DNA of 64,000 nucleotides, taken from NCBI RefSeq assembly GCF_009900715.1, contig NZ_JAAAJC010000006.1, positions 14,916-78,915 on the forward strand, given 5' to 3'. Below the pieces are notes generated by a model. The model made no database searches. It was not told where the DNA came from and saw nothing but the letters and a program-made list of their open reading frames with translations. Shown here piece by piece: positions 1-64,000 of the stretch. The first letter of the stretch is position 1; each line of letters starts with the position of its first letter. A program made the translations under genes and the position numbers. The stretch comes from Halococcus salsus (lineage in GTDB: Archaea > Halobacteriota > Halobacteria > Halobacteriales > Halococcaceae).

Positions 1-156
1 TCCTTGGCGGACTCACAAATAGCTATGATGGCGAGACGCTCGGATGACTTTGAAGCCGGAGATACCTCACGGAATCGAACTCTGACGCTGACTGCCGCCT
101 CAGCCGGTGGTTCGTCACCGGCTTTGGCAGCATGCACCCCTCTTATTGAGCACTGA
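1..156 (+). CDS. possible 3' end of an unidentified gene (partial)
   Basis: Frame 1 is open from the window edge to a TGA at 154-156, giving about 51 residues that are hydrophilic first and Ala/Ser/Gly-rich towards the end. I recognise no motif. Codon use is compatible with coding, but a stretch this short can be open by chance, so this is only a candidate C-terminus of a gene starting left of the window. Confidence 0.22.
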   Translation, partial: SLADSQIAMMARRSDDFEAGDTSRNRTLTLTAASAGGSSPALAACTPLIEH

Positions 157-531
157 ACTCCTCAGGCCACAAAGGTTTCGGCCGGAGTGGGCATCGTCGC
201 CTTCTTGAGCGCTTTTGTGGGAGTGCCGTGGAGTACGTTGTGGTATTCCGGTCTCATTGGGTTGCCGGGATCTGTCTCCGAATCGCTCGACCCATTGCGG
301 GTATTGATGCTGTTCTGGTTGTTCTGGCTCTGGCCATCAGTGAGCGTTCTCTTCGTCTCTTCCGGTGACGAGGGACCAATCGAGTTCGGCTGGCGCTTGG
401 AAAGTGCGGTATTCCCCGAGTCGCCTTTCGCTCATGATCCATCCGGTTGTGTTCGTTCGAGGTAGTGCGGACGCTCTCAACTATTTCGTTGATCCGTCAC
501 GTACCGCGGATCGACTTCTCACTCCGACACG
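157..531. other. intergenic stretch, no recognised gene
   Basis: A plus-strand frame at 187-465 (GTG start) encodes about 60 hydrophobic residues rich in Trp, Leu and Phe followed by an unrelated hydrophilic tail. It could be a relic of a membrane protein, but it has no ribosome-binding site, homology signal or consistent C-terminus. Nothing else is supported here. Confidence 0.3.
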
Positions 532-1077
532 TTACACCTCGTACGTCAAAACTGCAAAGACATCGTCATATCTTCGGACGTTGGTCAATTTCAGGGGCGG
601 TTCAGTGATCCTGCGCGGCAGGAGTGGCGCACCCGAACCGAGCGTGACGGGCGCGACGGTGAGAACGATCTCGTCAAGGAGACCACGATCGTGGAATTGG
701 CCGACGAGATCACCGCCTCCAACGAGCCAGACGTTCTTGCCGTCGGCGGCCTTTGCCATCTCTTCGTGAACAGGTGCAACATCCCCTTGTACGAAGCGAA
801 TGTCCACACCATCGACTATCGGTAATTCCCGAGTAGTAAATACCCACGCCGGAATCTCATACGGCCACTGTTCAGGGTCCTCCAGCAAGTTTTCGTGCTC
901 TATGATCCACTCGTAGGTCGTCGAACCCATGGCCAAAGCACCCACCTGGTCTACGAACTGGGGATAGTCGTCCTCCATACCCTCGATCTCACCGAACTGG
1001 AAGAGCCAGTCGAGTGAGTTCTCGTTATCGGCGAGATACCCGTCGATGCTCGTTGCTGTGTAGTACTGTGTCTTCAT
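532..1077 (-). CDS. RibD C-terminal/dihydrofolate reductase-like protein
   Basis: This 181-residue cytoplasmic protein belongs to the RibD C-terminal/DHFR-like superfamily, NAD(P)H-dependent reductases that often have no assigned substrate. The N-terminus has the family strand YYTATSIDGYLAD, the middle has MGSTTYEW (the substrate and cofactor region), and VWLVGGGDLVGQF near residue 115 matches the glycine-rich nucleotide-binding loop. The length is normal for the stand-alone family. I chose the ATG at 1077 because the family begins at that methionine; the open frame runs about 33 residues further upstream with atypical composition. It stands alone on its strand, and the neighbouring small zinc-finger genes read the other way. 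The substrate cannot be told, and a riboflavin-pathway role is not implied by context. Confidence 0.85.
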   Translation of the reverse strand: MKTQYYTATSIDGYLADNENSLDWLFQFGEIEGMEDDYPQFVDQVGALAMGSTTYEWIIEHENLLEDPEQWPYEIPAWVFTTRELPIVDGVDIRFVQGDVAPVHEEMAKAADGKNVWLVGGGDLVGQFHDRGLLDEIVLTVAPVTLGSGAPLLPRRITEPPLKLTNVRRYDDVFAVLTYEV

Positions 1078-1339
1078 CGGTTTCGTCGCCGATCGGGGAA
1101 GCGTTCTACCGGGATAAAGGTTGCAAACCACACACCCTGCATTGTTTTGCGACCGTCGCTCCCAGTACCCGATCACACATATCCGAGACAGTACGGCTTG
1201 GATTCATCGGTTACGACCCTATTCGGATCCACATCGTGCAAGGAGAAAGTCCCGTGATTTGACCGGATAAGCGTTCACAAGTGGTCCACAGTGATTCATC
1301 ATCGTTATACGTGGGTGACTGTCATCCACACCTGGTGCC

Positions 1340-1456
1340 ATGCCAGGGAACAACGGAGTCGGTCAAAGTACCGGGACAGAAACCTGTAGGAAATGTAAGA
1401 AAGGAATGGGGAGACCATTCATCGGAGGCGGGGTCTGCTACCACTGCCGTAGATAA
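1340..1456 (+). CDS. zinc-finger microprotein (38 aa)
   Basis: An ATG at 1340 opens a 38-codon frame ending at TAA 1454-1456. The product carries two CxxC knuckles, CRKC and CYHC, separated by a basic Gly-rich segment, which is the layout of a very small zinc ribbon. The lysine and arginine content around the knuckles is unusual for an acidic halophile proteome and suggests nucleic-acid contact. Haloarchaea are known to encode hundreds of such microproteins, most without a known function. The assignment rests on the paired CxxC motifs alone. Confidence 0.55.
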   Translation: MPGNNGVGQSTGTETCRKCKKGMGRPFIGGGVCYHCRR

Positions 1457-1602
1457 ACACCTCGAACCTCCCACTCCGATGCCCAACAACGCGGCGTGAA
1501 ACTGGGTACGAGCATTCTCAGATTTGGTGTAAGTCGATTACGACGTTCGGTCCAAGATCACGTACTATGTGAGCCACATGGGAGGTTGACAACCAATCCC
1601 CG

Positions 1603-1692
1603 ATGAAACGCCATCGTATGCCAATCACGATCTGCCCGGGGTGTGGCGCAGAGACAGGGTATCACGAACGGACCTGGCGGCGGCCAGAGTAA
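1603..1692 (+). CDS. possible single-knuckle zinc microprotein (29 aa)
   Basis: A 29-codon frame from ATG 1603 to TAA 1690-1692 encodes a basic N-terminus, one CPGC knuckle followed by GAETGYHER, and an Arg/Trp-rich end. A single CxxC with a nearby His could hold zinc only as a dimer or with another ligand. It resembles the first half of the two-knuckle zinc microproteins on either side, so it may be a truncated copy. The call is weak because of its length. Confidence 0.28.
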   Translation: MKRHRMPITICPGCGAETGYHERTWRRPE

Positions 1693-1968
1693 TACACCCT
1701 CCCTGTTCGGTGTGTAATCGTGTCATCTCTGTCTCGTAGATTCAGCGCTCTCACTCCGACTCAACCAGTCCATTTCTTGGCTCCGTTCCCAGTCGACTCG
1801 GATACTGCTCACCTGACGACCCCATCGCCCGATAGTGCTGAGTCCGACTACGGGTACCTCAAGAACTGCCTTTTTTCTCAAAACTATGGGTTAGAGAGGA
1901 GGTCGTGGGCGGGCAGCATCGAGTTCGCGTGCAGATCCCTCAAGCCCGTGGAGCAAAAGATCCCCTAT

Positions 1969-2103
1969 ATGGACGAAGACAACGAGAGACTCCAGACAGA
2001 GTTCGAGTGCGATGACTGCGGCGAGACCGTCGCTACCGAGGACAACAACCCACCGTTCAGCTGCCCTCACTGCGGTGGAGAACAGGGATTCACCGCTGTC
2101 TAG
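1969..2103 (+). CDS. zinc-ribbon microprotein (44 aa)
   Basis: The gene runs from ATG 1969 to TAG 2101-2103. The product starts with an acidic helix-like stretch and then has CDDC and CPHC knuckles 17 residues apart, ending shortly after a Gly-Gly turn, which is a compact zinc ribbon. The frame is open further upstream to 1720, but the conserved part begins at this ATG, which fits the size of haloarchaeal microproteins. It is the third such frame within 800 bases. Role unknown; small zinc proteins of this type have been linked to regulation and adaptation in haloarchaea. Confidence 0.6.
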   Translation: MDEDNERLQTEFECDDCGETVATEDNNPPFSCPHCGGEQGFTAV

Positions 2104-2494
2104 TAACGAGACCGCAGTCCAATGTTGGTAGGGCAGTGCGCTGAAATATCGAGGCAGGAGCTACGTGGGTGATGCCTGTAAGAACTGGGACATCCCCCAC
2201 CTCAAGTCGTATAATAAGCGCTCTGAGAGCATAAGCCTCGCGTTTGGACGACATGTCAGATCGACAATGAGGATGGGGTTCTCGATCGGCGGCACTAACT
2301 CGTCGTGTAGATCGTCGAGAGGTTGGATGCACCAGTCCGAAGTGATGCCACGGAGTGATGCATCCATATCTCTAAGGGTTCCCCGCGAGAGCACCGCGCA
2401 TAGAAGCTCGCCGAGCTACTGCTCGCAGGGGTAGACCTCTCAATAGAAGCGCTCGTTGGGCAGGTTGACGAAGCGTGATCGGGGCCAACCCGGA
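2104..2494. other. intergenic stretch, no recognised gene
   Basis: Both strands carry overlapping open frames of 70 to 90 codons here, but none shows a motif, a plausible start site or acidic composition. I see no hairpin or repeat that explains the stretch. Confidence 0.4.
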
Positions 2495-3703
2495 TTAGAG
2501 CGATTCGCAGGCTACGTCATCGTCGTCAGCGTCGAGACCCGACGGATCGCTGGGATCGCTATCGAGGACTTGCTGAGCGGCCTCCTGGGAGTCGAAGTCC
2601 GAACAGTCGTAGGGATCGCTCGCGTCGCCGCTCGGCGTCGGTGTTTCGACACCGCTACCACCATCGCTCTCGCCGTCGCCGGATCCGGATTCAGGCGTCG
2701 GTGTCGGGGTGGGAGTCGCGGTCTCCTCAACCTCGAAATCCCACACTCCAACGTCGTTCGAGCGGGCCTCCTCTTCGGTGCTATCGAAGTCCTCACGAAG
2801 CGAGAACGACGAGTCGTAGACCCGCGCATAGCCATCCTCGAGCAGCTGCTGGTTGAAATTGGAGTCACCCACGTAGATGTATGCGAGCAGGCGACCGAAG
2901 CTTCCGCGGCGATCGCTCTCGTCGTCGGTCACCACGCGCACGGTCTCACCCTCTAGTTGGTTGGTGGCGTACTCGCTGGCCTGCTGGCCCCAGTTGTAGA
3001 GGTGATCGCGTGCGGTCTGGGTGTTCGGGATGCCCTCGTATTCGTCGGGCGAGACATCGCCGAGTGAGGTCTCGGGGGTGTCGACACCGATGAATCGGAC
3101 GGTGTCGGTCTCGCCACCCGCGAACTCAACCTCGACGGTGTCGCCGTCGATCACGCGCGTCACTGTCGCCTGGCGAGCGTCACCCGAGATTCCATCCGGT
3201 ACTGAGGCCTCGGGCTCCGGAGTGGGTGTCGCCGTTGGTGTTGCGGTCGGAGTCGGCGTCGGGGTCGCGGTCGGTGTTGGTGTTGCAGTTGGTGTCGGCG
3301 TAGGGGTAGGTGTTGCAGTCGGTGTTGGGGTCGGAGTCGGTGTTGGGGTCGGAGTCGGTGTTGGGGTCGGAGTCGGTGTTGGCGTCGGCGTCGCAGTCGG
3401 TGTCGGGGTTGGAGTCGCGGTGTCGGTCACCGTCACAGTTGACGTTGAAGTCCGAGTCTGTGGCGGTGTTTGTGTACTCGTCGACGTTCGAGTCGCGCTT
3501 GAAGTCGCGGTCTGAGTAGGGGTTGCAGTTGCTCCGGTAGTCGTCGAGGCACTCATCGTAGTTTCGGTGTCCGGTACCTCTGTTCGCTCTCCGCTGGCTT
3601 CATCAGTGGGTACGGCGGTGCCTCCTGAACCCGGGTCGGTACCACTGCAGCCCGCGAATGCAAGAACGACGACGAAAACGATCGAGAGTAGCGTTCGGTT
3701 CAT
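2495..3703 (-). CDS. secreted thermonuclease-like lipoprotein with Thr-Pro linker and excalibur domain
   Basis: This 402-residue surface protein starts with a lipoprotein signal (hydrophobic residues 4-17, lipobox AFAGC, Cys19). Residues 50-165 are a low-complexity Thr/Pro/Ala linker that would hold the enzyme away from the membrane and may be O-glycosylated. Residues 175-325 are a staphylococcal-nuclease domain: VIDGDTV, then [10 protein letters not shown] with the metal-binding Asp and catalytic Arg/Glu, then GRLLAYIYV with the second active-site Arg. A second short TP linker leads to residues 364-402, an excalibur calcium-binding motif with Cys367 and Cys399 and an Asp-rich loop. It probably degrades extracellular nucleic acid with calcium. 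The start is at the signal peptide, with an AT-rich TATA-like stretch just upstream. Confidence 0.9.
3211..3520. repeat. low-complexity GT-rich tract coding a Thr-Pro linker
   Basis: About 300 bases of near-repeated hexamers (GTCGGT/GTTGGC type on the plus strand) encode the alternating Thr-Pro linker of the thermonuclease on the minus strand. Such tracts can change length by slippage, so linker length may vary between strains. The long Val-Gly frame on the plus strand is an artefact of this composition. Confidence 0.85.
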
Positions 3704-4232
3704 CTGAATTAAAATAACGAAAGAGCCGAGAAAAAATGTTTGGGTGGCGTTAGCCGTCGATGGGGTTTGCGTTGGGGTGATCTCCTGAGGCGGGAGTCGG
3801 AGCGGCCACTTCGAAGCAGCTGGGCGAAGCGTGGGGTCGCTCTAGACCGCCGCCTGCCGGTGCAAGCCGGCCCGATTTGTTCATTGCTCCGATACTGTAC
3901 TTTGGTGCCTCGAGAACTATAGGCACCACTGAAGCACGGGAGAAGGCTCATCAGCATTTCCCAAAGTGAGGTGGTTTTCCCTATCTCCCACCTCGCCGCT
4001 TCAGGCATGACCGCGTCATCTCAAAGGGGATACCAGGATATCCCTTTACACCTCGATTTGTTGGCTGACAAGCTTGTATAGCTGAGTTCAGCAGCTCCAC
4101 CCTCATGGCCGGGTCGTCTACCTGGTGAGCGGGTATTGCCAGCGACAATCTGCGTTCGCGAGCGATGGTTCGACGGCAGAATTGATGACTCCGTATTGAT
4201 TGTGAAGAGTTGGTCTGCAAAGACTTTGCTAA
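3704..4232. other. intergenic stretch with possible decayed coding sequence
   Basis: No intact gene is visible. The first 40 bases hold an AT-rich probable promoter for the minus-strand thermonuclease. Around 4150-4230 one plus-strand frame reads VRERWFDGRIDDSV and continues sensibly for about 20 residues before running out of frame, which looks like a fragment of a decayed gene. I cannot name it. Confidence 0.3.
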
Positions 4233-5408
4233 TTAGGTGTATTCGTGTACACTGCCGGTCTTGTTCTCGAGGATGAAATCCCAATCGTAGTCGACTCCCA
4301 GTCCGGGCCCGTTTGGAACACTAACGCAGCCTTCACCAGTAATGCTATCGAGTTCATCGGCGTAGTCGCCGAGATAGACTGGTGGCGTCGAGTTGGAGCA
4401 GTCGGGGTGAACCAACGCGAGCTCGTAAAAATTGGTGTTTCGAGTCGCGGCGATGCAATGGCGCTGTGCAGGGCCAGGGGCGTGGAACTCCGTATCGAGT
4501 CCAAACCCCTCAGCCATTCGTACGACTTTCATCGCACCTGTGATTCCGCCATCGTACACCGGGTCGACTCGGACGAGGTCAGTGCCTTCATTTGCGACGA
4601 AGTCCGTCTTTGGCTCTAAGCCACGGATGTGTTCGGTTTGGAGGAGAGGTGTATCGAGCATCTGCCGTAGTTTTCGATGGGAATGCTGGCTGATGCCAGT
4701 ATCTCTGTAGGGGTCCTCGTACCAGAAGAAGTTCTGTTCGTCACATGCTCTCCCGACCCGGAGTGCGTCCATGAAGGTCTCGTACTCACACGCAGGGTCG
4801 ATCATCAACGCCATTCGATCGCCAACACGTTCACCAACGGCAGTCACTAATTCGATTTCACGGTTGATATCACGGGCAGCGTCGCTTCCACTCCATGGAT
4901 GGATTTTGAACCCGGAGTACCCCATTTCGTAGCACTCTTCGGCAAAATCGGCGAAGGCATCGGGCGAGTCGAGCCCTCCCGCGTCGTCGGCGCTATAGGT
5001 TGAAGCATACGCTGGGATTTCCGTCCGGTACGTTCCGAGTAACTCGTGGATCGGAGTTTCATCCCGTTTGCCTGCGAGATCCCACAAGGCGATATCCAAT
5101 GGTCCAATCCCCATCCCATCGAACTTTCGAAGAGCACGTTTGAGCTCACTCCAGTGTTTCTCGCGCTCGAGGGGGTTCTTGCCGATCAAATAGTCCGCAA
5201 TCATGTTGACCTGGGCTGCCCCCGGTGACGTCCCGCCAACGAACTCACCGGTTACGTCCCCATCGGTCTCGACCTGAAGCGCGAAACTCTTCCGTTCAAG
5301 CTCGTTACCCGGGTCATATCGGAGGTTGAACCCATATTCATCCGTCCCGACGTCCGGAACGGTGTAGGCGAATTCCGTACTAACTATTCGCGTTATCTCT
5401 AATCCCAT
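4233..5408 (-). CDS. mandelate racemase/muconate lactonizing-type enolase superfamily enzyme
   Basis: The 391-residue protein is an enolase-superfamily enzyme, which abstracts a proton next to a carboxylate using a TIM-barrel and a divalent metal, usually in acid-sugar dehydration or racemisation. Visible active-site parts are Lys168-Ile-His170 on the second strand, metal ligands Asp204, Glu231 and Glu259, and the Asp282...His309 dyad typical of the mandelate racemase subgroup. KxH instead of KxK hints at a narrowed stereospecificity. I chose ATG 5408 because the capping domain begins there; the frame stays open 56 residues upstream with unlike composition. Neighbours give no pathway. A sugar-acid dehydratase is the most likely class, but the substrate cannot be assigned. 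Confidence 0.85.
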   Translation of the reverse strand: MGLEITRIVSTEFAYTVPDVGTDEYGFNLRYDPGNELERKSFALQVETDGDVTGEFVGGTSPGAAQVNMIADYLIGKNPLEREKHWSELKRALRKFDGMGIGPLDIALWDLAGKRDETPIHELLGTYRTEIPAYASTYSADDAGGLDSPDAFADFAEECYEMGYSGFKIHPWSGSDAARDINREIELVTAVGERVGDRMALMIDPACEYETFMDALRVGRACDEQNFFWYEDPYRDTGISQHSHRKLRQMLDTPLLQTEHIRGLEPKTDFVANEGTDLVRVDPVYDGGITGAMKVVRMAEGFGLDTEFHAPGPAQRHCIAATRNTNFYELALVHPDCSNSTPPVYLGDYADELDSITGEGCVSVPNGPGLGVDYDWDFILENKTGSVHEYT

Positions 5409-5813
5409 CCCCGGGACCAACAGAGAGTCGCCGGATAGGTTTTGCGGCGGGCGATTTTTGAGGCAGGCATAGCTGTCGGCTGAAAGTGCCTTTCCTTCAA
5501 GAGATGCCTCTTCTCCTCCCAATTCAGAACTCACACTTAGATAGGATGTAGCTGAGAGAACCGAGTGAAAAATCAAATATCCAAAAGATCACCAACCGGT
5601 ACTGTATCAGCAATAGATAGCTCCGAACGATGGGCGGTGAGATTCCAGGTGTATCTATTTCTCTCTATGGTTCTGCTCGGATGTTCTCTGAGAAATCGTC
5701 TGGAGGTGAAGAGACCTAGCTGATGAACCTGCTATCGCTTTGGGGCCTCCACATATTGGTTGACCCTAGCTCGAGTGATGACTCAATTCGGCTCTTGACC
5801 CGTATACACGCAG

Positions 5814-5972
5814 TTACTGTCGCCGGTTGCTCTTCGCTTCGCGGATGTCGCCACCGTCGCGTAACATGTCGGGACAGTCAGGACATACTCGGACGGTATT
5901 AAATCCAGTCGGAGCGAATACACGAACATACTGCTGAGTCACGAACGCGCCACAATTGTCGCATTTTGGCAT
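5814..5972 (-). CDS. DUF7563-type zinc-finger microprotein (52 aa)
   Basis: A 52-codon frame begins with MPKCDNCGAFVTQQYVRVF and has a second knuckle CPDC after residue 30, followed by a basic tail. The N-terminal CxxCGAFVT and YVRVF pattern is a recurrent haloarchaeal family (DUF7563, small zinc-finger protein). The start is fixed by the family N-terminus at 5972. It lies alone between the enolase-superfamily gene and the E2 gene, next to a solo TnpB-type end, and its function is unknown. Confidence 0.75.
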   Translation of the reverse strand: MPKCDNCGAFVTQQYVRVFAPTGFNTVRVCPDCPDMLRDGGDIREAKSNRRQ

Positions 5973-6005
5973 AGCTTCATGCTTTGCTTCTTTTACCTAA
6001 ATTCA

Positions 6006-6066
6006 GGCGCTAAGGCCCCTCCCTCAAGCGCGAGCCGCAAGGCAAGCGGTAGGGCGGAGAGGATGT
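6006..6066. mobile_element. solo left end of an IS200/IS605-type (TnpB) element
   Basis: The stretch begins GGCGCTAA and continues with CCCCTCCCTCAAG, an inner GC hairpin and a closing AGGGCGGAGAGG, forming an imperfect stem-loop. The same order (GGCGCTAA, CCCCTTCCTCA, inner hairpin, GGGAGGGG) forms the left end of the complete element at 33204. No transposase or TnpB gene follows, so this is probably a relic or a non-autonomous end. It lies about 70 bases before the E2 gene. Confidence 0.5.
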
Positions 6067-6138
6067 CACCCGACTAACATCCAATGATATAGTTTGATTG
6101 TAATGAATGTTTAGTATCTTGGATGCACATAGAGTGTC

Positions 6139-7689
6139 ATGGGATACGTTGTCAAGATGCCGAAGCTGGGTTTGGAGATGGACCAAGGGACGATTCTCGA
6201 CTGGTACTTCGATGAGGGGGATCCGATCGAAGAGGACGAACCGGTCGCCGAGATCGAATCTGAGAAGAGTGTTGCTGATGTCGATGCCCGTGAGGGAGGT
6301 ATTCTCCGGATGATCGAGGTCGAAGAGGGTGCAACCGTTTCTCCAGGTACTCCTATCGCTATCATCGCAGGTGAAGATGAGGATATCGCCGACCTCGAGG
6401 CCGAATTCGAAAGAGAGGGGTCTTCAGAGTCTGCAGAGCCCGAAGCTGACGAAAGTGATACTACCGAACAATCAACGGCCTCAGACGATGGACAAGCGGC
6501 GAGTATAGATGATGGAGAGCAGGACGTAAGGGCCTCACCGAGGGCGGAGCGGCGTGCTGAGGAGCTCGGTGTGGACCTCGCTGCTGTGAATGGTTCAGGG
6601 CCGCAAGGGGCAATCACTGCTGATGACGTCGAAAGCACCGATGATGAACAGAGTGCAGACCAAGTGAGGGCTTCACCTCGGGCAAAGCAGCGTGCCGACG
6701 ACCTCGGTGTCGACCTTAGTGAGGTAGATGGTTCGGGACCGCAGGGAGCGATCACAGCCGACGACGTTGAGGCTGTGAGTGAATCGGAACCAGCAGCCGG
6801 CCGTACTTTCGCTGCACCGCGTGTTCGTCAGCTCGCACGGGAGCATGGGATCGACATCGAGACTCTCGATGGGTCTGGCACGAACGGACGAATTACTGAA
6901 TCTGATGTACAGCTAGCGGCTGACGAGAGCGGCACCAGTCCATCCAGAGATGAAGCATCCAAACCCTCGGCTGAAGCTCAGGCCGGACCCGCGGAACGTA
7001 CTCTTCGGGAGGAGAAGGCGTTTGATGGCATGCGCCGAACGATTGCTGGCCGACTCAGCCAGAGCTATCAGAATGCGGTCCACGTCACCGAACACCGGGA
7101 GGTGGAGGTCGAAGCCTTCCTCGATGCTGTAGAGGCGGCTGAAGACGCGTTCGATACAGAGATTTCGATGCCCGACCTCCTCTTGCTCGCTCTCTCTGCC
7201 AGCCTCTCCGAACATCCTGGATTCAACGCGACTTTCGAGGACGATATGCATCGTCTCTACGAAGAGCACAACATCTCAGTCGCGGTTGACGTCGAAGCAG
7301 GCCTAATCACGCCGGTCGTCCCCGGTGTGAACAACAAAACCGTCGATGAGATCGCGATTCAGCGCCGAGAACTGACGGAGAAAGCACTCTCTGGTGAGTA
7401 CACGATGGACGACCTTCAAGGCGGAACGTTCACCGTGACGAACCTTGGGGTGTTGGGCGTCGAATCGTTCGATCCGATAATCAACCCACCCCAAGTCGCG
7501 ATCCTCGGTGTCAACGCGATACAACAGCGTCCAGTTCCTGATGGAGACGAAGTTGCGTTCAGAAAGCATCTGCCACTCGATCTCTCTTTCGACCACCGAG
7601 TCGTTGATGGGGCAGACGCAGCACGCTTTCTTGAGACACTCACGAACTACATCGAGAATCCGATGGCGTTGCTCTTCAAATCGGTATAG
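6139..7689 (+). CDS. 2-oxoacid dehydrogenase E2 (dihydrolipoamide acyltransferase) with three subunit-binding domains
   Basis: The 516-residue E2 carries acyl groups from E1 to CoA and forms the core of a 2-oxoacid or acetoin dehydrogenase complex. Residues 1-78 are a lipoyl domain with lipoyl-lysine Lys43 in ESEKSVADV. Residues about 130-166, 177-212 and 223-258 are three consecutive peripheral subunit-binding domains (motifs ASPRAERRA, ASPRAKQRA and APRVRQLA, each followed by GSGpxG and an ITxxDV end), where most E2s have one. Residues 285-516 are the acyltransferase domain, with catalytic His487 in DHRVVDG. The ATG directly precedes the lipoyl fold. The gene converges with the AcoX-E1 genes. 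The spare binding domains, the first two nearly identical, suggest an internal duplication. Confidence 0.92.
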   Translation: MGYVVKMPKLGLEMDQGTILDWYFDEGDPIEEDEPVAEIESEKSVADVDAREGGILRMIEVEEGATVSPGTPIAIIAGEDEDIADLEAEFEREGSSESAEPEADESDTTEQSTASDDGQAASIDDGEQDVRASPRAERRAEELGVDLAAVNGSGPQGAITADDVESTDDEQSADQVRASPRAKQRADDLGVDLSEVDGSGPQGAITADDVEAVSESEPAAGRTFAAPRVRQLAREHGIDIETLDGSGTNGRITESDVQLAADESGTSPSRDEASKPSAEAQAGPAERTLREEKAFDGMRRTIAGRLSQSYQNAVHVTEHREVEVEAFLDAVEAAEDAFDTEISMPDLLLLALSASLSEHPGFNATFEDDMHRLYEEHNISVAVDVEAGLITPVVPGVNNKTVDEIAIQRRELTEKALSGEYTMDDLQGGTFTVTNLGVLGVESFDPIINPPQVAILGVNAIQQRPVPDGDEVAFRKHLPLDLSFDHRVVDGADAARFLETLTNYIENPMALLFKSV

Positions 7690-7785
7690 TTCGGAGGCTC
7701 CATTAGGGGCGTCCTTTTCAGTTCCTTGACACCAATAGCGAACTCAGCTCCAATAGAGTCTGGAGCGGGACGCCGAACGCCGGAT

Positions 7786-8790
7786 TTACCGATTCCCAAA
7801 TGAGTTCGGGGCTAAAACCTCGTTTTCCGCTGCACGGTCGAGCACTGCTTCGTACGAGATGAGTCGTGGACCATCGGGCACCGGGTAAAACTCGACAGTT
7901 TCGTTGGTGACCTCGAGTTCACGTTCGCCGTCGGCACCGATTACGGCATCATCCACCTCGACAGTCATTGAGCTCCCATCAGAGATGCGCTGAAACTCCG
8001 CAACACCGAATTCGGTTGCGATACCAGGTGCGACGATCGCTCTCGCTGTACGGTCACACATCTCGACATCAGCAAGACGGAGCCCGATCGAATCAGGTTC
8101 GTCCGGGGCGAGCGAACCGAAAGCCCCTGCAACACCACTCAAACCGATAGCCGATGGATTCGCTCGGGAAACGATTCCGCCGAGTAGCTCATCCGGATCG
8201 AGTAACGCCCGCGTTCCAACGAACGAGCGATCGGAGAGTTCGACCGCTGCGAGTCCAGTCACCGAATCATCCGATTCGGTACGTGCTTCAACCATCTGAT
8301 GGCAATAGGTGACCGATTCTTTGTCGACAGCATCGGTCGCAACGAGTGCTGCTGCGGCTCCAGCCACGGTTCCGTCGATAGCGGATGGAACGACATTGTT
8401 CGTGCCAGTGGATACCGAAAGGAGTGGAAGATCATCACACCCAAGCGCTGCATCACCAGTCGTCCCGTCACCTCCGAGGACGATGAGTGCATCCGCATGT
8501 GCCTGAAAACGCTCGGCAGCTCTGCGGGTATCTGCCGCTCTTCCAGTGGGAGACATGTCGAGTAGATCTGCAGAAACGTTCTCTGGTGCGTTCTCGATAA
8601 CGCTCGCTGCGATTCCTGATTTGTCGGGCATTAGTGTTACTTCTGGTGGATCCGAGACGACGGTGAGTCCCGCAAGAACACACTCTGCAACACGGCGCTT
8701 CGCGTGATTGTCAACGACGGTCGCTCCGCCGGTTAGCCGACGGATGTCGCGACCCGCAGCAGGATTGACGATAACTCCAAGATGAGACAC
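7786..8790 (-). CDS. AcoX-like ATP-NAD kinase family protein
   Basis: The 334-residue protein starts with GVIVNPAAGRD and has GGDGTTGDAA at residues 106-115, the nucleotide-binding signature of the NAD kinase/diacylglycerol kinase fold. Members of this type (AcoX) sit in acetoin dehydrogenase operons, and their reaction is not settled. Here it is the last gene of the minus-strand set E1-alpha, E1-beta, AcoX, 12 bases after the E1-beta stop, so it is probably cotranscribed with the dehydrogenase. This context is the main reason to favour acetoin, or another small keto compound, over pyruvate or branched-chain acids as substrate of the complex. The true cellular NAD kinase is normally shorter and encoded elsewhere. 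Confidence 0.8.
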   Translation of the reverse strand: MSHLGVIVNPAAGRDIRRLTGGATVVDNHAKRRVAECVLAGLTVVSDPPEVTLMPDKSGIAASVIENAPENVSADLLDMSPTGRAADTRRAAERFQAHADALIVLGGDGTTGDAALGCDDLPLLSVSTGTNNVVPSAIDGTVAGAAAALVATDAVDKESVTYCHQMVEARTESDDSVTGLAAVELSDRSFVGTRALLDPDELLGGIVSRANPSAIGLSGVAGAFGSLAPDEPDSIGLRLADVEMCDRTARAIVAPGIATEFGVAEFQRISDGSSMTVEVDDAVIGADGERELEVTNETVEFYPVPDGPRLISYEAVLDRAAENEVLAPNSFGNR

Positions 8791-8802
8791 GAATCGCTAG
8801 CC

Positions 8803-9804
8803 TCAAGCTATTCGTTCGATAGCGTTGCGAACGTCGTCCGAATCCGGAAGCACCTCGTTTTCGAGCGATGGACTGAACGGCATGTGGGTATCCGGAACCC
8901 CTACACGCTGGATCGGGGCATCGAGACTGTAGAAGGCGTTTTCGACGGCCCGTGAGACCACTTCCGCCTGTGCCCCATAGGAGAGCGGGCTCTCTCCAGC
9001 AACAACCATTCGTCCCGTTTTGTTCAGACTCTCAACGATAGTATCCGTATCGAGGGGGTAGAGTGATCGAAGGTCGATCACCTCTACATCAGTCTCGCCG
9101 TCGAGTTCGTCGGCGACTGATAACGACTCGCCAACGAGGCGCTGAGTCGCGACGACAGTGACATCTTCTCCTTCTCGCTCGACGTTTGCTTCGCCGAGTG
9201 GGATGGTGAAGTCTTCATCGACCGGTACCTCCCCTTCTTGCTCGTAGATCATCTTGTTCTCGAAGAAGAACACTGGGTCGTCCGATCGGATTGCCGTCCG
9301 GAGCAAGCCTTTCGCGGCTGCAGGCGTTCCAGGTGTGACGGCCATCAGTCCCGGGAAGTGAGCGATCATCGTGTGAACGGTTCCGGAGTGTTGGCTCGCG
9401 GCGCCCATGCCACCCCCCTCGGTGGCACGCACCGTCACTGGCATCTCGATCTTGCCGCCAAACATATAACGCATCTTCGCCATCTGATTCATTATCTGCT
9501 CCATCGCGACGCCAATGAAATCCGAGAACATGAGTTCAGCAACAGGTCGCGACCCGGTCGCTGCTGCACCCGTCGCTGCACCGATGATTCCTGCCTCCGA
9601 AATCGGTGTATCACGTACTCGCTCGGGTCCGAACTGATTGTAGAGGTCTCCAGTCACATCGAGGACCCCTTCCATCACTCCGATATCTTCGCCAATAAGG
9701 AAGACATCATCGTCCCGATTCATCTCCTCACGCATGGTCTCCCTGATGGCCTCCCGGATCGTCATCGTTTCCGTCTCCTGAGCTTCGAGCTGTGCGCTCG
9801 CCAT
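8803..9804 (-). CDS. 2-oxoacid dehydrogenase E1 component, beta subunit
   Basis: The 333-residue beta subunit pairs with the alpha subunit encoded just before it to form the thiamine-diphosphate E1 that decarboxylates the 2-oxo acid (or cleaves acetoin) and acylates the E2 lipoyl group. Family landmarks are FLIGEDIGVMEGV near residue 35, RVRDTPISEAGIIGAATGAA, and the C-terminal transketolase domain with VIDLRSLYPLD. Length is normal. Its start codon overlaps the alpha-subunit stop as ATGA, so translation is coupled and stoichiometry is probably 1:1. The cytoplasmic complex would also need an E3 dihydrolipoamide dehydrogenase, which is not in this window. Confidence 0.92.
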   Translation of the reverse strand: MASAQLEAQETETMTIREAIRETMREEMNRDDDVFLIGEDIGVMEGVLDVTGDLYNQFGPERVRDTPISEAGIIGAATGAAATGSRPVAELMFSDFIGVAMEQIMNQMAKMRYMFGGKIEMPVTVRATEGGGMGAASQHSGTVHTMIAHFPGLMAVTPGTPAAAKGLLRTAIRSDDPVFFFENKMIYEQEGEVPVDEDFTIPLGEANVEREGEDVTVVATQRLVGESLSVADELDGETDVEVIDLRSLYPLDTDTIVESLNKTGRMVVAGESPLSYGAQAEVVSRAVENAFYSLDAPIQRVGVPDTHMPFSPSLENEVLPDSDDVRNAIERIA

Positions 9805-10853
9805 CAGAACCCACCTCCCCTGGTGCCGCCATCGGCACGTGCGTTCGCTTGCTCTACGAACAAGTCGATGTCCGGCACTCGTTCTCCAAACATATCTTCG
9901 TACGCTTCTTCTGGGGATGGATCATCCGCATCCATAGCGTACTCGAGAGCCTCCTCGATCTCCGTCTCGATGTCCGTTCGCATCTCCTCTAGCTCATCAT
10001 CGGTGAGCTCATCGCGGTCGATGAGGCGTTCGGAAAATGCATCGATCGGGTCGCGCTTTCGCCACTCTTCGACCTCCTCTTCGTCGCGATAGAGCTCCTG
10101 ATCGCCTTCGAAGTGACCATGGAAGCGATAGGTATCTGCTTCGATGAACGTCGGACCAGCACCGTCCCGAGCCCGTTTCCGTGCTTCTTCGACAGCTTCG
10201 TTTACGGCCGTAATATCCATCCCGTCGACATTGATACCCGGAATATCGTATGCCGCAGCTGTGTCACTGAGGTTCTCGACGTTGTGTTGGTCGCTAACCG
10301 GTGTGCCTTCGCCGTACTGGTTGTTCTCGACGAGGAAAATCACGGGGAGATTCCACGCAGAAGCCAGATTTACTGCTTCGTGCACCTGTCCTTGTGCGAC
10401 AGCGCCATCTCCGCAAAACGAGAGTGCAACCCGGTCCTCGTCTTTCTGAGTGATGCTCAGGGCCGCGCCGGTTCCAAGCGGTGGGCCTGCACCAACGATC
10501 CCGTTCGCTCCGAGCATGTGCGAATCTACATCAGCGATGTGCATCGACCCGCCCTTGCCGTTACAGTATCCTTCGCGTTTCCCAAATACTTCTGCCATCA
10601 TCAACTTCGGATCGAGACCCTTCGCGATACAGTGGCCATGTCCTCGATGTGTGCTGGTAATGTAATCATCCTCTTCTAAGGCGGCACATGCTCCGACACC
10701 AACTGCCTCTTCACCGACGTAGAGGTGTACAAACCCCGGAATATCCCCGTCCGCAAAGTACTCCCCAACTTTGGTGTCGAACTCGCGGATCCTGAGCATT
10801 CTTTCCAGTGCTTCCTTTCGTCCGTCTTCCGTTTCGATATCGATTGCTGGCAT
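9804..10853 (-). CDS. 2-oxoacid dehydrogenase E1 component, alpha subunit
   Basis: The 349-residue alpha subunit binds thiamine diphosphate: the motif starts at CGDGAVAQGQ and ends 30 residues later at VENNQYG, the classical GDG...NN signature. GFVHLYVGEEAVGVGAC near residue 40 and THRGHGHCIAKG are further family landmarks. I chose ATG 10853, where the conserved N-terminus begins; an upstream in-frame start at 10913 would add 20 hydrophobic residues untypical of the family. An AT-rich element (TTTATTC) around 10945 may be its promoter. It is the first gene of the E1-alpha, E1-beta, AcoX set. Pyruvate, branched-chain acids and acetoin are all possible; the AcoX neighbour favours acetoin. Confidence 0.92.
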   Translation of the reverse strand: MPAIDIETEDGRKEALERMLRIREFDTKVGEYFADGDIPGFVHLYVGEEAVGVGACAALEEDDYITSTHRGHGHCIAKGLDPKLMMAEVFGKREGYCNGKGGSMHIADVDSHMLGANGIVGAGPPLGTGAALSITQKDEDRVALSFCGDGAVAQGQVHEAVNLASAWNLPVIFLVENNQYGEGTPVSDQHNVENLSDTAAAYDIPGINVDGMDITAVNEAVEEARKRARDGAGPTFIEADTYRFHGHFEGDQELYRDEEEVEEWRKRDPIDAFSERLIDRDELTDDELEEMRTDIETEIEEALEYAMDADDPSPEEAYEDMFGERVPDIDLFVEQANARADGGTRGGGF

Positions 10854-11346
10854 TTGCGCGAAGACAAACGTAATGAAAGACCATAGTTGTTGTGGCAGGC
10901 TATCACGTATCATGAAGAGACGGTGTTTGGCTGTTTGAATCGAGAATAAAGGCTCTCATCTGAAGGACTGGTCATCCCCGGGAGAAAAACGACGGGAACG
11001 TAGGGTGGATGATTTCTATAATTGAGCACCTTTGACGAGTTAACTCCGGGAACTCTCTGAACCTGAGTGTCCGTGGACGGATAATTCTGCGAGGCCATAG
11101 AGCAGACGACTCCTCGTTGGTTGTTCAGCGCGTCGGTAGGCTCGATTGCTTCGAAACGGTCTACCAGAAGCTGCTTAGATACCCGATTCTTGAACATTCA
11201 CTACGAACGAGCGCTGCGAACTCCATGCCGGACACATCACACCTATTCTACCTCCTGATGCTTATCGACTATTTCGACTCATATGGTTAGACGTGTTTGA
11301 TGAACGCCGATGTCGAACACTATCGGACATCGACCCGCTTAACTCA
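10854..11346. other. intergenic stretch between E1-alpha and an MFS gene
   Basis: The part nearest E1-alpha should hold its promoter. A minus-strand frame of 95 codons (10910-11197) lacks any motif and has unlike composition. I find no regulator gene that could control the dehydrogenase. Confidence 0.4.
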
Positions 11347-12816
11347 TCAGTCCGTAGCGGGGTCGGCTTGCTCGGAGTCTGCACTACGCCCACTCTCCCC
11401 TCGCGGGAGCCCGAAGACGGCCACGAGCGCACCGACCCCGATGACCGCCGATATGACGAATGCCGACGAGAGCCCGCTGGCTAGTGCAGCGGCCGCCCCC
11501 GCCGGTGGCGTGTTCGTCTCGAATAGGACGCGCTGGAGGTCACCGAGCGTCGACACGCCAGGGACGGCAGCGAGTTGTTCGCGTGCGAGCGTCGTGATCA
11601 CGACACCGAGTATGGATACGCCCATTGCGCCGCCAAGCTGGCGAAAAAACTGCTGGGAGGAGGTCGCGAGTCCCATCTGTTCAGTTCCAAGATGATTCTG
11701 GATGACAGTGAGCAACGGCGGCGTTACCGTCCCCATGCCGACACCCATGACGAACGCAACGGCGACGATCACGATGAGCGACGTTGCGGGTGTCCAGAAC
11801 GCTCCTGCGGCGAAACTCGCCACGATACAGGTTGTGCCGGCGACCGAGAGCCGGCGTTCGCCGATGCGTTCGGTTGCACGGCCCGCGAGCACGCTCATGC
11901 CCGACCAACCGATCGAGATCGCCACGACCGCGATCGCCGAGCTGTTCGCGCCGCCGTGAACGCTCTGGACGAACAGCGGGATATACGTCAGCCCGGCGAA
12001 GACCACGAAGCTCGTGAGGAAGCCAGCGGTAATGGTAGCGAGGAAAGTTCGATCCCCGAACAGTGACAGCGGAATGATCGGCTCCCTGGCCCGTCGTTCG
12101 GCGAGATAGAAGCCACCGAGCGCGGTGAGGCCGATCGCGACCGCGATGCCGGCAGTAAGCGGTCGCGTCGTGAGTAGTTCGAGGCCGACCAAGATCGTGC
12201 CGACCCCCACTGTGATGGCGAATGCACCCGCATAGTCGATATCACCAGTAGCCGCACCCGTCGTTTCCTCGAGCGTGGTCGCAATGAACGCGACGGCGAT
12301 GATCCCGACAGGGACGTTCACGTAAAAGACCCAACGCCAGCCGAGTGTCGAAACGATCGCGTAGCCAAGTGGTGGGCCGATCACGCTCGCAACGCCCCAG
12401 ACTGAACCGCCGAGCCCGATGGCCCAGCCGCGTCGTTCGGGCGGGTAGATCACGCCGAGGATGGTGTAGGGGAGCGCGAGCATCGCCCCACCACCGATAC
12501 CTTGGATTGCACGGAAGGCGACGAGCTCGGCCATGTTGCCGGCCGCTCCCGAGAGCACGCTGCCGGCGACGAAGGTAGCGATCCCGACGTAGAAGAGCCT
12601 CTTCCGGCCGTAGGCGTCGGCCAGCCGACCGAACAACGGCATCGTCACTGCGGTAAACAGCATATAGGAAGTGAACACCCACGGGTAGAGTTCGAGCCCA
12701 CCGAGCGCGGTGACGACCGTCGGCATCGCGGTTGTCACGACGGTGCCGTCGACCGCGGCGAGGAAGATGCCGACCAGCACGCCGATGGTTGCAAATCGCC
12801 GTTCTCGCTCCTCCAC
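11347..12816 (-). CDS. MFS transporter, DHA2 (EmrB/QacA-like) drug:H+ antiporter family
   Basis: The 489-residue membrane protein has about 14 predicted helices, as expected for the DHA2 family of proton-driven exporters. VDGTVVTTAMPTV in helix 1 is the family motif D1, GRLADAYGRKRLF after helix 2 is MFS motif A, and GSVWGVASVIGPPLGY in helix 5 is the antiporter motif C. The C-terminus is short, Ser/Asp-rich and cytoplasmic. It is preceded on the same strand, after 195 bases, by an aminotransferase; the gap contains a TnpB-type end, so co-transcription is doubtful. No TetR or MarR regulator is adjacent. The substrate is unknown. Confidence 0.9.
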   Translation of the reverse strand: MEERERRFATIGVLVGIFLAAVDGTVVTTAMPTVVTALGGLELYPWVFTSYMLFTAVTMPLFGRLADAYGRKRLFYVGIATFVAGSVLSGAAGNMAELVAFRAIQGIGGGAMLALPYTILGVIYPPERRGWAIGLGGSVWGVASVIGPPLGYAIVSTLGWRWVFYVNVPVGIIAVAFIATTLEETTGAATGDIDYAGAFAITVGVGTILVGLELLTTRPLTAGIAVAIGLTALGGFYLAERRAREPIIPLSLFGDRTFLATITAGFLTSFVVFAGLTYIPLFVQSVHGGANSSAIAVVAISIGWSGMSVLAGRATERIGERRLSVAGTTCIVASFAAGAFWTPATSLIVIVAVAFVMGVGMGTVTPPLLTVIQNHLGTEQMGLATSSQQFFRQLGGAMGVSILGVVITTLAREQLAAVPGVSTLGDLQRVLFETNTPPAGAAAALASGLSSAFVISAVIGVGALVAVFGLPRGESGRSADSEQADPATD

Positions 12817-12915
12817 AGATTAGGCCTCTCGGGATCTGTTGACCCTATCTGGTCGAACGCTGCGTGTTCCGTGCACAGGGATGCTACTCGATATGTGTTC
12901 TTAAGCAGTGTGACC

Positions 12916-12990
12916 ATTGAGATTCTCCCCGCCGTGAACGACGAGGATCCCCTGCCGCAGTTGGGATCTGAAGGGCGAGGCTTTGCGCCT
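12916..12990 (-). mobile_element. solo right end of a TnpB (IS1341-type) element
   Basis: Read on the minus strand, the stretch has CCTCGCCCTTCAG, then an 8-bp GC/GU stem CCTCGTCG-TTCA-CGGCGGGG followed by AGAATCTCA. From memory, a stem of this shape followed by GAATnTCA is the common end of haloarchaeal IS1341-type elements and of their TnpB guide RNA. There is no tnpB reading frame next to it, so it is either a relic or a non-autonomous end. It separates the aminotransferase and the MFS gene. Confidence 0.42.
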
Positions 12991-13011
12991 GCCTTTCCTG
13001 TAAGCGAGGGT

Positions 13012-14184
13012 TTACAGCTTGCTCTGTGTCGCCGCCAGTCCGGCATCCACGTCGACCTCACTACCCTGGGCCGCAAGCGCGTCACCGAGTGCCGCTACGA
13101 CCGCGAGGACGTTCGCCGGTCGGGCGGATCGGCCCATACACCCAATCCGGAGCACGTCGCCAGCGAGGTCGCCGAGCCCGCCCGCGACTTCGATCCCGTG
13201 TTCGGAGAGCAGGTGATCGGTGATCGCCGCATCGTCGACCCCCTCGGGGAGCGCGACTGTGTTCAGGCTCGGAAGCCACGACTCGCTCGCGAGTTCGAGT
13301 CCCATCGCCTCGACGCCGTCCCGCAATGCACTCGCGACCCGTTCGTGGCGTTCCCAGCGTGCTTCGAGCCCCTCTTCGGCCACCAGTCGAAGTGCCTCGC
13401 GGAGCGCGTAGACGTTGGTGATCGGCGCCGTATGGTGGTACGCACGCTCTTCGCCCCAGTAGTCGGCGAGCAGCGAGAGGTCGAGATACCACGATCGGAC
13501 CGGGGCGTCGCGACTCGTGACTTTCTCGACAGCACGTTCGGAGAGGGTGAGCGGGCTCGCACCAGGCGGTGCGGAGAGACATTTCTGCGTCGCTGAATAC
13601 GCCGCGTCGATCCCCCAGTCATCAACTCGGAGTTCGACCCCGCCGAGCGACGTTACGGTGTCCGCGATCGTGAGCGCGTCATAGTCGTGGGCGATCTCAG
13701 TAAGTGCTGGCACGTCCGGCTGGAGGACGCCAGTGCTGGTTTCAGCGTGAACGAATCCCACTACGTCGGGGTCGTGGGTTTCACACGCTGCGGCTACGTC
13801 GTCCGGATCGAGCGGCGCACCCCAGGGAGCGTCGACGCGTTCAACCGAACCGCCAGCCCGCCGAACCATTGAGGCCATCCGGTCGCCGAAGTACCCGTTG
13901 TCCGGAACCAGAACCGTATCGTCGGGTTCAGTGAGATTCGCGATTGCGCTCTCCATCGCAGCCGACCCTGTACCGCTCACTGGAATCGTGAATTCATTGT
14001 CGGTTTGGAACGTGTACCGAAGCAATTCTTGGACTTCGTCCATTAGGTCGACAAAGGCTGGATCCAGATGGCCGATCAGGGGTGTACTCATCGCTCGCCG
14101 TACGCGTGGGTGGACCTCGCTCGGACCGGGCCCCATCAGAATTCGGTCGGGTGGAATGAGCTCGTCGATATCAGGTGCCTCCAT
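13012..14184 (-). CDS. class V PLP aminotransferase (alanine-glyoxylate/serine-pyruvate type)
   Basis: The 390-residue cytoplasmic enzyme belongs to the alanine-glyoxylate/serine-pyruvate aminotransferase group. It begins RILMGPGPSEVHPRV, the typical N-terminal substrate loop. SGTGSAAMESAIANL contacts the cofactor phosphate, Asp175 in TIADTVTSLGG binds the pyridine nitrogen, and SATQKCLSAPPG holds the PLP-binding Lys201. Length matches the family. Substrates in this family include alanine, serine, glyoxylate and 2-aminoethylphosphonate, and the neighbours do not decide. The start at 14184 places the conserved MGPGP motif at residue 18, which is normal. Confidence 0.9.
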   Translation of the reverse strand: MEAPDIDELIPPDRILMGPGPSEVHPRVRRAMSTPLIGHLDPAFVDLMDEVQELLRYTFQTDNEFTIPVSGTGSAAMESAIANLTEPDDTVLVPDNGYFGDRMASMVRRAGGSVERVDAPWGAPLDPDDVAAACETHDPDVVGFVHAETSTGVLQPDVPALTEIAHDYDALTIADTVTSLGGVELRVDDWGIDAAYSATQKCLSAPPGASPLTLSERAVEKVTSRDAPVRSWYLDLSLLADYWGEERAYHHTAPITNVYALREALRLVAEEGLEARWERHERVASALRDGVEAMGLELASESWLPSLNTVALPEGVDDAAITDHLLSEHGIEVAGGLGDLAGDVLRIGCMGRSARPANVLAVVAALGDALAAQGSEVDVDAGLAATQSKL

Positions 14185-14280
14185 AGTATCGTCTAGGTGA
14201 GGTCAGGTAAAATGTGAACGACTTGAATCGGGTCTAGCCCTGAAAATGAGTTCTCGAAATCGGTCCTTCTCTGCGTGTTG

Positions 14281-14580
14281 CTAGGCTTGGTAAACGTGTT
14301 CTTCTCCAATCGTGTTGGCGCTTTCTCCGTTAGCTACCTCGCCAGCATGGCGAAGAATGTCGATAGCTTTGCGGTCGTCACCGGGCTCCTGTGCCGCAAA
14401 GGCCGCAGCTAGAGGGATCACGTCCCCCGAGAGAGCAACTGAGCTGCGGTTCGACCTCGGCGAGATACGCCTCGTAACCATATGTCCGGTGGCCACGCCC
14501 GTTCTCATGCTCGCACCGGAGGTACGTCTACTCTTTGAGGCGGTGGATCGCCGACTCGAATAACGACCATTATAAGGAAG
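14281..14580 (-). pseudogene. possible decayed gene fragment
   Basis: The minus strand ends in a sensible-looking acidic C-terminus (about 45 residues, containing AAFAAQEPGDDRKAIDILRHA) at a stop at 14281. The residues before it are Arg/Ser-rich and out of character, while a second frame immediately upstream reads HENGRGHRTYGYEAYLAEVE. Joining the two by one frameshift near 14440 would give a coherent protein tail. I cannot identify the family; this may be the remnant of a gene cut by rearrangement. Confidence 0.3.
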
Positions 14581-14657
14581 AATACAACTGGGATAAATAT
14601 ACGCTGGATTCGATCGACAATGGTTAGCCTTTAGCTTGCATTTCATCGGTGGTCTGG

Positions 14658-15365
14658 ATGCTCAGAGTCGTCTTTCGCACTGATTCGACCGGAGTAATCG
14701 ACCGCCTAGGGCGAGCAGTGGACGACATCAAGAGCATCGAACTCGACAACGCGTTCTACGTAGAGGACGGCACATGGATTGAGTCACTAACCATCACTGC
14801 TGAGACAGCATTTTCACCACCGGATCTCATAGCCAATCAGCCTGGAATCGAGCTATTTCATCATACAACATTGCCAGAAAACCCGACCAAGACAAGTGTT
14901 GTTCGGGTAGTCCTCACGGCACGGGAGTCCTATCCGTTCGTGCTCGAAGTCGTACTCCGGCAGGGCGCGATTCCCAACCGTATCGTCTATCGGCCTGGTG
15001 TGTTTGAGGTGGTCGCAACAGTCCAAGACTGGGAACAGTTCCGTGCTATCGCCGACGAAGTAAGCCGGAAATTCGGCACATTCGACCTCGCGAGCCTCAA
15101 CGAGATCGAGAACCTCGGTGAACCACTCGACAGTGGACGGCTCTCTGAAACTCTCGTCACGAAGCTCAGCGACAAACAGCTCACCATTCTGGAAACTGCT
15201 TACAACATGGGGTATTTCGAAGTCCCAAGACAGGTGACAGCTGCTGCCGTCGCACATGAGATGGGAATCAGTCAATCCAACTTCAGCGAACGTCTTCGAA
15301 CCGCTGAGCACGAACTCCTTGGGTTAGTATTCGGCGCCAGCGTGCGTGACCCGCCTGCCGACTGA
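14658..15365 (+). CDS. bat-like HTH-10 transcriptional regulator
   Basis: The 235-residue protein has the layout of haloarchaeal bacterio-opsin-activator-type regulators. An N-terminal sensor part with alternating beta strands is followed by an HTH-10 domain at about residues 165-225: LSDKQLTILETAYNMGYFEVPR, then AAAVAHEMGISQSNFSERLRTAEHEL as the recognition helices. These proteins act as local activators or repressors. It reads in the same direction as the ABC operon starting 132 bases downstream and is its most likely regulator, by position only. ATG 14658 is preferred over the in-frame GTG at 14649 because the family usually opens with a short hydrophobic strand at that methionine. The ligand is unknown. 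Confidence 0.85.
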   Translation: MLRVVFRTDSTGVIDRLGRAVDDIKSIELDNAFYVEDGTWIESLTITAETAFSPPDLIANQPGIELFHHTTLPENPTKTSVVRVVLTARESYPFVLEVVLRQGAIPNRIVYRPGVFEVVATVQDWEQFRAIADEVSRKFGTFDLASLNEIENLGEPLDSGRLSETLVTKLSDKQLTILETAYNMGYFEVPRQVTAAAVAHEMGISQSNFSERLRTAEHELLGLVFGASVRDPPAD

Positions 15366-15420
15366 TTGCATCTCTATCTAGATCCTCTTCGGGAAAACGA
15401 TCGTGTTCAACCCGCAAAAC

Positions 15421-15490
15421 AACTTAAAGAATGATGAGTATCGTCACTCTTCTGGAAAACGCCCATTGAGATACCCCCCAGAGGAGGCAA
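15421..15490 (+). promoter_or_regulatory. probable promoter and ribosome binding site of the ABC operon
   Basis: CTTAAAGA at 15423-15430 resembles an archaeal TATA box, and AGGAGG-like bases at 15482-15487 lie 10 bases before the ATG at 15498. A clear Shine-Dalgarno sequence is uncommon in haloarchaea, where many mRNAs are leaderless, so this supports the chosen start of the binding protein. Confidence 0.5.
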
Positions 15491-15497
15491 GCACGAC

Positions 15498-17417
15498 ATG
15501 ATAGATGACGATAGATGCCGGGGCTCAGCTCTGTTTACCCGGCGACAGTATCTCCAAACATCAGCAGTGGTTGCGGGGGCGGGAGCACTCGCTGGGTGTG
15601 GCTCGAAGACTGCGAGTCAAGTTGAAGCCAACACCCCTTCAGGGGTTCCAGCTGCAGTCGAAACTAAGTACTGGCACGACTGGCCGACGATCGATGCCGA
15701 GAGTCCGCCACTCGATTACACTGCCCGTGCGGGTCAACCACTTGATTCGGTCTCGATCGAGTATTCGAGCGAGGATGACCCATGGATGCGCGAGCATGCA
15801 CTCCTGTTACAACGGGGTCTCGACAATCTCGGCGCACCAACCGAGCTCGTCGACCGGCCATTGAACCAACTTTATGCACAGAGTTGGGATACACCGGGTC
15901 TTGAACACCCACTCTCGACGAGTTCACAGGGCCCGGATCCACAGCGAGGGCTCGATCCAAACCCCTTCTTGATGCGGCTCTACAAGGAAAACCCCTCGAA
16001 CTACACTAACTACTGGCACCCAAAGATAAACGACCTGCTTGAGCGCCAGCGCAAACTCACCGGTGAGCCAAAACGGAGAAAGGAACTCGTCGATCGGATT
16101 CAGCGACTGTTCGCTAATGATGTCGGTGACATAATCACACTGTTTCCGAATGTGATCACGGCGGGAAACACCCGCAACTGGCGCGGTTACGTGCGAACAC
16201 CTGGAAACGGTGCGACCGGTGATGCCTTCCAATGGACGGAAGTCAACCTTCAGCCGGAAGGGAACAGCCGGGCGTTCGTCAAAGGCGTAACCACTTCGAT
16301 GAATTCGCTCAATCTGCCATGGGCCGCGGGCGGTGATGAAGAACTCCGGCTCAAATTCATTTACGATGGGTTATTCGACGCCTCACCTGACCTCAAAGTC
16401 GTCCCGGGACTCGCAATCAACGCTGAGTTCACTGGCAACACGACCGTTGATGTCACCCTGAGAGAGGGAGTCTCATGGCACGATGGCAAGCCATTCACCG
16501 CCGAGGACGTCGTATTCAGTACGCGATATTTCATCGAGAACACCTCGACGAGTCAGGCCACGTTTTACGAGCCGATAGACAGTGTCGAACGTCTCGGAAA
16601 GCATGCTGTCCGATTCGAACTCGCCTATCCCGATGCGTCGTTCACGACCCAGCGGATGGTCAGAAGTGCGATCGTTCCGAAGCATCGATGGCAGGATATC
16701 GAGGCACCCTCCCAGTACAACCCCTCGAATCCAATCGGAACTGGTCCGTTCAAATTCGAAGGGTGGGATCAGGGAACCCGATTCTCAGTGACCCGTAACG
16801 AAGGTCACTGGATGTTCAGAGATGATTGGCGTGCAAAAATATTCGGTGACGCCGCCGCACAGGGACCGGGCATCGAACGGGTAATCTGGATAAACGTCGG
16901 TAACGTTGATGCGATGCTTGGTGCGCTCGCCGGTGGCCAGCTTGACGCCGTTGGTTCGACCCTGTCGAATGCACAGGCCGACCGTGCCGCCTCGAATACT
17001 GGTATCGATCGGCTCTCGACGAAGAACTTTGCCCCAGTCACGGTGAAGCTGATGCATTCGTGTCCCTTGATCCGTGACAAGGAGTTTCGGGTCGCACTCA
17101 CGAAATCTATTGACAAAGATGGTTTCGCTGAGAGCGTCCTTCTCGGCGAGGCTACCGTTCCAAATGGGGAAAACTACATCTCGGAGTTGGTCGAGGCGTG
17201 GTACAACCCTGATACACCGGATTACGGCTACAACCCCGAGGCCGCACGACGTGTCCTCGATCGCGCAGGCTACCGTCGGGACGAGAACGGTGTACTCCAT
17301 TTCCCGAATGGTGAAGCGTGGGGCGCATTCGTCGAACGGATCCAGAACGGCAACACCCATCGCCGACGAGCCGCGCTTGGCCAGCCGGATTTCTCGACCA
17401 AGGAGACCACGACATGA
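15498..17417 (+). CDS. ABC transporter substrate-binding lipoprotein, SBP_bac_5 type, circularly permuted
   Basis: The 639-residue protein carries a Tat lipoprotein signal: TRRQYLQ with Arg15-Arg16, a hydrophobic stretch, and lipobox LAGC with Cys34. Order is unusual. Residues about 80-235 look like the C-terminal lobe of dipeptide-binding proteins (a mobile helix, GPDPQRGLDPNPF, NYTNYWHPKINDLLERQRK, the KELVDRIQRLFANDVGDIITLFP helix, then RGYV). Residues 258-600 look like the normal N-terminal lobe, starting with a loop before LKFIYDGLFD, then LREGVSWHDGKPFTAEDVVFS, and ending with YNPEAARRVLDRAGYR, where ordinary proteins continue into the segment that here comes first. It probably delivers a peptide or similar solute to the permeases encoded next. 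Its stop overlaps a 25-codon ORF. Confidence 0.9.
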   Translation: MIDDDRCRGSALFTRRQYLQTSAVVAGAGALAGCGSKTASQVEANTPSGVPAAVETKYWHDWPTIDAESPPLDYTARAGQPLDSVSIEYSSEDDPWMREHALLLQRGLDNLGAPTELVDRPLNQLYAQSWDTPGLEHPLSTSSQGPDPQRGLDPNPFLMRLYKENPSNYTNYWHPKINDLLERQRKLTGEPKRRKELVDRIQRLFANDVGDIITLFPNVITAGNTRNWRGYVRTPGNGATGDAFQWTEVNLQPEGNSRAFVKGVTTSMNSLNLPWAAGGDEELRLKFIYDGLFDASPDLKVVPGLAINAEFTGNTTVDVTLREGVSWHDGKPFTAEDVVFSTRYFIENTSTSQATFYEPIDSVERLGKHAVRFELAYPDASFTTQRMVRSAIVPKHRWQDIEAPSQYNPSNPIGTGPFKFEGWDQGTRFSVTRNEGHWMFRDDWRAKIFGDAAAQGPGIERVIWINVGNVDAMLGALAGGQLDAVGSTLSNAQADRAASNTGIDRLSTKNFAPVTVKLMHSCPLIRDKEFRVALTKSIDKDGFAESVLLGEATVPNGENYISELVEAWYNPDTPDYGYNPEAARRVLDRAGYRRDENGVLHFPNGEAWGAFVERIQNGNTHRRRAALGQPDFSTKETTT

Positions 17418-17491
17418 ACACAATCACCTACACTCAACTGGCACAGCCCCGTTTCCCGAACCCGACCCCTAAGGCCGGGGTGGTTTTATGA
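17414..17491 (+). CDS. 25-codon ORF overlapping the genes on both sides
   Basis: The ATG at 17414 overlaps the binding-protein stop as ATGA, and its own TGA overlaps the start of the first permease as ATGA, so a ribosome could pass through all three without leaving the mRNA. The predicted peptide is neutral, Pro-rich and ends in Gly-Val-Val-Leu. The DNA contains a short stem ACCCC...CGGGGT at 17465-17480 just before the permease start. It may be a coupling ORF that keeps permease translation dependent on the upstream gene. Alternatively the stretch is a TnpB-type end relic that happens to be open. No homologue is recognised. Confidence 0.45.
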   Translation: MNTITYTQLAQPRFPNPTPKAGVVL

Positions 17492-18480
17492 GCGGCTTCA
17501 GACGTTTTCTCGCTAAACGGCTCGCCATCGCTGCCGTACTGACGCTGATCGCGGTGTCTGTAATCTTCGTGGTGCTCCGAGTGCTGCCAGGAAGCCCGTT
17601 CGAATCGCTGATCACTACCGGAAACCTCAGCCCGGACCAGGCCGACGCCGTATTTGCGCTCTACGGGCTTGACCAGCCGCTCTGGAAGCAGTACCTGTTG
17701 TATCTCCGCAATCTTCTCACCTTCCAGTTCGGCTATTCGATCCTCCAGAGCCGGCCAGTCTGGGCGATCCTTGGACCACGACTGGCTAATACGCTCGTGT
17801 TGTTAATCCCCGCACTGGTCACAACCGCAGTCCTGAGCACGCTTCTCGGGATGTACGTTGGTTGGAATCGTGGTTCGCGCACTGAAACCACGAGCATTGC
17901 GGTCACCACCTTCCTCCGGTCGACTCCGGTGTTCATCACCGCTATCTTCTTCCTGATCGCCTTCTCGTACACTCTCGGCCTCGTTCCTGCGTTCGGGATG
18001 CGAAGCGTGACCGCACAGCCGACGGGTCTCCTCGACACATACCTCTCGCTGGATTTCCTTCATCACTATATTCTGCCGTTTCTGGTCGCTGTTCTCTACT
18101 TTAGCGGCGACTTTCTCTTGCTCGCACGCAACGGAGTCGTCGAAAAGCGTGGTGCTGAGTTTCTCAAGCTCCACAAAGCGAAAGGACTCACCGAGACCGA
18201 ACGCTTGCTTCGAGCCGGTCGGAACTCGATCCTTCCGGTGGTGACCTACTTCGCACTTCGAGTTGGGATGGTGTTCCAGGGTCTCATCCTGCTCGAAGTC
18301 GTGTTCGGATGGGACGGTATCGGTCGTGCGCTCGTACTCGCGATTGAACAACAGGATTATCCGCTGGTTCAGGCGTCGGTGTTCATCATGGCGCTTGCTG
18401 TAATCGTGATGAATCTCGTGGCAGATCTCCTCTACGCCTACCTCGACCCGACCGTCGAAGCAGGAGGTGCAGGCGCATGA
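17488..18480 (+). CDS. ABC transporter permease, DppB/OppB type
   Basis: The 330-residue inner-membrane subunit has an N-terminal helix followed by the conserved VLRVLPGSPFESLI segment. About six transmembrane helices follow, and the cytoplasmic coupling loop near residues 215-240 reads FLKLHKAKGLTETERLLRAGRNS, a variant of the EAA motif that contacts the ATPase. It forms the translocation pore with the next permease for uptake of a peptide or similar solute. Stop and start of the following gene overlap as ATGA. Size is normal. Substrate class comes from the family only. Confidence 0.92.
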   Translation: MSGFRRFLAKRLAIAAVLTLIAVSVIFVVLRVLPGSPFESLITTGNLSPDQADAVFALYGLDQPLWKQYLLYLRNLLTFQFGYSILQSRPVWAILGPRLANTLVLLIPALVTTAVLSTLLGMYVGWNRGSRTETTSIAVTTFLRSTPVFITAIFFLIAFSYTLGLVPAFGMRSVTAQPTGLLDTYLSLDFLHHYILPFLVAVLYFSGDFLLLARNGVVEKRGAEFLKLHKAKGLTETERLLRAGRNSILPVVTYFALRVGMVFQGLILLEVVFGWDGIGRALVLAIEQQDYPLVQASVFIMALAVIVMNLVADLLYAYLDPTVEAGGAGA

Positions 18481-19385
18481 GCACCGGATCAGCCACAATA
18501 CGGTCCCGAATTGGGGCTCGAACCGAGCGCGTGTTCGGTCATCTCAAATTTCTCGCCCGTGACCGTCTCGCGCTCGTTTCGCTCATGGTTCTCGCTTCAT
18601 TCATCTTCCTTGGAGTGTTCGGACCACTGCTAGCGCCGTACGACCCGATCGCCGACTATGTCCGGACCTCGAACGGCGAGATCGCGAGGCTTGCTGCCCC
18701 AAGTTTCGATGCACCGCTCGGCACCACTGAGTACGGAAAGAGCGTGCTGAGTCAATTCCTCGCTGGTGCACAGCCAACGCTGATCGTTGGGCTGCTTGGC
18801 GGCATTGGTACCGGAGCACTCGGCTTCCTTGTTGGTCTCACTAGTGGGTACTTCGGTGGCCGTGTGGACGAACTCCTGATGCGGCTTACTGACCTCACCT
18901 TCTCACTGCCGTTCATGCCGATGGCACTCCTACTGTTGACATTCGTTACTCCGAACATCTGGCTACTGACGCTGATTATCGTGGTTTTCCTCTGGAAGAT
19001 GCCGGCACGTGTCGTGCGTTCGGAGGTACTCTCGGTGCGCGAACGGACGTTCGTGAAATCCGCTCGCGCGAGCGGAGCGGGGCATCTCCGAACGATGTTC
19101 TTCCACGTTGCGCCGAATGTCCTGCCTATTGGTTTTCTCTACACCGCCTACGGGGTAGCGTGGGCGATCGCCGCCCAAGCTAGCCTTGCGTTCCTCGGCT
19201 TCGGCGACCCCAATACCACCAGTTGGGGCCGGATGCTCCGGATGGTGTTCGAATCCGGTACCATCCGGATCGCATGGTGGTGGGTGCTTCCTCCCGCCAT
19301 CGGGATCGCCGCCGTCACTACTGCCGTGTTCCTGATCGGCCGTGCGTACGAAGAACTCATCAACCCGGAGATAACTGACCAATGA
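18477..19385 (+). CDS. ABC transporter permease, DppC/OppC type
   Basis: The 302-residue permease has the OppC N-terminal domain (first helix near residue 35, then FGPLLAPYDPIADYV), five further helices and the EAA coupling loop VRSEVLSVRERTFVKSARASGAGHLRTMFFHVAPN. It pairs with the DppB-type permease. The sequence PLGTTEYGKSVLSQFLAG is a typical DppC periplasmic/helix landmark. Four-base overlaps on both sides tie it into the operon. Confidence 0.92.
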   Translation: MSTGSATIRSRIGARTERVFGHLKFLARDRLALVSLMVLASFIFLGVFGPLLAPYDPIADYVRTSNGEIARLAAPSFDAPLGTTEYGKSVLSQFLAGAQPTLIVGLLGGIGTGALGFLVGLTSGYFGGRVDELLMRLTDLTFSLPFMPMALLLLTFVTPNIWLLTLIIVVFLWKMPARVVRSEVLSVRERTFVKSARASGAGHLRTMFFHVAPNVLPIGFLYTAYGVAWAIAAQASLAFLGFGDPNTTSWGRMLRMVFESGTIRIAWWWVLPPAIGIAAVTTAVFLIGRAYEELINPEITDQ

Positions 19386-21466
19386 CACTACTCGAAGTTG
19401 ACGACCTCGACGTGACGTATCGCACGCAGAACGGCTCAGTCCATGCGGTCAACGGGATCTCGTTCACTATCGAAGCCGGCGTGAACTATGGACTCGTCGG
19501 TGAGTCGGGGTCGGGGAAATCGACGGCTGCCGAAGCTGTGCTCGGCTTGCTCCCACCAAATGGTGTCGTCGAGAGTGGGTCGATAACCTACAAGGGCCGT
19601 GACTTGCTCGCGCTTTCACCCGCCGAACGCCGTGACGTGCTCTGGGAAGAGATCGCTTACATCCCCCAAAGTGCGATGGATGCACTCGATCCCGTGATGA
19701 CAACAGGCGCACAGATCGTCCAGGCAATTCAGAAACATCGCAACGTCACACAGGCGAACGCTCGCGACCGCGTGCGTGAGTTGTTCGACATTGTGGGACT
19801 CAATCCTGACCGGATCGACGAGTATCCGCACCAATTCTCGGGCGGAATGCGCCAGCGTGTTACAATCGCGATGGCGCTCGCACTTGAGCCAGATCTGATC
19901 GTCGCCGACGAACCAACGACAGGACTTGATGTAATAGTTCAAGACAAGATCCTTGAGACGATTCTCGATATTCAAGAGCGGATCGACAGCTCGTTGCTCC
20001 TGATAACGCACGAGATCGGAGTAGTTGCCGAAACCTGCGAAGAGCTCTCGATCCTCTACGGTGGGAAGGTCATGGAGCAAGGGAGCGTCGATAACGTGCT
20101 TCTGAACCCGACAAATCCCTACACAATGGGACTGAAGAACTCGTTTCCCGAACTCGAAGCTGGTCACGCCGACCCCGTATCGATCCCTGGGTCGCCACCG
20201 AGTCTCGATGAACCACCCACAGGGTGTGTGTTCCGAGAACGGTGTCCGTTCGCCGATGAGGAGTGCGAGCGTGCCCATCCCCCACTCGTTGACTTGCCGA
20301 ATCGGAACCACCGGTCGGCGTGTCACTACGTCGACCAGGCCGCTCGGATGCGCCGCGAGGCGGACGATCCTGCAACGTGGGGGATTGAGGAGGACGATGC
20401 CGCTACCGAACGAGTCGACAACAAGGATGTCGTGCTCTCAGTCGACAATTTGCAAACATGGTACTCTCAGGGCCAGTCGATGCTTGGACGACTACGTGGC
20501 GAGGAGCCACAGTACGTGAAGGCCGTCGACGGTGTAAGCTTCGACGTACGACGCTCCGAAGTTCTGGGTATCGCTGGTGAATCTGGCTGTGGGAAATCCA
20601 CGCTCGGTGAGACGATCGCGTTGCTTGAAGACCCAACTGATGGCGATATCACCTTTGATGGAACCTCAGTTGAGGAGTACAAGCGTGACGGAATGAAGGA
20701 ATTCCGTCGCAAAGCTCAGATCGTCTTTCAGGACCCGTTCGACTCGCTGAATCCACGGCAGACGGTTCGACGGTTGGTGAGCGAGCCGCTCGCAATCCAC
20801 GGCCGTCACACTGATGACCGTGAGGAGTTCGTCGAATCGACTCTTGAACGCGTCGGCCTTACACCTGCGAGTGAGTTCCTCGATCAGTACCCACACGAAC
20901 TCTCTGGTGGCCAGCGCCAGCGGGTCGCGATCGCTCGGGCACTCGTGCTCGAGCCCGAATTTTTGGTATGTGACGAGCCTGCCTCGATGCTTGATGTATC
21001 TCTGAAGGTCAATCTACTCAATCTTCTCCGGGATCTCGCTGACGAGGATGATATCGCAGTAGTTTACATTTCGCACGACCTCGCTAGTCTCGCCCAGGTT
21101 TCGGACCGACTGGCGATTATGTATCTCGGCCGAATCGTTGAAATCGGCCCCACTGCTGAACTTACTGCGTCGCCGAAACATCCGTATACTTCGCTGTTGC
21201 TCTCAGCCGCACCTGAAAAGGATCCTTCGGCTGGGCGAGAACGGGTTGCGCTTGACGGCGAACCGCCAGATCCAGTTAACCTTCCATCGGGGTGTGTCTT
21301 TGCTCCGCGATGTCCGAAAGCACGCTCTGAGTGTCGCGAAGCCGAGCCAACGCCAAACGAAGCGGGATCTGGTGACCACACTGCCGCGTGTTATTTCCCA
21401 GTTGGCAAAAGTACGTCTGGCCAATCTAGCGCATCTAGTAAATCAGAGAGCTCTGCAGACGACTAA
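19382..21466 (+). CDS. fused ABC ATPase, DppD-DppF type
   Basis: The 694-residue protein carries two complete peptide-transport ATPases in one chain. In the first, Walker A is GESGSGKST (residues 40-48), the signature is SGGMRQR and Walker B is LIVADEP. A C-terminal oligopeptide-transporter motif GCVFRERCPFADEEC follows. The second has GESGCGKST, SGGQRQR, FLVCDEP and a repeat of the Cys motif, GCVFAPRCPKARSEC. The Cys-rich tails are typical of Dpp/Opp ATPases. Fusion of the two subunits, usually separate genes, occurs in other haloarchaeal and bacterial systems. The last codons are Ser-rich. The operon ends here, 31 bases before a convergent gene. Confidence 0.93.
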   Translation: MTLLEVDDLDVTYRTQNGSVHAVNGISFTIEAGVNYGLVGESGSGKSTAAEAVLGLLPPNGVVESGSITYKGRDLLALSPAERRDVLWEEIAYIPQSAMDALDPVMTTGAQIVQAIQKHRNVTQANARDRVRELFDIVGLNPDRIDEYPHQFSGGMRQRVTIAMALALEPDLIVADEPTTGLDVIVQDKILETILDIQERIDSSLLLITHEIGVVAETCEELSILYGGKVMEQGSVDNVLLNPTNPYTMGLKNSFPELEAGHADPVSIPGSPPSLDEPPTGCVFRERCPFADEECERAHPPLVDLPNRNHRSACHYVDQAARMRREADDPATWGIEEDDAATERVDNKDVVLSVDNLQTWYSQGQSMLGRLRGEEPQYVKAVDGVSFDVRRSEVLGIAGESGCGKSTLGETIALLEDPTDGDITFDGTSVEEYKRDGMKEFRRKAQIVFQDPFDSLNPRQTVRRLVSEPLAIHGRHTDDREEFVESTLERVGLTPASEFLDQYPHELSGGQRQRVAIARALVLEPEFLVCDEPASMLDVSLKVNLLNLLRDLADEDDIAVVYISHDLASLAQVSDRLAIMYLGRIVEIGPTAELTASPKHPYTSLLLSAAPEKDPSAGRERVALDGEPPDPVNLPSGCVFAPRCPKARSECREAEPTPNEAGSGDHTAACYFPVGKSTSGQSSASSKSESSADD

Positions 21467-21497
21467 AAGGGGCACTGTCTAACGAATTTGCTCTGAA

Positions 21498-21938
21498 CTA
21501 CAGGAGGCCGGCGATAACGAGCAGTGCGATTGCAACCACACTCCCTCCAAGAAACCATGGGCGTGCCTTCGTTGCAGCCACCCCTGCTGATTGTTCCGGC
21601 TGACTACTGGTGAGTCGACGGAAGCCGAAGAAGAGTACAACTGCAAGGACAAACCATAATCCAACCATCAGTAGTACGAGATTTCCTCGGCTGCTTGACT
21701 GGAGCGTTTCGACGGTATAGAGTGTTCCTGCGAGATGTCCCCCGCTAAACATCAACAGGAGAACTGAACCAACGGTGAGATACCAGAATCGCCGTGCGAT
21801 AAGGGTCAAGCCATCGGTGCTCAGCAATTCGTTACGAGCTGCTGGGATAACAGCACCCGCGACCACTAATGTTCCACCTGTCCAGATCGCGGCGAAGATC
21901 GTGTGAACGGTCATCGCCACATCATGAATGCTTACCAT
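21498..21938 (-). CDS. CopD-like four-helix membrane protein
   Basis: The 146-residue protein has four hydrophobic segments (about residues 8-28, 50-68, 82-103 and 127-145). It begins with HDVAMTVHTIFAAIWTGGTLVVAG, which resembles the first helices of CopD/copper-resistance and related haem-protein assembly families, where the His and Trp-Thr-Gly-Gly are conserved. A polar Ser/Gln/Ala loop precedes the last helix. It converges with the ABC operon and is otherwise isolated. A transport or redox role is possible but not shown. Confidence 0.6.
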   Translation of the reverse strand: MVSIHDVAMTVHTIFAAIWTGGTLVVAGAVIPAARNELLSTDGLTLIARRFWYLTVGSVLLLMFSGGHLAGTLYTVETLQSSSRGNLVLLMVGLWFVLAVVLFFGFRRLTSSQPEQSAGVAATKARPWFLGGSVVAIALLVIAGLL

Positions 21939-22081
21939 CAGTGTGTTCCTGTATATTGTGGCGTGTCTGAGGTAATAGTTCTACCACTCTGAGGCGGCCG
22001 CATTCAACCAACGAACACTAAATTAGCTCGAACACAATGGAACAGAGTAGTTATCAACAAGCCGAGAGCACACACCTGAAT

Positions 22082-22216
22082 ATGTGTCCGTTGCCGCCAA
22101 CGACCAGTAATGTTACTTGTCCGAACTGTGGGGCGAACAACGTTCAGACGGTCGGCGCTGAACCGGGTGAAAACCCGGACTATGAGTGTCTCACTTGTGA
22201 GAGCGTGTTCGAATAG
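22082..22216 (+). CDS. zinc-ribbon microprotein (44 aa)
   Basis: A 44-codon frame from ATG 22082 to TAG 22214-22216 carries CPNC and CLTC knuckles 19 residues apart, joined by an acidic Gly/Pro-rich loop, ending CESVFE. This is a compact zinc ribbon. It lies between the CopD-like gene (divergent) and the right end of TnpB element 1. The upstream region has no clear Shine-Dalgarno, which fits leaderless translation. Function unknown. Confidence 0.65.
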   Translation: MCPLPPTTSNVTCPNCGANNVQTVGAEPGENPDYECLTCESVFE

Positions 22217-22311
22217 CCGTACGCTCAGAGCGATTCCGCAGAACGTCAAAGGTTGGAAAGAGGCACCTTTTCGACAGTGGCATAATCGACATAAGCCCCT
22301 CAATTACTCAG

Positions 22312-22390
22312 TCAGCGACCCTACCCTACCGCTCGGGCTGACGCCCTCGCGCTTGAGGGTGGGGCTTGTCCGTGGACTCGGCCTCAGACG

Positions 22391-22393
<3 letters not shown>
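22312..22393 (-). ncRNA. predicted TnpB guide RNA (omega/reRNA) scaffold and right end, element 1
   Basis: Directly downstream of the tnpB stop (minus strand) the sequence can fold as CCCCACCCT...AGGGTAGGGT enclosing GGGC-GTCA-GCCC, with CCCTC...GAGGG as an alternative stem. The same outer stem and GTCA tetraloop recur in element 2. In characterised TnpB systems such right-end RNA is the scaffold and the bases just past the element serve as guide. By that model the guide begins near 22311 and runs leftwards. No expression evidence exists here. Confidence 0.5.
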
Positions 22394-23608
<1,215 letters not shown>

Positions 23609-23664
23609 GTATTCAATGTGGACGCGATGATGTATAAAACACGGTAATGCCCAGCCAAACGAAC

Positions 23665-23745
23665 GCGCTCCTCCCCTCCTTACTCGCTCACTTCCGCACC
23701 GCGTTCGCTCCTTGAGGAAGGGGACTCCGCGCTACCGATTAGTTG
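23665..23745 (-). mobile_element. left end of TnpB element 1
   Basis: Read on the minus strand, CCCCTTCCTCAAGGAGCGA is followed by an inner hairpin and closes with GAGCGAGTAAGGAGGGG, a long imperfect palindrome about 60 bases upstream of the tnpB start. It matches the layout of the left end at 33204. Such subterminal hairpins are where the TnpA of IS200/IS605 elements binds single-stranded ends. Confidence 0.6.
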
Positions 23746-23908
23746 ATTCCGCCACATTGGGAGAGATGGCTGGCAAGTAATCCCGGATAGTCAGCAATCG
23801 AATCTGAGAGATAACTTTGGCGAGCGCTCACCCCGTGGACTATTTCCCGCATCCTTCTGTGCATTTGCAAGTGATACAGTCTATACTCCAGACGCTTTCC
23901 GTGGTACT

Positions 23909-24100
23909 GTGAGCACAGCTCTATTTTGCAAAGGGTGTGGACAGAGTGTAGATAGATCAGACAACGACGGTGACGAGAACTCCGACTCCGTCACCTTCTA
24001 TTGTAGTTGTGAAAACCGTCAATATGATCTGGAAGCTGATTTCCCAAACGGCTTTCCACCTTCCTCGGAAAGACCTGCAACGTGGGAAGAGCAGGAGTGA
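23909..24100 (+). CDS. zinc-finger small protein (63 aa)
   Basis: A GTG at 23909 opens a 63-codon frame with CKGC near the N-terminus and CSC about 19 residues later, separated by an Asp/Asn-rich acidic loop, then an acidic tail ending WEEQE. The Cys spacing (CxxC...CxC) suggests a small metal site. GTG is the only reasonable start before the first knuckle. It lies just upstream of TnpB element 1's left end and reads away from it. Confidence 0.5.
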   Translation: MSTALFCKGCGQSVDRSDNDGDENSDSVTFYCSCENRQYDLEADFPNGFPPSSERPATWEEQE

Positions 24101-24514
24101 CACAGGCACTCGTCCTCAGTTACATCCAGAGTGGTGATCAGGACACGTGCTAATAGCTCCCTTCGCTATCGCCATTTCCAGCGAGATCTAATATAAACAC
24201 AGCATCCGCAAAAACCATCATCAGAGGCCGTGATCGATGGGGTTCAGAATAGTGACCTACTAGGGACTCCTCCAACCACCCAACATTTGGCTCGGGAGAA
24301 GAGCCAACTTGTAGTGCCTTTGATGTCGACAGGAACTGAGCGAGACTTACACCTAATTGGAGAGCAAAGGATGGGGAAGATTCGGCGGATTCCAATGTGT
24401 TTTGTTGTGGATGACTCCTTCCTACTTTCCTTGCATGACCACAGTTACACGCTCTCGGTTGGCTCTCTATTGACGAGATGAGACCATCAATCGCGGACAC
24501 TCGCTCAATGTTTG
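24101..24514. other. intergenic stretch, no recognised gene
   Basis: Two overlapping open frames (24150-24500 minus, 24230-24481 plus) lack motifs, and neither has convincing composition. The stretch follows a small zinc protein and lies downstream of the regulator/partner pair on the other strand. Confidence 0.35.
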
Positions 24515-24955
24515 CTAGCCGTCAGTCGACCACTGCTGCTCGATTCGTTGTTCGACCGCGCCGATAGCCGTCGAGATGACATCTATGGGGTGCAGAGAGG
24601 CCCACGTGAGGTCCGTGATTTCCTCGCCTGTTGGCGGGTGATGAAAGTGGAGGCGTGCATTATGGGGATTCAGGTGACGATCCCACCGGCATTCCCAGCG
24701 GTCTGCATCGGTGGTTTCGACGTAATGTAGTGAGAAATCACCGCTCGCGAACCACCGAATATCGAGTCGAGCGCTCTCGACTGTTGAGGGATATCGACTC
24801 TGCTCACACTGGATATGGAGGATTCGAGGCTCGTAACTGTCGGGGTCGAACTCGGTTGACGCGACGAGTGGTTCGTCGGCGAGGATTCCTTCGAGGAGTC
24901 GAAGTGTCTGCCTATCGGGTGGCCCGGTCGATGTGAGTTCACCATCCGGGATCAT
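24515..24955 (-). CDS. partner protein of a DUF7342-type regulator (possible TumE-like toxin)
   Basis: The 146-residue acidic protein starts immediately after the stop of the HTH gene (TAG directly followed by ATG), so the two are translated as a pair. The C-terminal half, with SLHYVETTDADRWECRWDRH, a His-rich NPHNARLHFHHPP segment and a terminal amphipathic helix, is reminiscent of TumE/DUF6516 proteins, small RNase-type toxins paired with an HTH antitoxin. The match is by eye on the pattern of aromatic, His and Arg residues, and I cannot confirm it. The alternative is a conserved hypothetical partner with a non-toxic role. Confidence 0.5.
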   Translation of the reverse strand: MIPDGELTSTGPPDRQTLRLLEGILADEPLVASTEFDPDSYEPRILHIQCEQSRYPSTVESARLDIRWFASGDFSLHYVETTDADRWECRWDRHLNPHNARLHFHHPPTGEEITDLTWASLHPIDVISTAIGAVEQRIEQQWSTDG

Positions 24956-25492
24956 CTATGCCGGCAGGAGATGCCCATCGTTCGACGAAAGCTGACGAGC
25001 GAGTTCGTAGAGACGGATGTCGTGCTCGATGGATTGCCACTCGCTAATGGCGTTCATTCGTTCGTGGATCGTGTCGTGGTCGTCGTGCTCGAATACCGAG
25101 ACTGCGGTCGGATCGGTAGCTCCGAAGCGCTGTTCGAATTGCTTCTGACGGTTCTCGAGCTCTCGGACGCGGTCGATGATCTCCTCGATAGTGAGTTCCT
25201 CGGCGAGACGGTTCGCGTCCTGCCATTCGAAGTACCCGTCGTTGCGTTCGTACTGGGCCGGACGGCTCTGGCGATTGGCTCGTGCGATACCCATCTCCGC
25301 GATGCGGTCGAGATGTTTTTTCGCTGCGTTCGGCGAGCAGTCCGCAATATCGGCGATCTCGCGATACGACGTTGGTTCCGTAATTCCAACGAGGACATCG
25401 TAGACACGTCCGAAGGTGTCTGTGTCTTCGGACCAGCGTTGTCGTAGCTCATTGGTCGGTTCACCACCTGGGTCTGGATCGAACTTGGTCAT
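24956..25492 (-). CDS. DUF7342-type HTH regulator/antitoxin-like protein
   Basis: The 178-residue protein has a winged-helix HTH at about residues 35-85 (YDVLVGITEPTSYREIADI, then CSPNAAKKHLDRIAEMGI, then a wing with YERNDGYFEW). A long coiled-coil-like segment (EELTIEEIIDRVRELENRQ) and a C-terminal acidic helix follow. This is the layout of haloarchaeal DUF7342 regulators. ATG 25492 is preferred over a GTG 24 bases upstream, because the TATA-like AATATATATT lies about 30 bases before it. With the abutting downstream gene it forms a two-gene unit with toxin-antitoxin-like spacing and order (DNA-binding protein first). Confidence 0.75.
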   Translation of the reverse strand: MTKFDPDPGGEPTNELRQRWSEDTDTFGRVYDVLVGITEPTSYREIADIADCSPNAAKKHLDRIAEMGIARANRQSRPAQYERNDGYFEWQDANRLAEELTIEEIIDRVRELENRQKQFEQRFGATDPTAVSVFEHDDHDTIHERMNAISEWQSIEHDIRLYELARQLSSNDGHLLPA

Positions 25493-25514
25493 AAATGGCT
25501 GTACACGCTCTCCC

Positions 25515-25545
25515 ACAATATATATTTGGAATACGCAGATATATG
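25515..25545 (-). promoter_or_regulatory. TATA-like box and imperfect palindrome before the regulator pair
   Basis: AATATATATT sits about 30 bases upstream of the regulator start, and a partly symmetric AT-rich repeat (ATATAT and AAATATAT flanking a GC-containing centre) covers the same place. It would suit autoregulation, which is common for HTH antitoxins, but symmetry is imperfect and this is an inference. Confidence 0.35.
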
Positions 25546-25579
25546 ACCAAGCGGCGTGCCAAGGTTGAGACTGCTTGTC

Positions 25580-25843
25580 CTATTGACTATCATCAGTAGC
25601 TGTTGAGTTATTGGCCGTACTCATGAGAGTGGGTGGTGCATCGTTGACTGTAACCGTGGTATTGTTCGGTGGCAAGTCCGTTGCAGAAACATCTATTACT
25701 GGCCCTATTGATGAGCCATGAATCTCGGTTGCTTCCCCTGCCCGTCCCTCATCCCCACTACAGTCTGTGAGCGACCCACTGGCCGCCCCTCCCAGTACTG
25801 AGGGATACCTGGTCATTGCACCAATGTGGAGCGTCTCAAACAT
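25580..25843 (-). CDS. hypothetical protein (87 aa), uncertain
   Basis: An 87-codon frame from ATG 25843 encodes a Thr/Asn/Ser/Pro-rich acidic product without motifs. The composition resembles a haloarchaeal surface linker. No ribosome-binding site or promoter is clear. It lies between the regulator pair and an MFS gene on the same strand and may be a chance frame. Confidence 0.2.
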   Translation of the reverse strand: MFETLHIGAMTRYPSVLGGAASGSLTDCSGDEGRAGEATEIHGSSIGPVIDVSATDLPPNNTTVTVNDAPPTLMSTANNSTATDDSQ

Positions 25844-25971
25844 AGCATACGCTTTGTGGTCATTGTTGTCGTAATGTGAGCGGGGACTCACCGAACGACG
25901 GTTGCTCCTTGAAAAGCTAGTCGCTGATCAGCTAGGGTGAGAGAAGGAGTACCTTTTGGACATGCTGGCGA

Positions 25972-27252
25972 TCAGTCGTCAGGGAGGGCTCTAGCGGAGA
26001 CGGAGGTGTTTTCACCGAACAATGTCGCGGCGACGAGTACGCCGGCGAGAACCACGAAGCCGACGCAGGCGAGATATTCGATCGTGAACCCTACCACCTC
26101 CGCGAGTGGCAGCGCGACCAGTGGGCCGACACTGGACCCGAGATCACCGAAGACGTTGTAGACACCACCAAGCTTTCCGGTATCATTGGCGGGGCTGATA
26201 TCCCCTAGATATGCGAGCAGTGGTGGGTTCGACCCCCCGACACCGACGCCGATGAGCGCGACGCCGACGAGTGTGCTCGTCAGGGTGGGTACGAGCGCGA
26301 GCAGCGCGAACCCGCATCCGAAGACGGCGAGCGCGGGCAGCGTCAAGAGCGCACGATTCGAGAGTCGATCCGAAATCGAACCCGCGATTACCGTCGTTAG
26401 ACTCGCACAGAGTACGCCGAGAGCCATCACGACCCCACTCGCGCCAACACCAGAGAGAAAGGCGATCTCGATACTGTTCTGCTGGGCGTAGAGTACGACT
26501 GTCGAGAGGAGAACCCCTGCGAACAGGAATCGCACGGTGAAGTTCACCGCGCCAACGGTAAAGATGCGGATATCGGCACGGACCATCCGCGGAATATCAG
26601 TCAGCCCGCTCCGAGAACCAGTGGTGGGCTGGATGTTCGGAAGCACGGCGAACGCGACGAGAAAGGCGAACAGGCCCGCACCACCGGCGGTGAGGAAGGC
26701 CGGCGTGTAACCGAACGTGTCGGCGATGAGGGCGCCCACAATCAGGCCCGTCGGGAAACCGAGACTCTGGCCACCCCGCATGTAGCCAACCCACTTGCCC
26801 CGGTTTTCGGCGGTTGTCACCCGCGTGATGGTGCTGAACGCGCCCACGAACACGAATGCGGAACCGAAGCCCCACATCGCTCGTGAGAGCAAGAACACGC
26901 CGCCAGCATCGAATACTGGAACGAGGTCCGAGTGGATGCCGAGCACATAGCCGAACGGCGCACACCCCTGCAGGAAGAAGCCAATGAGCATCGGTCGACG
27001 GGTACCAAACCGGTCGAGAATCTGGCCTGCAGGTGTGTTCATCACGAGCCGAACGATCCGATTGGTGGAAAGGATCAACCCGACCAAAATCGGCGCGATA
27101 CCCAGTACCCCACCGAGCGTGGGAAGGGTTGGGAAGGCAACCCCGCCACCGATCCCACCGAAGAACACGCCCGCAATGAGCGCTCCCGCGACATACCGTG
27201 TCGAGCGACCCGTGTCATGGTCCGGATCGCGCCTGGTTTCGCTCCTGTTCAT
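25972..27252 (-). CDS. MFS transporter, 12-helix
   Basis: The 426-residue protein has 12 predicted transmembrane helices with a central cytoplasmic loop after helix 6 (NIQPTTGSRSGLTDIPRM). QILDRFGTRRPMLIG after helix 2 is MFS motif A, and the equivalent loop of the second half is SISDRLSNRALLTLP. The halves are typical of drug or sugar MFS permeases. The substrate is unknown. The GC content of this gene is higher than that of its surroundings, suggesting a separate origin. A perfect 12-base palindrome lies 148 bases upstream. Confidence 0.88.
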   Translation of the reverse strand: MNRSETRRDPDHDTGRSTRYVAGALIAGVFFGGIGGGVAFPTLPTLGGVLGIAPILVGLILSTNRIVRLVMNTPAGQILDRFGTRRPMLIGFFLQGCAPFGYVLGIHSDLVPVFDAGGVFLLSRAMWGFGSAFVFVGAFSTITRVTTAENRGKWVGYMRGGQSLGFPTGLIVGALIADTFGYTPAFLTAGGAGLFAFLVAFAVLPNIQPTTGSRSGLTDIPRMVRADIRIFTVGAVNFTVRFLFAGVLLSTVVLYAQQNSIEIAFLSGVGASGVVMALGVLCASLTTVIAGSISDRLSNRALLTLPALAVFGCGFALLALVPTLTSTLVGVALIGVGVGGSNPPLLAYLGDISPANDTGKLGGVYNVFGDLGSSVGPLVALPLAEVVGFTIEYLACVGFVVLAGVLVAATLFGENTSVSARALPDD

Positions 27253-27399
27253 TCGACGCGCCCGTCCGTGCCGTCACGAACCAGTACGACGCCGAAATAC
27301 GTTGCGAGGGCCCCCCATATTCCGTTGCCGGCTACTGGATCGTCGAATACGGTTCGGTTGGTGCGCACGCCCACCGCGGCGCGCGCAGTATCACTCATT

Positions 27400-27411
27400 C
27401 TAACCGGTTAG
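27400..27411. promoter_or_regulatory. perfect palindrome CTAACCGGTTAG, possible operator
   Basis: The 12-base sequence is fully self-complementary and lies 148 bases upstream of the MFS start in otherwise non-coding DNA. The shape fits a TetR-type operator, a class often found before MFS exporters. No TetR gene is visible next to it; one may have been lost in the decayed stretch that follows. Confidence 0.3.
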
Positions 27412-28055
27412 TTTGCACGACGCTAAAGCGTTTTGAGCGGGGGCAATGAACGAAAGCGAGCTGAGATCTCTGCTAGATGGCAAGGTTTCGATTTCGAACG
27501 ATACTCCTAACGAATACGGGAAATACCGAAGTGAGTGGCTGGTACTACCCGGGATCGTAATATCACTATTGGACCGGCTCCTCGAGAAGACACGCCTGAT
27601 GAGCTGGTCGATCTTGAGGACCGCCAGCATGAGACGGACGAAACACTCACCGAGCGCGCTGACACCAAGGCATACGGTATCGACGAACGTGCGGTGACAG
27701 GTTATCACAGTCGTGAACGAAGATCTCGGAGACGAATCACTCGTGGTGCCGATAGCACGCTTTTCGCTCGGTGAAACCATCGAGGAAACCGATTACGACC
27801 TCGTGGGTGAGGGCCTCCACGCCCCCCACCCCCCAGGTACTGGCTCCGATGATTCGCCTTTTGTATACCGTGCCGCGTTCCACCCGAGCGCCAGGGTTCC
27901 GAGATCGAGGGTGCCTGTGGGAAGAGTTCGAGATTACTGAGCGGTACCAGATCACGTTGATGGGTTAGCGTGGTCCTCGCATCTGGATGCCAATTGCGAT
28001 ACCCGAATCACCACCTGTCAAAGATTATATGCCGGTGAGGATCGTTTCTCGGTGA
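27412..28055. pseudogene. decayed coding stretch, family not recognised
   Basis: No intact gene fills this region. Plus-strand fragments in different frames look coding: an N-terminal piece from 27446 (SELRSLLDGKVSISNDTP), an acidic middle from about 27590 (TPDELVDLEDRQHETDETL), a piece from 27713 (GDESLVVPIARFSLGETI) and a tail ending near 27968. The order and shared direction suggest one former gene broken by several frameshifts. I cannot name it. Confidence 0.35.
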
Positions 28056-28880
28056 ATGGCGGGGAGAGGGGAAACCGTTGATTGGGGAGAACCCTTCGTC
28101 CTTAACAAGAAAGGGTCTCTGCTTCATTACTGGGTAGTTGGTCCTGCAGATGCACCCATGGTTGTGCTGAGCCACGGTGCAACAATGGACCATCATCTGT
28201 TCGATCAGCAGCTTGAGCCATTACTCCAGGCTGGATATCGAGTAGTGAGTTGGGATATTCGAGGCCATGGCCTCTCCAAGCCCCTTGGAGCAGATTTCAC
28301 CGTTCCACTTATTGTTGACGACTTGGTAGCGATACTCAACGAACTTGGCGTACAGAACGTTGTAGCACTCGGACAATCGTTTGGGGGATATGTATCTCAA
28401 GAACTCCTCATGCGTTATCCGGAACGTGTAGACGCGCTCGGAATTATTGGTGCAACTGATATTACGAGTATCCCCTCACGAACGGAGTACCTCGCTCTAA
28501 AGCTCTCGCCATACTTGTTCAAGGTCTGGCCGTATCAGAACCTCAAAAAAGTGATTTCTGCGCGCACGGCAGAAACAGAACGAGCGAAACAGTATGCCTA
28601 CCGTGCAACAAGCCACCTCTCAAAGCAGGAGTTCACAACAACTTGGAAGGGAGTCGCGGATGCTCTCCATTCAGAGCCGGGGTATGTGATTGAGAAGCCG
28701 TTTCTATTGACACATGGTGATGCCGATCGAACGGGGACAATCGCCCGCGATGCACCTTCATGGGCCGATCGGGAACCCAACTGTCGCTATGAAGTGATTC
28801 CGAACGCTGGCCACAACGCTAACGATGACAATCCAGAGTACTTCAATGGAATACTACTAGCATTCCTCAAATCTCTATGA
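28056..28880 (+). CDS. alpha/beta hydrolase
   Basis: The 274-residue cytoplasmic enzyme has the alpha/beta-hydrolase core: oxyanion-hole SHGATMDHHLF near residue 40, DIRGHGLS at residue 67, nucleophile Ser108 in GQSFGG, an acid in HGDADRTG near residue 225 and catalytic His253 in AGHNAN. A helical cap lies between about residues 130 and 215. Family members are esterases, lipases, haloalkane dehalogenases or carbon-carbon bond hydrolases. The substrate cannot be told, and the neighbours give no pathway. It converges with the RadA paralogue. Confidence 0.9.
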   Translation: MAGRGETVDWGEPFVLNKKGSLLHYWVVGPADAPMVVLSHGATMDHHLFDQQLEPLLQAGYRVVSWDIRGHGLSKPLGADFTVPLIVDDLVAILNELGVQNVVALGQSFGGYVSQELLMRYPERVDALGIIGATDITSIPSRTEYLALKLSPYLFKVWPYQNLKKVISARTAETERAKQYAYRATSHLSKQEFTTTWKGVADALHSEPGYVIEKPFLLTHGDADRTGTIARDAPSWADREPNCRYEVIPNAGHNANDDNPEYFNGILLAFLKSL

Positions 28881-28967
28881 GGGATTCAAACCCTCTGAGA
28901 TCGTTACCACCGAGAATGGTGGCGTTGCAAGCGGTCATCGTGAGATGACGTCCTCATTGATTGAGGA

Positions 28968-30002
28968 CTACTCGTCGACTAAACCTTCGTTCTCGACTCG
29001 CATTACTGCCTCTCCGTCCGGGAGATTCGGTGCATCGACGAGCCGGACGATTCGCTTCGTCCCTTTCGAGTTCCTGAGATAAAGTCGAACTGTCGATTTG
29101 TGGCCCAGTATGTTTCCGCCAATGGGTTTCGTTGGGTCACCGAAGTACGAATCGGGGTTACTCTGGACTTGATTTGTCACTAACACGGCAGCGTTGTAGA
29201 GGTCAGTGATTCGCGAGAGATCGTGGAGATGACGATTGAGCTTCTGTTGGCGTTCGGCGAGCTTTCCGCGGCCGACGTACTCTGCACGGAAATGTGCGGT
29301 CAGTGAATCAACGCAGACGAGCCGGACTGGCCAGTCCGAATCCTCGTGTTTGGCGATGATTTCCTGCGCTTTCTGAGCCAAGAGCATCTGGTGGTCGGAG
29401 TTGAATGCTTTCGCGACGTGGATTCGCTCGAGGACAGACTCGATAAACGAATCTATCGCGACTTCGTTCTCCGGAGCGCCTTCGATATCGCGCTGGTCCA
29501 TCGCTGCAGCGAGAATATCGGTTGGAAGGCCCCGGACCATCTCCTCGATACGTTCGGGTCGGAAGGTATCATCACTGTCGATGAATATCGCCCGTCCTTC
29601 GAGACCTCCGTACTCGAAGGGAAGCTGGACGTTGACCGCGAGCTGATGTGTGGCTTGAGATTTCCCGACGCCAAACTCCCCGTACACCTCTGTTATCGAA
29701 TGGGTTTCGACACCGCCACCGAGAAGGTCGTCGATAGCATCAACCTGCCAGCTGAGCTTCCCGATCTCGTTTCGCTGGTCGAGAACGAAACTTCCACTCT
29801 TGAATCCACCAATATCCGCGACGTCACGTGCAGCAGAGATGATACCAGCCGCGCTATTCTCACCGATGTCCGCGGTTGCAGCGAGCTCTCCCGGACTAGC
29901 GACTGCGATGCCCTGATAGGAGTCGTATCCCGATTCGACGAGCTTGTCAGCGGTCGCCGGGCCCACACCGGGTAGGTTCTCCAGGTTGACTGTTGCTGCC
30001 AT
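28968..30002 (-). CDS. RadA recombinase paralogue with altered catalytic residue
   Basis: The 344-residue protein is a full-length RadA/Rad51-family strand-exchange ATPase. It has an N-terminal HhH DNA-binding domain (NLENLPGVGPATADKLVESG), Walker A GEFGVGKS at residues 108-115, Walker B LVCVDSL near 228, and loop 2 NQVQSNPDSYFGDPTKPIGG. Haloarchaeal housekeeping RadA usually reads GEFGAGKS and VDSEDTFRPER; here these are GEFGVGKS and IDSDDTFRPER, so the residue equivalent to the catalytic Glu is Asp144. With the accessory-region setting, this suggests a second, divergent copy. ATG 30002 precedes the conserved N-terminus; the frame extends nine codons further. Whether another radA exists cannot be seen here. 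Confidence 0.9.
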   Translation of the reverse strand: MAATVNLENLPGVGPATADKLVESGYDSYQGIAVASPGELAATADIGENSAAGIISAARDVADIGGFKSGSFVLDQRNEIGKLSWQVDAIDDLLGGGVETHSITEVYGEFGVGKSQATHQLAVNVQLPFEYGGLEGRAIFIDSDDTFRPERIEEMVRGLPTDILAAAMDQRDIEGAPENEVAIDSFIESVLERIHVAKAFNSDHQMLLAQKAQEIIAKHEDSDWPVRLVCVDSLTAHFRAEYVGRGKLAERQQKLNRHLHDLSRITDLYNAAVLVTNQVQSNPDSYFGDPTKPIGGNILGHKSTVRLYLRNSKGTKRIVRLVDAPNLPDGEAVMRVENEGLVDE

Positions 30003-30305
30003 ACTGAAGAGGACGATGTAGCTGGTCATAAGACGCCGCCAACAGCTTAGTGAATGTGAACCGACTTCTGTCTATGTCCGTGGAAACCGGCGATAGGAGG
30101 CTTGTATTCAGTTCCCATATCACATTCGCTGACCACATGGGAATCGGCAGATATCATTCCGATTGGTTGGCGACTTTGATATCCCGTTTCTACGTCCACT
30201 TTCGCTCGTGACTCGGGTCCCCGCCGTGTTGGACGAGATAGTTACTGTCGATGATGAGTTCGGACCGGCCACAAAGTTGAGTTTGCAATAAGCGGGATAG
30301 GTGTA
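30003..30305. other. intergenic stretch between RadA and the ABC exporter
   Basis: It should contain the radA promoter near 30030-30060. On the exporter side it is the 3' flank of the permease gene. No reading frame with motifs is seen. Confidence 0.4.
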
Positions 30306-31145
30306 TCAACGCTCGCTGCGGTACATGTAGAGCGAGAGCGGTGCGAACACGGCGACGATCAACGCAGAAGCGATGAGCACCCACGTCACATCCATCAAGG
30401 CTACATTCCCATGCATGAGCCCCCGAGAGGCGTCGGTGAGATGCGTGACGGGATTCACACTGACCACGGTCTGGAGCCACGACGGCATAGTTGCCGGGTC
30501 GACGAAGATATTGCTCACGAACGTCAGCGGGAAGAGCACGAAAAAGCTCGCCGTCATGACGGACTCCGGCGTATCGACCAGCAACCCCGCGAGAACCCAG
30601 ATCCACGAAACGCTGAATGCGAAGACGAGGACGAGTGCGAGCGCCAGAACGACTCCTATGATTCCGGCTCTGGGACGGAAACCCAGAACGGCACCGAGCC
30701 CAACGACCATGATCGCCGCCATTGAGTAGCGAAGCACGTCGCCGAGGAGGGCTCCGACTAGTGGCGCAGGCTGCCAGATTGGGAGCGATTGGAATCGATC
30801 GAAGAGGCCTTTGTCGATATCCGTGTTGAGCCCGACGCCCGTATAGACGGTAATGAAGACGATGGATTGAACAAGGATCCCCGGTAGCAGGAACTGGATG
30901 TACTGCTGTGGTGACCCGGCGAGAGCACCCCCAAAGAGGAACGTAAACAACAACGTGAACATCAACGGGAATGCCGTGACATCGAGGAGTTGAAACGGTA
31001 CGTGCTTGATTTTCAGGAGTGCTCTCCATCCAAGGGTGAGTGAGGCGGAGATCGGGCCCGGGCGGGATGGCCGTTCGACCTGTGAGAGAACATCGTCGAG
31101 ATCGTCCTCAACGACATTGTTCGAGAGAGCGGTTTCAGTGCTCAT
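30306..31145 (-). CDS. ABC-2 type exporter permease (DrrB-like)
   Basis: The 279-residue protein has six predicted transmembrane helices and ABC-2 features, including the N-terminal cytoplasmic WRALLKIKHVPFQLLDVTAFPLMF and the conserved FLLPGILVQSIVF segment. Its start overlaps the ATPase stop as ATGA. Together they form a DrrAB-type efflux pump, a class that exports drugs, lipids or peptides. The first 30 residues are acidic and cytoplasmic. Substrate unknown. Confidence 0.9.
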   Translation of the reverse strand: MSTETALSNNVVEDDLDDVLSQVERPSRPGPISASLTLGWRALLKIKHVPFQLLDVTAFPLMFTLLFTFLFGGALAGSPQQYIQFLLPGILVQSIVFITVYTGVGLNTDIDKGLFDRFQSLPIWQPAPLVGALLGDVLRYSMAAIMVVGLGAVLGFRPRAGIIGVVLALALVLVFAFSVSWIWVLAGLLVDTPESVMTASFFVLFPLTFVSNIFVDPATMPSWLQTVVSVNPVTHLTDASRGLMHGNVALMDVTWVLIASALIVAVFAPLSLYMYRSER

Positions 31146-32251
31146 GCGGCCACCTCCTCGGTTGAATCCTCGACGGGCTGACCGGTGAGTGCGAGGAAAA
31201 CCTCATCGAGGCTCGCCTGTCCAAGCGACAACTCTGCGACGCCCACGTCAGCATCCGAGAGCGCTGTCAGCACCGCTACTGGCTCCTCGTCGTGTGGAAC
31301 GCTCGCGGAAAGAGTATCTCGGTCAGTTCCATGGTAGACCGCCTCTCCGAAGTGTTCCCGGAGGATGGCTTCGGCCTCCCCTCGACGTTCCGGATCCTGA
31401 AGCTGAACAGTGAGAGTACTTGCACCCACGGCGGCCTTCAGTTCGCGGCTCGTTCCTTCTGCGATGACTTGGCCGTTGTCGATGACGGCAAGTCGGTCAG
31501 CAAGCCGATCTGCCTCATCGAGGTATTGCGTAGTGAGAAGAACAGTGGTTCCCTCGGCGGCGATGGCTCGGATGATGACCCAGACTTGGTTTCGGCTTCG
31601 TGGGTCGAGCCCCGTCGTTGGCTCGTCTAAGAAGAGTACCTCGGGCGTAACAATTAGGCTCGCGGCGACATCGAGTCGACGCCGCATCCCACCGGAGTAC
31701 GTTCGTACCTGGCGCGTAGCAGCCGCCTCGAGACCGAAGGCAGTAAGCAGCTCGTCGGCGCGCTCCTTCGCAGCGCGCCAAGAGAACCCGAGCAGACGTC
31801 CCACGAGAACGAGGTTCTCGCGTCCACTGAGATCCTCATCGACTGAGGCGTACTGACCTGTGAGACTTACTTTTGCACGGACTTCGGCTGCGTCCTCCAC
31901 GACGTCGTATCCAAGGACAGTCGCCGTACCGGCGGTCGGGCGGAGCAACGTGGTGAGTATCCGAATTATCGTCGTCTTCCCGGCACCGTTGGGACCTAAG
32001 AGGCCATACACCGAACCCCGAGGTATTCGAAGATCAACTCCGTCCACGGCGTTCGTTTCCCCGAACGATTTTTCGAGATCATTAGTCTCGATGGCGAAAG
32101 TCGAGTCGTCGGTCCTTCCGAAAGGAAGGGTGCCATTTTCAGTCACCGATGGCGATGAGTTGAGAGGCCCTGTTTCCACCGAAGCCACCTCTTCTGAGCT
32201 CGAGATTTCTGTAATCTTGCCAGTCTGTTTCGGCGATCGGGATTCGTTCAT
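31142..32251 (-). CDS. ABC exporter ATPase (DrrA-like)
   Basis: The 369-residue ATPase has a Walker A motif GPNGAGKTT, a Q-loop segment, the signature SGGMRRR, Walker B LFLDEP and the DrrA-type C-terminal region (LGQASLDEVFLALTG). An N-terminal extension of about 50 residues, Ser/Thr/Glu-rich, precedes the ATPase fold at AIETNDLEKSF and is longer than usual. It could be regulatory or the start could be internal. A 47-codon ORF directly upstream overlaps its start codon as ATGA. The permease follows with a second ATGA overlap. Confidence 0.92.
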   Translation of the reverse strand: MNESRSPKQTGKITEISSSEEVASVETGPLNSSPSVTENGTLPFGRTDDSTFAIETNDLEKSFGETNAVDGVDLRIPRGSVYGLLGPNGAGKTTIIRILTTLLRPTAGTATVLGYDVVEDAAEVRAKVSLTGQYASVDEDLSGRENLVLVGRLLGFSWRAAKERADELLTAFGLEAAATRQVRTYSGGMRRRLDVAASLIVTPEVLFLDEPTTGLDPRSRNQVWVIIRAIAAEGTTVLLTTQYLDEADRLADRLAVIDNGQVIAEGTSRELKAAVGASTLTVQLQDPERRGEAEAILREHFGEAVYHGTDRDTLSASVPHDEEPVAVLTALSDADVGVAELSLGQASLDEVFLALTGQPVEDSTEEVAA

Positions 32252-32391
32252 GTGCTTGATTCTCCATTGCCAACTCGTGGTTGAGCGCTCGCGAGTCGAT
32301 GCGCTGTTTCGGTTCCATCCGAGTGTGTTCTGCTGGTACCCCGAGTGCGAATTGCGACCAACGGATTCTCGACATGCTTATTGATAGTCAT
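32248..32391 (-). CDS. 47-codon ORF overlapping the exporter ATPase start
   Basis: From ATG 32391 a 47-codon frame ends in a TGA that overlaps the ATPase ATG (ATGA), the same junction as between the ATPase and permease genes. The product is basic, Arg/Thr/Ser-rich and has no motif, so it is more likely a translational leader than a folded protein. It could also be a chance frame. If real, it would tie ATPase translation to upstream initiation. Confidence 0.28.
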   Translation of the reverse strand: MTINKHVENPLVAIRTRGTSRTHSDGTETAHRLASAQPRVGNGESST

Positions 32392-33203
32392 TGCTTCAGA
32401 TCCCTCGAATCGAGTAGGTCTTTTTAGACGATAAACCAGAGCTATATGCGGAGCGAAAGTGATCGATTGAGGAATGGAGCCGTGTATCTTAGGCCTTCGT
32501 GGCATTTACTCGTGGCATGGAGGAGTTACACTTCGAACGTGAACCCCGGGTAAGGTGGCCTTGCTCCGATGATGTCGGGAACTACGCTTCCGCAAGTGCA
32601 AGTGATAGCCCTACAACTCTACTTCCGGACTCGTCCGATTTCTAGTCGCGCTGAAAGCCATTCTTCGGCGAAACTGTGTTCTTCTTCGTCGCTCGGAATC
32701 GGAGATAAATGGGAACTCGGTCTTTGGTCGATAGCAGTTCCTACAGGCAGCGAGCTTCGTTAGCAGGTTCGCTACGGCCGCTTCCAGTGATGGAATAGAT
32801 AACGACATGCCAGTGTCCTCTCGTCTTCTAATCACCCTCGGCGGCCGGGACGATCGGCGTTCCACTCAACCACTACTTGATAAGAGAGTCGACGAGCGTG
32901 TTCAGCTCGAAGTCGTTGATCCGCCAGTTCTAACGAGGGCCCAGCTCATGTCGATTTCTTTCAAGAGGGTGGGAAACCAACAGACGCTTTGTACAGAACA
33001 CGGAGCCGACTGGGAAGCAGATATTCGTCGTTCACTCTGATAGAACAAGAATGAAGAAGGCGTACAACCCCTGTTTTTGGGTACCACGGTGTGGAGCCGG
33101 CGGTGGGGACAACGCTGTCCGTTCAGGACATAGTCGGCTCGTCTACACTCAGCCCCATAGAACTCGTGAGCACGAGTACGACCTCTGTTAGCTGAATACG
33201 CAG
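32392..33203. other. gene-free stretch before TnpB element 2
   Basis: Several open frames of 60 to 85 codons occur on both strands with Arg/Ser-rich composition and no motif. AT-rich stretches near 32430-32460 may hold the exporter promoter (minus strand). I see no tRNA or repeat. The region may be decayed. Confidence 0.4.
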
Positions 33204-33260
33204 GGCGCTAATCCCCCTTCCTCAGCGAGCGCCGAAGGCGCGAGCAGGGAGGGGATACAG
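33204..33260 (+). mobile_element. left end of TnpB element 2
   Basis: GGCGCTAATCCCCCTTCCTCAG is followed by the inner hairpin GCGCC-GAA-GGCGC and closes with GGGAGGGG, giving a branched palindrome about 100 bases upstream of the first gene of the element. The solo end at 6006 has the same order and first eight bases. Confidence 0.65.
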
Positions 33261-33362
33261 CGTCCGTCATCATCTGTTCTTTCGTCTGTTCCGCGACGGT
33301 TGCCGGCCCACAGGCCAGCACATATCGTAACTGAATTGTGTGTATAGTACATATCTTGTGTT

Positions 33363-33485
33363 GTGACGCAACGGAAGAACATCACTATCCGCGACGACCA
33401 AGAGGAGTGGATTCAGGACAATCACCTGAACCTCTCCCGGTTCGTCCAAGACGCTTTGGATGAGTTGATCGAGGAGCGCGGATAG
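33363..33485 (+). CDS. ribbon-helix-helix microprotein encoded with TnpB (40 aa)
   Basis: A GTG at 33363 opens a 40-codon frame: a short beta strand KNITIRDDQ, a helix EEWIQDN, a turn HLNLSRFVQ and a second helix DALDELIEER. This is the ribbon-helix-helix (CopG/MetJ/Arc) fold in its smallest form. It ends three bases before the tnpB ATG, so the two are almost certainly cotranscribed. Such a dimeric DNA-binding protein could bind the left-end palindrome upstream and repress tnpB. Function is inferred from fold and position. Confidence 0.7.
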   Translation: MTQRKNITIRDDQEEWIQDNHLNLSRFVQDALDELIEERG

Positions 33486-33488
33486 CGA

Positions 33489-34724
33489 ATGTGGTACGCT
33501 CGTCGGTATCGGATGTTTCCGACCAATGCTCAGTCCGAGTGCATGGACGAGCATCGGAACATCTACCGGCAGGCGTACAACCATTTCCTGTACCGTCTCA
33601 ATCACGCCGACGGACGAACATTGATGCGTGACCTCCGCGACGAGTTGCCCGAACTCAAGAAGTGGTGGACTGATCTCAAAGAGGTCCATTCGCGGGCGCT
33701 ACAGCGCGTTGCCGAACGACTTGACAACAACCTCTCGCGCCTCGCGAAAATGAAAGAGAAGGGACGGAAGGTTGGTCAACTCAAGTGGAAAGCGCCGTCG
33801 GAGTACCGTTCGTTCACGTACAGTCAATCCGGCTTCGAACTCAAGAATACGAGTGGTCGGACGGCTGTGCTACGACTTTCGAAGATCGGCGAGATATCGA
33901 TCCGCTACCACCGCGAACTCTCCGACGACGCGACGATCAAAGAAATCCATGTCAAGAAAGAGCGAACTGGCGAGTGGTTCGCATCTCTCGTCGTGGACGA
34001 CGGCGAACCGACGCCCGAACCACCCAAGAACCCCGACGAGTGCGTTGGAATTGATGTGGGGATACTCAAGTATGTCCACGACTCCGATGGTTTCGCCGTT
34101 GGTTCGCTTGACCTATCCGACGAGCGCGAACGCTTGGAACGTGAGCAACGAAAACTATCGCGGAAGGAACATGGTTCGGCGAACTACAAACGTCAGCGCC
34201 GACGGGTAGCCGAGTGTCACGCTGACCTGAAACGGAAGCGCCGCGACTTTCTTCACCGGCTCTCGAACTACTACGCTACCGAGTACGACTTCGTGGCAAT
34301 GGAAGACTTGAACGTTGCTGGCATGATGCAGTTCAAGTCAAACAGTCGCAACCGAGCATCCGCCGCGTGGGGTACTTTTCTACGGATGCTCGAATACAAG
34401 TGCGAGCGCGAAGGAACACACTTCGTTGCGGTGAACCCGGCAGGAACGACCAAAGAGTGTTCTCGGTGTGGCATCAAGACCGAGAAACCGCTGTGGGTAC
34501 GCGAACACTCATGCCCGGCTTGTGGTTTTGAAGCCGACCGTGACGAGAACGCGGCCTACAACGTACTCGCACGCGGTCTCAAAGATGTAGGGGTGGTTCA
34601 CCCCGAAAGAACGCCTGTGGAGACTGCGCTCCCTGTGTCTACCGCTTCGGTGGATGCAAAGCGCGTCGTGGAAGCAGGAAGCCCCGCCCTCAAGGAGCGA
34701 ACGGCGTCAGCCGTGAGCGAGTAG
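33489..34724 (+). CDS. tnpB: TnpB RNA-guided nuclease (second, distinct type)
   Basis: The 411-residue TnpB has complete RuvC residues: Asp189 in GIDVGILKYV, Glu272 in AMEDLNVAGM and Asp352 in DRDENAAYN. The zinc finger is canonical, with Cys324, Cys327, Cys342 and Cys345. The N-terminus WYARRYRMFPTNAQ has the usual OrfB N-terminal helix-turn-helix start. The stop codon lies inside the right-end hairpin, so the 3' end of the gene is also guide-RNA scaffold. It is only distantly similar to the TnpB of element 1. No tnpA is adjacent. Confidence 0.93.
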   Translation: MWYARRYRMFPTNAQSECMDEHRNIYRQAYNHFLYRLNHADGRTLMRDLRDELPELKKWWTDLKEVHSRALQRVAERLDNNLSRLAKMKEKGRKVGQLKWKAPSEYRSFTYSQSGFELKNTSGRTAVLRLSKIGEISIRYHRELSDDATIKEIHVKKERTGEWFASLVVDDGEPTPEPPKNPDECVGIDVGILKYVHDSDGFAVGSLDLSDERERLEREQRKLSRKEHGSANYKRQRRRVAECHADLKRKRRDFLHRLSNYYATEYDFVAMEDLNVAGMMQFKSNSRNRASAAWGTFLRMLEYKCEREGTHFVAVNPAGTTKECSRCGIKTEKPLWVREHSCPACGFEADRDENAAYNVLARGLKDVGVVHPERTPVETALPVSTASVDAKRVVEAGSPALKERTASAVSE

Positions 34725-34740
34725 GGTGGGGTAGTTCACC
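34683..34740 (+). ncRNA. predicted TnpB guide RNA scaffold and right end, element 2
   Basis: CCCCGCCCT pairs with AGGGTGGGG across an inner CGGC-GTCA-GCCG hairpin; the tnpB stop codon lies within the 3' strand. The outer stem, the GTCA tetraloop and the CCCTCAAG sequence repeat those of element 1. In known TnpB systems the transcript continues past the element into the flank, which gives the guide; here that would start at about 34739-34741. Exact right-end position is not certain. Confidence 0.55.
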
Positions 34741-34770
34741 AATTAGGGTTCAGAAAATAGCCGAGATGAT

Positions 34771-34938
34771 GTGGAAGTTTGTAAGCAGTGTTTCGACCAG
34801 TATCGAAACGAACCGTTCTGGTCGCTACGTCGTTTGAGGAGCACCTCTGACCCGGAGATGAAAGCACTCGCTAGAGGTTATCCCGACGTTTGGCGACGGA
34901 AGCCAACTCAACAGGAGACCGCAATCGTTAGATGGTGA
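34771..34938 (+). CDS. small Cys-containing ORF next to element 2, possibly a gene remnant
   Basis: A GTG at 34771 opens a 55-codon frame with CKQC near the N-terminus, FWSLRRLRSTSDPEM in the middle and a Trp-rich C-terminus. The frame is open eight further codons upstream, to a stop codon just past the element end. The residue pattern looks more like protein than chance. It could be a microprotein or the 3' part of a gene whose 5' part was displaced by the insertion. No family recognised. Confidence 0.35.
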   Translation: MEVCKQCFDQYRNEPFWSLRRLRSTSDPEMKALARGYPDVWRRKPTQQETAIVRW

Positions 34939-34982
34939 GCAGTTTCTTCGATAGGATCACGAACGTACCTCAACCCCTCGCC

Positions 34983-35237
34983 CTACGGGTCCTTGTACAC
35001 CGGTCTGAGGTCGGTCACGTCCGCGTTGTACCCGAGCCACACGCTGAGCACCGAGGCCGCGCCGACGAGATACATGGGGAAGAGGAGGACGATCGCGTAG
35101 CCAGCCAGGTGCAACGGGATCACGTCGACCGTATGGAGTGTGCCGATCCCGGCGAGTCCGAGCAGTGCCGCCGCTATCATCCCCGACCGGAACGCGCTGT
35201 CGGCGGCCGGACCGGGGGAGCTCTTGAGTGTCGTCAT
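34983..35237 (-). CDS. small membrane protein, two helices (84 aa)
   Basis: The 84-residue protein has a polar N-terminus and two transmembrane helices (about residues 20-36 and 44-68). The second has PLHLAGYAIVLLFPMYLVGAA, and the C-terminus is charged and probably cytoplasmic. It is the first gene in the GC-rich part of the window and is divergent from UspA. Small two-helix proteins of this kind sometimes act as subunits of sodium-coupled transporters, but the nearby BCCT protein is not known to need one. Function unknown. Confidence 0.6.
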   Translation of the reverse strand: MTTLKSSPGPAADSAFRSGMIAAALLGLAGIGTLHTVDVIPLHLAGYAIVLLFPMYLVGAASVLSVWLGYNADVTDLRPVYKDP

Positions 35238-35393
35238 ACTATCCCTACGCCATCGAGTCGATAAACGATTGTGAAACGGGTCGCCTACCGGTGTAGCTCG
35301 TCCATCGCCCCGGTCGAACGTCCAAGATAAATGGGTGACCTATCTCCTCACCAGATTTATGCCGATATGCGAGGTAGCCCAGTGTGAACGATC

Positions 35394-35852
35394 ATGTACG
35401 AGACGATCCTGATCCCGACCGACGGCAGCAACGAAGCGCGGAAGGCCGCCGCACACGGCATCGAGCTCGCGGCCGCGCTCGAGGCGACGGTCCACACGCT
35501 CTACGTGATGGACCTCCCGGGCGTCCCGCGTGCGCTCTCGGTCCGGGACGACGAGGAGACGGTCCGCGAGGAGTACCGGGAGTTCGGCGAGCGGGTCACG
35601 AGCGAGGTCTGCACCATGGCGAGCAGGGCGGACGTCAAGTGTGTCACCGCGCTCAGAACCGGGACCGTCCACGAGGAGATCGTCGAGTACGCCGACGAGA
35701 TGGGCCTCGACGCCATCGTGATGGGGACGGGCTACCAGGGCCGGTTCGGCGCGCTGCTCGGCACCGTCGTCGAGAAGGTCGTCCGGATCTCGGCCGTCCC
35801 GGTGATCTCCACGAAAATGAACGAAGCCGAATCGCGTCCCTCCGGGTCGTGA
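35394..35852 (+). CDS. universal stress protein, UspA family
   Basis: The 152-residue protein starts with MYETILIPTDGSNEARKAAAHGIELA and has the ATP-binding type end, GTGYQGRFGALLGTVVEKVVRIS, where G-x2-G-x9-G/S/T motifs bind nucleotide. Length fits a single Usp domain. It lies 15 bases from the convergent BCCT gene; UspA proteins are often encoded beside transporters in haloarchaea and may modulate them. A TATA-like AGATTTATG sits about 45 bases upstream of the start. Residues after 142 are a short acidic tail. Confidence 0.92.
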   Translation: MYETILIPTDGSNEARKAAAHGIELAAALEATVHTLYVMDLPGVPRALSVRDDEETVREEYREFGERVTSEVCTMASRADVKCVTALRTGTVHEEIVEYADEMGLDAIVMGTGYQGRFGALLGTVVEKVVRISAVPVISTKMNEAESRPSGS

Positions 35853-35867
35853 GGGAGTCGCCGCTAC

Positions 35868-37637
35868 CTATCGGGCGTCGGACGTGCCCTCACCGCCATC
35901 CGAGATGCCGGTGACGACGTCCCCGCTGGAAGCGGTCACCTCGACGTCGTCCATGCTGTCGATCCGACTGATCTGCTCCTTGAACGCCTCGGATTCGAGG
36001 ATCGTGTACTCGTTCTCGAGACCGAGATAGACGGTATAGCACATCAAGAGCAGGATGAACGCGAACGGCAGGCCGGTCGAGACGGCGGCAGTCTGTAACG
36101 CCGTGAGCCCCCCGCCGGCCAACAGCACCGCCGCGACGCCGCCCTCGCTGAGCGCCCAGAAGACGCGCTGGGCCCGCGGCACGTCGTGTTTCCCGCCGGA
36201 AGTGAGGTGGTCGATCACCAGCGAGCCCGAATCCGAGGACGTGACGAAGAAGGTTATCACGAGGAGCGTGGCGACGATGGTCGAGATCTCCCCCAGTGGG
36301 TACTGGGAGAGCATCGAGAACATCGCGATTGACTGTCCCTGCGTGTTGAGCGTCGCGAGGATACCGGCCCCGGCGATCTGGGCGTTTATCGCGCTTCCGC
36401 CGAACGTCGACATCCAGACGAACGAGAAGATCGACGGTAGGAACAGTACCCCCATGACGAACTCACGAACGGTCCGTCCCTTCGAGATCCGCGCGATGAA
36501 CATCCCCACGAACGGTGACCACGAGATCCACCAGCCCCAGTAGAAGATGGTCCATCCGCCGAGGAAGTCCCGTGCGGGTTGCCCCGCGAACGCGCCCGTG
36601 AAGAAACTGAGACCGGGGAGACTCACGAGGTACGTACCGAACGCGTTGGTGAACCCGTTGAAGATGTAGAGCGTGGGGCCGACGACGATCACGAACGAGA
36701 GAAACGCCAGCATGAGATAGAGGTTGATGTTGCTCAGGCGCTTGACGCCTCCCTCAAGCCCCGCCGCAACCGACGCGGTCGCGATAAGCGTGATACCGAT
36801 GATGAGGGCCACCTGGCCGAACGTCCCGGTCGGGAAGCTCGCGCCGAACAGGTCACCCGCGATGACGTTGAAGCCCCTGCTCACCTGCGTGACCCCGAGG
36901 CCGAGCGAGGTCGAGAGCCCGAAGAGGGTCGCGAACACCGACACGAGGTCGATGATGTGGCCCGGCCAGCCGTAGATCCGTTCGCCGAGCAGTGGCCAGA
37001 AGATCGACCGGAACGTGAGCGGGAGTCCCCGATTGAACGAGAAGAAGGCCAGCCCGAGCCCCACGAGCGCGTAGATCGCCCACGGGTGGAGCCCCCAGTG
37101 GAAGAACGCCTGTGCGAGGGCGGGGCCCGCCGCGGCGGCCGAGCCCGCTTCGATACCGTTGCCGGCGAAAAAGGGCGGCACGCTCCCGAAGTAGGTGACC
37201 GGTTCGGCCACGCTGAAGAACATCAACCCGATCCCCATGCCGGCGCTGAACAACATCGCCATCCAGGAGAAGGTGCTGAACTCCCTTTCGGCCCCGACAC
37301 CGCCGATTCGTATCTTGCCGTACTTGCCCACCGCGAAGTAGACGACGGTGACGATGAAGACGTTCACCACGAGAATGTAAAACCAGCCGAAGTAGTCGTT
37401 GATACCGTTGAAAATGGCGGTGTAGATCGACGACGCTTCGTTGCCGAGCAGGAGGGTCGCCGCCACGAACGCCGCGATGACGACTAGCGCGACGGGAAAG
37501 ACGACTGGGTGGACGTCAAAGCCGTATCCCTGGTAGTTCGTATCCCCCGGTTCCCGATCGGAGTCGGGGTGGAACAGCTCTACTTGGAGCCCGTCCGACA
37601 TCTCGCCCGCCGTGGTGTCGCCCTCGGCGTCAGCCAT
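35868..37637 (-). CDS. BCCT-family transporter (glycine betaine/choline/carnitine type)
   Basis: The 589-residue membrane protein has 12 predicted helices and the BCCT signature: GMGIGLMFFSVAEPVTYF in helix 3-4 and WWISWSPFVGMFIARISKG around helix 8. An acidic N-terminal stretch of about 40 residues and a C-terminal regulatory helix extend into the cytoplasm. It imports quaternary-amine compatible solutes with Na+ or H+; betaine is the likeliest substrate in a halophile, but the sequence does not fix it. I chose ATG 37637, with a G-rich Shine-Dalgarno-like sequence just upstream; an upstream in-frame start at 37703 is possible. UspA is convergent. Confidence 0.92.
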   Translation of the reverse strand: MADAEGDTTAGEMSDGLQVELFHPDSDREPGDTNYQGYGFDVHPVVFPVALVVIAAFVAATLLLGNEASSIYTAIFNGINDYFGWFYILVVNVFIVTVVYFAVGKYGKIRIGGVGAEREFSTFSWMAMLFSAGMGIGLMFFSVAEPVTYFGSVPPFFAGNGIEAGSAAAAGPALAQAFFHWGLHPWAIYALVGLGLAFFSFNRGLPLTFRSIFWPLLGERIYGWPGHIIDLVSVFATLFGLSTSLGLGVTQVSRGFNVIAGDLFGASFPTGTFGQVALIIGITLIATASVAAGLEGGVKRLSNINLYLMLAFLSFVIVVGPTLYIFNGFTNAFGTYLVSLPGLSFFTGAFAGQPARDFLGGWTIFYWGWWISWSPFVGMFIARISKGRTVREFVMGVLFLPSIFSFVWMSTFGGSAINAQIAGAGILATLNTQGQSIAMFSMLSQYPLGEISTIVATLLVITFFVTSSDSGSLVIDHLTSGGKHDVPRAQRVFWALSEGGVAAVLLAGGGLTALQTAAVSTGLPFAFILLLMCYTVYLGLENEYTILESEAFKEQISRIDSMDDVEVTASSGDVVTGISDGGEGTSDAR

Positions 37638-38262
37638 GCTGCCCCCCCGCTTCGGATCCGTGGTCGATTCGGTAGGGTTCGCGTTGCTGTGTCGCCGCGT
37701 CAATTGGGGGTCGGTTGGTCATGTGATTCTCGCCTTCGTGATGGTCGGCACCATCGAAACCGCGCCGATTTCGGGCGCTTCGGCGTCCCACCGGAGCGAT
37801 TTCGTCCGCCTCACCCCACCGGGGCCGGTTGTTCGTGAGTTTTTGCCGTGGTGGCTATTGACACGAACGATGATAAATATTGTCGCCGATAACCCGATTC
37901 GTTCGTTTCGACGTTTTTTGCCACGACTGGGAGCCGGTCGCCTCCACTGCCGACCTCCGTCTTCTGTTCTTCACTCCGCATGCGGAGCATCGGATAGGTG
38001 AAGAGATGTTGAATGCCGAAATCGACGGAACTGAGTGCTCAAACCCCTCTTGAGCATCCAATCACGGCATTTCATGCCGGTTGGTGGCGGGCACTGCAAG
38101 CAGTGAGAGCCGACTGTTGGCGCGTGGGGGTTCCGAAGGGAATTATCTAATCCCGAGCCGGTGTTGTGCGAACGCCAACATGCTCATATCGCTACGGATA
38201 CTATATGTGCCGAAAGTGGTAGTACACGTGGCCCTCGTGGGTTGTGGGGAGTCTGAGAACTG
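37638..38262. other. intergenic stretch between BCCT and lipoprotein genes
   Basis: It holds the probable BCCT promoter (ATATTTATC near 37870-37880, minus strand), implying a leader of about 200 bases. It also has an AT-rich element near 38205 that may drive the downstream lipoprotein. No gene is recognised. Confidence 0.4.
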
Positions 38263-38814
38263 ATGCGGAGACGAAACTATCTTCGAGTGCTCGGGAGCCT
38301 CCCGTTCGTCGCTGCTGGCGTCTCGGGTTGTCTCTCCGGGCGCATGAGCGGACCGGCGGAACGAGCGCTCACGGCCGACGCGATCGGTGACGCCTGGACG
38401 TATTCGGACGGGGGCTCCCCGGTAGTCACCGAGAGCGGGACGATAACCGCGAGCTATCACGCCGACGAACCGTACCCGCAGACCGTCAGGCTCCGCTTAT
38501 GGCCCTGTGAGGGCGAGACGCTCGACGCACTCGGTGGGACGTGTTCGCTGGGCAACCTTCCGGACCAGATGCGAGCGAACGAGAGCGTCACAACGGCGGA
38601 TGGCTCGATCGGCGAGACCGCCTTCCTCTGGTGGACCGACACCGTTACCGATATCGAGGTGGTCACCGCGAACCACGTCTTCCGCCTCACGCATACGCCG
38701 CTCAGTGGGACGGATTCGGGTGCTAACCCGGAGATACCGTCCCAAGACGAGCGAACCGAGACGGTAACCAGGATCGCTCAGCTCCAGACGGACAAGATCG
38801 ACCGTCTGACGTGA
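38263..38814 (+). CDS. secreted lipoprotein, family not recognised
   Basis: The 183-residue protein begins with RRRNYLRVLG, a hydrophobic stretch and lipobox VSGC, consistent with Tat export and lipid anchoring. The mature part is acidic, contains paired Cys residues around LWPCEGETLDALGGTCSLG, and has a Trp-rich segment ETAFLWWTDT. The C-terminus is Asp/Glu-rich. It stands 272 bases before the CHAT gene and has its own likely promoter. I recognise no enzymatic motif; a surface binding role is possible. Confidence 0.6.
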   Translation: MRRRNYLRVLGSLPFVAAGVSGCLSGRMSGPAERALTADAIGDAWTYSDGGSPVVTESGTITASYHADEPYPQTVRLRLWPCEGETLDALGGTCSLGNLPDQMRANESVTTADGSIGETAFLWWTDTVTDIEVVTANHVFRLTHTPLSGTDSGANPEIPSQDERTETVTRIAQLQTDKIDRLT

Positions 38815-39086
38815 ACGCAAGGTGAGAGGTACGGTCGCCTTGAACACGGACCAATAAGTTAGGGAGTACGCTTCTTTCGCCTGTAACCGGGTATTAGAGC
38901 TGTTTGTCCGTCTCTGCTGAGAAACCGACTGATGGGTTCTCGTGGTTGCCGATAGCGGTACTTGCGCGTATGCTTACAAATATCTCGTGTGTGAGAAAAC
39001 GGAACGAAAGGGAGACTCCGAGAGCCGAGTGTCGGTCTGACCACCGCTACGCTTTTACTTCGGCGAGCGTACCTAAAGAATAGAGG

Positions 39087-41207
39087 ATGAGCGAGTTGGA
39101 TGGACGATCCAAGGGGGCTGGGAAGGAGCCGTTCTTCGAGGCTCCACAGAGCGGTGGACTGGTGGCAGTCGATCCGATCGAACGGCATCGCTACATGCTG
39201 TCGACACGGGAGAGGGTGCGACCGGAGCCAGCTACGACGGACGACTTCCGGTTTCCGGTCGATACCGCCGTCTCGGTCCGTACCGAAGCCATCTCGCTCC
39301 CGAGCGTCGTCTCCGTGCACGTCCGCGACGAGGAGGGAGCGCCGCTGTGTGAAGCGGAGCACTTCGCCTTCGAGGAGTTGCCTGCCGGGCGGTACACGGT
39401 CGATCTGAGTGCGCCGATCAAGCTCTATCTCCTGGTCGAGAGTCCGATCACGCTGCATGCCACCGCCGAGACCATGCGCATCGAGTTCGGCGAGGAGACG
39501 GAGGTCGTGGTGGGAGCGCGATCACACCACGACCAACCGGCGGCGACGGTGACGACGACGTCGGATCCCGAGGACCTGATGCGGGCGGTCTCGACGTTCG
39601 GTTCGGCCCTCAAGACGATGAGTCCGGAGCGGTCGTTCCCGACGCTGCGGGGCCACCCCCCGCTGGTCGAGCTCGGGGACGAACTCGACCTCGCGGGGCT
39701 CGAACCACCCGATTCGGGTGTCGTCATCGAACTTCCAGCCGACCGCCGGATGATACTCATCGCCGCGCCGCTGGCGTACTACCTCGGTGCCCGTCTGGTC
39801 CCCGGCGACGAACCGCTCCTGCGAGCCGACTCTGGATTCCAGTACGACCTGGATGGACCCCTGGGATTCGAACGGACCGTCGAGCGCACCCTGAAACAGG
39901 TGTTCTTCTTCGACTGTCTCACGCGTACCGAAGGGCTCTATCCTGTAGAGGTTCACGAGCGAAGAGCGCTCGAAGGCGACCTCGAACTCGACTTCGCCGC
40001 CCTCTATGAGGGTTCCTTGGTCGACCAACTCGAGGCCTATCTCGCCGTTCCATTCGAGACACTTGAAGCTCATCTCCCAAAGTGGAAGCTCACCACACAC
40101 GTCGAGCCAACGGCGTCCAGCGTCGAGATGCTCCCCTTCGCGGTCAACGACCTCGCCATCGTTCGGTGTGGCGAGACGACGAGCGCACCGAATCCCGCCA
40201 CGGCAGGGGTCATGGAGGGTAATGGAGCGCCCGTGGCTGAATCGGCTCGACGCGATAGTTTCACGCGGAGCGCGAGTTCGGAAACCGTCGCCCAGCCCGA
40301 GGACACGTTCGTGGAGCCAAAGCTGGATGATTCGCTGGAGCAGATGTGGGTGGGCGAGGGGATCCCCGTAAACGCGAGCAAGGCGTCCATCGAAGCCTAC
40401 CGGCATCGGCTCGATCGGACACCGACGGCCGGTGATATCGGGATCACGGTCGTCTGTAACGACGCGACGATGGACGAGGAGCGTGACTTCATCAACGAGG
40501 TCTATGGCGAGCGCGACGAGTTGCCCTTCGAAATCTCCGTCGAGCGCGAACTCACGACCACGGAGCTGACGGAGGTGCTCTCGTCCCGGACCGATTTCCT
40601 CCACTACATCGGACACGTCGACCCGGAGGGATTCGAGTGCGCGGACGGCAAGCTCGACGCGACGATGTTGGAGTCCGTGGGTGTGGACGCGTTCTTGCTC
40701 AACGCGTGTCAATCCTACCGTCAGGGCATGGCCCTCATCGAACACGGGGCTATCGGTGGCATCGTTACACTCAGCGACGTCCTGAACTGTGAAGCAGTCA
40801 GGATCGGACGGACGCTCGCACGCCTGCTCAACTGCGGGTTTCCGCTCCGGCCAGCGCTCGACATCGCGCGTGAGGAGAGCATCATGGGCGAGGAGTACCT
40901 CGTCGTGGGCGACGGAACTCTCTCGATCGCACAGGCCGAAAGTTTGACCGCGAATCTACTGCATATCGAACGCGACAATGGGCTATTCGATTTGACGTTC
41001 AGTGCACATCATACATCGAGAACCGGAATAGGAGCGTTAGTGGTACCCTATATCGACGATAGTGAGTATCACATCTCTACCGGGGAAATTCGAGAGAACG
41101 ATCTCACGAAGGAGGAACTCATGGACTTTCTTTCACTATCGAACGATCCCGTTAAGATCGACGGGAAATTACGGTGGACTTCTCAGATCGACGCTGACGA
41201 TCTATAG
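39087..41207 (+). CDS. CHAT-domain (caspase-like) protease
   Basis: The 706-residue protein has a CHAT peptidase domain at about residues 440-620. The catalytic dyad is His510 in FLHYIGHV and Cys541 in LLNACQSYRQG, with a conserved GAIGGIVTLSDV strand and LLNCGFPLRPALDIA helix after it. Residues 50-360 form a beta-rich N-terminal region (ligand- or partner-sensing by analogy), and 365-425 are a Ser/Thr/Pro/Glu linker. There is no signal peptide. CHAT proteases of bacteria cleave partner proteins, including in antiphage systems. The gene converges two bases from a 45-codon membrane microprotein gene. A TATA-like GCTTTTACTT lies about 30 bases before ATG 39087. The protease assignment is firm by motif; substrate and role are not known. 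Confidence 0.85.
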   Translation: MSELDGRSKGAGKEPFFEAPQSGGLVAVDPIERHRYMLSTRERVRPEPATTDDFRFPVDTAVSVRTEAISLPSVVSVHVRDEEGAPLCEAEHFAFEELPAGRYTVDLSAPIKLYLLVESPITLHATAETMRIEFGEETEVVVGARSHHDQPAATVTTTSDPEDLMRAVSTFGSALKTMSPERSFPTLRGHPPLVELGDELDLAGLEPPDSGVVIELPADRRMILIAAPLAYYLGARLVPGDEPLLRADSGFQYDLDGPLGFERTVERTLKQVFFFDCLTRTEGLYPVEVHERRALEGDLELDFAALYEGSLVDQLEAYLAVPFETLEAHLPKWKLTTHVEPTASSVEMLPFAVNDLAIVRCGETTSAPNPATAGVMEGNGAPVAESARRDSFTRSASSETVAQPEDTFVEPKLDDSLEQMWVGEGIPVNASKASIEAYRHRLDRTPTAGDIGITVVCNDATMDEERDFINEVYGERDELPFEISVERELTTTELTEVLSSRTDFLHYIGHVDPEGFECADGKLDATMLESVGVDAFLLNACQSYRQGMALIEHGAIGGIVTLSDVLNCEAVRIGRTLARLLNCGFPLRPALDIAREESIMGEEYLVVGDGTLSIAQAESLTANLLHIERDNGLFDLTFSAHHTSRTGIGALVVPYIDDSEYHISTGEIRENDLTKEELMDFLSLSNDPVKIDGKLRWTSQIDADDL

Positions 41208-41209
41208 AA

Positions 41210-41347
41210 TTATGGGCCGGCGATAGCACCACTATTAGCCGCTGCTGCACTGCCCACCTGTGACAGGAGGGTCATCAGGCCGAACAGCGCGGCGAGGGTT
41301 TTCGGGTGGTTCTGTAGGTACGTCCGGAGTTCGTTGGTATCGGACAT
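41210..41347 (-). CDS. hydrophobic microprotein (45 aa), DUF7503-like
   Basis: A 45-codon frame begins MSDTNELRTYLQNHPKTLAA, runs into a hydrophobic segment of about 17 residues ending SQVGSAAAA, and closes with a short Gly/Pro tail. This pattern matches a recurrent haloarchaeal microprotein family (DUF7503). The start at 41347 is fixed by that N-terminus, and a TATA-like AAAATATTC lies about 40 bases upstream. Its 3' end is two bases from that of the CHAT gene. It could be membrane-bound or an exported peptide; a link to the protease is inferred from position. Confidence 0.7.
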   Translation of the reverse strand: MSDTNELRTYLQNHPKTLAALFGLMTLLSQVGSAAAANSGAIAGP

Positions 41348-41628
41348 TGCGTTTTACCGGAGACGCGCCCGCAACATGAATATTTTCGAATAGATATGAC
41401 ATGGACTGAATTGGTTTTTCTCATAACATCATAGAGATTTCTGTTCGAGACCTGTGGATCGCCTGGCACAGCGGGATATTTTCCGTCGTAGCGCACTCCT
41501 CAGGACCATTGGCAGAGTTACAAGTGTGAAATTTGTAAATTTCGACGGCGGCGGTGTAGGGAGAGACGGAGAGTAGGGACGGCGTCTGCAAGCCCCTTAC
41601 TCATACGATATACGACACTATCCATCTC

Positions 41629-42654
41629 ATGAACGGAATGACAGTTGTGCTGGGGTGGGATGCGCTCGATCACGAGTTGGTCGGCGAGTATCACCTGGAG
41701 GATTCGTTCGGACCTGCTCACACCGATCTAGAGACCTTCGACAATCCGTATCTGGGTGAGCCCCACACCTACGAAGTCTGGCCGTCGATGATCACCGGCC
41801 GGTCACCGGAAGAACACGGCATTCGAGTGGAGTCCGAGGCGGGTGTCGACTGGCGGAATCCGGTGCTCTCTACGATCAGCCAGTACGCTTCGAGATGGGT
41901 GCCGCGCGATGTCCGGACCGGCTTCGGCCTCCGACTCCAGAATCGCGGCGTCGAACTCGATTTCAAGTCCGCAGGGTACTTCCACGACCGGGGGATTGAA
42001 ACGGTGTTCGACGGTCGAACGGCGCGCCCCATCGCGGTCCCGAACTATCGGGTCCCCGCCGACGACGAGCTCGACATCCTCTTCGACCGAGGAGCACAGC
42101 TCAAGGCGTTCCTTCGGTCCGAGAAAACGAGTGACGGGAGCAAACGGTCCACCCCGACCGCGTCCCTCTCACGACTCGAAGAGCGACTCGCCGCCGAAGC
42201 CGCGGGGAAGTTGGGCGTGGTTCGTTCCGCGGTCCAACGCGAGTACGACCTCGTGTTCGTCTGGTTGGGCTTCCTCGATACGGTCGGCCATGTAGCGCCC
42301 GTCGCGGCCGAGACGGACCCGGGCTGGCAGGAGCGGGCCTATCGGATGGCCGCCCGCTGGACCGAGGAGGTCAAACGGATGCTCCAGCCCGAAGACCGAG
42401 TGTTCTGCGTCTCCGACCACGGGCTCCAGAACGGCGACCATACACACAACGCCTTCCTCGGTGCCCCCAGCGACGACCTTCTCGACGGTGCCGAGTCGGT
42501 GCTTGACGTTCGGAGCGTGCTCGAGAACGCGACGGAGTCGAACCGTATCATCGCCGAACCGCCGGTCAGGTCCGCCTACTCGGGGGAAGCAGGTGTCCAC
42601 GCTCGGACGGCCGAAGACGTGGAGAACCAGCTCTCCAACTTGGGCTACCTGTGA
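41629..42654 (+). CDS. alkaline phosphatase superfamily (type I phosphodiesterase/sulfatase-like) enzyme
   Basis: The 341-residue protein has metal-binding landmarks of the alkaline phosphatase superfamily: Asp in VVLGWDALDH, a nucleophile region EVWPSMITGRSPEEHG, FLDTVGHVAP, CVSDHGLQNG and DHTHNAFLG. The usual nucleophile Thr/Ser lies in the PSMITG segment. No signal peptide is seen, so it acts in the cytoplasm. Haloarchaeal relatives are often in sugar or glycan-nucleotide neighbourhoods. Substrate could be a phosphodiester, a sulfate ester or a phosphonate. Confidence 0.85.
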   Translation: MNGMTVVLGWDALDHELVGEYHLEDSFGPAHTDLETFDNPYLGEPHTYEVWPSMITGRSPEEHGIRVESEAGVDWRNPVLSTISQYASRWVPRDVRTGFGLRLQNRGVELDFKSAGYFHDRGIETVFDGRTARPIAVPNYRVPADDELDILFDRGAQLKAFLRSEKTSDGSKRSTPTASLSRLEERLAAEAAGKLGVVRSAVQREYDLVFVWLGFLDTVGHVAPVAAETDPGWQERAYRMAARWTEEVKRMLQPEDRVFCVSDHGLQNGDHTHNAFLGAPSDDLLDGAESVLDVRSVLENATESNRIIAEPPVRSAYSGEAGVHARTAEDVENQLSNLGYL

Positions 42655-42721
42655 GAAGGTGAGAAGGGACGACCCTCGTTCCCTGCCGTGATACTCTTCG
42701 ATTGGCCGTCTCGTGGGGGAT

Positions 42722-43786
42722 TCACAACTCGATTCGGTTACCGGTCTCGGCTGATTCGTAGGCCGCCGCAATAGTCCGCATGTCGGTCAGTCCGTCGCTT
42801 CCATCGGGCCCGTCCTCGACAGCTGCCAGGACGGTGTGGGCGAAGTAATCGAACTCCTCGCGAACCTCGTCCACCGGCGAGCCCGTATACCGGGTCTGTG
42901 TGTTGCCGTGTTCGACGAGTATCCGTTGGGAAACGTCGCCTCCGAAGGGTTCGGTGAGGAGTACTTGGCCGTCCGATCCGAGGATCCGGAGTCGACTGTC
43001 CGGGTGGGCATCGAAGCTCGCCGTACAGGAGGCAGTCACGCCGTTCGGGAAGGTCAGTTGCACGGCGACGTGCTCGTCCACTCGGTCGAACGGCGGTCCC
43101 TCCGTGTGCGTCTCGGCCATCACCGTGATCGGGTCGGCATCGAGCAGGAAACGAACGGTGTTGAGCGGGTATATCCCGAGGTCGATCAGCGCGCCGCCAC
43201 CCGCGACCTCGGGGTCGAGTCGCCACGTATCCGGACCGACGTCTTCGAGCAACGTGACCGAGAAGCCGCCGTGGATCTGGAGCGGCTTGCCGATGACACC
43301 GTCGGCGATCAGTTCACGCGTTCGACGGATCGCGGGCTCGGTCCGCAGCCGATAGGCGGTCATGAGCACCACGCCCGCGTTCGCGCAGTGTTCGACCATC
43401 CGCTCCGCCGCCGACGGCTCCGCGGCGAGGGGTTTCTCACAGAGGACGTGTTTTCCCAGGTCGGCAGCGGCGCACGCGTACGCCTCGTGATGGTTCGGTG
43501 GAGTGGCGACGTAGACCCCGTCATAGGCGTCGCTCGCCGTACCGTCCTCGAACTCGTCGTAGCCGAGTACGTGCTCGACGTCGAACTCACGGGCGAGGTC
43601 GTCGGCCGTCTCGGGCGACCCGCTGACGAGAACGGTAGCCTCACAGAACGTACTCCTGCGGATCGCCGGGAGGGCACGTTCGCGAGCAAACCCACCGAGA
43701 CCGACGAGCGCCAGCCGAACGCGTCCCTCCTCGATGCGTTGCCAGTCCCGCCGTTCGAACGTCGAGAAGTAGTGGCTGAGGTCCAT
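42722..43786 (-). CDS. Gfo/Idh/MocA dehydrogenase, D-xylose dehydrogenase-like
   Basis: The 354-residue NAD(P)-dependent sugar dehydrogenase has the Rossmann motif ALVGLGGFARERALPAI near residue 25. The catalytic-region signature EKPLAAEPSAAERMVEHC follows, then the YRLRTEPAIRRTRELI helix and DPEVAGGGALIDLGIYPLN, which together closely resemble halophilic D-xylose 1-dehydrogenases (Gfo6/XacA), as judged from memory of those proteins. The N-terminal extension LSHYFSTFERRDWQ is also typical. Xylose or a related aldose is likely, but this is family inference. It lies 123 bases upstream of the end of a second Gfo/Idh gene on the same strand. Confidence 0.88.
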   Translation of the reverse strand: MDLSHYFSTFERRDWQRIEEGRVRLALVGLGGFARERALPAIRRSTFCEATVLVSGSPETADDLAREFDVEHVLGYDEFEDGTASDAYDGVYVATPPNHHEAYACAAADLGKHVLCEKPLAAEPSAAERMVEHCANAGVVLMTAYRLRTEPAIRRTRELIADGVIGKPLQIHGGFSVTLLEDVGPDTWRLDPEVAGGGALIDLGIYPLNTVRFLLDADPITVMAETHTEGPPFDRVDEHVAVQLTFPNGVTASCTASFDAHPDSRLRILGSDGQVLLTEPFGGDVSQRILVEHGNTQTRYTGSPVDEVREEFDYFAHTVLAAVEDGPDGSDGLTDMRTIAAAYESAETGNRIEL

Positions 43787-43909
43787 AGACGGTGTTCTTC
43801 GTTCGTAGCGAACTAATGTGTTGTCCCGCGAAGAGGTTCGTAGCTCGTCCGGTATCCGTCCGGCTCGAAGCCACCCCGTCGTCGACGGCCTGCGCTGTTG
43901 AGATGTGGG

Positions 43910-44956
43910 TTATCGCGGGTCGCCACGGAGGGGCAGTGCCTCCCCGTTCGTGGCGGCGCTTCGTTGGGCCGTCTCGATGATCCGCTGGGCGGACCGGCAG
44001 AACCCCGGAGCCGTCGGTCCGGTGAACGATATCTCGTCTTCGAGACAGTGAACGAGATACTGCACGAGGTTCGCGTGAGGCGCTTCGAGCGGCTCCGGCT
44101 CGACAACGTAGCCGTCCGGCGACTCGGACGTCTGTACCCGGATCGGGCTCCCGTGCTGACGGGTCGTGATCGCCCCTTCGGTCCCGACGACCTCGTAGCC
44201 CTTCGCCGGTGTCGAATCGTGCTCCCAGGGGTGCGTTGGCATTCGAAGCGAGGTCTGAAAGGTCGAGAGACCGGTCTCGTATCGACAGACGGTCACGCTC
44301 TGGCGGTCGACGTCGGTGTCGCCTGTGGGGTGGGTGTGTGCCGAGACGGCTTTCGGGAGCTCGCCGTCTCGAAACCACGTCGCGAACGTCGCGCCGTAGC
44401 CGAGGTAGTCCAGCAGGGAGCCACCGCCGGATTCCGTCTCGTAGAACCAGCTGTCGTCCGGCGGCGCGCCCGCGTTCCCCCCGTAGTACTGGATCTCGAC
44501 GATCTCCCCGATCGTGTCGGTCGTGAGGAGTTCCCGGAGCGTTTGATGGACGGGGGACCAGGTCACCGGCCAGTTGACCGCGAGCCGTCCGTCCGAGTTC
44601 GCCGCCGCGTCCAGCATCCGGTCGGCGTCGGCCAACGAGCGGGCGAACGGTTTCTCGATGGCGACGTGGATATCGTGAGCGAGGACCCGTTCGACGAACC
44701 GGGGGTGCGCCGAGTTCATCGGCCCGCCGAGCACGATATCGGGTTCGAGGGCGCGCAGACAGTCTTCGAGGTCGTCGTAGCACCGGTCGGAAGACACGTC
44801 ACAGTCCGCAGCGGCCGCTTCGAGCGACCCGGTGGAGGTCTCCGGGGTCTCGTCGCAGAGCCCGACCACCTCGGCCCCGGGGTGGTCCGCTGCCCACCCG
44901 AGATTGGTGTTCATGTGCATCTGGTCGAAATTCGCGCCGACGATGCGCCAGGTCAT
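43910..44956 (-). CDS. Gfo/Idh/MocA oxidoreductase, substrate unknown
   Basis: The 348-residue protein starts MTWRIVGANFDQMHMNTNL, a Rossmann-like opening with GAN in place of the usual GxG spacing. It then has VAIEKPFARSLADADRML, the EKP motif with the catalytic-region lysine, and GGSLLDYLGYGATFATWF as the substrate-domain entrance. I chose ATG 44956 because the Rossmann strand starts there; the long frame upstream is antisense to a lipoprotein. It precedes the xylose-dehydrogenase-like gene on the same strand, so both may act on sugars or cyclitols. Dinucleotide and substrate cannot be fixed. Confidence 0.85.
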   Translation of the reverse strand: MTWRIVGANFDQMHMNTNLGWAADHPGAEVVGLCDETPETSTGSLEAAAADCDVSSDRCYDDLEDCLRALEPDIVLGGPMNSAHPRFVERVLAHDIHVAIEKPFARSLADADRMLDAAANSDGRLAVNWPVTWSPVHQTLRELLTTDTIGEIVEIQYYGGNAGAPPDDSWFYETESGGGSLLDYLGYGATFATWFRDGELPKAVSAHTHPTGDTDVDRQSVTVCRYETGLSTFQTSLRMPTHPWEHDSTPAKGYEVVGTEGAITTRQHGSPIRVQTSESPDGYVVEPEPLEAPHANLVQYLVHCLEDEISFTGPTAPGFCRSAQRIIETAQRSAATNGEALPLRGDPR

Positions 44957-45227
44957 ATCCGCTTGGGCCCCTCCAGGGACATAACGTATCGTATCCGCGG
45001 GCCACCGAGCGTTCTCGAACTCGGATGGGAGCGTTCCACCCGCTTCGCCGTCGTCTTCAGGCTCCGGACACTCGGTTGGAGAGCGGCTGGGAGGCCGGAT
45101 CCGAATACTGATGTGGAGCGGGTTTGATGACCAACGAAATGGTTCGGAGCCCACCTCGTGTCGAGACGCGAACGGCTCGTGAGCTGCCGACAAATCGGCG
45201 GGCCGTTCGGCGGGGAGGGAGCCGGCG

Positions 45228-46373
45228 GTGAACCGCCGCTCCCTACTCGTCGTTCTAGTAATCCTGTCGATACCGCTCGCCGGCTGTAGTTTCCTCTCCC
45301 AGGCACCCGGGGACACCTCGACGGCGGCTCCGACGGCGAACGACGCGGGTGGACCGGCGAACACCTCTACCGCGGCCGCCGCAACGGCGACGGGGACGCA
45401 AACAGCGGGGACCACGACGGGGACGGGAACGTCCACATCAACAGCACCATCGACCGGAACGGCGACTGGAACACCGGTCGACACCCCGACACACACGTCC
45501 ACATCGACACCGACCGCTACGTCAACGCCGACACCGACACCCACCGAGACGCCGACGTCCACGGCAACAGAGACGCCAACACCGACCACCACGGAGACGG
45601 CGACTGCGACTGCAACGGAGACACCGACACCGACGGAGACACCGACCGCCACGGCAACACCGACACGGACGGAGACACCAACGGACACGGACTCGTCCCG
45701 CGAAGGCTGGTACAACGTGACCATCGTCGCGGACGGGTCGGGTGGCTCGTACTATCGAATGTATGGGGAGAGCGGGCCGGACATCGAGCTGGGGTCGGAA
45801 GCCGATACCGACGACTCGGCCAGTTACGAGGACCGAGTGGTCCTCGACGACCCCTACTACGCCGAAGGGTTCGTCGGGGACAACGGGGTCGATAGCTACC
45901 AGTACAGACCGACTTCCCCGGACAATCCCTCCCTCGACTTCGTCAACGATGGCGACGTCGCGCTCGAGATCTACCTCGATGGAGACCTCTACGAGACGGT
46001 GCCGGCGGGCCAGGGAACCGAGAACGAGCGCGTCGACCCCGGCGCACCGCCGACGGGCGCGAACACCATCAGGGTCGAGGCGGTCGGCGAGGGTGCCTCG
46101 AACTACACACTACTGGCCGGAGAGGCCGGCACAGCTGGGTTCTTCTACGAGGATCGAGCGAACCCCGGGACGACGGCCGAGAACTCCGATTACGCGGGAC
46201 GCGCTTGGGGCGCGTACGGCTTCGTCGGAGCGGGTGGCGTCGATACGTACTCGTCGGACGGCCAGCTCTACAGCGCCGAGAACAACGGCACGGCGACGCT
46301 GGAGATCTACCAGAACGACGAGTTGTGGGCGACCCTCGAACCGGGAGAGAGCGAGGAGCCGTCGAACCAGTGA
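45228..46373 (+). CDS. lipoprotein with Thr-rich linker and duplicated beta domain
   Basis: The 381-residue protein has a lipoprotein signal (NRRSLLVVLVILSIPLAGC, lipobox LAGC), a Thr/Ala/Pro linker to about residue 160, and two related C-terminal halves. Each has a GFVG(D/A)xGVD(S/T)Y segment and a strand LEIYxxxxLxxT followed by a Gly/Glu turn. The repeat suggests two beta-sandwich modules for binding at the cell surface. GTG 45228 follows a clear GGGAGGGA ribosome-binding site. Transcription is opposite to the Gfo/Idh gene. Ligand unknown. Confidence 0.8.
   Translation: MNRRSLLVVLVILSIPLAGCSFLSQAPGDTSTAAPTANDAGGPANTSTAAAATATGTQTAGTTTGTGTSTSTAPSTGTATGTPVDTPTHTSTSTPTATSTPTPTPTETPTSTATETPTPTTTETATATATETPTPTETPTATATPTRTETPTDTDSSREGWYNVTIVADGSGGSYYRMYGESGPDIELGSEADTDDSASYEDRVVLDDPYYAEGFVGDNGVDSYQYRPTSPDNPSLDFVNDGDVALEIYLDGDLYETVPAGQGTENERVDPGAPPTGANTIRVEAVGEGASNYTLLAGEAGTAGFFYEDRANPGTTAENSDYAGRAWGAYGFVGAGGVDTYSSDGQLYSAENNGTATLEIYQNDELWATLEPGESEEPSNQ
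45400..45690. repeat. low-complexity ACN/CCN tract coding a Thr-rich linker
   Basis: Around 290 bases of ACG/ACC/CCG-type codons encode the lipoprotein linker, composed as in the thermonuclease at the left of the window. The antisense frame is a Val/Gly artefact. Confidence 0.8.
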
Positions 46374-46564
46374 CCCATGACTGCCGAGAGAGACGGGGCC
46401 GAAGCCCCGCCTCCGACGTGTGAGAAGAACGGGATCGAGACCAGTACCTTCTAGCACTGCCCCAGACGGAAGCGGTGTGGTCCACAGCTGCGACGGATTC
46501 GAACAAACAGGGCAGTGACCGGCATGGTCCTCGTTATTTGCGTGCGAAGCGGAACGGGACTAGT

Positions 46565-48451
46565 ATGTCGATCGGTATCGCGGTCCCCGCCCAGCTCCCA
46601 TCGGTCACGACCGGAATGGTCGTCGTCTTCGCGATCACCCTGCTCGCGTTCGGGCTGTTCGCGACCGAGCGCGTTCCGGTCGACGTCACCGCGCTGATCG
46701 TCATGGTCGCGCTGATGGTGCTCGAACCGTGGACCCGGATCTCCGTCGAGGATGGCGTCGCGGGCTTTTCGAACAGCGCCACGATCACCGTCCTCGCGAT
46801 GTTCATCCTGAGTGCGGGCGTAAGTCGTACGGGTGCGGTCCAGCGCCTCGGCGCACGAATGGCGACCTTCGCCGGCGACAACGAACGACGACAGCTCCTC
46901 TCGGTGATCTCGGTCGCGGGCCTTCCGTCGGGGGTACTGAACAACACACCGATCGTCGCCATGCTGATCCCGGCCGTCTCGAACCTCGCACGCGAGGGCG
47001 GGACCTCGCCGTCGAAGCTCCTGATACCGCTCTCCTACGCGTCGATGGTCGGCGGGATGCTCACGTTGATCGGGACGTCGACCAACCTCGTCGCGAGCGA
47101 CGTCTCCGCACGGCTGCTCGGCCGTCCGTTCTCGATGTTCGAGTTCACGGTGCTGGGAGCCATCGTCTTCCTCACTGGGGCCGGGTATCTGTTGCTCGTC
47201 GGTCATCGACTCATCCCCGAACGGATCGAAGCCACCGACGGACTGCTCGCGGAGTACGAGATGGGCGAGTACCTCACGGAGGTCGTCGTCACCGACGGAT
47301 CGCCGCTCGTCGGACGTCCGGTCGAGACGGTCGACGGGGCGTTTCCGGCCGACGTCGCCGTGGTTCGGCTGCTCCGCGACGGTCGAGAGGTCGACGATTC
47401 GACCGCCGAGACGTCGATCGAGGGTGGCGATACGCTCATCGTCCGTGCCCGCCCCGACCGCATCCAACGCCTGATCTCGACCCAGGGGTTGTCCATCACC
47501 CCCACGGACGTCTCCGAGGCGGCCCTCGACGACTCGTCGGATGGGACTGCCGGAGACTCCGGGGAAGGGGGTCACGGCTCCGATCCGCTCCGTAGACCAC
47601 AGACGTTGGTCGAACTCGTGGTCCCGACCGGGTCCTCGTTCGTGGGTGAGCGGGTGGCCGGGACGCCCCTCGAACGCGAGTACGACGTCGATCTCCTCTC
47701 GGTTCGGCGTGGGAACGATCTCCTCCACCGGCGTATCGAGGGCCTCGTTCTCGACCGCGGGGACACCCTTCTCGTCCACGCACCAACGGCGACCCTCGAA
47801 CGGATGGCGGCCGACCCGAACGTGATCGTCGCACGCGAACTCCCCAACCGGGAATATCGGCGCACGAAGCTCCCGCTGGCGGTCGGGATCGTGCTCGGCG
47901 TGGTGGGCCTCGCCGCGCTCGGCGTGTTCGATATCCTGGTCGCCGCGCTCGGGGGTGTGGTCGCGATGGTTCTCGGTGGCGTGCTCAAACCCGACGAGCT
48001 CTACGACGCGGTCGAGTGGGACGTGATCTTCCTGCTGGCGGGGCTCATCCCGCTGGGGACCGCATTCACCGAGACCGGGGCCGCGGCCCTGATCGGCGGG
48101 CTGGTCGCCGAGAGCGCCGTGTACCTCCCGGCGCTCGGTGTCCTCTGGGTATTCTACGTCATTACGGCGCTCACGACCGCCGTAGTGAGCAACGCCGGAA
48201 GCGTCGTCCTCCTCGTTCCGGTCGGGGTGGCGACCGCCGCCGAGATCGGCGCGAACCCGTTCGCGTTCGTGCTCGCCGTGACGTTCGCGGCGAGCGCCGA
48301 TTTCATGACACCGATCGGCTATCAGACCAACCTCCTCGTCTACGGACCCGGTGGTTACCGGTTCACCGACTACACCCGTGTCGGCGCACCGCTACAGATA
48401 GTGCTCTCGGTTGTGACGGTCCTCGGAATCGCTATGCTCTGGGGCGTTTGA
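46565..48451 (+). CDS. SLC13-type permease with two RCK_C (TrkA-C) domains
   Basis: The 628-residue membrane protein has a divalent-anion/Na+ symporter (SLC13/ArsB-like ion transporter) core split by a cytoplasmic insert. The first half includes SNSATITVLAMFILSAGVSRTG and GTSTNLVASD (the SNT-type anion-binding motif). Residues about 205-415 hold two RCK_C-type regulatory domains around DGSPLVGRPVETV and GSSFVGERVAGT. The second half repeats the motif as VVSNAGSVVLLVP and DFMTPIGYQTNLLVYG. It probably imports a sulfate, phosphate or dicarboxylate with Na+. I chose ATG 46565, where the first helix starts; the in-frame GTG at 46475 adds a hydrophilic leader. Confidence 0.88.
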   Translation: MSIGIAVPAQLPSVTTGMVVVFAITLLAFGLFATERVPVDVTALIVMVALMVLEPWTRISVEDGVAGFSNSATITVLAMFILSAGVSRTGAVQRLGARMATFAGDNERRQLLSVISVAGLPSGVLNNTPIVAMLIPAVSNLAREGGTSPSKLLIPLSYASMVGGMLTLIGTSTNLVASDVSARLLGRPFSMFEFTVLGAIVFLTGAGYLLLVGHRLIPERIEATDGLLAEYEMGEYLTEVVVTDGSPLVGRPVETVDGAFPADVAVVRLLRDGREVDDSTAETSIEGGDTLIVRARPDRIQRLISTQGLSITPTDVSEAALDDSSDGTAGDSGEGGHGSDPLRRPQTLVELVVPTGSSFVGERVAGTPLEREYDVDLLSVRRGNDLLHRRIEGLVLDRGDTLLVHAPTATLERMAADPNVIVARELPNREYRRTKLPLAVGIVLGVVGLAALGVFDILVAALGGVVAMVLGGVLKPDELYDAVEWDVIFLLAGLIPLGTAFTETGAAALIGGLVAESAVYLPALGVLWVFYVITALTTAVVSNAGSVVLLVPVGVATAAEIGANPFAFVLAVTFAASADFMTPIGYQTNLLVYGPGGYRFTDYTRVGAPLQIVLSVVTVLGIAMLWGV

Positions 48452-48576
48452 CACCCTCTTCAACACTCGTCGAAACTTGCCACCGCTGGCACGAAGGCTA
48501 TCCAGAACCAGACCCTCGAACGAGTGAGAGGCATTCGTATGAGTACAACCCATCCCACAGCGCCGAGGTTCGCGGT

Positions 48577-49341
48577 ATGAGCGTCCGTGTCGACCGCTCC
48601 ACGGCGGAGAAGGGCCAAGAGCCGAGCCTTGGCGACACCCGCCAACGGCTCGAAGGCGCGCTCCAGCATTCGAGGGAAGGACCGATCTCGAACGACGGGA
48701 CCAGCAGGACGGTTATCGCCGATGTCGCGTTCGAAGCGGGAGAGCTACTGGAACGGGCGGACCCCGGCATCACTGCGCTGCGAGAGTGGCTTCGAGGGAA
48801 CGGTTCGCTCCAGGACTCCCAAGAGGAGATCGACGACCTCCGAGCGGTGATCGAGGCGGCGACCGACCTCCTCGAAACGGTCGACGTCGCCGCGCTGCCG
48901 GAGGCCGTCGAACTGAGCGGGCTGCCGTCGGCGATAGAAGGCAAGGAGGTTCCCGGGGCAGTCGTCGCTGGGAAGCCGACGGACTCCGTCGACTTCGGGC
49001 GACTCACCGAACTCGTCGACTACGGGAAGCTGCTTCAGGTGGTGGACCTTCGGGCGTTGATGAAGGAGAAATCGGATCTCGACGACGCACTCCTGAACGG
49101 TCTCATCACGGACGAGAGCGATTCGGAAACGGAGGAACAAGAGAGTAGTACCGACCTCTCCCCTCGGGACGGCCTCCAAGCGGCGTACGAAACGGCTCAC
49201 GAGAAGAGCAGCGCGCTCGACGAGAAGGTCGGCGGCAGCGAAGGAGGTTCGCCGAGTAGCTCGACGACGCACTCGACGGTCCCTTCGAGCAGACCGGATA
49301 TCGGTGGCGCGACACGCTTTTCGACCGTCCCCAGTCGGTAA
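48577..49341 (+). CDS. acidic hypothetical protein with a disrupted 3' end
   Basis: The 254-residue protein is highly acidic and helical (VIADVAFEAGELLERADPGITALREWLRG, then EEIDDLRAVIEAATDLLETVDVAALPEAVE and two further such helices). It has no known catalytic motif. After residue 218 the Ser/Thr-rich tail looks unlike the rest, while another frame over the same bases reads RRRFAE, a TAG, then LDDALDGPFEQTGYRWRDTLFD, which looks like the original C-terminus. Thus a frameshift near 49230 and a stop at 49257-49259 may have truncated the gene. Position after the SLC13 gene suggests independent transcription. Confidence 0.6.
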   Translation: MSVRVDRSTAEKGQEPSLGDTRQRLEGALQHSREGPISNDGTSRTVIADVAFEAGELLERADPGITALREWLRGNGSLQDSQEEIDDLRAVIEAATDLLETVDVAALPEAVELSGLPSAIEGKEVPGAVVAGKPTDSVDFGRLTELVDYGKLLQVVDLRALMKEKSDLDDALLNGLITDESDSETEEQESSTDLSPRDGLQAAYETAHEKSSALDEKVGGSEGGSPSSSTTHSTVPSSRPDIGGATRFSTVPSR

Positions 49342-49416
49342 CGAGACCGGTGGTAAAGCTCCCGGTGAGCTCGAAAGTGAAACCGACGACGTCCGCCCGT
49401 TCACGCGGAGGTGGAT

Positions 49417-49677
49417 TCACCGCTCGTCCACACCGGCGACGTCCGTCACCCGGAGTTCGTCGTCGGTACTCGCACTCACGTCGCCCGGGTGGAGCGGGAA
49501 CGTCTCCTCGGAGACGTCGTTCAACCCGATTTTGGCTTTCACCGCATCGGTGATGTCCGGGTCGACGTCGACGTGAGCGACCCCGTCCTCGACGCTCACG
49601 ACGACACCGACCGTCGCGCCGTTCGCGTTCACGACCTCCTTTCCGATGTCGTCCTCCGTGAGTTTCTCCGTGCTCAT
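49417..49677 (-). CDS. PRC-barrel domain protein (86 aa)
   Basis: The 86-residue protein has the PRC-barrel pattern: TEDDIGKEVVNANGATVGVVVSVEDGVAHVDVDPDITD, in which strands and a Gly turn alternate. Family members bind RNA or protein partners (RimM) or act as photosynthetic-reaction-centre-type small barrels. ATG 49677 is chosen because the barrel begins there; the longer frame has Arg/Cys-rich residues. It lies alone near a zinc microprotein. Confidence 0.75.
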   Translation of the reverse strand: MSTEKLTEDDIGKEVVNANGATVGVVVSVEDGVAHVDVDPDITDAVKAKIGLNDVSEETFPLHPGDVSASTDDELRVTDVAGVDER

Positions 49678-49830
49678 GGGGCATGGCGTACGTTCCGGAG
49701 GGTCATGCCGTTTGCGGCCCTTCGAGGAGCCGTCCCTTCGCTCGAACCCGCATCCGCGCTCCACCCCGTCAGACGTCCCTTGCGTGGGCAAGCAGGACGT
49801 GTTTGGTTACGTATAGCATGGTCGATCGGT

Positions 49831-49953
49831 ATGGAGATCGTCGTCTGTCCGGAGTGCGGTGCCGAAACGGATTACGGGAAGCCGGAGCGCCCGCGGTCGG
49901 ACCAGAACGCCATCCCGTGTGCGAACTGCGGGGAAGTGCTCGTCCTGGAGTGA
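49831..49953 (+). CDS. zinc-ribbon microprotein (40 aa)
   Basis: A 40-codon frame has CPEC and CANC knuckles 21 residues apart, VVCPECGAETDYGKPERPR between them, and a hydrophobic end VLVLE. It is a classical small zinc ribbon. The start ATG 49831 sits just before the first strand. It converges with the ferredoxin gene. Function unknown. Confidence 0.65.
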   Translation: MEIVVCPECGAETDYGKPERPRSDQNAIPCANCGEVLVLE

Positions 49954-49996
49954 GTCACCCAGCTGCTCGTCGGGACCCGGCGAGCGGTCGCGGTAC

Positions 49997-50338
49997 CTAC
50001 GGGGCATCCGGCCGACGAGGGAATATCTGGCCCCAGACGTACTTATCGAGGAGTCGAACCCTGAGCGGGTCCTCGACCTCGATACAGCACGAGAGGCGGG
50101 GATAACCGAACCGAGCAGCCGCAGCATCGTGCCAGTGAGTCGGCTCCGGAGCCGGATCGACCTCGACGGTACAGGTCGCACACAGGCCCCGCCCACCACA
50201 GTTGGCGTGTTTCGATACCGCCCCGTAGACGGGGAACCCGTGCGCCAACAGCGTATCCCGGAGATTCTCGCCACGTCCGACCTCGATGGTCGTCTCGTCG
50301 TCGTCGGTGACGACCGTCACGGGGATTCGCTCGTCCAT
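49997..50338 (-). CDS. [2Fe-2S] ferredoxin with CX5CX2C spacing
   Basis: The 113-residue protein is a beta-grasp ferredoxin. The cluster ligands are Cys47, Cys53 and Cys56 in HANCGGRGLCATC, and Cys84 or Cys85 in LSCCIEVED. Plant-type ferredoxins have CX4CX2C; the extra residue and the CGGRG pattern resemble the N-terminal cluster domain of RACo-type reductive activators. It is likely an electron carrier. It lies 85 bases after the photolyase-type gene on the same strand, which raises the possibility of electron supply to the flavin, but no direct evidence supports that. ATG 50338 fits the family N-terminus. Confidence 0.8.
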   Translation of the reverse strand: MDERIPVTVVTDDDETTIEVGRGENLRDTLLAHGFPVYGAVSKHANCGGRGLCATCTVEVDPAPEPTHWHDAAAARFGYPRLSCCIEVEDPLRVRLLDKYVWGQIFPRRPDAP

Positions 50339-50446
50339 GACCTCGATACGGGTTCGAACCACGTGAACACCACCGTCGGATTGGGCCCCCTCGCTCCGGA
50401 CGGTACCAGGTGCGAGGACGATCCAGTGGCGCTATCGAACGGCGGA

Positions 50447-51901
50447 CTACTTCGCCAGTCGTTCGTAGACGGCCTCGACGTCGACCATCGGCTCCGGGTA
50501 CTCCTCGCCGAGTTCGACGCCGTACATCTCCTGTTGCCCATCCGAGAGCTGCCACGGTTCGTGGCAGGCGTCGGCGGGCAACCCCCCGAGCGCCGGGAGC
50601 CAGCGGCGGATGTACTCGGCATCCGAGTCGTAGCGCTTGCCCTGACCGAGAACGTGGAAGTAGCCGTCCCGCGAGTCGTTACCGACGCCGGCCTGGTAGG
50701 CCCAGTTCCCCCAGTTCGAGCAGACGTCGTAGTCGACGAGTCGCGACTCGAAGTACGCCGCCCCCAGCCGCCAGTCGAGTTCGAGGACGTCCGCGAGGAA
50801 ACTCGCCACGTTCTGCCGGCCACGGTTCGACATGTATCCCGTCCGATTCAGCTCGCGCATGTTGGCGTCGACGAACGGGATACCGGTCTCGCCGGCGGCC
50901 CACCGTTCGAAGGCCGTCTCGTCCCTCCGCCAGTTCTTCTCGACACCTCGGATCCCCGTCGGCGTGAAGAACGCCGCACCGTGCTTTTCGAACTGGAAGG
51001 TCATGTAATCGCGCCAGAGCAGTTCGAACACCAGCCAGTAGGTCGACTCGTTGGCGACGCGTTCGTGCTCGTATCGCTCGACCGTCTCGTGGACACGGCG
51101 AGGTGAAAGACAACCGAGCGCGAGCCACGGCGAGAACTTCGAGGAGTAGTCCGGTCCGAGCAGTCCGTTACGGGTCGCCTTGTACTCGCGCAGGTGGTCG
51201 CCCTCCCAGACGTACTCGTCCAATCGCTGGAGGCCGGCGGTCTCGCCACCCTCGAAGTCGAGTACCGCTCGGTCGTCGGGCGCTCGTTCCGTGTCGTCCG
51301 ACTCCAGTGGCGTCGGGATAGCCGTCGGGTCGGGTTCGGAGTCGCCCTCGAAGAGCGTCACCGCGAGATCGTTCGGTGCCGGCTTCTCGAACGTCTCGCG
51401 TACCGTCGCCTCGTTCTCGACGGTCTTTCGCCACGGTGTGAACGTGTCGTCGATACGATCGATCTCCACCGGGAGGTCGTCGATGTGATAGAGCGTCTTT
51501 CCCCAGACCCGGTGGTGGTCGACGCCCCGTTGGTCGAGCCCGTCGATCACTGCGCTCTCGACGGCGCGCTCCTCGGTCGAGGGCGTCGTCTGATAGTAGA
51601 CCGTCTCGGCCCCGTACTCGTTGGCGAGACCTGGGAGGAGTTCTTCGGGGAGGCCACGCCGAACGAGGAGGTCACCGCCGTGCTCCCGGAACGAGCGCTT
51701 GAGGTCCCGAACGCTCTCGACGAGGAATCGCGTTCGATAGGGGCCGGTCTTCCGGAGTTCGAACATCGTGGTGTCGAACTCGCGCGGGTCGAAGCAGTAG
51801 ACCGGGAGCACCTCGTCGTGGGTGTCGACGGCCCGCGCAAGTGCCTCGTTGTCGTGAAGACGGAGGTCGGTCCGAAACCAGACGATAGCAGCATCACTCA
51901 T
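50447..51901 (-). CDS. cryptochrome/DNA photolyase, DASH-like
   Basis: The 484-residue flavoprotein has the photolyase N-terminal antenna domain (AIVWFRTDLRLHDNEAL) and the C-terminal FAD domain: TGIPFVDANMRELNRTGYMSNRGRQNVASFL, then DVCSNWGNWAYQAGVGNDSRD and the YFHVLGQGKRYDSDAEYIRRWLPAL end, which are closest to DASH cryptochromes. DASH proteins repair CPDs in single-stranded or looped DNA or act as blue-light sensors. It is encoded between a hypothetical gene and the [2Fe-2S] gene on the same strand. Confidence 0.9.
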   Translation of the reverse strand: MSDAAIVWFRTDLRLHDNEALARAVDTHDEVLPVYCFDPREFDTTMFELRKTGPYRTRFLVESVRDLKRSFREHGGDLLVRRGLPEELLPGLANEYGAETVYYQTTPSTEERAVESAVIDGLDQRGVDHHRVWGKTLYHIDDLPVEIDRIDDTFTPWRKTVENEATVRETFEKPAPNDLAVTLFEGDSEPDPTAIPTPLESDDTERAPDDRAVLDFEGGETAGLQRLDEYVWEGDHLREYKATRNGLLGPDYSSKFSPWLALGCLSPRRVHETVERYEHERVANESTYWLVFELLWRDYMTFQFEKHGAAFFTPTGIRGVEKNWRRDETAFERWAAGETGIPFVDANMRELNRTGYMSNRGRQNVASFLADVLELDWRLGAAYFESRLVDYDVCSNWGNWAYQAGVGNDSRDGYFHVLGQGKRYDSDAEYIRRWLPALGGLPADACHEPWQLSDGQQEMYGVELGEEYPEPMVDVEAVYERLAK

Positions 51902-51987
51902 CGAGCTGCAGGAGGCGATCCGGAACCATCAACTCCGCCGTACCGGCAGCGAGGACGAGGGGATGCCGCTTCGAGAGCGCCGCCCGC

Positions 51988-52578
51988 TCACTTGTCGAGC
52001 GTCGGGTCCTGGACCTCGTCGGCGTCCTCGGCGAGCCGAACGCGCGCGGCCGGGTGCTGGTCGGGGCCTTCGACGATCTCACCGTCGTTTCTGAGGTCCT
52101 CGATACGTGCTTTGACCGCGTCGGAGTCGGTCCGACCGACGACGGCGACGATGTCGATGAGGTCGCTTTCGGGTATCCCCGCCCCGGTTCCCTGGGAGCC
52201 GAAGGCCTCGAAGTCGTCCGCCTCGTCGCGGAGATATCGGACGTACTCGCGGACGTCCGTCGACCGACCGAGCGCGTCGTGCCAGGAGCCGGGGTAGATG
52301 CTTACTCGGTCCGTCCCCAAGGCGTAGAAGCTGTCGGCATCGACCCACGTATCGGCGTCGATGAGCCGTGCGTTCACCGTTTCGTCGAACGTCCCACGGT
52401 CGAAGCTCCCGTCCACACCGTCGGTGAGCGCCTCCGAGTACGCTGTGACCGTCTCCCGGCTCACACCCGGCTCCTCGTGCGGGTGATAGACCTCGATCAG
52501 CTTGAGGAACTCCTCGGCGAGCAGGTTCTGGTTGCGGTCTTGGGCCTCCGAGACGATGGTCTCGTTGATACTCGTCAT
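51988..52578 (-). CDS. hypothetical acidic protein (196 aa)
   Basis: The 196-residue protein is soluble and highly acidic. Its N-terminal helix ETIVSEAQDRNQNLLAEEFLKL is followed by repeated short helices and a C-terminal winged-helix-like end (DLIDIVAVVGRTDSDAVKARIEDLRNDGEIVEG). I recognise no catalytic motif. ATG 52578 is preferred because upstream residues are Cys/Arg-rich. It is transcribed in the same direction as the photolyase gene 86 bases downstream. Confidence 0.6.
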   Translation of the reverse strand: MTSINETIVSEAQDRNQNLLAEEFLKLIEVYHPHEEPGVSRETVTAYSEALTDGVDGSFDRGTFDETVNARLIDADTWVDADSFYALGTDRVSIYPGSWHDALGRSTDVREYVRYLRDEADDFEAFGSQGTGAGIPESDLIDIVAVVGRTDSDAVKARIEDLRNDGEIVEGPDQHPAARVRLAEDADEVQDPTLDK

Positions 52579-52645
52579 CGTACCAGAACACGGGCACAAA
52601 GGGAAATAAGGGACCGGATAGCGGTTCGCACGACCGATAGTGGCT

Positions 52646-52906
52646 TCAGGCGTCGCTCTCCGTGTCCGCTGAGGAGAGCACGGTGATGCAGGCGTACAGA
52701 ACGAGGAAGCTGCACACCGCGAAGGCAACACCGAACCCGGCCATGCTGTACGGCGTTTGCGGGAAGGTGACCCCCAAGAACGTCGCCGTGCTCGCCGGGT
52801 CCAACCGACCGAGGTAGTAGCCGACCCCAGCGACGACGAGAACGGTCAGAGCCGCGATGGCACCGAGAATACGCCGTCCGGAGGTGGTCCCTGCCGTCTC
52901 GACCAT
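52646..52906 (-). CDS. two-helix membrane protein (86 aa), DUF7520-like
   Basis: The 86-residue protein has two helices (about residues 13-30 and 53-75) separated by a polar loop ending in a conserved-looking FLGVTFPQTPYSMAGFGVAF. The second helix ends with CITVLSSADTESDA. The layout fits the DUF7520 family of haloarchaea. It is alone on its strand between a hypothetical gene and an aldo/keto reductase. Function unknown. Confidence 0.55.
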   Translation of the reverse strand: MVETAGTTSGRRILGAIAALTVLVVAGVGYYLGRLDPASTATFLGVTFPQTPYSMAGFGVAFAVCSFLVLYACITVLSSADTESDA

Positions 52907-53020
52907 GGAAGAGCCGTCGGGCTGGACGGCGATAGCCTTTCGCTCTCGTCTCTCGAGCCGAACACTCGCTCGTCGAGGCCGGGGTACGGAGTGAGAGGCG
53001 AAATCGGCTCCGAGGTCGAC

Positions 53021-53992
53021 TCAGTCGTGCCCGTAGATCGCCACCGGATGGTACGGTGCTTCGAGATACTCGACGTCCGAATCCGAGAGGTCGATGTCGA
53101 GGGCGGCCACCGCGGCGTCGAGGTGTTCGATGCTCGACGTGCCGACGATCGGCGCATCGACGTTCTCGTTCTGGAACTGCCAGGCGAGGGCGATCTGTGC
53201 CATCGTCGCGTCGTACTCGTCGGCCAACTCCTGCACGCGGTCGTTGATCGCCTCGCTCCCCGGCCCCTCGTGGTACGGCACCCCTTCGTCGAGTTCGTGT
53301 TCGCTCCGGGTGGTCGTCGCGAACTCCGCGTGCGGGCGTGTGAGATAGCCCGCACCGAGCGGGCTCCACGGCATGACCCCGACGTTCTCGCGCCGACAGA
53401 CCGGGAGCATCTCGCGTTCCTCCTCGCGATAGGCCAGGTGATAGAGGTCCTGCATCGTCTCGAACCGGGCGAGACCGTGGTCGTCCGCGACGTCCAGAGC
53501 GTGTTCGAACTGGTGGGCCCACATCGAGGACGCGCCGATGTGGCGGACGTCACCACGGTGGACCGCGTCGTCGAGGGCGTGAAGCGTGGTCTCGATCGGC
53601 GTCGAGTAGTCCCACCGATGGATCTGGTAGAGGTCGACCGTGTCCATCCCGAGCCGATCAAGGGAGTGTTCCAACTCCTGCTCGATGGTCTTTCGGGAGA
53701 GCCCGACGGCGTTTCGGTGGTCGGTCGCCCCGCTGAAGCGGACCTTGGTGGCGACGACCTGCCGGTCGCGGTCGTACTCCGAGAGCACGTTCCCCAGGAT
53801 CGCCTCGCTCTCGCCCGCGGAGTAGGTGTTCGCCGTATCGAAGAAGTTGATACCGTGGTCGATGGCGCGTTCGACGAGTTCGCGCCCCTCGTCCTCGTCG
53901 AGCATCCAGTCGTGGCCGCTCCCGAAGCTCATACAACCGAGGCAGATCTTCGAGACCTCCATCCCCGTGGAGCCGAGTGTCGTGTATTCCAC
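53021..53992 (-). CDS. aldo/keto reductase
   Basis: The 323-residue NADPH-dependent reductase has the AKR TIM-barrel with the catalytic tetrad Asp52, Tyr57, Lys83 and His125 (NFFDTANTYSAGESE, VVATKVRF, YQIHRWD). The cofactor region near the C-terminus is VGTSSIEHLD. Substrates may be sugars, aldehydes or ketones, and the gene stands without pathway partners. ATG 53992 gives the standard MEYTTLGSTGMEVS start. Length is normal. Confidence 0.92.
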   Translation of the reverse strand: MEYTTLGSTGMEVSKICLGCMSFGSGHDWMLDEDEGRELVERAIDHGINFFDTANTYSAGESEAILGNVLSEYDRDRQVVATKVRFSGATDHRNAVGLSRKTIEQELEHSLDRLGMDTVDLYQIHRWDYSTPIETTLHALDDAVHRGDVRHIGASSMWAHQFEHALDVADDHGLARFETMQDLYHLAYREEEREMLPVCRRENVGVMPWSPLGAGYLTRPHAEFATTTRSEHELDEGVPYHEGPGSEAINDRVQELADEYDATMAQIALAWQFQNENVDAPIVGTSSIEHLDAAVAALDIDLSDSDVEYLEAPYHPVAIYGHD

Positions 53993-54508
53993 GCGGAGAT
54001 GACCACACGAACCAGTATAGTGCTGTCGGACGTTCCGGTAGATCGCCGGTACTCACCGGGGAAAAGCGAAGCCCATGACCCGCCTCGCACGCCGTCCGCC
54101 GACCCCGAACACCCAACACCCGTGTTCGGTGGTCTGCTACCGAAGGCGAGTCCGATCACGACGGAACGGTTGCCCTCAGATGGCTCTCCAGCGACGTACA
54201 ATCCGGTGACGAGCGCGTGGATTTCCCCGACGTATGAATGGCAATGGGGAAGAGCCCTCCGAGCTTCCCCGTTGGTGTCCAGTTCCCTCGGTGGGTAAAC
54301 ACCTGAGCTTTCACCTGCCACCCATAGCGTCGGCCGGTGGCACGAGCAGGCGGTGGGCTCCCGCAACGGCGAGCCGGGGTCGGAGTTCGGTAGCATCGAG
54401 AACCGAGGGTTCTCGAACCGTGCCGCGGCCACCGACCTCATCGATCTTCGACGGGTCGCTACTTGTCGAAGCCCGTCCCTCGCGTGGGGTCGTCGGCGTC
54501 GCCTTCGT
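53993..54508. other. intergenic stretch, no recognised gene
   Basis: Minus- and plus-strand open frames here are Ser/Arg/Cys-rich and have no motif. A reading frame at 53929-54441 (minus) overlaps the reductase start. I see no tRNA or repeat. Confidence 0.4.
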
Positions 54509-55024
54509 TTACGTGAGCTCCCCGCTGACGGACGTTCCGTTCTCGAACTGCGAGGTGTACGATTGCTGGACGAACCGGCCGTTGTGGAGCAGTATCACCG
54601 AATGCGGGTCGGTTCCCGCATAGGGGACGGTGAACTCCAGGCGATAGAACGCGGCACAGCTCGTATTCTGGGGGTTGTCCGCAGCCTGTGGGCTCGTAAC
54701 GTTGATGAGGAACTGCGTTGGCCCGTTCGTCACCCGCGGCTGGTCGAGTGCCGCGCTCCGGCCGCGGACCGGGAGCGCTCCCGCGATGGTGTAGTTCGAA
54801 CGATGCTGCGTTGGCGCGTTCATCCGCAGCATTCGTATCCCGGGCTGGACGCCGGGGCCACAGTGCACTTCGCTGGGAGTGAAGTCCGTGACGACGAGCG
54901 TCTCGGACGACTGGTTGGGGGACACCTCCGAGTCGTCGACGAAGGGGAATCCAGCGATGCTTCCACCGATCATGAAGACGGTGATCGCGAGAGCGACGAG
55001 CCAGACCACACCTCTCGACTTCAT
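54509..55024 (-). CDS. membrane-anchored extracellular protein (171 aa)
   Basis: The 171-residue protein has an N-terminal helix (about residues 7-25, VVWLVALAITVFMIGGSIAG) that anchors it, then an acidic extracellular part with strands and Cys residues at about 55 and 121 that may form a disulfide. Gly/Ser/Asn-rich NTT-type sequons such as NVTS and NYTI could be glycosylated. ATG 55024 directly precedes the helix. Function unknown; it lies next to the bat-like regulator on the same strand. Confidence 0.6.
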   Translation of the reverse strand: MKSRGVVWLVALAITVFMIGGSIAGFPFVDDSEVSPNQSSETLVVTDFTPSEVHCGPGVQPGIRMLRMNAPTQHRSNYTIAGALPVRGRSAALDQPRVTNGPTQFLINVTSPQAADNPQNTSCAAFYRLEFTVPYAGTDPHSVILLHNGRFVQQSYTSQFENGTSVSGELT

Positions 55025-55177
55025 AACACTACCCCCGCGGATTCGTTTATATACCTGCCGAACCGGAGGTGCGTACGGCGAGGTCCGTCGCCACATCGCT
55101 TGGGGCGGCTCGCGGCCCCGGAACGACTCCCGACGGGCTTTTCGCCGAGACGCGGTCCCGTTCCCTGCCCCACAATC

Positions 55178-55846
55178 TCAGTTCCGCTCGTCTTCGTCGC
55201 TCTGGTCAACGAGGAGCGTGTCCGTGACGAGGTTCTTGGTCGCCCGTCGGAACCGCTCGGAGAGGGCCTGGTGGGAGATGTCGAGTTCGTCGGCGAGCTC
55301 CTGGGCGTTTATCTCACGTGGGATGTCGTAATAGCCCCGTTCGACGCCCGCGGTGAGGGCTTCGTACTGGCCCTCGGAGAGGTTGTGTCGGGCCTCTTCG
55401 AGTTCGTCGACCCCGTAGATACGGGTCACGTCCAGGCTGCATCCGCTTTCGCGGGCGTACTCGTTGGTCGCCGACAGCCCGTCCCGTTCGGGGAAGAACA
55501 CGCGGAGGTGCCACTCGCCGTCGCTCGCGGTGGCCTCCTGGACGGTCGCCCCCAGTTCGGCGACCATGTAGCCGATGATCTGGGCCCGCTCGGTCCACAC
55601 CATCCGGTAGAACCGCTCGCCCTCGACGTCGGCGAGGAGTTCGACCTCCGCGACGCTCGCGTCGTCCTCGAGTATCCCGGTCAACCCATCGAACTCCCCG
55701 TACGTCGCCCGCACGAACGGCACCACCCGGCTGGTCTCGTGGGCCACCACGCGGTCGACCTCGAACACCATGTCCGGACGGCGTTCGAGCGTGTCGTGGA
55801 GCGCGAACTCCGTCACCGGGATGCTGAACTCCGCTATCGTCGACAC
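55178..55846 (-). CDS. bat-like HTH-10 transcriptional regulator
   Basis: The 222-residue protein has a sensor region of alternating strands, then the HTH-10 domain at about residues 155-210: NLSEGQYEALTAGVERGYYDIPREI, followed by AQELADELDISHQALSERFRRATKNL. This is the same architecture as the regulator at 14658. It is divergent from the cyclodeaminase-GDH genes; the 202-base gap between the two starts could hold shared control elements, so it may regulate them. The ligand is unknown. Confidence 0.88.
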   Translation of the reverse strand: MSTIAEFSIPVTEFALHDTLERRPDMVFEVDRVVAHETSRVVPFVRATYGEFDGLTGILEDDASVAEVELLADVEGERFYRMVWTERAQIIGYMVAELGATVQEATASDGEWHLRVFFPERDGLSATNEYARESGCSLDVTRIYGVDELEEARHNLSEGQYEALTAGVERGYYDIPREINAQELADELDISHQALSERFRRATKNLVTDTLLVDQSDEDERN

Positions 55847-56048
55847 AACCGTTCGTCAGGACGCTTGCATATGAAGGTTTTGTCCGATGAGCGATGCCCT
55901 ATCTACGCGTCGAAGAGGGTGACGTTCGGATATCCGGTGAGCGTCGCTCAATACGACCCGCGAAACACGGCTCGGTATCGAACCCCCACCACACGACCGG
56001 TGCCAGTACGCTCTTGACCGTGCCGATGGTCCCACCAGGAGAACAGCG

Positions 56049-56660
56049 ATGACCGTCGCAAACCAGACCCTCGACGAGTTCCTCGCGAGCGTCGCGGCAC
56101 CCGCCGTAACGCCGAGCGGCGGTGCGGTCGCGGCCGTCGGTGGTGCGTTCGGCACCGCGCTCTGTGAGATGGCCTGCATCCACACCCTCGGGAAGGAGGA
56201 CCACGCCGATGTCCACACTGAGTTCGGGGCCCGTCGCGACGCGCTCGAAGGACATCGAACCCGGCTGCTGGAGCTCGCCGATGAGGACGTGGTCGCGGTC
56301 GAGGAGCTACAGTCGGCTTTCAAGTCGTCGGACGACGGCGGTCGTGCCGAGTCGGTTCAGGAGCGGGTACGCCACGCCGTCGACGTCCCCGTCGCGGTCG
56401 CCGAGTGCTGTCTCGACGTCCTCGAACACGCGACGGCGGCGACGGCGAGGGGCAACCCGAACACCCTCGCCGATACCGGAACCGGGGCGTTGCTCGCCCG
56501 TTCGGCCCTTCGGTCGTCGGTCCTCACGGCGCGGACGAACCTGGAGCTACTGGAGGACCCGACCACGGTTTCGGGGACGAACAGCCGATTGGATACCATC
56601 AGCGACGAGAGCGACGACGCGCTCTCGCGAATAACGTCGAACCTCGAACGAAGGGGATGA
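56049..56660 (+). CDS. formiminotetrahydrofolate cyclodeaminase/methenyl-THF cyclohydrolase-like (FchA/FTCD-C)
   Basis: The 203-residue all-helical protein belongs to the formiminotransferase-cyclodeaminase C-terminal family (FchA), which converts 5-formimino-THF to 5,10-methenyl-THF with ammonia release or hydrolyses methenyl-THF. The N-terminal TPSGGAVAAVGGAFGTALCEMACIHTLG is the family signature, and later helices contain ARGNPNTLADTGTGALLARSAL. Length is normal. GDH begins 126 bases downstream on the same strand. The pair is suggestive of folate-linked amino acid (histidine-type) breakdown, an inference from order. Confidence 0.85.
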   Translation: MTVANQTLDEFLASVAAPAVTPSGGAVAAVGGAFGTALCEMACIHTLGKEDHADVHTEFGARRDALEGHRTRLLELADEDVVAVEELQSAFKSSDDGGRAESVQERVRHAVDVPVAVAECCLDVLEHATAATARGNPNTLADTGTGALLARSALRSSVLTARTNLELLEDPTTVSGTNSRLDTISDESDDALSRITSNLERRG

Positions 56661-56786
56661 CCCGGTCTCGGAGGGTCCCGTGTGGGCCACGCTTCTCGCG
56701 CGAAGACGACTACGGTCATCGATGGGGAGGGAGACGTCGCAAGCCACACTTCTTTCCGGGAGGGTCACCGAGAGCCGTTCCACCAA

Positions 56787-58076
56787 ATGAGCGAGGACAC
56801 GTCCGCATCTTCGAACGGGTCGTCGAGTCCCGACGCGGAACACTCGATCGGTGAAACGGCACAACAACAGCTCACGCAGGCCGCTGCCTACGTCGACGTC
56901 GATCCGGACATCATCGAACAGCTCCACCACCCCAGCAAAATACAGGAGGTCACCATCCCGGTCAGGCGGGACGACGGGACCGTCGACGTCTTCACCGGCT
57001 ATCGGGCACAGCACGACAGCGTCCGCGGGCCCTACAAGGGTGGGCTGCGCTACAGCCCGGAAGTCGATCGGGACGAGTGCGTCGGGCTGGCGATGTTGAT
57101 GACATGGAAGTGTGCGGTGATGGACCTCCCGTTCGGCGGCGCGAAAGGCGGTGTGCGGGTGAACCCGAAGGAGCTGAGCGAGATCGAAACCGAACGGCTC
57201 ACGCGCCGATTGACCCACGAGTTCAGTTCGTTCATCGGTCCGACGAAGGACATCCCCGCCCCGGATATCGGGACCGACTCCCAGGTCATGGGCTGGATCA
57301 TGGACGCGTACAGCATGCGAAACGGCGAGACGACGTCCGGGGTCGTGACCGGGAAGCGTCCGGCCATCGGTGGCAGTTACGGGCGCTCCGAGGCACCGGG
57401 CCGGAGCGTCGCGATCGTCACCCGGGAGGCCTGTGGACACTACGACCGGCCGCTCGACGAAACGACGGTCGCAGTCCAGGGCTTCGGGAGCGTCGGGGCG
57501 ACCGCAGCGCGGATACTGGACAGCTGGGGAGCGACGGTCACGGCGGTCAGCGACGTCGACGGAGCGATCCGCGACCCGACGGGGCTCGACGTCGCGGACA
57601 TCGACACCGAGGGGCCGCTGACCGATGCCGCGACCGATGAAAGCATCGAGACGATCTCGAACGAGACGCTGCTCGAACTCGACGTCGACGTTCTCATCCC
57701 GGCCGCGATAGGGAACGTGGTCACGGACGAGAACGTCGACGACGTCGAGGCCGACCTCATCGTCGAGGGCGCGAACGGGCCGACGACGCCCGCAGCCGAC
57801 GAGGCCCTCGAAGACCGTGGCGTCCCGGTCATCCCGGACATCCTCGCGAACGCCGGCGGCGTGACGGTGAGCTACTTCGAGTGGCTCCAGGACATCAACC
57901 GACGAGCCTGGTCGAAAGAGCGGGTGAACGAGGAGCTCGAGGACGAAATGCTGACGGCCTGGCAGGGCGTTCGGGACGAGTTCGAGGAGCGCTCCGTCTC
58001 GTGGCGCGATGCCGCGTACATCGTCGCGCTCTCGCGGATCGCCGAGGCCTACGACGAACGCGGACTCTGGCCGTAG
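56787..58076 (+). CDS. gdhB: glutamate dehydrogenase
   Basis: The 429-residue oxidative deaminating enzyme interconverts glutamate and 2-oxoglutarate with NAD(P). Substrate-binding Lys84 ([11 protein letters not shown]) and catalytic Lys120 ([12 protein letters not shown]) and Asp160 (DIGT) are present. The Rossmann motif is GFGSVGATA at residues 232-240. The length fits a hexameric archaeal GDH. ATG 56787 is chosen because upstream residues are unlike the family; a 20-residue Ser-rich N-terminus is present. The gene lies downstream of the cyclodeaminase. Gene symbol is by family; NAD or NADP specificity is not determined. Confidence 0.92.
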
Positions 58077-58193
58077 CACCGTTCAGGCGGCCTCGGCCAT
58101 CCCGTGCGGAACGGCGTCTCGCCGTTCCGAACCGTCGGGGGACGAGACACGACGGAGATGAGTTTATGAGGGAGCGGTGCTATCTCGTAGCAA

Positions 58194-58385
58194 ATGGACA
58201 CGTGCCCGATCTGCGACGGCTCCCTCGCCTCGGAACGGCCACGGCATCGAGTGATACTCGAAGTGGAGGACAGGACCCGTTCGGTGAGCCAGATCACGAC
58301 CGACGAAACCCCCATCAGACGGTTGTGCGTCAACCGACGGGTCTGTATCGAGTGTTGGATGAGCATCGAGGAACGTCTCTCGTAG
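58194..58385 (+). CDS. zinc-finger small protein (63 aa)
   Basis: The 63-residue protein has CPIC (Cys4, Cys7) at the N-terminus and C...CIEC (Cys45, Cys51, Cys54) near the end, giving a likely four-Cys zinc site. Between them is a strand RHRVILEVEDRTRSVSQITTD. It is compact, acidic to neutral and soluble. The gene follows GDH on the same strand. Function unknown. Confidence 0.6.
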   Translation: MDTCPICDGSLASERPRHRVILEVEDRTRSVSQITTDETPIRRLCVNRRVCIECWMSIEERLS

Positions 58386-58849
58386 GATCGTGGGGGAAGC
58401 TCGGGGCCAGTTCGACCAGTTCACACGTTCCGCCAGTCCGCAAGTCGGGCGGCGAATGCCCTTTCAGAGACCGACCCGAGACCGGAGGTCGTCCGCCCAA
58501 ACCGGTTTCGGCTGGGACGGTTCCAGTGTCGACAGCGTGTACCAATAGCGCTTTCTGAGATCGACTGCCGCCAGCTCACCGCTGTCCCTCCCCTCGAGGC
58601 ATCACTCGGACCTCGTTCAACGGTTCGTTCGGCGGTCGATTCGGCGCGTCCGTTCCCTCTTTGTCAGACACGCCTCGGACCAGAAGCGCACACCAACTCG
58701 TCACGCTGGCGCGTTCCACGAGAGCACGACCGTGTAAAATCGTGTATATCGATTGGATTTTCTCAACCTACGAATAACTGATTGAGCTATGCAACTTAAA
58801 TAACTAGACATCTACCTTACTGCTGAAGGGCGACGAGTAAGAGTTGGAG
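58386..58849. promoter_or_regulatory. intergenic stretch with a promoter for the HTH-membrane gene
   Basis: CTTAAATAA at 58795-58803 is a good archaeal TATA-like box about 47 bases before ATG 58850; the sequence around 58741-58790 is unusually AT-rich for this half of the window. No gene is recognised in the remaining stretch. Confidence 0.45.
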
Positions 58850-59389
58850 ATGGCATCGAAACAACTGAGCGAATACGAAATACACGATGTACTCCGGAAC
58901 GAACGGCGTACTCGGCTGCTAGAACGCCTCCAGGAAGCGCATGACACCGTCACGCTCCGGGAGTTGTCCGAACACATCGCGGCGCTCGAAACCGGGGAGA
59001 CGCCGCCACCACGTCGGGTGCGCGAAAGCGTCTACAACTCTTGTCACCAGTCACACCTCCCGAAGCTCCACCGGATGGGCGTCGTCGAGTACGAACCCGA
59101 CCGGAAACTCGTCGGACTGGGTGAGACGTGGTTCCAGGTGAGCCCGTACATGAACCCCAGCGCCGAGAGCGCCATCGTGTGGCCGGCTTACAGCTTGCTG
59201 GTCGGGTCGGTCGGGATGGTGGTCATCGCGCTCTCCAGCCTCGGTGTGGCGTTCTTCGACGCGGTCCCGATCCTGGGCTGGGTCGGCCTCATCCTCGCCG
59301 TCAGTATCGCGTCCGCGCTCTATCGAGGACACATCTCGAACCGAGAGGATCCGGTCAGGGCGTGGTTCGAGGGCCGAGGGGACCTCTAA
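58850..59389 (+). CDS. membrane-tethered winged-helix protein, DUF7344-type
   Basis: The 179-residue protein has an N-terminal winged helix (YEIHDVLRNERRTRLLERLQ, then TLRELSEHIAALETGETPPP and a C-terminal helix ending QSHLPKLHRMGVVEYEPDRKLVGL). Two transmembrane helices follow (about residues 110-131 and 137-155) and a charged cytoplasmic end. This DUF7344 plus two-helix layout occurs widely in haloarchaea and suggests a membrane-bound DNA-binding regulator. ATG 58850 follows the TATA-like box; a TTG six bases upstream is unlikely. Confidence 0.8.
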   Translation: MASKQLSEYEIHDVLRNERRTRLLERLQEAHDTVTLRELSEHIAALETGETPPPRRVRESVYNSCHQSHLPKLHRMGVVEYEPDRKLVGLGETWFQVSPYMNPSAESAIVWPAYSLLVGSVGMVVIALSSLGVAFFDAVPILGWVGLILAVSIASALYRGHISNREDPVRAWFEGRGDL

Positions 59390-59628
59390 CCACGACGACG
59401 AGTCGCCGACGCTCTTCTGTGAAAACGTAACCCCGGGATCGAGGTCGGAGCGACGAGCGAGACGAACACCGTGGTTTCGGTGGATATCGGAGGTCGTCGC
59501 CGTCGGTGCTCCGACAGGGACCGCGACCAAGTCGATGACGGCGTTCACCCGAACCGAATTCGGTGTCGTCTCCGTGAGGCAGTCGCCCGGTAATCGGGTT
59601 TTTACGCCCGGAGACCGCACCAGCGGAT

Positions 59629-61317
59629 ATGACCGACCCCACAACCCTCGACGTGACCCTCGTGGACGGCTACGTCGACGAACCCGCCCACTTCGGGGTC
59701 CCGCCGTACGTCTCGACCTACCCGCGGTTCACCGCCGGCGCGCTGGTGGATGCCGGCGTTCCCGAAGAGCGGATCACCTACCACACCATCGACGAGCTCC
59801 GCGAGGAGAAGGCCAACTGGCGCGACGTGGCCGAGGCCGACCTCACGATCTACCTCGGCGGGATGACGGTCCCCGGGAAGTACGTCGGTGGAACCCCGGC
59901 CGAACCCGACGAAATGAAGGAGATCGCGTGGGTCGCGGAAGGGACCACGCTGCTCGGTGGCCCCGTCAGGTTCGGCGTCGGCGAGGAGAACGCGGGCGGG
60001 CAGGAGATGGAGCGCAAGGACCTCGACTTCGAGTTCGTGGCGAAGGGCGACGTCGAGGCGGCGGCCCACGACCTCGTCGAGAGTGGTTTGGAGGGGTTCG
60101 GGAACCGGATGCGCGACGTCGAGGAGGTCACGCGGTGGGCCCGCGAGGGCGCGTTCGTGGTCGAGAGCCACCCGAACCACCCCGACTACCTGATCTGTGA
60201 GATCGAGACCTCGCGCGGCTGTGCCTACCGGTGTTCGTTCTGTACCGAACCGCTCTACGGCAACCCGTCCTTCCGTCCCCCGGAGTCCATCGTCAGGGAG
60301 GTCGAAGCGCTCTACGAGGCGGGGGTTCGCCACTTCCGGCTCGGCCGCCAAGCCGACCTGCTGGCCTACGGCGGCGATGGCGAGGCCCCGAACCCCGAGG
60401 CGCTCCGCGACCTCTACGGCGGCATCCGCGAGGTGGCTCCCGACCTCGGTACCCTCCACCTCGACAACATCAACCCGATCACCATCGTCCGCTGGCCCGA
60501 GGAATCGAGGGAGGGCCTCGAGATCATCGCCGAGCACAACACCCCCGGTGACACGGCCGCGTTCGGGCTCGAAAGCGCCGACCCCGTTGTGCAGGAACAG
60601 AACGATTTGAACGTGACCGCCGACGAGTGTTTCCGGGCGGTCGAGATCGTCAACGAGGCCGCGGGCTGGCGACCCGACGAGGACCGACTCCCCAAACTTC
60701 TCCCCGGGATCAACCTCCTCCACGGTCTCGCGGGCGAGCGCGAGGAGACCTACGAACTGAACAAGCAGTTCCTCCACCGGGTCTACGACGCCGGACTCTC
60801 GCTCCGACGGGTCAACATCCGGCAGGTGATGGCCTTCGCAGGCACGAAGATGAACGAAACTGGGACCGCGATCGCCGACGACCACAAGAAGCTCTTCAAG
60901 CGCTACAAACGCGAGGTCCGCGAGGAGATCGACAACCCGATGCTCGGGCGCGTCGCCCCCGTCGGTACCCTGCTCCCGGACGTCCACCTCGAATACCATC
61001 AGGACGGCACGACCTTCGGCCGACAGCTCGGCACCTACCCGTTGCTCGTGGGGATCCCCGGCGAGCAGCCGCTCGGCGAGACGGTGGACATCGCCGTCAC
61101 GGACCACGGCTATCGGTCGGTGTCGGGCGTTCCCGCCCCGCTCGACCTCAACGCGGCCTCGATGGACGAGCTCGCGGCGCTGCCCGGGCTCGGCAAACAG
61201 CGCGCGGGCACGCTGGTGGTGAACCGACCCTACGGCTCGCCCGACGAGGCGAGCGACACGCTCGGCGTCGACCTCCCGAGCTTCGCGACCGCACGAACGC
61301 CCGAGGGCGCGGACTGA
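59629..61317 (+). CDS. radical SAM protein with C-terminal HhH domain
   Basis: The 562-residue protein has an N-terminal B12-binding-like Rossmann region (about residues 1-150). The radical SAM core has the cluster motif CAYRCSFC (Cys198, Cys202, Cys205) in EIETSRGCAYRC, and a later linker with LPKLLPGINLLHGL. The end has a TRAM-like stretch and a helix-hairpin-helix motif, DLNAASMDELAALPGLGKQRA, near residue 505. The combination resembles archaeal radical SAM proteins of unknown reaction. No neighbour gives a substrate. Confidence 0.85.
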   Translation: MTDPTTLDVTLVDGYVDEPAHFGVPPYVSTYPRFTAGALVDAGVPEERITYHTIDELREEKANWRDVAEADLTIYLGGMTVPGKYVGGTPAEPDEMKEIAWVAEGTTLLGGPVRFGVGEENAGGQEMERKDLDFEFVAKGDVEAAAHDLVESGLEGFGNRMRDVEEVTRWAREGAFVVESHPNHPDYLICEIETSRGCAYRCSFCTEPLYGNPSFRPPESIVREVEALYEAGVRHFRLGRQADLLAYGGDGEAPNPEALRDLYGGIREVAPDLGTLHLDNINPITIVRWPEESREGLEIIAEHNTPGDTAAFGLESADPVVQEQNDLNVTADECFRAVEIVNEAAGWRPDEDRLPKLLPGINLLHGLAGEREETYELNKQFLHRVYDAGLSLRRVNIRQVMAFAGTKMNETGTAIADDHKKLFKRYKREVREEIDNPMLGRVAPVGTLLPDVHLEYHQDGTTFGRQLGTYPLLVGIPGEQPLGETVDIAVTDHGYRSVSGVPAPLDLNAASMDELAALPGLGKQRAGTLVVNRPYGSPDEASDTLGVDLPSFATARTPEGAD

Positions 61318-61362
61318 CCCCGACCCAGAAGGGCTTTGTCGATGGCTTTCCCAGACCGGGCA

Positions 61363-63165
61363 ATGAGCCGCGAGGTCGCCGTGAGCGTCGTCCTTCCCGC
61401 TTATAACGAGGAGGCCACGCTCGCGGGGACCGTCGAAACCACGCTCTCGACCCTCGACTCGTTTCTCCCCGACGGGTCCTTCGAGGTCCTGATCGCCGAG
61501 GACGGCTGCGACGACGCTACCCCCGAGATCGCGACCCGCCTCGCGAACGAGGACGACCGGGTTCGCCACGTTCACAGCGACGAGCGGCTCGGCCGCGGCG
61601 GGGCGCTCGTTCAGGCCTTCACGGCCGCCGAGGGTGAGACCCTCGCGTATCTCGACACCGACCTCGCGACGGACATGACCCACCTCGAAACGCTGGTCGA
61701 GAGCGTGCGCTCGGGCGAGTACGACGTCGCCACGGGCTCCCGACTCCTCGGGACGAGTGACGCCGACCGGCCCGCGAACCGCGACGTCCCGAGCAAGGTC
61801 TTCAACCGGCTCGTCAGGCTGTTCCTGCGCTCGTCGGTTCGCGACCACCAGTGCGGATTCAAGGCGTTCTCCCGCGAGGTGTTCGAGGACGTCGTCCCGG
61901 CGATCGACGACGACCACTGGTTCTGGGACACCGAACTCCTCGTGCGCGCCCAGCGCGCCGGCTACCGGGTCAACGAGTTCCCCGTCGCCTGGACGCCGAA
62001 GGGCGACACGAAGGTCGACTTCGTCCGCGACGTGCTCGGGATGGGCGGCGGGATCCTCCGGACATGGTGGCAGGTCATCGTCGCCCCGCGGATCACCCGG
62101 CGGGTCACGCTCGCCGCCGGCACCCTCCTGACGGTTCTCGCGGTCGTCCTGATGACCCAGTATCTCGAAGTGTCGAGCGTGCTCGACGCCATCGAGGGGG
62201 CCGACCTCGCCCTGGTGGCCGTCTCGGCGCTGGTCTACGCGCTCTCGTGGCCGGTCCGTGGCGTGCGCTACCGCGATATCCTCGCCGAGCTCGGTTTCGA
62301 GGAGGGCGTGGGCTTCCTCACGGGTGCGGTGTTCGTCTCCCAGACGGGGAACCTCGTCTTCCCGGCGCGGGCGGGCGACGCGGTCCGGGCCTACGTCGTG
62401 AAGACCCGCCGCCGGGTGCCCTACCCTGCCGGCTTCGCCTCGCTCGCTGTCGAGCGCGTCTTCGACCTCCTCACCATCACCCTGCTCGCGGGCGTGGTCT
62501 TCCTCGGGCTCGCCGCGACCGGCGCGACCAGCCTCACCGGGCTCGCCGCGACCGTCGCGGGCGGCCACCAGAGCGGCCAGCTCGCCGTGACGGTCGCGGG
62601 CGGGATCGGTATCGCCGCCATCGCCGCCGTGGGGCTCATCGTCGCCAGCGCGAGTTCGGACTCGAACCTCGTCCGCCGCGGTGTGCGGGCCATCAGCACG
62701 GACGCCTACGCCGACACGGTCGCCGGCGTCATCGAACGTTTCGTCGGCGATATCCAGGCCGTCGCCAGCGACCGTGGCGCGTTCGTTCGCGTCGGCGCGT
62801 CGAGTCTCCTCATCTGGACGCTCGACGTCGTGACCGCGCTCGTCGTCTTCGCCGCGTTCGACGTCTCGGCGGCCCCGTCGACCCTCCTCGCGGTCGGCTT
62901 CTTCGCGGTGAGCGTCGGCAACCTCGCGAAGGTCCTCCCACTCTCGCCCGGCGGCATCGGTCTCTACGAGGGCGCGTTCGCGCTCCTCGTCACGGGGCTC
63001 TCGCCGGTCGGCTTCTCGGTCGCGCTCGCGGTCGCCATCGTCGACCACGCCGTGAAGAACGTCGTCACCGTCATCGGGGGTCTCGTCTCGATGGCGGTCC
63101 TCAACGTCTCGCTCACCACCGCCGTCGAGGAGGGCCAAGAGGTCGAGGCCGCGCCCACGGAATAA
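61363..63165 (+). CDS. glycosyltransferase 2 + flippase-like fusion, AglD-like
   Basis: The 600-residue protein combines a GT2 domain at residues 1-240 (VVLPAYNEEATLAGTV, DxD motif Asp98-Thr-Asp100 in YLDTDLATD, and VRDHQCGFKAFSREVF) with a C-terminal membrane part of about eight helices belonging to the lysylphosphatidylglycerol synthase/flippase-like (UPF0104) group. This two-part architecture is that of haloarchaeal AglD, a dolichol-phosphate hexose synthase in S-layer N-glycosylation. ATG 61363 is chosen because the GT starts there; the upstream MSMAFPDRA is less likely. Its exact glycosylation role here is family inference. Confidence 0.88.
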   Translation: MSREVAVSVVLPAYNEEATLAGTVETTLSTLDSFLPDGSFEVLIAEDGCDDATPEIATRLANEDDRVRHVHSDERLGRGGALVQAFTAAEGETLAYLDTDLATDMTHLETLVESVRSGEYDVATGSRLLGTSDADRPANRDVPSKVFNRLVRLFLRSSVRDHQCGFKAFSREVFEDVVPAIDDDHWFWDTELLVRAQRAGYRVNEFPVAWTPKGDTKVDFVRDVLGMGGGILRTWWQVIVAPRITRRVTLAAGTLLTVLAVVLMTQYLEVSSVLDAIEGADLALVAVSALVYALSWPVRGVRYRDILAELGFEEGVGFLTGAVFVSQTGNLVFPARAGDAVRAYVVKTRRRVPYPAGFASLAVERVFDLLTITLLAGVVFLGLAATGATSLTGLAATVAGGHQSGQLAVTVAGGIGIAAIAAVGLIVASASSDSNLVRRGVRAISTDAYADTVAGVIERFVGDIQAVASDRGAFVRVGASSLLIWTLDVVTALVVFAAFDVSAAPSTLLAVGFFAVSVGNLAKVLPLSPGGIGLYEGAFALLVTGLSPVGFSVALAVAIVDHAVKNVVTVIGGLVSMAVLNVSLTTAVEEGQEVEAAPTE

Positions 63166-63171
63166 GCCCCC

Positions 63172-63600
63172 ACCTTTTGCTGCGCTCACTCCGTTCGCTG
63201 GCAAAATGTGGATCAAAAGCGCGTCGGACTCCCACCGGAAGAGCGAAGCTCTTCCGTGCTGCTCGAAAATGCGGAGCGTTTTCGGCATCGCGAAACGCCT
63301 CCGGCGTTTCGAACGATCTCGCTCGCTCCGCTCGCGAGAACGATGGTCACCCTCGCGCCCGCTCACTCGCTTCGCTCACGGCTTCCTGCGGTCGCCGTTC
63401 GCCTCGTGGCCTCCCGGTGGTCGGCCACGCCCCGTTCCCCGTTCGCATCCCTGGTTCTCCCTTCGGTCGAACCTCGCGCCGCTCGCTCGCGGTACGATCA
63501 CTGACTATCCGCGCCTGCGAACCGCTTCCGTACCGCCTACCGCAACCGCACAGCACCGCACCGCCGAAGCCCTCGCTCACTTCGTTCGCTCGCCCTTCAT
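63172..63600. repeat. array of perfect short-loop hairpins
   Basis: Three near-perfect hairpins lie within 76 bases: CGGAAGAGC-GAA-GCTCTTCCG (63236-63256), AAAATGC-GGA-GCGTTTT (63266-63282, one GU pair), and CGAAACGCC-TCC-GGCGTTTCG (63291-63311). Each has a 7- to 9-base stem and a three-base loop. Further self-complementary CGCTCACTCCGTTCGCT-type stretches occur to about 63600. No gene is supported between AglD and the next regulator. They may act as terminator, RNA structure or DNA cruciform elements. Confidence 0.65.
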
Positions 63601-63721
63601 CCACCAGGAACAGCACCGCGAGCGCACGGCCGCCCGCCACCGCGGGCCGCGTCCGCCCCGCGGCCGCACCGCCGCTCGCCGCTGCGGAAATCGTTTTCAC
63701 CCGGCGCGTCGGAGACGAGGT

Positions 63722-64000
63722 ATGGAGAACGCGAACGCGACGACGCGCGAGCGGATCGCCGACTACCTTCGCGAGCGGACCGCGGCCGCGGGCACCATCG
63801 CCAACGAGTTCGACATCCCGACGAACGACGCGCTCTCACACGTCGAACACATCGCCCAGTCGCTCGACGGCACCGACGAACAGCTCCTCGCCGCCCCGCC
63901 CGAGTGTCGCGACTGTGGCTTCGCGGGCTTCGACGACCGCGCGAACCGCCCCTCGCGGTGTCCGGAGTGCCGAAGCGAGTCGATCGAGGAACCGCTGTTC
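63722..64000 (+). CDS. HTH/zinc-ribbon transcriptional regulator (partial, 3' cut by window)
   Basis: The frame starts at ATG 63722 and is open to the window edge, giving 93 residues. An N-terminal winged-helix region (TRERIADYLRERTAAAGTIANEFDIPTNDALSHVEHIAQSL) is followed by a zinc-ribbon with CRDC and CPEC knuckles. This fits small haloarchaeal predicted transcription regulators (COG3357-like). The C-terminus lies outside. An unclear target set, but the fold is well supported. Confidence 0.75.
   Translation, partial: MENANATTRERIADYLRERTAAAGTIANEFDIPTNDALSHVEHIAQSLDGTDEQLLAAPPECRDCGFAGFDDRANRPSRCPECRSESIEEPLF

Follow-up and report, generated by a model that had tools for sequence, protein, structure and literature searches.

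A caspase-fold protease and a small Gly-Pro-ended protein form a convergent gene pair across haloarchaea

INTRODUCTION

For a small protein encoded next to a caspase-like protease, the closest described systems are of three kinds. Securin is a small, dedicated, pseudosubstrate-type inhibitor of separase. Csx29, the CHAT protease of Craspase, reportedly cleaves Csx30, which is encoded beside it. Rap-Phr systems comprise many paralogous protein-peptide pairs per genome, in which a short precursor with a signal-peptide-like core carries a variable C-terminal peptide; in Bacillus, these Phr peptides act on the Rap proteins.

In Haloferax volcanii, strong caspase-type activity was reported, with no gene identified and CHAT proteins never mentioned (PMC3615174). 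HalOD1 is a known output domain in haloarchaeal signaling (PMC5847659), and density-dependent shape change requires the HalOD1 protein DdfA (PMC10869688, PMC12240190). The Pfam family DUF7503 (PF24335) has no described function, and a literature search found no paper on DUF7503, DUF7504, or haloarchaeal CHAT proteins. Here, we describe a haloarchaeal pair of a CHAT-like protease and a DUF7503 microprotein, which is novel as a system and built from a known protease fold.

RESULTS

Gene layout of the locus

The window, that is, the whole stretch of DNA that was analyzed, comprises 64,000 nt from Halococcus salsus. On its plus strand, an ORF with an ATG start (39087..41207) encodes a protein of 706 aa, assigned to the CHAT/caspase-fold proteases from an AlphaFold2 (AF2) model and PDB fold matches. 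On the minus strand, a second ORF with an ATG start (41210..41347) encodes a microprotein of 45 aa, and a gap of 2 nt (41208..41209) separates the convergent stop codons. A sequence-only reading of this DNA had given the same lengths, strands, and two-base spacing, and its coordinates were exact. It had also mentioned DUF7503-like microproteins of haloarchaea, and this identity was borne out by a Pfam match (PF24335, E 1.7e-18) of 66.3 bits against a curated cut-off of 27. The same genome holds three paralogs of CHAT, and its DUF7503 genes, exactly two in number, both converge on CHAT paralogs with gaps of 1-2 nt. Opposite the third CHAT paralog, the convergent partner is a small ORF of another type, which encodes a soluble product ending ...SCTYSGP and overlaps by a few bases.

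The neighbor upstream of CHAT in the window encodes a putative lipoprotein of 183 aa without a Pfam match (38263-38814, plus strand). Beyond the microprotein lies a type I phosphodiesterase/nucleotide pyrophosphatase-like gene (PF01663; 41629-42654, plus strand). At 89 of 205 loci, a member of one gene family lies immediately upstream of CHAT in the same orientation, and the CHAT locus in the window was without it. In this family (examples, L180:4067-4825 and L243:3840-4949), one member matches HalOD1 plus DUF7504 (iKaiC-like), and the L180 member gave no Pfam match. The upstream family suggests a link between the CHAT pair and haloarchaeal signaling. DUF7503 and DUF7504 bear consecutive Pfam numbers.

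Fold and catalytic dyad of the protease

The 706-aa protein matched zero models of Pfam, NCBIfam, or PADLOC, and no curated CHAT profile of Pfam or NCBIfam matched it even at E 1. It is therefore filed as CHAT-like by fold and motif rather than as a member of the Pfam CHAT family. No sequence relatives were found in the PDB, and the database label of the CHAT proteins is mostly "hypothetical protein." The CHAT/caspase fold is supported by the AF2 model (pLDDT 89.8, pTM 0.90), for which a fold search returned separase as the best match (5fby, E 1e-8), together with SAVED-CHAT (8tl0, E 3e-7) and gingipain R (1cvr, E 1e-5).

In the model, a beta-sandwich-like N-terminal domain (residues 15-157; 39129..39557, plus strand, as are all parts of this gene) is followed by a middle alpha/beta domain (residues 161-377; 39567..40217), the predicted CHAT protease core (residues 418-609; 40338..40913), and a C-terminal beta extension (residues 610-706; 40914..41204). 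The beta-rich N-terminal half proposed by the sequence-only reading holds for residues 16-157 and fails beyond them, where the alpha/beta region follows. The catalytic-type residues His510 (HYIGH; 40614..40616) and Cys541 (NAC; 40707..40709), which that reading had taken to be an intact dyad, are indeed both in place. They stand after strands 3 and 4, a feature of clan CD caspase-like peptidases, and both residues are conserved in 290 of 294 homologs. CHAT also has invariant Arg residues, R182 and R280. The dyad is intact in 246 of the 247 CHATs with a partner and lost in three without one. The intact dyad of the partnered CHATs is consistent with control of an active protease.

Pairing of CHAT and DUF7503 across haloarchaea

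CHAT homologs were present in 367 of the 392 genomes of the order. DUF7503 was found in 336 of these 367 and in 0 of the 25 CHAT-less genomes (hypergeometric 3e-24, assuming independent genomes, which they are not). When one genome per genus was sampled (60 genera), 88 of the 90 DUF7503 genes were convergent with CHAT at <=275 nt, with a median gap of 20 nt. Many pairs abut or overlap, the gaps being mostly -21 to 12 nt, and the convergent arrangement was seen repeatedly in paralogs, of which there are up to about 20 CHATs per genome, on plasmids, and on chromosomes. The pairing is not due to chance. The sequence-only reading had set a functional partner beside a chance neighbor, and these counts support the partner; neither a lack of enrichment beside CHAT nor a microprotein in many CHAT-less genomes, which it had named as counterevidence, was encountered.

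Among the 148 distinct CHATs nearest to the query family (score >900 bits), 146 had a partner, and a more divergent CHAT subfamily was mostly without one. CHAT-like homologs from a single family of the phylum outside the haloarchaea (L439-L442) had no Gly-Pro microprotein. Since the partner is mostly missing from the divergent subfamily and absent from the non-haloarchaeal relatives, the haloarchaea are where the pair originated or was retained. Two of the non-haloarchaeal homologs face a different convergent gene, which by eye looks UPF0146-like. A viral origin of the pair was rejected, as no phage or viral contig match was obtained. A role as a defense system found no support, with a PADLOC match absent.

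Orphan DUF7503 genes are rare and were seen in Halospeciosus flavus and, in small numbers, in Halorussus and Haladaptatus. The Halospeciosus flavus chromosome (genome G161; L162-L166) carries five dispersed, near-identical orphan copies with the tail VWGCGSLGP and no adjoining CHAT; the sequence common to the five is about 170-370 bp. The stand-alone DUF7503-like ORFs of Halorussus (L167, L168, and L170) are divergent, end in SGP, TGP, or AGP, and lie beside ordinary metabolic genes, away from CHAT.

Hydrophobic core, variable tail, and Gly-Pro end of the microprotein

Most of the partner family shares one layout: a hydrophobic core of conserved sequence (YLAxHPRMxGVLFTxLLLLxQAGxxAA), a hypervariable stretch of about 7 residues, Gly-Pro, and the stop codon. 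In the microprotein of the window, the core helix covers residues 18-36 (41240..41296, minus strand; alignment, hydropathy, and a low-confidence AF2 helix) and is followed by the variable tail ANSGAIAGP with its terminal, near-invariant Gly-Pro (41213..41239, minus strand; partner alignment and end counts). When modeled alone by AF2, the microprotein gave low confidence, with a helix plus a loose tail. The hydrophobic stretch has an AxA-like end in 178 of 277 microproteins, and in many members the core looks like a signal peptide. The tail is uncharged and might be translocated.

Gly-Pro ends 253 of 287 partners, for which composition would predict about 0.5%; the remaining approximately 12% have other ends (IR, IS, ID, GT, and others). 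The terminal residues are encoded by all four Gly codons and all four Pro codons and are followed by all three stops, so the Gly-Pro constraint acts on the protein. Partners too divergent for a DUF7503 match still end in GP, and the same end is common to unrelated partner types. Among CHAT residues that change upon loss of the tail's final Pro, a single borderline column (K112) was obtained; it lay at the margin of the null distribution, and no conclusion is based on it. Within each of 12 genomes, the paired tails are all different.

Tandem arrays and other partners without the core

Partners outside the DUF7503 family include the Haloplanus arrays and some from Halococcus, and the hydrophobic helix is missing in at least two lineages (the Haloplanus arrays and the partner of the third Halococcus paralog). 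The Haloplanus partner has no helix and consists of 13-residue units, for example TADGNSGGISGPY, repeated in tandem, with copy numbers of 2, 4, 5, 7, 7, 10, and 13 across genomes. The unit is species specific and carried by all copies (GNGGGISGP, GNSGGISGP, or GNSSGISGP), and the residue after GP is variable (Y, F, M, or S). In six arrays analyzed, the units differ by up to 0.58 synonymous differences per site. Nonsynonymous differences were zero in four of the six; the other two showed mainly Ser TCC/AGC codon swaps and one first-unit Asp-to-Ala change. As judged from these codon differences, the repeat units are under purifying selection. The existence of core-less forms makes the tail, rather than the helix, look essential. 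A 13-residue period is too tight for several 75-kDa proteases to sit side by side, and the arrays are therefore probably cut into free peptides.

Covariation between tail and protease

Covariation was measured over 253 tail-CHAT pairs (effective number, about 114) as mutual information with background correction and was checked by weighting, subsampling, and within-clade permutation. The coupled tail/CHAT positions, counted backward from the C terminus for the tail, were -3/147, -4/285, -5/621, -6/655, -7/652 and -7/623, and -8/623, with z values of 5.8-9.0 for -6/655. On the protease, residue 147 lies in the N-terminal domain, Tyr285 in the middle domain (as read from AF2 and contingency tables), and residues 621, 623, 652, and 655 in the C-terminal extension. 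The couplings were largely stable to weighting and subsampling. The best column fell within residues 612-665, which make up 8% of columns, for 4 of 7 tail positions in three of four weightings and for 3 of 7 in the other; for control positions in the microprotein core, the corresponding counts were 2/22 to 5/22. Under within-clade permutation, 655/-6 (z 6.2), 652/-7, and 623/-8 ranked top for their own tail positions, and some control pairs were also high (295/-28, z 6.4). A Fitch tree-based test of co-change was saturated and uninformative.

The covarying residue combinations are physically sensible: Gly at -6 goes with Tyr655 and Ser at -6 with His655, and Asn at -8 goes with Asn623. There is also a size swap, in which the usually conserved aromatic residue at 285 (Tyr/Phe) is lost in 17 of 21 representatives with an aromatic residue at -4, compared with 4 of 113 otherwise, and this has occurred in several separate lineages. 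In a pairing test, for which the couplings were trained with relatives excluded, true partners scored above permuted partners in 10 of 10 multipair genomes, which share orthologous pairs (Stouffer z 5.05); random columns scattered around 0 (range, -2.4 to 3.0). Because the columns had been chosen on the full set, including the test genomes, this test is supportive rather than independent. The covariation supports direct contact between tail and CHAT. Tail and protease seem to have become matched to each other during evolution, and they look like a widespread lock-and-key protein pair.

DISCUSSION

Our main reading, to which we give a probability of about 0.5, is that the tail of the microprotein is a dedicated ligand that docks on and controls its own CHAT, probably as a pseudosubstrate-like latch. 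The microprotein would then be the carrier of a short C-terminal peptide of approximately 7 variable residues and a final Gly-Pro whose carboxylate is free, and this tail would dock specifically on the CHAT encoded next door. Its most likely place would be a groove close to the active site, lined by the C-terminal beta extension together with the N-terminal domains, where it would act as a product- or pseudosubstrate-like latch. In caspases, loop L4 follows the last core strand and shapes the substrate groove. Segment 621-655, which covaries with the tail, occupies the L4 position of caspases, after the final strand of the core, and from this topology it would come close to Cys541. A latch is favored by this L4-like place, by the kinship to separase, and by the free Gly-Pro at the C terminus. 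In most species, the hydrophobic helix would tether the latch to the membrane, and it is read as a tether because it is dispensable in Haloplanus and Halococcus. In Haloplanus, the carrier would be soluble, with 2-13 tail units, each of which is probably cut out as a separate peptide. Once the tail was lost, cleaved, or released, the protease would become free to act on a target. Placement of the tail at the active site is inferred, as is the direction of control, which would be inhibitory and not activating, and so are a biological trigger and a target.

The same precursor-like layout, with its constant core, AxA-like end, and hypervariable tail, also fits a cell-cell peptide signal, in which the helix would be an export signal and a Gly-Pro peptide, set free by a protease on the outside, would re-enter the cell or be sensed through CHAT in the manner of Rap-Phr. 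Distinct tails would then separate up to about 20 channels per genome, in line with the differences among all paired tails within each of 12 genomes; the tandem arrays resemble multicopy pheromone precursors, and the upstream genes are of the HalOD1/DUF7504 signaling type. However, the core-less Haloplanus and Halococcus partners have no visible export signal, and no conserved importer gene was seen among the CHAT neighbors. We consider such a signal plausible but less likely than the latch. The disk-forming signal of Haloferax is resistant to proteinase K and extracts into ethyl acetate (PMC12240190) and is therefore not evidently a Gly-Pro peptide. The fuller form of this proposal, in which 1 to about 20 orthogonal peptide-protease channels per genome use Gly-Pro peptides that pass between cells and switch caspase-like proteases feeding HalOD1-type signaling, as a means of archaeal communication or kin recognition, is speculative and rather unlikely.

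The array units, with a variable residue after each GP, look cleavable, and CHAT proteases elsewhere cut a neighbor-encoded protein (Csx29 and Csx30). CHAT might recognize the tail region and cut the microprotein, freeing a membrane-active helix or a tail product, and cut the Haloplanus array after each Gly-Pro; the covarying CHAT residues, which lie past the last strand of the core, would agree with this. Single-copy partners, however, have nothing beyond Gly-Pro and hence no prime side, and the core-less partners carry no membrane effector to release. A protease-substrate pair is rated unlikely, if still a serious alternative. The membrane effector that the sequence-only reading had offered as an option is weakened likewise, since partners without a hydrophobic helix occur in those two or more lineages. 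An explanation at the DNA level, by which the convergent 3' ends would reflect a shared terminator, antisense regulation, or inherited gene order, can point to the many pairs that overlap or abut, whose transcripts probably overlap as well. It is largely refuted and has very little left in its favor: Gly-Pro is written with all synonymous codons and all stops, on which ground a terminator or antisense role was rejected, array repeats differ almost only synonymously, the same layout is seen again in paralogs and on both plasmids and chromosomes, and tails covary with CHAT.

Among the known systems, separase-securin includes the best fold match of the haloarchaeal protease, which is separase. 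There is no sequence relation, and securin is long and disordered and lacks a Gly-Pro end; the haloarchaeal partner is a candidate inhibitor. With Csx29/Csx30 (Craspase) and the SAVED-CHAT defense proteases, the pair has in common the CHAT fold (8tl0), the His-Cys dyad, and a dedicated neighbor-encoded partner, but it has neither a CRISPR nor a SAVED part. Craspase has a TPR domain and lies beside gRAMP/Cas7-11 and Csx30; for the haloarchaeal protein, no TPR match in Pfam and no PADLOC match were found, and the CHAT neighbors are ordinary genes or of the HalOD1/DUF7504 type. Whereas those systems are patchy, the haloarchaeal pair is near universal in haloarchaea, and its partner is a 45-aa tail carrier. 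As in Rap-Phr and other RRNPP systems, a short precursor with a variable C-terminal peptide is paired with many receptor paralogs. In contrast to them, the receptor is a CHAT protease with a beta-rich N-terminal part and no TPR fold, the genes converge rather than follow one another, the tail keeps a near-invariant Gly-Pro, and some precursors have no export signal.

In general, two families of "unknown function" found in most haloarchaeal genomes become a concrete pair with predicted contact residues. The most informative features, namely, the Gly-Pro end, the hypervariable tail, the arrays, the covariation, and the near-universal haloarchaeal spread, went beyond the sequence-only reading. 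If the tails are latches, archaea would have their own equivalent of the control of separase by securin; if they are signals, the pair would amount to a peptide code for archaea. The approximately 250 natural peptide-protease pairs, together with the tandem-array precursors, are ready-made data on specificity. We also hypothesize that the haloarchaeal CHAT family is a candidate source of the caspase-like activity of Haloferax volcanii.

As a minor observation, Halospeciosus flavus (genome G161; L171 and L172) carries three CHAT paralogs in which both catalytic residues are replaced (D/P, D/G, and R/Q). Two of the three adjoin each other, none has a Gly-Pro partner, and these dyad-less proteins may possibly be decoys.
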